From: Physocladia obscura
Lineage: Eukaryota; Chytridiomycota; Chytridiomycetes; Chytridiales; Chytriomycetaceae
Length of the DNA stretch: 24,781 bases
NCBI GenBank assembly: GCA_027596945.1
Contig: JADGJH010000146.1
Span: 3,250 to 28,030 of the forward strand
Reading direction: 5' to 3'
The notes below the pieces were generated by a model. That model was not told where the DNA came from. It saw only the letters and a list, made by a program, of their open reading frames with translations, and searched no databases. Shown here one piece after another: positions 1-24,781 of this stretch; within the stretch, counting starts at the first letter, position 1; each line of letters begins with the position of its first letter. The translations under genes were made by a program, and so were the position numbers.

Positions 1-127
1 TTTTTTTTACAACCCTTTTTTTTTTTTTCAATTTTTTTATATTTTTTTTTTTTTTAAAAATATTTTATAATTTTAAAAATATCCAAATTTTTTGTCGCAA
101 AAATTTTTTTTTTTTTTTTTTTTTTAA
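1..127. other. A/T homopolymer-rich upstream stretch
   Basis: Almost entirely runs of T and A (several T runs of 8 or more), ending directly at the start codon of the SET-MYND gene. It is probably the promoter and 5' UTR of that gene. No other element is visible. Runs like these are prone to length errors in assembly. Confidence 0.5.
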
Positions 128-949
128 ATGATGAATGGTGAATCAGTGGTCAATCAGTCACAACGTACCAAACACACAGCAATCCTTTTCCAGCATTCTA
201 GTGTTAAATGCTATTGTGACAACAATGACGGCTCTCAAAAGATTCGTGCTACGGATGATATTCGCGCCGGAAGTGTTTTACTAATCGAGCACGTAGTATT
301 TGGAAATGCAAAGTTCATTCGGCGCGTACTAAAAGTGGATTCTGCATTCTCTGTCCAGCTGCACCCGCGTAGTGCAATAAGTGAATCGGAACATAGGGGC
401 GATTTTTCGGACATTGACGCGAAAATTGAAGCAAATGCATTCTTTGGTGCGGATGGAACGCTGAGATTGGGTCCAGCCGCCACGCGATTCAATCACAGTT
501 GCACACCAAACTGTATCGTGCGATATGCATACGAACACTCACCATTTGCGTTCCGCGATGGCGAGCGACGTGACGGGTTTGCAACAATATACTCAGTTAG
601 TGATATTAAACCAGGCGACGAAATCTGCTATCAATACAATATTCATGCTCACGATATGTTTGCATGTTCATGTTCTGCCTCTGACCCGGCTGATCGTGCA
701 AAAACGTTGTTGCATAATGAGCGTATTGTTGGGCCCCCGATTGTGGAAAGAAATCGCACGTTTCTCGAACACACAATTGCTGATTATCTCAATACGCGTG
801 AAGCTACTTGCGCGTACTGTAGTTCGTCTCCTGTTAAAAATTTATGCAAAGGATGCGAAGCGGTTTCGTTTTGCAATACTAAGTGCCTTCAAGCTGACTG
901 GTCTGCACATAAAATTGTGTGTAAACGCGATTTCTTGGCTTTGCCCTGA
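128..949 (+). CDS. SET domain protein with C-terminal MYND zinc finger
   Basis: Single-exon gene of 273 residues, probably a SET-family protein lysine methyltransferase that uses S-adenosylmethionine; histone or non-histone substrate unknown. Visible: SET N-terminal strand region about 39-58, the catalytic/SAM-pocket motif RFNHSCTPNC at 120-129, and the second signature IKPGDEICYQYN at 160-171. A short CSC post-SET-like cysteine cluster follows (C180, C182). At the C-terminus is a complete MYND finger with ligands C228, C231, C240, C243, C249, C253, H261 and C265. In animal SMYD proteins the MYND is inserted inside the SET domain; here it follows SET, an order seen in some fungal SET proteins. 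Start: the first of two adjacent ATGs (codons 1-2), right after T-rich DNA. The region around the NHSC motif is free of stops, so no intron is needed. The MYND probably mediates binding to proline-rich partners (family knowledge). Confidence 0.85.
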   Translation: MMNGESVVNQSQRTKHTAILFQHSSVKCYCDNNDGSQKIRATDDIRAGSVLLIEHVVFGNAKFIRRVLKVDSAFSVQLHPRSAISESEHRGDFSDIDAKIEANAFFGADGTLRLGPAATRFNHSCTPNCIVRYAYEHSPFAFRDGERRDGFATIYSVSDIKPGDEICYQYNIHAHDMFACSCSASDPADRAKTLLHNERIVGPPIVERNRTFLEHTIADYLNTREATCAYCSSSPVKNLCKGCEAVSFCNTKCLQADWSAHKIVCKRDFLALP

Positions 950-2040
950 AAACATTGTGGATGTTGCAAGGAAAGATATAGCAAGACATATTTTCATAAG
1001 AATAGTAAAGATAATCACCATGATAGTAAAGAAAAAAGATTGTTTATAATATGGCTCAGATAACTCTGGTAACAATAAGAAGGAGATATAAAAATGAATT
1101 TTTATGTCTTGTAATGCGTTAAAACACCATGGCAACACATAGAACACAAACTATTTGATCTGGTCTTGAAACTAGAGCTGTATTTGTAGGATTGATCCAA
1201 CCACTCTGCAAATCAAATCTAAATAGTGAAACTCAAAATTTTGTCTGGCGCCAATGAGCCACTGATATCATTTGCACAGTTCCTATACATGAGTGCAATA
1301 CAACAGTTAATTGACCACATCCAGAGTGCATTCAATTTTTGTTTGATTTTTGGATTCAATCAGTAGAGTAAATGAGAAACCTGCATAACAATTTAAGATT
1401 TGTGGATAATTTTGATTCTGAATTCCAGGACCGCCAAGCAAAAATGAGAAGAGCACTCAAAAATATACAGCAGAGCATATGATGATGCAGTTAACTTGAA
1501 CAGTCACATTCTCCATGGAATTGCTATGGATTTATGACCGAAAGCTCCTCAGAAGGTTAATATTATTCCTTCATGGCAGATGAACTGAATTCTTTATTCA
1601 AGAAAAATTCAAAATCTAAATCAACAGAAACTCATCCTTTCTGTCATTAAGTGGAAGTTATATGTGTATACAAATAGGAAAGCTTTATGTGTTAAAAAAA
1701 GGGAAAAAAAAGTTGATTGTTTTTTGTGATTGAAGGATTTTAAATGATGAAAATCAATAATGAAGAAAAGAATTTCACTAAAAATCCTTATCACATACGA
1801 TCATAACATAGATTGTAACAGATACTGATGATAAAAATCACTTCTATGACGCTGCTGACAGTGATGGTGAAGAAAACTGAAATATTAATGAAAGGATAGA
1901 TCTATTGTCTGTTGTTTCTTCTTTCTGTCCTGTTATTTTTTAATCTCAGTTGTTAAAAATTAAAGAGACAAAAACTAAATCATCTTTATTCACTTAAACC
2001 GTATCATTTTAAGCATATTACTTTTATGAACTACTTACAG
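950..2040. other. AT-rich intergenic region, no gene seen
   Basis: About 1.1 kb with stops in all frames and no recognisable protein, RNA gene or ordered repeat. An antisense frame overlaps the 3' end of the SET-MYND gene but lacks any coding character. Confidence 0.5.
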
Positions 2041-2278
2041 ATCAAACCACCCTGCACTAACATAGCTGCATTTTTGTAAAATTGTACAAAATCGTAATCT
2101 TTGTACTTTGCCAGTGCACAACAACAATGATGGTCAAATTTTTTACTGTTACTGATCCTTCCTTATAGGTTTGGCAGAGATTAACCTTTAACAATCCAAA
2201 GAATATCTTGATTGGATTGAAGAATGGACAGTACCCTGAAAGAAAAATTGTGATTATCCTAGTTGATCTCAAGTCCAA
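2041..2278 (-). pseudogene. DDE (Tc1/IS630-like) transposase C-terminal relic
   Basis: The minus strand reads FLSGYCPFFNPIKIFFGLLK. This matches the Y-x-PFxNPIE-xxFxxLK block found near the third catalytic acid of DDE_3 superfamily transposases (Tc1/mariner, IS630). The usual glutamate of NPIE is a lysine (NPIK), so the catalytic residue itself is lost. After about 70 codons the frame breaks; a shifted frame continues with FYKNAAMLVQGG, resembling the FxHCGY-G tail of such transposases. No upstream DDE domain or terminal inverted repeats were recognised. Best read as an old, inactive transposon fragment. Confidence 0.45.
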
Positions 2279-2617
2279 AAGTCAAGGAGACTGATGAATT
2301 TTTGTACTATCTAGAATGTGACTAGAATTGCACCCCAGATAGACTTTAAAAAAAAAAAAAACATTGCAGCTGATCCATCTTGAACACACAGGCTTGCTTG
2401 TACTGCCAATTGCCCACTTTTTTCCATCCACACCAGTTGCAATATTCATCTTTGTTACAAATGAGAACTGTCCAACTCTTGCCTCTCAAGACCTAAATGT
2501 TATTTAAGTAATAGCACTAAAAGAATATGCATGAAATTATAGTTTCTGATAAAAACGAAGAAAATTGATGATTTTGAAAACTTTTTTTACATCTTTTTAT
2601 ACTTACTTGCTTTAAAT
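2279..2617. other. AT-rich region, probable transposon debris
   Basis: Flanks the transposase relic on its 5' side (minus-strand sense). It may contain further decayed transposon sequence, but every frame is interrupted and I cannot identify any domain. Confidence 0.3.
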
Positions 2618-2867
2618 GCATCAATTTAAATTTATTTGCTACACAGTCTGTTGCATTGAAATTAGCATTAAGTTTTGATTTAGAAAAATATTTGCAAAAG
2701 GTAAAAAATTTAATTTTTTTTGGTGCCGTCCATTTGCTGTGTTCTATTATTACACCTATGTAACTTAATCAATTTAAATTCATTTGTTGCGCAATTTGCA
2801 GCATTAAAATAAGTGTTAAATTTCAAGTTAGAAATAGATTTGGAATACGTAAAAAAATTAATCGGCA
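2618..2867 (+). repeat. Diverged direct duplication, two ~95-bp copies at 148-bp offset
   Basis: Copy 1 starts near 2620 and copy 2 near 2768. The offset stays exactly 148 bp over about 90 bp, so there are no indels. In one plus frame the copies read INLNLFATQSVALKLALSFD and INLNSFVAQFAALK, stop, VLNFKLE. Later positions LEKYLQKVKNL and LEYVKKL also align. Differences preserve similar amino acids, which suggests repeats of an ancestral coding sequence. Copy 2 carries a TAA. The open frame after copy 2 continues to 3076 (about 87 codons, Lys/Phe-rich, no recognisable domain), so it is probably a gene relic rather than an active gene. Confidence 0.45.
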
Positions 2868-3085
2868 AACCTGTTTGTAATATGATAGGGGATAACGTTG
2901 AGGTGGATTATAGTTTTACTTTCACTTTGGAAGACTTTCAACAAAACTGGAGTATATTTTTTTCAAATTTCAAACATGTTTTTACATTAGTTATGAATAA
3001 TTATTGTATTATTGACGTTCTACAAAAACAGAAGAGCAAATTATTGAGTTTTATTTGGAAACAAAAAATAAAGTAATTAAATAAA

Positions 3086-6000
3086 TTAATAAACCGCATC
3101 CACATTAACAATGCTATTGAATGCAGGATACATGTTAATCATAACGATAACTCTTAGCAAGTCTTTGCCCAACACACCACCGGCAACACCAGCACTACCG
3201 GCCGCAATATTCAACAACACGCCAGGAACAACCAGTCTTAAAACCACTGCAGTATTCTTCTCAACAATCGAAACACTCATTGCGCTTCCGTAATCAACAT
3301 GGATCGGAACTTGTCTCCGCTCATCAAATAGAACAATTCCAAACACAGCAGGTATTTCATCGTCACCGCCCCCATCATTAATAATTCTTACCACAACATT
3401 ATATTCTGTAGCAATCCAACCCCCACTCTTAACAATAACCTCTTTAACCGTCCACCCGCGCGCCACGCGTCCTATAAAACTCTCCTCCCCTTCATTTTCC
3501 TCATAAATGCGTCCACGCACAGCGCCAACAGAAACAATCCGTCCCCGACTGCTACACATGTTTGTTTGAATCGCTCCAATAAGACTACTAATGCTGTCAC
3601 CGCACCACGAGCTCCAACTCATCCAGCTTTGCGTTTTTTTGCTACCGCTACTGGTGCTATTTTTCACAACGTTTCCAAAAGACTGCGACCCCGTATCAAA
3701 TACGGCTGAAACTGTGAATCCTGTCATGGGAATTGGAGGGCCACCTGTGATCAGGCTGAACTGGCTCGACAGACTGAATGCCGTTCCTCCTCCGCCGCCG
3801 CCAGTGTGGATTGTGAGTACACCGGTTGCTAAGGTAGGCATTGTTGGGTCCAGTGAAATTATCGATCCGTCTTGGTTTAAGAGGCCTGCTGCAATCCAGA
3901 CCACGTATTGAATCACGCTGTTTTTGCTGTTTTGGTTTTTCGCTTGACGAAGGTTGACCAGCGGTGTGATTCGGTGGATCACAGAGATGAGAAGGTTGAC
4001 ACTGTCGAATCCGATTTGATTCAAGCTTATCCAAGATGGCGGGTATGATGGCTTAAGGTTATAAAAATGGAGTACTTTTGCTGCAGCTACAGTTAAATTA
4101 CTGTCGCCACTCACATCGTTCGGTATCGGAATAATACTTTGCGGGAAAACTCCCGTGTCACCATCATCATTCGCAGCCGTCATGAAAGAAAAAACCCGCT
4201 TCGTAGAAGCCATACTATTATCAAACATTGTCACTGTCAAGTTGTACCTCGTCGCACTCTCCAAAAACGGCACCCGGTCGTGTTTGACGAGAATAGATCC
4301 GCTTGTGGATAGATACTCGATCGTGAGCGACTCTCCGATCGGTGGCGACAAGTCCGCGGTTGCTCGCAGAATATGAGCCGCACGCGTTTTGTTGTCGGTG
4401 ACAATTAGGAGACGGATGTGGAAGTCTCCGATTATGGGGAACGCGTCGGGGATTTCGTGTGATATTTTACCACCGGGGTGGATATAGTAGAGGTTTCGCC
4501 CGTCCGCGATGATATCAGTAGTGGCGGTGGTATTACTGGTGATTTTGTCGTTATTGATACAGCGGGTGTCGGATTTGGCAGTTTTTTTGTCTACACAGTA
4601 GCGGTACGGGATCGAAATTATTCGGCCATCTTCGGATCCGAATATAACTGATGTGTGGCCTAATGCCGGAGAAGCGTTGATTTCACGGTGATCAAGATCC
4701 TTTTTTATGGAAACAATTTGGTATGATGGGTATTTATCATGTGAGTTCAAAACAAAAACACTCCACCTCAGTAGTATCAAAAGCCCAAATCAAAAGTCCA
4801 GATTCCGGCTCCAAAGCATAAACCATTCCATTTGAAGCACCAAAATACAGGGCATCTAGGGCAAGAGCAGGCGACGTGCGGATCGGATAATTTACTCTGA
4901 ATCGCCAGACGGATTTTCCAGTAACTGAATTCAGTGCATAAAAGACTCCGTCTTGAGACCCGAAATAAATTCGTCGACGCGCTGCATCTACAGCCACCCC
5001 GCCATAAATTGAATCTCCTGCAGAAAACGTCCAAACTGGAAATAAAATATAAAAATTAAAGTCAAATCAATTTGAGCTGAGAGGGTACTCAAACGCGTCT
5101 GCCCATTCGTATGATTGACGCCTCTCATAATCCCATTCCACGCACCAACAAAAACCATTGTTAAATCCGCATCGACTGCCGGTCCGCTCGAAATCGAATT
5201 CATTTCTTCATGGAACCAAATACACTTTCCATTTCGATCGAGCTTGAAATACTTGCCGTTCATGGCAGTTCCAATCACACTTCCAGATCGTGTCACCGCC
5301 GGCCCGCTCCATATCGTACCGTATGGTAACGGACCAGGATAGAAGCTGTAAGCTTCTGTGCCGTTCGCGTGCACGCTGTAGAGCCGGTAGTCGTCGTTTC
5401 CGACGTAGATGCGTGTATCGTCTTTATTGACGGTCGAGATTGTAACTTGGCCTTCGAACCATGTTGATGTGCCACCAACAGCTGAGATTATGCCGGCATT
5501 CTTATTGTTGTTATTGTTGTTGGTGTTTACGATGGCGGCGGGAAGGGCATTAGTATTGCTGCTTGTACTGCTGCCGGCGCCGGTGCCGCCACCGCCGCAT
5601 GTGAGACCCAAGTGTTGGTCGGGAGAGTCTTGGCGGTGGTGGGCGGCGAATGTCCAGGAAATCTGGCCGGTTGCGATGGACGCGTTATAAATGTGGCCGT
5701 CTCCACTGGCGAAAATCACATTTGTTTTGTGCAGGGATGCTGCTGAGTCTATGATTTCATCAGTAGTAATGTGCCAAATTGGACGACCTGTTTTTTCGTC
5801 AAGTGCTATAGGTGGGTAGAAATTTTATTTGTTTATATGCAAGTTGATCAAAAAAAATTTTTTTTACCATAAAATTTCCTGTCAGCAGACCCAATAAGAA
5901 CACGTCCATCTGCAGATATCGCCGGAACAGAAAAAATACCACGTCCAGTCTGAAACGACCAGTAATAAGAACCATCTGCTGTGCCGCCAGAGCCAGAGAG

Positions 6001-6621
6001 CTTACTGACAGTACGTACAGCGACAAACCCTGTGTTTTCGCAGTTCGCACGGAACGACGGCCATGGATGCACATCCGGCGGAAAATCAGCATTTAGGTCA
6101 TTGACTACAGATGGCACAACTGTTGAACTAAACAAAGCATGAAACTGTTTCTGCGCCCATTTTTGAATAGATAACACTGTTTCTAATACAGTTGGGATAA
6201 AGCTCTGATGGTACTGGGTTAATATTGCTGCTTTTGTTATTGTGAGAGGCTGTTGTTTTTGTGGTAGAGTTGGTTTGATTCCACTGACAATGCCGCTGGT
6301 ATAGATGGCCAGGAGGATAACGGCAACACTAGCAAGACCACCGCCCAAATTTCCATCAAAAATCGAGTACATTGAAATAAAAGACTTGCTGCTGCTTTTT
6401 ATGTGTCGCGATTGGTGTTGATGGTGATGGTGGTGATGGCGAGTTTTCCTGTTACTGTTGCTTCTTGAACGAACACCACGCGTTGAAATGGTGCTTGATA
6501 AATTAGACACGGCTGGTGCGCGATTTGTTCTTGGCTCGATGTTGCTAATTTGCGCTGGTGGCGCTGGTTCAGTAGCACCCTTCTCAATGCTGGCCCTTTT
6601 GCGGCTGCTGCGTGTTTCCAT
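3086..6621 (-). CDS. Single-pass membrane protein with PQQ-type beta-propeller
   Basis: Four exons: 6621-5868, 5805-5089, 5035-4767 and 4699-3086; introns of 62, 53 and 67 bp, all GT-AG and phase-consistent. They encode about 1,117 residues. Residues 1-90 are basic with a His run (62-67), followed by a probable membrane helix at about 93-115, so a type II topology with a lumenal or extracellular C-terminus is likely. From about 195 on come PQQ/quinoprotein-like propeller blades: an entry motif PWPSFRAN, then repeated W-x-F / SPAL / VYFGSxDGxxYAL elements such as RRRIYFGSQDGVFYALN and NASPALGHTSVIFGSEDG. The first three splice joins each fall inside a blade and restore its consensus, which supports the model. 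A Gly/Asn-rich loop interrupts one blade. Residues beyond about 620 (Ig/cadherin-like or unknown) have no assigned function. PQQ binding or enzymatic activity is not shown; eukaryotic members are often structural or sensor proteins. The third acceptor (AAAAAAG) is weak. Confidence 0.8.
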
Positions 6622-6718
6622 TGATTGTTACCCTTCAAAAAAAATAATAAGCATCATTGTTTTAACACAATGAAAAGAAACGAAAGAGAAAAAAAGCGAC
6701 TAATTTTATTGATATTCA

Positions 6719-7384
6719 CTAAGCAGTTTCCTTTGCAAGATTTCTTAGAACCAAGATGACTAAACCAGAACGAAAGAAAAAAAGAGTTAGCCAGATTGAT
6801 GAATGCACATGTTAAAGGAAAAATAATTATGGAATAGCACGGTACCAGAATCGCCTCTGAGAAATAGTTTGCTGATGAAACGGTCTTTGTTAATGGGCTT
6901 GGCCTTTTTCTTTCCTTTTCCGGCTTTTGGAGTTTCGGTCCACATCTGATTTTATACATTAGGATTCAGCACAGAACTTTTTCGTTTTAGTATGACCGAA
7001 TAAGAGGGCCACAAACCTCTTTGACATTTTCGAGAACCATGTTGCAGTGTCTGTCGCTGTGAGTGAAGAAAAGCGCAGTCAGATCTTTGAATATATACAG
7101 TGGCAATTAAGGGGAGGAATGGAGAAAAGGAATCAATGTTTACGCACAATGCTTTGACGCGGGCAAGCAGTTTTCTGTTATTGCGACATGAAATTAGGAT
7201 TTGTGTGTTATTCTTGACAGACTGGGTAAGCACAGACAACGGGCCGTTGGTGAACTCTTCCTGCTCGAGGGCGCGAAGTTCCTCTTCGGACATTTCGGCT
7301 CTGCAGTAGTACAATAGTATTAGTAGAGTCCTTGATTGGGTGTAGTAAGTTGGAAGGGTACTTTGGCTTTTGTGGTGTGCTCAT
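6719..7384 (-). CDS. SMD2: Small nuclear ribonucleoprotein SmD2
   Basis: Core Sm-ring subunit of the spliceosomal U1, U2, U4 and U5 snRNPs. Five exons: 7384-7362 (only 23 nt), 7300-7148, 7056-7017, 6945-6846 and 6759-6719; introns of 61, 91, 71 and 86 bp. The 118-residue product matches the length of human SmD2 and its layout: N-terminus [20 protein letters not shown], then [13 protein letters not shown], the Sm1 region ([33 protein letters not shown]), a Lys-rich loop (GKGKKKAKP) and Sm2 FLRGDSVILVLRN. The start at 7384 is chosen because the first exon supplies the conserved KPK-x-EM segment and intron 1 has a perfect TACTAAT branch site and CTGCAG acceptor; an ATG at 7293 is the alternative. 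Its stop is 97 bp from the start of the propeller gene on the same strand. It is divergent from NDUFA13. Confidence 0.95.
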
Positions 7385-7410
7385 CGCTTGTTTTGTTGAA
7401 AAAGAAAGAA
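7385..7410. promoter_or_regulatory. 26-bp space between divergent start codons
   Basis: This is all that separates the ATG of SMD2 (minus strand) from the ATG of NDUFA13 (plus strand). It is purine-rich on the plus strand (AAAAAGAAAGAA directly before the NDUFA13 ATG). Transcription start sites and 5' UTRs of the two genes must overlap each other's transcribed sequence, so the core promoters probably lie inside the opposing gene's first exon or intron, or form one shared bidirectional unit. That is an inference from spacing; no TATA box was identified. Confidence 0.6.
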
Positions 7411-8218
7411 ATGGGCTCGTACACTTTAGGCGTCCAGGACCAGCCGCCGCCGATGCCGCAGACAATCGCCTACACTCGCTACTTTCCGCGGCGTGGCCCA
7501 TCCGGCGCTGTTGTTTTCCTTGGCGTTTTTGCCACCATGGGCGTGGGTTTCTACTACGTTGGTCTGAACAATGCTGAGCGAAGGTAACACTACATAACTT
7601 GTTTCTTTAATCCAACGACCCATCGACTTACACAAACAATTAACCCATCAACTTACCAACCCATCAATCTCATCACAACTTATCAAGAGAAATCCGTCGC
7701 GAAAAAGCTTGGACCCGCATCTCCCTCGTCCCACTGCTTCAGGCCGAAACCGACCGCGACGTCGTGCGTCGTCTTGCCTCCGCCCGTGCCAAAGAGTCTT
7801 CCATTATGCAAGGTTGTGGATCCTTCTGTTTTTCTCCTCCCATTATTAACAATAATTCACAAATCACGACCAATGCGCGCAATGAACCAATCAACAAACC
7901 AATCAACGAACCAATCAACGAATCAATCAACGAATCAATCAACGAATCAATCAATTAATCAATTAATATATCCTTGCGCGTAATACAATAGAAAAGCATG
8001 ACTGGGCTGCCGTCGACTTGAAGGAGCCCGTTAAGGGAATTAAACGTTATGGCATTTACGATGAAACCCACCAACACGCCACTCCTGTCTACTATACCGA
8101 CCGTTATGTAGCCCCAACCTACCTGTTTGTCCCTCGAGAATCAGGCGAACTACTTCCAGCCCAATGGTGGCGTGGCTCAAAGTTTTTCACAATCAACCCA
8201 CCTTACCACAATCGGTAA
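7411..8218 (+). CDS. NDUFA13: NADH:ubiquinone oxidoreductase subunit NDUFA13 (GRIM-19)
   Basis: Accessory subunit of mitochondrial respiratory complex I, inner membrane. Exons 7411-7583, 7688-7812 and 7992-8218; introns 104 and 179 bp; 174 residues. Recognised by the N-terminal QDQPPPMPQTIAYTRYFPRR (human homologue: [21 protein letters not shown]), a single membrane helix at about 32-52, NNAERREIRREKAW, and the hallmark RISLVPLLQAETDRD (human: RIALLPLLQAETDRR). The third exon carries the conserved KHDW (human VPDWKVG) and a C-terminal tail about 30 residues longer than in human. No cleavable mitochondrial presequence is apparent, as usual for the family. Intron 2 holds a 12-bp minisatellite. 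The gene starts 26 bp from SMD2 on the opposite strand, so the two housekeeping genes may be co-expressed. Confidence 0.93.
7885..7968 (+). repeat. 12-bp minisatellite inside NDUFA13 intron 2
   Basis: Seven consecutive 12-bp units of the type AACCAATCAACG, drifting to AATCAATCAACG and AATCAATCAATT towards the 3' end. The array occupies about half of the 179-bp intron and ends 23 bp before the acceptor. Because 12 is a multiple of three and the unit lacks stops, spurious open frames appear on both strands across it. Confidence 0.9.
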
Positions 8219-8586
8219 TGTAAAAATACTTTCGAGCAAAGCGAAGCCAATTTAGTTGTTTGGTTTTTTTGGTTTTTTTTTGAAGTGCAAGCGAACAAGA
8301 AAAAAAAGAAAAAAAATTAACGACCTGTTCGTCGCAAAGACATATACATATATTCAGCAACGATTTTATCTGATCAGCTGTACTCACCCGTTTCTTTCAC
8401 CTGTAGCGCCGACTGGAAAGGCAAAACGGATCCAATCAACGAATAAAAATAAAAATAAAAGAACCAATGAATCCCTGTTGTCAAAAAATCTATATTGCAT
8501 TTTTGTGGTCATGGGTTCTTGGTAGAATTAATTACTCATCAGAAAAAAACGAAAGGTGCAAATTTGGTTGTAGACACAATCAGAAG
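8219..8586. other. Intergenic region between NDUFA13 and copper radical oxidase
   Basis: Holds the 3' UTR of NDUFA13 (T-rich then A-rich runs at 8260-8320) and the promoter and 5' UTR of the oxidase gene. The oxidase frame is open upstream to about 8467, but that part has no signal-peptide character, so it is taken as UTR. No RNA gene seen. Confidence 0.5.
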
Positions 8587-10922
8587 ATGCAGATCGTTAA
8601 GTCTGATTCCCGACAGCGCCAGACTCTGGCTATTATTGCTATTACTGCATCCGTAGTAATCCGCAGCGCTTATGCTGCCGCAGCTCAGAGCGGTTGGCGT
8701 GTGCTCAGTAAGTGCTTTGCTTGTGTTTGAACCTTTTTCGGTATCTACTTAACACCACACCAAACTCTTGCATTATTCAGGCGGTGTAACAGGCTCATTT
8801 TGTGTCCACAATGCTTTACTTCCAAACAATACGTTAATGTGCATCGAACGGCCTCACACTTCTCCTGTAAATTGAAATTAGAAACACATCCATCAACTAA
8901 ACTTTCAAGCTTTCATCTAAATCACAATACTAAAACATTACAACAGTACTATTGGATCAATAACTATACTAACGGCGAAACGAGCACAATTATCACAATT
9001 GACACGGACGCTGGCACTATTTCATACGTCGTAAACCCTCTAAAATACAATGCATTTTGCGCAGGACATTCTCAGGCTGCAGATGGTGGGATTCATGTTA
9101 TTGGCGGTGACAGACAGAGCAGTAGTTATTTGTACGATCATAGTAATGCTACCAATTACTTGGATTATAGTATTGTTGATTCAGAGACTTTTCTGTTTAC
9201 TGGGATTGATCGCATCCGGAGTTATCATCTTCCGGAGACAGATGCGGATATTTTGGCGGGGAATGGGTGGGATGAGTCTTTGCAGATGTCGACAGACAGG
9301 TTTTTAAAGTTTTTTATTTTTTGTATGTGGGATAAATTCTTATAGTTGCCTGTTTTTGTTTTTTTTCCCTTGACAGATGGTATCCTACTGTTGTCACTTT
9401 AGGAGATGGAACGTGAGTGTTTCTGTACTTTTTCACGGTTTTTATAACTTCTTTTCTATGCTGATCACAGTCTGTTTATTGTTGGCGGAGATAATAAGAA
9501 TATCGACTTTGGGAATCTGTCTCAAACAATTAACCCGACATATGAATTTTACCCATCAAAATATGCCCCTGCTATTACCAGCTCGTTGTTGACTTGGGCT
9601 TTTCCTCATAACTTGTATCCAATTTGTAAGTTTTCTCTTGATTGTAACTAGTTTTCTTACTCTTCAATACAGCCTTTCTTCTTCCAAGTGGAAATTTATT
9701 CCTCATGGTTTCAAACAGAACTGTTATAATTGACCCTAATGTGGATCCTGGAACCACTGAAGCAAACACAGTCGTAATTGCTACTGTTCCAGTTCTTGAC
9801 CATGCGCCTTGGATTTACCCGTAAGTGAAGTCATAAAATAAAAAAACGTAAAAAACGGAATTTAATAAAAATTACTTAAACAGACACACACCAACATCGT
9901 TTATCCTTCCATTGAAAGAGAGTGAAGGATACTCGTTAACAATCATGATTTGCGGAGGAACCAAAAACTCCACATTCCAAGCTTCCAGTGACTGTATTGC
10001 AATTGACAACCCAGAGTACCCCGACGCAAATTACAGAATTGTGTCCAATATGCCTAGCGCACGTCTCATGCCCGACTCGGCTATTCTTCCAGACGGAACT
10101 ATTTTACTCACAAACGGAATCGGATGGGGCCAAGCCGGAGGAAACGCCGGACAATGCCAATACGGCGCTGCGCCAGTATTCACCACGGACCTATATCACC
10201 CCGACAACAATACATGGAGCTCTCTAGAACTCAGCACCGTCGCGCGCATGTATCACAGCGGCGCGATATTGCTTAAGGATGGTAGCGTCATCACGACCGG
10301 TAATGAAATGGCCAACTACCTTGATTTCTGGGGAACTCCAACAACAGAAGGCCCGCTCGACGCGTTCGCCGATTCCACGAAAGGCTTCAACTCTGCATGC
10401 TACCCCGTTGTTGAAGTCCCGTGCACATCGCCGTGGGAGCAGCGAATTGAGCAGTACACGCCAGCTTACCTAACAAGCGGAAATCCACGACCGATCGTGA
10501 AAGCTTTTGCCAGCGGAACGGTGTTGACGTACAACAGCACTGTTGCGGTACAGCTTGATTCCACCGGTGCGAGTGTGAAGCAGATTTCGTTGATTCGGTA
10601 CACGACAACGACGCACAGCACCAATACGGACCAGAGGCTGATTATTCCGATTTTGTTGTATGTGAACACGACTGTTGCGATTTTCAGGATCCCGCCAAAC
10701 AGCTCTGTAGCGCCACCGGGGAACTGGCATGTATTTGGGGTTAGTGGCGATGGGGTGCCGAGTATTGCGCAAACTGTGTTGTTTGGAAGTGGACCTGTGA
10801 CGAATGTTGCTGTTCCGACGGGTGGGAGTGGATCTACGGCAACCTCTTCGAGTTTGGAGGTTCGACGCGGTGGATTGGGGATGACTTTGTTTGGCGTTTT
10901 GGGTGTGGCGTTTTTGATCTAG
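8587..10922 (+). CDS. Glyoxal-oxidase-like copper radical oxidase (AA5), GPI-anchored
   Basis: Secreted or cell-surface enzyme expected to oxidise simple aldehydes or alcohols with release of H2O2. Seven exons: 8587-8707, 8781-8866, 8947-9299, 9377-9412 (36 nt), 9471-9625, 9673-9820 and 9884-10922; introns 47-80 bp, all phase-consistent; 645 residues. Residues 1-33 look like a signal peptide (hydrophobic core LAIIAITASVVI). The metalloradical-site residues can be placed by motif: C107 in NAFCAG (thioether partner), Y189 in RWYPT, Y423-H424 in ARMYHSGA and H544 in THSTNTDQR. Family signatures LPDGTILLTNGIGWGQAG and PPGNWHVFGV are also present. The C-terminus (GSSTATSSSLEV, then a hydrophobic tail ending FGVLGVAFLI) fits a GPI-attachment signal. 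ATG 8587 is chosen because it directly precedes the signal peptide. Fungal homologues supply peroxide during lignocellulose attack or act in wall and surface biology; substrate cannot be told here. Confidence 0.92.
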
Positions 10923-11167
10923 TGAGGAGGTTGTGGAAGTTTTTCTTCTTTCTTTTTACATTTTTTTGATATTTTATTTTTATTATTAACCTAGGATTTT
11001 TGTAGTTGGTATGAGTGTTTTAGAAAAGAAAAATGCAAAAAAATAGCTTGCATGATTCTTCGTTCTCACAAACAAATACTGCATTTAAGAATAAAAAATA
11101 AAAAACGTACCATATTCATGCCACTGAAACACTCAATTGCCTCCCCGCTTTGTTTTTCCTGAATGTT
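10923..11167. other. Intergenic 3' region after copper radical oxidase
   Basis: AT-rich 3' UTR-like sequence. An AATAAAAAATAAAA cluster lies at about 11090-11104, a plausible poly(A) region for the plus-strand gene. No coding signal. Confidence 0.4.
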
Positions 11168-11592
11168 TCAGATGTCGTCAGCTTCTGATGAATAGATTTC
11201 AGGAAATGATGACTCCAAAAAAGTGTACTCTTCATAATTTGCAACTTTATCCCAAATTTTGAACATCTGCTCAATAAGTTCATATTGAGACTTTAAACAA
11301 ATGAACGAAACTACCGTATTGACAAAAAAAAAATTGAGATAGATGTTGAAAAAATTTTACAAACCTTGGCGGGTTTTTAAGGTTAAGATATTTCATGATA
11401 TTTTACATTTTCGTGATAAATTGTTGAAATTTAGAATTATTTTTGATCTGCAAATTCAATAATCTGAATAGTGCATTCACTTTGGGGTAACAACGGTTGG
11501 TCAGCCAAAATATAATTTTGCAAGATAGAATCCAATCGCAAATAAAGAATATCTTTAAACCGTTGAAAATTAAAGGCCTGCACTGTGGATTA
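11168..11592 (-). pseudogene. Unrecognised coding fragment(s), minus strand
   Basis: Two blocks have protein-like composition. Block 1 (11592-11437) includes QRFKDILYLRLDSILQNY and LLPQSECTIQIIEFADQK before a TAA. Block 2 (11356-11168) includes SQYELIEQMFKIWDKVANYE and ends SSEADDI and TGA. Between them the frame is lost near a T10 run on this strand. They may be two exons of a small gene, or one decayed gene; no consistent splice join was found and no domain is recognised. Block 1 could begin at an acceptor-like GTGCAG at 11578. The fragments converge tail-to-tail with the copper radical oxidase gene. Confidence 0.3.
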
Positions 11593-12108
11593 TTGGTGGA
11601 TTGTAGGCAATTTTCAGTTGATATGTTTCAATAAATAATCAAAATTTTGATATTCTATCATAAATATCAAGAAATATCAACCCACATTTCCAATCAAAAA
11701 CAACATGAAAAAAAGATGGAAATAATGTAAAACAATTGCATAAGAGAGAAATTCTTTGTGTAGTTTTCAGATGGTTAGTACGCAACAACAGAGAAAAAGG
11801 AAAGTGAGGAAACAAAATCTCCAACAATTATAGATAAGATACTAAACTGCAATTATTGGGTAATAACTTGCTTCAAGTACAAAATTGTGAGTCAAGTGTG
11901 TCGCAATCTCTGTTTAAGATTTGTTTTAAAAATATTGTATTTTTGGCAATTCCTCAAGATCAAAAAGGGCCAACTCAAATTGCATACATAGATTGATTAA
12001 AACACTTATTACCCTTAAATTTAACTCAAAATGGTTGAATTTGATGGTGTTTCGAATTTATAGATTCACTTTAAATATTTAAGTAACTACTTTTTTTTTT
12101 TTGACCAG
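11593..12108. other. AT-rich region, no gene supported
   Basis: No intact frame of interest. Its last bases (T12 followed by GACCAG at 12091-12108) look like a polypyrimidine tract and 3' splice site for the exon that follows, so part of this stretch may be intron or contain an unseen 5' exon. Confidence 0.35.
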
Positions 12109-12715
12109 ACGAGCCATCGTCATTCAACAGGGGATGAGTATCATGCAGCTGGGCTATTTCAAGTTTGTGGCAATCGAGACTTTACTTACAACAATGTTAA
12201 CGACCGCATTTTTCCGTCAATCCATCATAACTGGCCGTGCCAATCCTTTGACAACTGCGTTTCGAACTTCCAGCTTCTTTTTGTTCATTTTCCTGATCGC
12301 GACTGAGCTATCCAGGGTGCGTCAGCTCGAAAATTGATTAACGTATTGAATGTGTTTGAAGCACTAACCACTACAAAGGACATGATTTTCTGCTATTTAC
12401 TCAAATATGAACAAAAAGCAACATATTCAAAACATGAAATTCGCACTTTTCGGTGTCATTTTAACGCCCATGGTTTGTATTGCTGGCACTGTTATCCAAA
12501 ATTCTTATTGGGTTGCGATCGGGGTTGGTATTTATAATACTGGGATTCAGTTGTACGCCTCTGGGGATATATCTTGGATCTCATCAGCTTGCGATTTTAT
12601 TTTCCAAGCCAGATTTCTTGTGTATGGCGTATGCAAGCAACACCTGCTTGTGCAAACTGATGATGAAATAGCTATGCGTGCTGTAGATAATATTAAAAAA
12701 ATTTCTTACCATTGA
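12109..12715 (+). pseudogene. Multi-pass membrane protein, gene fragment (copy 1)
   Basis: A putative exon from 12109 to about 12316 reads RAIVIQQGMSIMQLGYFKF through to FLFIFLIATELSR, with two hydrophobic segments. A donor-like GTGCGT follows. A second block in the frame of the ATG at 12407 reads MKFALFGVILTP, IQNSYWVAIGVGIYNTGIQ, SGDISWISSACDFIFQARF and ends LLVQTDDEIAMRAVDNIKK before a stop at 12713-12715. Acceptors are possible at 12378 (gives the wrong frame for the conserved block) or 12418 (right frame, phase 0). The protein is not recognised; about four membrane segments are likely. No convincing 5' start exon was found, so the gene is truncated or partly decayed. A second, broken copy of the same module lies just downstream. 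Confidence 0.4.
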
Positions 12716-12871
12716 TTTAAAAAAATTGGTTTGATTAGTCACAAAATTTATTTTAATATATGTAAAATTTTATTGCCCCATCTTTGAAGAATACTGGCAA
12801 AAAAGGGAAAATATGACTATATGGGCCGTCATTTATCCAAACGTAGATTCCAAACAGCAAAAAAAAATAAT

Positions 12872-13223
12872 ATGATTTACGCCATGTTTGGGATTATTTT
12901 AACTCCCTCTTTTTGTCTTGTTGATGGATTTATTCAAAACTCCTACTGGGCCTCTATTGGTGTTGGAATATACAACTCAGATATTCAGTCATTTTGTATA
13001 TTTTTTCTGGTGACATTTCGTGGATATCTAGTATCATTGATTTTATTCTCCAACTCTCATTCTTGATTTGAGGTACATTTTTCAATTTTTTTATATAGTT
13101 ATAATGATTATTATTTATTGAAGATTTTCTAAACTAATTATTCTCCATTGAACAGGAGGCCTCCGTCAACAAACTTTTCTTGTACAAAGTGGTAATGAAG
13201 TAGCCGCTCGTACGATGGTTTAA
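12872..13223 (+). pseudogene. Multi-pass membrane protein module, broken paralogue (copy 2)
   Basis: Reads MIYAMFGIILTP and IQNSYWASIGVGIYNSDIQ, aligning almost residue for residue with copy 1. The reading frame is then lost: the homologous SGDISWISSIIDFILQLSFL follows in a shifted frame (about 8 nt net insertion) and runs into TGA. After an intron-like GTACAT...GAACAG segment (about 13072-13156), which copy 1 lacks, the match resumes as RQQTFLVQSGNEVAARTMV and a stop. It therefore looks like an older tandem duplicate of copy 1, now a pseudogene. Confidence 0.45.
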
Positions 13224-13476
13224 ATTTCAAGATTTTTAGTTTTTCTTTTCCTTCTTTGAAGGATTGCAATAAAATGGATATTATAGTTTGCCAAAAATCT
13301 GTTCAATTTGGGCTTGATTGGAATTTCCAATCTCATCTAAACAAAGCTAATTGCAACTCAGAACAACTGGAATTGTTTTGTGTAATGGATTTAGTGATTA
13401 TTTGGACAAGTATTGATGTTTTTTTCAATTTTAATAGCTGGTTAACAATAAACAATGCTGGAGTCATTTTGTTCTG

Positions 13477-13680
13477 GGTCTTTCAAATCAGTTTCTTGAA
13501 TTGGAAAATCTGCAGGAATTTTGCGTTATCAACTTGAATGAGGCCATTGAAGTTAGTGAGAGCTAAGCCTCTGCGAGAGAAAGAAGTTGTTTTGAAGAAT
13601 CCAAAACTGGCGTTGTTGTTGAGAAATCAGTTGAAAATATTATGTTGGAATCTTTTGAGAGACAAGAAGATGCAGGATAA
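13477..13680 (+). pseudogene. Decayed acidic C-terminal tail fragment
   Basis: One frame reads GLSNQFLELENLQEFCVINL and NEAIEVSES, then TAA at 13564-13566, then in the same frame ARERSCFEESKTGVVVEKSV and ENIMLESFERQEDAG before TAA at 13678-13680. The Glu-rich, protein-like composition on both sides of the internal stop suggests a decayed exon. It may be the cytoplasmic tail of the membrane-protein family just upstream. Function unknown. Confidence 0.3.
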
Positions 13681-15143
13681 AAACATATTGAGCCTTCATG
13701 GCAATAAAGCAATTGCATATCAATTGTCTATTGAGTACATAATTTGTTCTGTATAAGATAATTTTCTGTGCAACAAAATTAACCTTTTTACCTGTTAAAA
13801 TTGAAACACTCTTCTATTAATTAATGCAACTAATTTGCTACAAAATTCAACTATACTTGCAGCCTTATCCAAACTCTGGACTTGATACCAATTTTTGGAA
13901 ACAAATTCTGAGTGAAATTACAAGCTTGGTAACAAAAGCAAGGTTCTCAGTCTACAGCTATTTGTGAGGTCAATAAATCCTGTTAGCTGTTGTATGAAAA
14001 GACTTGAGAGCTATATTAGCAAAGTTTTCAGCATAAAAGGAGGCTTGATAGTTGGCAAACCTTTATGGGGTATGAAGAGATCCTCTTCATTGCCTTGCTT
14101 GATGTTCAAACAATCTTCCACTATCCTCTTTGCCACCTAGATTTCTTAGATTAAGGTTTTTTTTCTTCTCTCACATGTAGTATGGAGTTAGGGAATGAGA
14201 TCCTGATGGTTGGTACCATGGATTTATGGATTTGCACCAAAATCATTTTTCCCTGCTTGCTACAAAATATTTGAGTACTGCACAAATCCATCAACCTACT
14301 TCTCTAAATGCAAGCTTTGGGTCAATTATTTTTAAAAATTAGATTAATATCAATGAAATAAGAAATGATAATTCTTGGCAAACTACAATGTGACCAACAC
14401 TGTTGAATAACCAAATATCAATATGAGAAAGCACTGCAACTATGCAAGTAGTATGCCAGTATATTAATCATGACTAAAAGATTTATTTGGCAAAAAATAA
14501 TCCCAAGCAAGATACAACAGTAAAATCAATAAACCTAGAGCCATCATTCCCACAATAAGAATATGTCAATCAAAAATATGTAAAATAAGAAGATACAAAC
14601 AATAAAAAGTTCCAACAAATAGAAAGAAAAATTATTGATAGAGGATACTACAATAACATGATGAATATTCTCATTGATTCACATGTACATTGAATCATTT
14701 TATAAATGATTCGTTTCAATGACTGCAAAATGAAACAATAAGATTTGTTGAAAAATTCACTAAACAATAAATCCTTACTATAAGTCTTATTTATCTCTTA
14801 TTTTCAAATGCATCAATAGAAACATTTAGAAAAATGAAGAAAAGACAAATTTTTTATCTTTTATAAAAGACAGTTGCAAGATACTATGGAAGCATCCACA
14901 GTCTCTTGTACCAACATATTTGAATATGCTGATGTCCACAGCACATGTATTCACTGTTGACACAGTCAAATTTAGTTTATTAATAAAGATATTAAGCTAT
15001 TTATTAACTGAAAAGAACAGTGAATTGTCTAAAGTCAACACAAAACTAAGTGAAGAAATCAACTGCCATTCACCATAACATCAATCATTTTGAGTTATAA
15101 GCAATGACAGAGAGACCACATTCAATTAATTCTGACCATCCAC
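13681..15143. other. AT-rich intergenic region, no gene seen
   Basis: About 1.46 kb without any frame longer than about 50 codons that looks coding. Stops are dense in all six frames. No tRNA-like fold, tandem array or terminal repeat was recognised. It lies entirely within the CpG-poor block. Confidence 0.45.
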
Positions 15144-15962
15144 ATGGCCATCAAGGTGGCCTATGATGATGCTGAAGGATACATCCTGTGGTGAATTCTT
15201 CAGGAAGTGTTTGATGCAGACAATGGTGTGCTCAAGCAGTTACAAGACTTGTTTGATCATAACTCCAGTTCATTGGTCATTGTGGGGTGCCAGAACAAAC
15301 AAATTGAAAACTACCATGGACTCCTGCAGGATTCTTCTCTGCTATTGTTCAGCTGTAACATTCTTTGCAGATGTAACTTCTTGCAGACAACCTAGTGAAC
15401 CTGGCAAGGCTTCTTACCATCAGTAAATACTGGGTATACAAAGTTGGTATCCAGTTTTTGCCATCCAAGTGTGTATTTCTTGGTTCCTTCAAAAGAAAAT
15501 GCACCATATCTTGATCTTCCATTTGCTTATGAATGCACACAAAGAAATGCAGTTTTATCATGACACTTGCATCTCTTGGCATGAATGCAATGGAATGAGC
15601 CTTGGCAACTTGAGCCAACATTGGCAGGAGTTTTGTTCTCCCAATCTTCAAGAACAGTATTACATGTGAGTTATCCAGGTTCCTTATAGACATCCACAAA
15701 AGCCACCACACACACTACTGGAGAAACTCAGGCTCATTTTTGCAAACAGGCTATTGTGGAACTTGATGGTGGTCTTGACAACATGGCAGGCTTGATCCAA
15801 GTTGTGATGAGTGATGAAATTTGGCCATATCTTAGGTTAGACAAGGACATCAACTGCAAGAGATGGAACATGGTCATTTGGTTCACTCTTGGCATGGTCA
15901 ACATCATGAAGATTGTCTTAAGTGTGATTGCATACTCTTTTGACTCCACATCTGAGTGCTGA
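15144..15962 (+). pseudogene. Decayed open frame of unknown family, about 272 codons
   Basis: From ATG 15144 one frame keeps protein-like composition to TGA 15960-15962: MAIKVAYDDAEGYILW, ILQEVFDADNGVLKQLQDLF, SLVIVGCQNKQIENYHGLLQ, later IVELDGGLDNMAGLIQVVMS and DEIWPYLRLDKDINCKRWNM. It is interrupted by six stops: TGA 15192, TAG 15393, TGA 15396, TGA 15561, TGA 15582 and TAG 15687. Each could come from CGA or CAG by a single C-to-T change. No indel is needed to follow the frame. I do not recognise the protein; a repeat or transposon-derived gene is possible. A 120-codon open frame on the opposite strand (15711-15349) is the competing reading. Confidence 0.4.
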
Positions 15963-16231
15963 GATACAGCTGACATCCTTTTGATCCAGTACTTAACAAT
16001 GAATCTGGCTTGATGCTATGTTGAACAAGTTTTGCAACATCTTGCCAAACAAAACAACTGCCTACATTAACGTAACTCTGTTCAACAATATTTTTCTTTA
16101 CATTTTTTTTTCTTCACATTTTTTATACATTGGAAGTTTTGAAAGTTTTCTTTTTTAGTTTTTCAGTTTAGAAGATAAGTTGGAAGTTTTTTTAACTGGA
16201 ATAAAGATACTGAGAAGTTGACTTGGAAGTT

Positions 16232-19200
16232 TTATTCAATCTTACAAAACAAAGCACCCTTCTCATTCACACATGCAAACAAACTTCCTTGCACTGATAT
16301 TTCAGATCTCCATTCAGGAGCAATCCATGTGAAGCAATTACAATTGATGCCACAAAGCCACATATCTTTGATTGCAAGACAGTGAGTATCTGCTGTTGTC
16401 TTGGCATAAAACTTGTATTCAGACTCTTGTGGGGGGAAAGATTTTTCTGCTGATGAGTTTTTTAAAAGTGCACCAGTATGTGCATTCCAAATTTTTGCAG
16501 TATTATCCCAGGATCCAGAAATAAGATTGTTGCTTGCATTTACAGTAACTGCATACACATAATTAGTAAGATTTTCAAGATTTTGCACTATCCTAGTGGC
16601 CCTGTCCCAAATTTTAATTGATTCATCCCAAGAACCTGATGCAACAAATTGCATGTCTCTACTGATGGTAACTGCAGTTATGTAGCCACTGTGTCCCTCA
16701 AGTGTCATTTGTACTATACCAGTTTGCATATTCCAAATTTTTACTCTCTTGTCCCATGATCCAGACACTACAAACTGTCCATCAAAACTTATAGCAAGTG
16801 CAGACACTGGGCCACTATGACCCTCAAGTCTCTTATACAATTTTCCTGATTGTACATCCCAGATTATGACAGTAGTGTCCCATGACCCTGAAACTACAAA
16901 ATGGCCATCTGCACTGATTGTCACTGAATCCACTGCATGCCTGTGACCAATAAGTTTTTTAAGCAATTTTCCCATAGGTACATCCCAGATTATTACAGAG
17001 TGGTCCCAAGATCCAGAAACAATAAACTGGTTATCTGTACTGATAGCTATACAGTAAACTGCATTACTGTGGCCTTCCAATGTCTTTTCTACTGTGCCTG
17101 CCTGTACATTCCAGATTTTCAGTGTGTTATCTTTGGATCCAGACACAACAAGTTGCTCATTTGTACTGATGGCAACTACAGAAACTACATCATTGTGACC
17201 ATCAAGTGAGTTTTGTAAAGCTGCATTCTGTGTATCCCAAATTTTTACAGTCATATCATCAGATCCAGAAACAACAAATTGACCATCTCTACTAACAGCT
17301 ACTGAATAAACTATGCTGTAGTTAGCCTCTAATGTCATTTGTACAGCACCAGTCAGTACATCCCAAATTTTCACAGTCTTGTCCCATGAGCCAGATACAA
17401 CAAAACACCCATCTGCACTGATAGCAACAGTAGACACAGTATTGCTATGGCCAACAAGTGTATTTTGCACAGTACCAGTCTCCACATCCCAAATTTTCAC
17501 AGTTGTATCATCAGATCCAGACACAATAAACTGCTCATTGACACTGATTGCAACTGAGCATACAAAAGTACTGTGGCCCTCAAGTGTCTTTAGCACTTCT
17601 CCACTCTCCACATTCCAAATTTTCACAGTCTTGTCTGAAGATCCTGACACAACAAACCATTCATTAGCACTGATTGCAACTGAGCGCACATAGTCAGTAT
17701 GACCTGTAAGAGTTTTTTGCACAACACCAGTTTGTGCATCCCATATTCTTACAGTAGTATCTGCTGATCCAGACACAATAAATTGCCCACCTGGACTAAT
17801 TGCTACTGCACGTACTGCTTTACTATGTCCCTTAAGTGTCTTTTGCACTGCACCAGTCTGCACATCCCAGAGTTTCACAGTCCTATCTGAAGATCCAGAT
17901 GCAATAAACTGGCTATCTGCACTTATAGCAATTGCATATACTTCATCACTATGGCCTAGAAGTGTTTTTTGCACTGCACCAGTGTGCACATCCCAGATTT
18001 TTACAGTTTTATCCCAGGATCCAGACACAACAAACTGCCCATCAGTGCTGACAGCAACTGCAAATACTCTATCTTTGTGACTTTCAAGTGTATTGATGCA
18101 TATTGGCCATTGAGCTGCCTGTGGGGTGATTGCAGGAACTGGAATTTGTGGTGGCAGCAAGGGAAAATAGGTTTTATAAAAAAGTGATTCAGTTGGGGCC
18201 ATTAAGATGGCAGTGCAATATACTTGTAATGCACTGGCTTCAATTGGAATAAACCATTGCTGTAGCACACGCTTCACATCTTGGAGCATATGCTGGAAAA
18301 GACTTGACACAGAAATACCAGACAGAGATTTTTGCAGAGAAACAACTGAATGAACAATTTGGCCAGTTTTTCCAAGAAGACTCATGAGTTCAATCCAATG
18401 ATGGGCATTGTGGAAAAATAGAAAATCCAACAGGTCTTCTGGAAGAACTTTCAAATGGGCTTCTTGGATGTGCTTGTGAAAATATGCTGAAGCATACACA
18501 GCTGTAGAAGAAATATGGGATGAGACTTCATGAGCAAAGTCTTCAACTTCTTTGTGGAGCTTGTTAATTGGCAAATTGCACATATTGAAGTGGAGAAACT
18601 GGTTCAAGTAAGAAATAGTCCCGAGTGCCAGGCAAGTATGCCAAGTGGGTAAATGCACACCAAAATTAGTATCCAAACAGCGAGTAGAATCAGTCAGATA
18701 ATCAGCAATCGACTTATGAAATACACGCACAGTTTTTGTGTCTGTATCAAACAGGAGAAGAGCATCCAGCTTTTGAACTGAAGCTGTAACAACAACAAGA
18801 TCCAAGCTTATCAGGTCAGCAATGGCTTGAGTAGTTAGTGGTTCAAATACGCAAACAATGGTTGCCAAAACATGCAATAGGGATGAAGATTCAGCCTCTG
18901 AAAAAATGCGATTAAGCATAGAAGAAAATAAATGATCCAATCCAGAATTTCCAGCACCAGTGCTTAAAGTCGTGCTTTTGATCTCTTCAAGTGTGATACA
19001 GTCAGTAGCAGCAAGTTCAAGAATTTTGCATGCAACTACAAGCCACACAAATACCCCAGCAGAATTTTCAACAAGAATAGCAGGGCCTTGTTCAATTGCA
19101 ACATCCTCAGCTGAATGTGTTTGCAAAAAATGCTTGGAAAATATTAATGCATCTTCTTTGTTTTGGTCATTACTTGGTTCTAATGCAATAGTTGGCAGTG

Positions 19201-21755
19201 AAGAAAAGGCTTGAACAATATCTGGCTCCAGTCGAGAAGTAATAAAAAGTTTGATTTTTGGAGGTAAATCTTTGCAGTGTACAGAAAATATTTCCAGAAT
19301 TTCACGTCGCTCTCCAATCTTTCCACATTCATCAAGGGCATCAGCAATAATAACTACAGGAGAATATGTTGGATTTTTGGCAAAAAGCTTTTTAAGTGGA
19401 TTACTAATAAGCTCTTTGAAAATATCAGAAACAGGCTCTTGGAGAATCTTGGGATTGTTCTGATAAATAACCAGCACCAACTGTGAAAATTCATTTGACC
19501 ATTCACATAGCCCAAACACCATTGTGTTTATTAGTTGTTGTGGGTTGTTTCGAGCTTCATTGTCATGCTTGGCATAAAGAACAGCACCTAAAAGGTTGCG
19601 CTGGCGAAGTTTATCAGCAGTCAATGCAGACATGACTGACTTTCCAACACCAGGTCCGCCTTGTAGCCATAAAACACGATTTTCACTTGCTGCAGTTGTA
19701 GGGTCAAGAAAATCTAACACACTTTCTAGAAGCCAGCTCCTAGTACCACTCACATGACTATTAAGCAAGCGTGATGTCTCATGCCTCATATCTTCAGTCA
19801 GTGGGTTCAACCAGTTTGTCAAAGTTTTAACAGTATTAGAATCTAGTTGAATAGAAGAGGTTGAAGGTAGTGCAGAATATTTGGCCAACAAGTTGTGACA
19901 CTCAGTAACAGCTCTGGTAATAAAAATGTCACAATAATAGAAACAAAAAACAACAAATTAAGTTAATACCGATCAAGTTCTCTTGGATTATCCACCTTGA
20001 TTGCTTGTATTTTCATTATGGCTTTGACAGTTTCACGTATAGTTCTTTTTCTGGGGCTGAGACCATGACAATGAAATTCATCAGGAAGGTCATGTACAGA
20101 GAACTTATATGGCACCAATACTTCAATTGTGTGATCATAGCCATCATTTAAAAGCTTTTGTTCACCCAAAAAAATTGGCTGTATGGGATAAAGCTTCAGC
20201 TCCTGCAATTCCAATGAAATTTCCCACTATATTTTGCATGTCAATTAACCTTTTAAATAAAAATAAAATAAATAAAACTTTGTTTTACCTCCAGTAAAAG
20301 GTTGTCAGGATATTTGTGTGCATTTTTCATAGACTCCATGCCCTGGTTGGATAAAATTGGGACAAAAATTTTACTATTACTCAGACAAGTCAAAAATCCT
20401 TGCTCCCAAGGTTCAGCAAAGTTTAGGCAAAACACATCTAAAAATGGATGAACATCCAATCTTTTGTGGCTCAACAGCAAAACAAATATTTTTGCTGTAT
20501 CTGAATCAGCAGCAACTCGGTAACTGAAAAAATGATTTTAGTAAAAAAAAGCAAACACACAAGTATTTTTGTACCTAACAAACCAGTCATGAATAACACT
20601 ATTTGCATGACATACCCAATCATTAAGTAGCATTAGATACCATGGTTTTTGCAAATCTGAAAAGCATTAAATAAGTAGGACATAACTCACGCTATAGGCA
20701 ATTACCAAAAGCAGATTTGCTGGAGTTATCGCGAGGACTTGCCTGGAATTGCATGAAAGCGTTCGATTGTTTCGAAAATTCGACAAGCGGGGCATCAGAT
20801 GTGTTAGAAGTTGCGACTTTTTGGGCAATGTTCACCGTAAACTGGTAAAAGATTTATCACATTTTCAAGTACACAAAATAATACAAACCTGCCAATGTAC
20901 AACAACATATGTGGCTTTGAAAGCATCAAGTATATCTTCATCATCCAGGATGTGAAAGGTGATTCCATCCTCATTATAAGTCATGTGTTTAATTTCGAGG
21001 AAAGGGTTTCCAGCCTTTTTATGGACAGCGATCTTGAAGGTTTCAAGTGAACAATTACGGGATACTTTGACTTTGAAGAAATAGTCTTCTTTTCCTATTT
21101 CACGACTCAAAATTCTGAGAATAATGTCGTTGTTTTCTGTATAATAACGAATGACTGCTATGTAGAACAAAAAGAAATTCGTACCTGATAAATTCGATAC
21201 TTGTTGCCCTTTCAATGGTTCAACATTTCCGTTATTTAATTTCTCTGAACTGGGAGCTGGGGTCTCAGTCCGCGTGATTGGAGGACTGATTGGCTTTAAA
21301 TGATCCGGTTTCACAGCCTTTACAGCCGAGCGGGTAGCATGTGCCTGCAAAGACTGAGAAGATGTTGACGTGACATCAGTAGCTGTATGTTTTCTGCGAA
21401 TTTGCGAAATTCGGGATGTGGCGGCTGAAGCGAGTAAGGGTCGTTGTGACTGTTGTCAATACAGATTAGATCAAGAAAAACAGTAAACAAGCATTGAAAT
21501 TGTCAAGGAGGCTTGCACCTCGCGAGTAACGGCTTTGGCGCGGACAAATACACCAGCCTTTTGCGCACACGTGAAATATGTTATTCCGTCTTTGCTGCCG
21601 TTGTTGTTTCCTCGATCTAATTGGTCCAATTCAACGCCGATCCATTCGTCGTTTCCGTCGCCGAAGTGCGTTGCGCCAATAAAGCGCACAGTTCCACAAT
21701 CTTTTACACCTTTGCGGTTAACCGTCACGCGTTCGCCGACTTTGAGTTTGTTCAT
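16232..21755 (-). CDS. CAP-Gly / PB1-like / TIR / NACHT / WD40 STAND receptor
   Basis: Eight exons: 21755-21519, 21449-21185, 21136-20889, 20841-20706, 20656-20575, 20523-20289, 20226-19970, 19913-16232; introns 47-69 bp, GT-AG, phase-consistent; 1,713 residues. Order: CAP-Gly 1-79 (GTVRFIGATHFG, WIGVEL, GVFVR; the GKNDG groove motif is GNNNG); basic Ser-rich linker 80-167; PB1/ubiquitin-like 186-249 with acidic YNEDG and DDEDILDAF; linker; TIR about 318-487 (FVSYRVAAD, PFLDVFCL, EPWEQGFL, KIFVPILS, LLLEWE, PIFLGE); fungal NACHT linker (WLNPL, GTRSWLLE), Walker A GGPGVGKS 572-579, Walker B VVIIADALDEC 673-683, sensor FITSR; winged-helix FHKSIADYL about 885; 13 clear WD40 repeats about 1096-1639 plus a degenerate last blade. 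Three splice joins restore the TIR core, making TIR-NACHT-WD40 firm. Attachment of the CAP-Gly/PB1 part rests on splice phase and absence of a stop. Expected role: ligand-triggered oligomerising NLR-like sensor whose TIR may cleave NAD+ (inference). Confidence 0.75.
16457..18088 (-). repeat. Tandem WD40-coding repeats, 126-bp period, 13 units
   Basis: Thirteen consecutive units of 42 codons (the last two 41) within the final exon. Each contains a VVSGSWDKTVKIWD-type core, preceded in most units by a LEGHS-type dipeptide region. The core is nearly identical between units. Changes concentrate at the two or three residues after GHS, at the residue following the next Val, and at the position before D in SGSxD (W, S, A, D or K). 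With the C-terminal degenerate segment they would make 14 blades, that is two seven-bladed propellers. Confidence 0.9.
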
Positions 21756-22036
21756 CGGTTGATTTTACAAAAAAATTTCTTTGGGTTTATCCAACTTGTG
21801 CCAGACACCTCTGAATTTATGTGACAGTTTTATAGGAGATTGTGATGGCACTTTATTACTTGAATATTGATCGATTACAAATGTTCCACACAGCTTGACC
21901 ACGGCCATCTTTTAAAGATTTATCAACTTTTGTGCAGAGTAAATATGCAATCTCATTCAGCCCTTCACTCTAATCAACGCTTGGGGCTAAATTATGTCTG
22001 TCAATAAGAATATAGATCTGTCTTATGGTTGGAATC

Positions 22037-22565
22037 TTATGCGTTCACATCAAGCTCAGATTTTTCTAAGAATTTGTACCCGAAAGATTTGGCATCTTCA
22101 TAACCACAGACTCTATGAATAACTAAATACAATGTAGCACACGATTTAATTCCCTACATAATGGACACTATGCGATTTATATTAACTTTCAGGTCTGTAA
22201 TTAGAATTATAAAGAATTCCGTATTTTTTGTTCCAATTGTCGGACTGAACAATGTTTCGCCACTTCCAGCTGAAGAATTCACATCTGCGCATTCACCAAG
22301 CAATTCAGCAACTTTTTTCAGGTTCATTTCAGTTGCATTTCATTTGAGAATATTTTGTAATTCTTTCGGAGTCCAGCACTGGGACCACTTTGTTTTCAAG
22401 TAGCTCTGTCTGCGCTTGAATTAACTACTTTCGCTGGATTTCTTCTTCCGCAATTCGTTGTGCTTGTTCGCGATTTGATTTTTTCATCAACTGTTTATTG
22501 AGTTTCAATTGTTCAAACTCAGCGTGTTCTTTCAACGAGGTGATGAACACAACAGGGATGGCATG
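22037..22565 (-). pseudogene. Decayed coiled-coil protein gene fragment
   Basis: The minus strand reads VVFITSLKEHAEFEQLKLNK, QLMKKSNREQAQRIAEEEIQ and RK, then TAG, then in the same frame LIQAQTELLENKVVPVLDSE. Near 22335 the frame shifts by one and continues MNLKKVAELLGECADVNSSA, ETLFSPTIGTKNTEFF, crosses a TAG after IVSIM, and resumes LYLVIHRVCGYEDAKSFGYK, FLEKSELDVNA with stop at 22037-22039. The first part is a charged coiled coil. An acceptor-like CAATAG precedes it at 22566. The family is not recognised. Two stops and one frameshift argue for a pseudogene. It lies just upstream of the STAND receptor on the same strand but shows no splice connection to it. Confidence 0.4.
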
Positions 22566-22589
22566 CTATTGACTCTCAATAGCACCTAA

Positions 22590-22990
22590 ACTCAACCTGT
22601 GGTTGTAGACGATGCACAGAAGGAATGGTTGAAATGCACTGGCAGGATCAGGAAGATTTTGCGTGAAACGATTGATGAAAGTCTGCATCATGTGGCAACA
22701 AGCGCTGACTCCAAAACTGGTCACAAAATGTGCGTTGAAATCCGCAAAGCAATTTTAGTCATCTGCAAGAGTCAAGACTTGGAGGGTGTACTTCTGCAAA
22801 TGAAACTTTTCAAGCAGATCAATTGTGTAACAGGGTAAACGAAAACTACTTTAGCGAAATAAAATATAACGTTATTTAGCCATGTAGGAAACTTCTGTTG
22901 ACTAATTTAGCTGCCCTAGATGAACTAGCCAATCTTCTGACCATCTTTCTTGCAACTTGCGACCACTCCCAGCCAAGTTCCCCCTGCTGA
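22590..22990 (+). pseudogene. Unrecognised coding fragment, possibly Gag-like
   Basis: Open without an ATG from 22590: VVDDAQKEWLKCTGRIRKIL, RETIDESLHHVATSADS, EIRKAILVICKSQDLEGVLL, QMKLFKQINC. A GT-AG intron of 53 bp (22835-22887) can be drawn in phase, leading to KLLLTNLAALDELANLLTIF and a stop at 22988-22990. The pattern of short helices with a Trp near the start vaguely resembles Gag (UBN2-type) proteins of Ty1/copia elements, but this is a weak impression. The missing start and the neighbouring debris suggest a fragment of a retroelement or gene. Confidence 0.3.
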
Positions 22991-24433
22991 CAATGCTAGG
23001 TTTCCTCTACGGAACCCATTAGGGGTTATTGCATGCCGTTAATCAGATGTCGATTTGGGGGTGGATTGTTCTTTCTTGCATTATTTTCTGAGAAGTTATT
23101 TGGATTTATTGTAATAATTCTAATTTTTTTGGGAAGTGATGGTTGGGTTAATTTTAAACGTATTTTTGGGAGACATTCTATGTTTATATTAGTACTGTAT
23201 TGTGAATGGTTTATGAGTTGTCACTTATGACTTTCTTCACTAGTAAGTCAGTTTTATTACTTATTATTTTAATTGTTTGGTGTTAGATTTAGATTATCAG
23301 TGTCAGTTTCAGTCCTGTCTATTTGTTTTTTTCTTACTATAAAGATTGATTGATAATTGAGTTTTAGAATTTGAAGGTCATTGCTGTTTAAGAATTTAAT
23401 TTAATTTTTTCGCTTCCTTGAATGGTTATTATTGCATATCTGGTAACTGATTTTATTTAATCAAGGAACCATAGATTGCAAAATTCTGCTTTTGTTGAAT
23501 AATTCATTCTTTCGTGGCGTTTTGAAGCTTATTGTGTCTATTATTTAGCTGTAGAAATGGCTGCGTAAGCTAGTCAAATTTTTTTTCAATGCTCCATCTG
23601 TCCAAATTTTTATACTATTGTTATTTGAGATTTTATTTATTAATGTACTATTTTTACTTATTTCTGCAAATTGTAAGAATGATATAAGGCTCGTGTTGTT
23701 GTATATTGTGCGTTTGTGTTTATGTATATTTTTGGCAAATTCACTATATTTTTATTTATTTAATAAGTATAAAATGTTTTCTGGGAATGAGTTTGTGAAT
23801 TGATGATTTAGATCAAAGCTTAAGTTATAGTTAGCCATTATATTTATAAGTGAGGTTATATATGAGTATTTTCTATTGTTATTTCTGACAGTTAAGGGAA
23901 TTGGTTTTTCAATTGCATTTTAACGTAGTTTGTGTAGTTTTGAGAATTGATCTGTTTTCCTAACAATTAATTATTTTGTGTCCTTTCTGTAACAAGTAAC
24001 AAAACTGTCACACCAGTTCAGAGCAGTCTACTCTATGCCACTACAAGTCTTTGTGCCACAATATTGATGACTGGTGGTGCTCTTGTGTGAGAAGCAATAA
24101 AAACCATCTGTTCTTCATCAGTGAATGTATTGCTTCTGTGAAACTCTTCTGGGTGTTGCAAATTGTATCATCAATATGCTGATTTGGCTGATTCGGCTGA
24201 TGTGCAATTTGGAACCAGCATGTTTTTTGCTGGTAGTTATGTTCATTGCAGCATTGGGATTCTTTCAGAATTTTATGATGGGTGGCCATTGAAATAAGTG
24301 GTATTCTTTGTTTTATACTAAGTATTGCATTGCATAGATTTCTCCTTTTTTTGAGTCAGTGTGAGTTATGTGTTTCCCCAACCATGCACAGAGTTTGAAA
24401 TAAATTGTGTAATAGAAGATTGGGAACAGGCAT
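22991..24433. other. AT-rich region, no gene supported
   Basis: About 1.4 kb, strongly T-rich on the plus strand from 23060 to 23990, then more balanced but CpG-poor sequence at 24000-24300. Short frames exist (for example 82 codons on the minus strand at 24289-24041), without recognisable domains and with competing open frames on the other strand. No tRNA or long-terminal-repeat pair could be demonstrated. Confidence 0.4.
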
Positions 24434-24499
24434 AAGATTCAAGTAAGTTTTAGAAGAGTAGCAAATAAGATTAAAGTAAGTTTTAGAAGAGTAACAGAA
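24434..24499 (+). repeat. Two tandem 33-bp direct repeats
   Basis: The unit contains AAGTAAGTTTTAGAAGAGTA and occurs twice back to back (24434-24466 and 24467-24499) with a few substitutions towards the unit ends. Each unit carries a perfect GTAAGT donor-like hexamer. No gene is attached to them. Confidence 0.8.
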
Positions 24500-24781
24500 T
24501 CAGCTCGAGTCAACCAATTTCAATACTTCATATCTCAGAACTAAATGATAAGAGTTTGAGATTGAAAATATAGGTCTTTTTATCAAGTTGACAAATCTCA
24601 AAACAAATATTTTCAAAATCCGAACACACGATCGGTGTGTTAATCTCAACATTTCAAACAAAACAGCAACTGGAGCAAAGGCAACAGAAATTTTAAACAA
24701 AGAAACCCAGATAGAATGCACAGTATACGATTGCACAAGTCAACTTTGCAAAAATCACTCAAAACCAGCGCGAACCAGGAA
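24500..24781. other. Window end, no gene supported
   Basis: A 78-codon minus-strand frame (24736-24500) is hydrophobic in part (VSLFKISVAFAPVAVLFEML) but has no recognised domain or visible start context, and the window ends soon after. It could be an exon of a gene lying beyond the window. Confidence 0.25.

What the first reader, a model, noticed from the sequence alone, without database searches (positions are those of the whole stretch)
16232..21755. A cytoskeletal CAP-Gly module and a PB1-like module fused in front of a TIR-NACHT-WD40 immune-type receptor
Seen: eight exons with seven GT-AG introns whose phases all match (0,1,0,1,2,0,2), giving one 1,713-residue frame with CAP-Gly, PB1/ubiquitin-like, TIR, NACHT and WD40 modules in order. 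The TIR is rebuilt only by splicing: VS|YRVAAD, LLLE|WE and ELDR|AVTE cross junctions, so the splice model is well supported there. Known: CAP-Gly domains bind tubulin or EB C-termini, PB1 domains oligomerise, and TIR-NACHT-repeat proteins are signal-transducing STAND NTPases. Inference: a receptor tethered to, or monitoring, the microtubule system, with a TIR effector possibly acting on NAD+ (candidate glutamate E403 in LLLEWE). I know of no described CAP-Gly plus TIR-NACHT receptor.
Basis: partly seen in the sequence, partly recalled or inferred. Interest (0 to 1): 0.92.

Follow-up and report, generated by a model that had tools for sequence, protein, structure and literature searches.

The report
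Microtubule-module immune receptor in chytrid fungus
A chytrid fungus carries a gene predicted to make one long immune-type receptor in which a module of the microtubule-binding kind and a likely PB1 docking module stand in front of the usual alarm, switch and sensor parts, which would tie the alarm to the cell's microtubule skeleton; related copies, several of them broken, lie elsewhere in its genome.

Summary
Eight minus-strand exons join in one frame of 1,713 residues, intron phases 0,1,0,1,2,0,2. The genome is Physocladia obscura. CAP-Gly and NACHT-type domains are clear in Pfam; TIR is clear only by profile (best PDB match SARM1, E=2.6e-5); PB1 is moderate (family profile to Cdc24, E=0.0013; nothing from the window alone). 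GenBank splits the gene, but inside TIR, and its first half already joins CAP-Gly, PB1 and half of TIR. A paralogue, C916, keeps an open PB1-TIR-NACHT-WD40 frame with six introns in the same phases, though no CAP-Gly was seen there. Five of 11 CAP-Gly loci have a same-strand NACHT 0.85-2.1 kb downstream; three more end at contig ends. Another annotated protein carries CAP-Gly plus TIR. An alpha-tubulin ends in EEY, the classic CAP-Gly ligand, but the window CAP-Gly has GNNNG instead of GKNDG. Microtubule role and NADase activity are inferred. E401, not E403, aligns with the SARM1 glutamate. My searches found no published CAP-Gly receptor of this kind.

The parts
21519..21755 (-). Exon 1: start codon and CAP-Gly domain (residues 1-79; Pfam match residues 6-76)
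   Evidence: CAP_GLY 69 bits, cut-off 26.5; PDB matches CLIPR-59 and dynactin E about 4e-12, Restin (CLIP-170) 1.9e-11; same residues in annotated protein P0013
21185..21449 (-). Exon 2: basic Ser/Thr/Pro-rich linker (residues 80-167; 12 K+R against 5 D+E)
   Evidence: Splicing; composition; similar linkers after CAP-Gly in C605 and C434
20889..21136 (-). Exon 3: PB1-like domain (residues 168-250)
   Evidence: Profile A2 of five copies matches Cdc24 PB1 E=0.0013; no match from the window alone
20706..20841 (-). Exon 4: linker between PB1 and TIR (residues 251-296)
   Evidence: Flanking introns phase 0 and phase 1, also in the C916 model
20575..20656 (-). Exon 5: K[PS]W motif and first TIR strand HDWFVS (residues 296-323)
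   Evidence: same motif and phase-2 end in C916; similar stretch read by eye in C433 and C863
20289..20523 (-). Exon 6: TIR core, ends with LLLE; E401 (20291-20289) is the candidate catalytic glutamate
   Evidence: Aligned with the SARM1 glutamate of WVHKE; invariant in 5 of 5
19970..20226 (-). Exon 7: second part of TIR, begins WEISLEL
   Evidence: Acceptor before TG[GC]GAA found in 4 of 5 copies examined (not in C863)
16232..19913 (-). Exon 8: end of TIR, NACHT (residues 543-714), intermediate region, 13 WD40 repeats, C-terminus and stop
   Evidence: NPHP3_N 100.5 bits; Walker A GGPGVGKS 572-579, Walker B VVIIADALDE 673-682 and repeats

Best explanation
This is predicted to be a single gene for a fungal NLR-type receptor (TIR effector, NACHT switch, WD40 sensor) that carries a CAP-Gly module and a likely PB1 module at its front and would use them to sit on microtubule or EB tails and to self-assemble. 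Shown: the exons, the frame, the domain order, the repeated occurrence of CAP-Gly upstream of NACHT, and an alpha-tubulin ending in EEY in the same genome. Inferred: CAP-Gly and its basic linker hold the resting receptor at EEY/F-type tails; ligand binding to the WD40 propellers, or loss of the microtubule contact, opens the NACHT; NACHT and PB1 drive assembly; TIR domains come together and split NAD+ (E401), starving or killing the cell. A single transcript is strongly supported but not shown by RNA.
For: One open frame over eight exons. GenBank P0013 equals residues 1-401, so the depositors' prediction also crosses the CAP-Gly/PB1 to TIR border; P0001 starts at residue 472, so the public split falls inside TIR. 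C916: open 1,513-residue PB1-TIR-NACHT-WD40 frame, six intron phases the same; 47% identity over the aligned part. CAP-Gly 849-2,116 bases upstream of a same-strand NACHT in 5 of 11 CAP-Gly loci, 5 of 8 when loci cut by a contig end are set aside. P0012: one annotated protein with CAP_GLY (34.9 bits) and TIR_2 (30.4 bits), both above cut-off. CAP-Gly ends are CpG-normal, with no second such stretch at the TIR start in C146, C605, C863 and C581. TIR profile hits SARM1 first. Omega between copies: CAP-Gly 1 0.16 and 0.17, CAP-Gly 2 0.53, PB1 0.31. One alpha-tubulin ends EEEEAEEY.
Against: No RNA evidence. GenBank lists two genes. Other copies decay: stops inside the NACHT match of C605 and C581, and the C433 match breaks off at model position 94; C863 has a stop in its PB1 stretch. 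The C863 NACHT hit is below the Pfam cut-off. C916 shows no CAP-Gly, though its contig starts 854 bases before the PB1 exon, and I chose its splice sites with the window as guide. GKNDG is GNNNG in the window. PB1 fails Pfam and single-sequence search; its model has pLDDT 48. The window TIR is below the Pfam cut-off. No relative with CAP-Gly plus TIR or NACHT was listed from another species (capped candidate lists).
Confidence: 0.42

Rival explanations
1. Two neighbouring genes: a CAP-Gly/PB1 protein and a TIR-NACHT-WD40 receptor that were never joined, close to what the public annotation has.
For: GenBank has HK100_002034 and HK100_002033 as two proteins. CpG content steps sharply between exons 4 and 5, and in C605 too the step is near the PB1-TIR border.
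Against: The GenBank border is inside TIR, not between PB1 and TIR. Introns 3 and 4 between PB1 and TIR and intron 5 at the start of TIR are 47, 49 and 51 bases, little room for a promoter. PB1-to-TIR phases 0,1,2 are kept in C916. In C863 the CpG step comes before PB1 and in C581 before TIR. P0012 joins CAP-Gly and TIR in one annotated protein.
Confidence: 0.08
2. CAP-Gly is not a microtubule tether but a ubiquitin or adaptor-binding module, as in CYLD, feeding ubiquitin signals to the receptor.
For: CYLD CAP-Gly domains bind ubiquitin in immune receptor signalling (PMC8511506, abstract); CYLD chains appear among the window CAP-Gly matches, though last (E 2.7e-4 to 4.2e-4); GNNNG replaces GKNDG; ubiquitin-like stretches lie beside CAP-Gly in P0012 (below cut-off).
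Against: Best matches are CAP-Glys of CLIPR-59, dynactin and CLIP-170, with E-values about 10^7 times lower than CYLD (their microtubule binding is recalled); a basic Ser/Thr/Pro linker follows.
Confidence: 0.2
3. CAP-Gly and PB1 are integrated decoys: bait copies of cytoskeletal proteins attacked by parasites, whose modification trips the receptor, without any role in microtubule binding.
For: CAP-Gly lies upstream of receptors with different ends, WD40 in C146 and C863 and ankyrin-like (by eye) in C460; plant TIR-type proteins with an N-terminal PB1 have been proposed as integrated domains (PMC9786959, passages).
Against: Nothing here identifies an attacker; a tether and a decoy predict the same sequence.
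Confidence: 0.2
4. A decaying pseudogene caught early: the frame is still open by luck and the gene is silent.
For: Exons 5-8 are CpG-depleted (22 CpG against 794 TpG/CpA) and several copies are broken.
Against: 1,713 codons and seven introns intact; candidate catalytic and Walker motifs kept; 5' end CpG-normal.
Confidence: 0.1

Closest known systems
Fungal NLRs (NACHT or NB-ARC with WD40, ANK or TPR repeats), e.g. Podospora HET-E/HET-D (recalled, and PMC4986451, PMC9815663, PMC10197012 passages)
   Same: N-terminal effector, central NACHT with DALDE Walker B, WD40 repeats
   Different: TIR instead of HET; CAP-Gly and PB1 in front; repeats on average 50% alike, maximum 67%
TIR-bearing NLRs of Chytridiomycota (mentioned in PMC9815663, one passage)
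   Same: TIR with an NLR in a chytrid
   Different: No CAP-Gly or PB1 is mentioned in that paper's main text (0 occurrences)
TIR-type plant proteins with integrated PB1 (AsTIR19, AsTIR57 of Arachis, PMC9786959, passages)
   Same: N-terminal PB1 with a TIR and a nucleotide-binding domain
   Different: Plant NB-ARC; no CAP-Gly or WD40 in the passages seen
SARM1 NAD+ hydrolase
   Same: Closest solved TIR by profile; aligned glutamate
   Different: ARM-SAM-TIR (recalled), no NACHT, no CAP-Gly
CLIP-170 / dynactin p150 CAP-Gly proteins
   Same: CAP-Gly plus basic Ser/Pro-rich flank (flank recalled for them); tandem CAP-Gly in copies C605 and C434
   Different: No receptor part; CLIP-170 acts on the TIR adaptor TIRAP only in trans (PMC8297548, passages)

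Membership tests
Fungal NLR / STAND receptor | NACHT-type NTPase with Walker A and B | tested here: met
   NPHP3_N 100.5 bits over cut-off 24.8; NACHT PF05729 22.7, below its 26.7; GGPGVGKS and VVIIADALDE
Fungal NLR / STAND receptor | C-terminal repeat sensor | tested here: met
   13 WD40 repeats; WD40 over cut-off for the one repeat given to the scan
Fungal NLR / STAND receptor | ligand-driven oligomerisation and cell response | not testable with these tools
   needs biochemistry or genetics
TIR NADase | TIR fold | tested here: met
   profile to SARM1 E=2.6e-5; but the window sequence alone scores 18.5 bits, below the Pfam cut-off 28; no structure model made
TIR NADase | catalytic glutamate | tested here: met
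   E401 aligned with SARM1 WVHKE glutamate, invariant 5 of 5; its catalytic role in SARM1 is recalled
TIR NADase | NAD+ cleavage | not testable with these tools
   no assay
CAP-Gly domain | sequence profile | tested here: met
   69 bits, cut-off 26.5
CAP-Gly domain | GKNDG motif of the EEY/F groove | tested here: not met
   GNNNG in the window; GNNDG in the second CAP-Gly of C605 and C434
CAP-Gly domain | EEY/F ligand present in the organism | tested here: met
   one of five Tubulin_C hits, alpha-type by my reading, ends EEEEAEEY; an EB1-type frame on C1189 ends ADAEIF by eye, the one on C248 runs off its contig
PB1 domain | sequence profile over curated cut-off | tested here: not met
   no match in the window; C916 14.5 bits, cut-off 23.6
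PB1 domain | relation to solved PB1 domains | tested here: inconclusive
   family profile: 8 of 9 hits PB1-type, best E=0.0013; window alone 0 hits; model pLDDT 48
HET-E type NLR with near-identical repeats | repeats nearly identical to each other (threshold of about 85% recalled) | tested here: not met
   mean 50%, maximum 67%, ungapped

The most novel reading that the evidence does not exclude
A family of microtubule-guard immune receptors: CAP-Gly-bearing NLRs that read the tails of tubulin or EB proteins and fire a TIR NADase when the cytoskeleton of the fungal cell is attacked.
Probability: 0.3. Interest if true: 0.92.

Novelty: new variant of a known kind. Interest (0 to 1): 0.74.

Why it matters
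Integrated domains can show what a receptor watches. A CAP-Gly on a TIR-NACHT receptor would make the microtubule system a guarded target in an early-branching fungus; an earlier survey found no NLR hits in chytrids (PMC4986451, passage). Repeated occurrence in one genome makes it a family that can be tested: CAP-Gly against EEY peptides, TIR against NAD+, localisation in a chytrid. It also shows that a public gene model split such a gene and so hid the architecture from domain surveys.

Tried and rejected
Single-sequence AlphaFold2 of exon 3: pLDDT 48, not used. Single-sequence PDB searches for PB1: window 0 hits, C916 one unrelated hit. Intron 6 acceptor that starts exon 7 at 20202 (my first model): replaced by 20226 because it keeps WEISLELQ, whose start is shared by other copies. 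E403 as catalytic residue: rejected for E401. The second structure job was not used: I judged that the sequences allowed there would add no PB1 diversity. Fold searches were not run. Pseudogene and two-gene readings are kept as rivals with low weight.

The chance figure (P about 1e-11 for 5 of 11) treats paralogous loci as independent and is not a real probability. TIR between CAP-Gly and NACHT was found by search in C146, C605 and C863, read by eye in C581, and not detected in C460. C311 as TBCE-like and C380 as housekeeping are my reading of translations, not scans. C288 has two CAP-Gly hits, one below the cut-off, and no NACHT downstream. The C916 model begins at an arbitrary in-frame point, not at a start codon.
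Full report
Observation. With exon 7 starting at 20226 it gives 1,713 residues, one final stop, seven GT-AG introns and phases 0,1,0,1,2,0,2. In a scan of residues 1-1129, CAP_GLY (6-76), NPHP3_N (543-714) and WD40 are over their Pfam cut-offs; TIR_2 is not. The TIR, aligned with four relatives, finds SARM1 first among solved structures, E=2.6e-5, with the SARM1 glutamate of WVHKE opposite E401. Exon 3 has no Pfam match, but the profile of five copies gives nine PDB hits at E up to 10: Cdc24 five times (E=0.0013 to 0.0083), NBR1 twice (0.15, 0.89), PKC-iota (1) and SPC42 (0.79); that the Cdc24, NBR1 and PKC-iota chains are PB1 domains is recalled.

Origin and public annotation. The window is part of contig C146 of a 21.76 Mb assembly, Physocladia obscura by its protein records. 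The public record has two proteins here: P0013 (HK100_002034, 403 aa) equals model residues 1-401 plus VN, and P0001 (HK100_002033, 1,242 aa) equals residues 472-1713. The intron 6 sequence holds an earlier AG followed by GTT AAT TGA, which would explain the ending VN.

Paralogues. C916 gives an open frame of 1,513 residues from before PB1 to the WD40 end; introns 2-7 of the window have counterparts in the same phases. I chose its splice sites with the window as guide and its first residue is arbitrary; the open frame is the check. Identity is 47% over the part aligned. No CAP-Gly was found in C916; its contig begins 854 bases before the PB1 exon. The acceptor of intron 6, before TG[GC]GAA, is found in 4 of 5 copies examined (C146, C916, C433, C605; not C863). 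By eye, C433 and C863 keep the exon 5 stretch, with a GC instead of GT donor in C433 and a stop in C863. C605 and C434 carry two CAP-Glys, a basic Ser/Pro linker and PB1-like exons; C434 changes frame between its two CAP-Glys and runs into a contig end soon after PB1. Several copies are broken: stops inside the NACHT match of C605 and C581, a match cut short in C433, a stop in the C863 PB1 stretch. C460 has CAP-Gly, NACHT and ankyrin-like repeats (repeats by eye). P0012, an annotated 422-residue protein on a 2,296-base contig, has CAP_GLY and TIR_2 over their cut-offs; the genome search gave no identical match, so its contig seems absent from G000.

Association. There are 14 CAP-Gly hits, 13 over cut-off, on 11 contigs and 27 NPHP3_N hits. 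Five of 11 CAP-Gly loci (C146, C605, C863, C581, C460) have a same-strand NACHT 849-2,116 bases downstream, the C863 one below the Pfam cut-off; three (C434, C511, C1006) lie 258-1,168 bases from the contig end; three (C288, C380, C311) have none. The loci are related, so this shows a lasting association, not independent events.

CpG. Exons 1-4 have 54 CpG against 125 TpG/CpA, exons 5-8 have 22 against 794. In C605, C863 and C581 the CAP-Gly end is a CpG-normal stretch with depleted sequence on both sides; in the window the upstream side is intermediate, and in C460 the stretch lies at a contig end. The step falls near the PB1-TIR border in the window and C605, before PB1 in C863 and before TIR in C581. 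C916 is not depleted in its first 3.2 kb and C434 not at all. One reading is an unmethylated 5' end of a single transcription unit; methylation was not measured.

Mechanism. Shown: parts and order. From papers: CAP-Gly grooves bind EEY/F tails, with GKNDG at the groove (PMC9062740, passages); TIR domains can be NADases (PMC10197012, passages). Genome test: one of five tubulin hits, alpha-type by my reading, ends EGEEEEAEEY, so a ligand exists; an EB1-type frame on C1189 ends ADAEIF by eye, an aromatic end but not EEY/F, and the one on C248 runs off its contig. The window motif is GNNNG, which lacks the lysine. Inference: tethering at microtubules, PB1 and NACHT assembly, TIR NAD+ cleavage.

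Selection. Simple Nei-Gojobori omegas between copies: CAP-Gly 1 C605/C434 0.16, C605/C863 0.17; CAP-Gly 2 C605/C434 0.53; PB1 C605/C434 0.31. The stretches are short and the window's own copy was not in these pairs.

Other species. Searches (residues 1-620; C605 N-terminal; three-sequence profile) listed TIR-NACHT-WD40 relatives in Entophlyctis (P0002) and Siphonaria (P0003, a record marked UNVERIFIED_CONTAM) without CAP-Gly in their annotated models, and CAP-Gly hits elsewhere that are dynactin, CLIP, kinesin or unnamed proteins. The annotated models may be truncated, as in Physocladia. No CAP-Gly protein with TIR or NACHT outside Physocladia was listed; these searches need shared 5-residue words and scored 7,990, 3,996 and 7,992 candidates.

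Literature. The library holds open-licence papers only. Searches returned 1, 1, 6 and 1 papers for CAP-Gly or PB1 with NACHT, NLR or TIR terms, none on a CAP-Gly NLR by title and abstract start; some searches returned 2, 42 and 40, of which 2, 15 and 10 were listed, again none. The paper with CAP-Gly, NACHT and TIR is a proteomics study (listing only). TIR in chytrid NLRs is mentioned in PMC9815663 (passage). PB1 beside TIR is known in Arachis (PMC9786959, passages).

Verdict. The fused architecture is real with about 0.9 confidence as a gene model; the whole mechanism 0.42. It is a new variant of a known kind, the NLR, with front modules that I found described nowhere in the searches named.

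Noticed in passing
window 20226-20289 and GenBank HK100_002034 / HK100_002033: The public annotation splits the gene inside the TIR domain; the second protein starts at an internal methionine.
   Followed up: yes
window 16232-20656: Exons 5-8 are strongly CpG-depleted while the CAP-Gly end is not; similar islands in C605, C863 and C581. Suggests DNA methylation that spares the 5' end.
   Followed up: partly
P0012 (HK100_009114), own contig: Separate annotated protein with CAP-Gly and TIR and weak ubiquitin-like matches between.
   Followed up: partly
L039 (C460): CAP-Gly upstream of a NACHT gene with ankyrin-like rather than WD40 repeats, by eye.
   Followed up: partly
L054, L055, L056 (C27, C24, C22): Other TIR-NACHT loci have different RA/ubiquitin-like stretches before TIR, by eye.
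   Followed up: no
window 128-949 +: SET and MYND domain gene.
   Followed up: no
window 4991-6627 -: PQQ/ACSF4-type beta-propeller gene pieces.
   Followed up: no
window 9852-10922 +: Galactose-oxidase-like gene end.
   Followed up: no
window 7880-7963: Twelve-base tandem repeat, seven copies.
   Followed up: no
window 12386-13066 +: Two similar short open frames in tandem, hydrophobic by eye.
   Followed up: no
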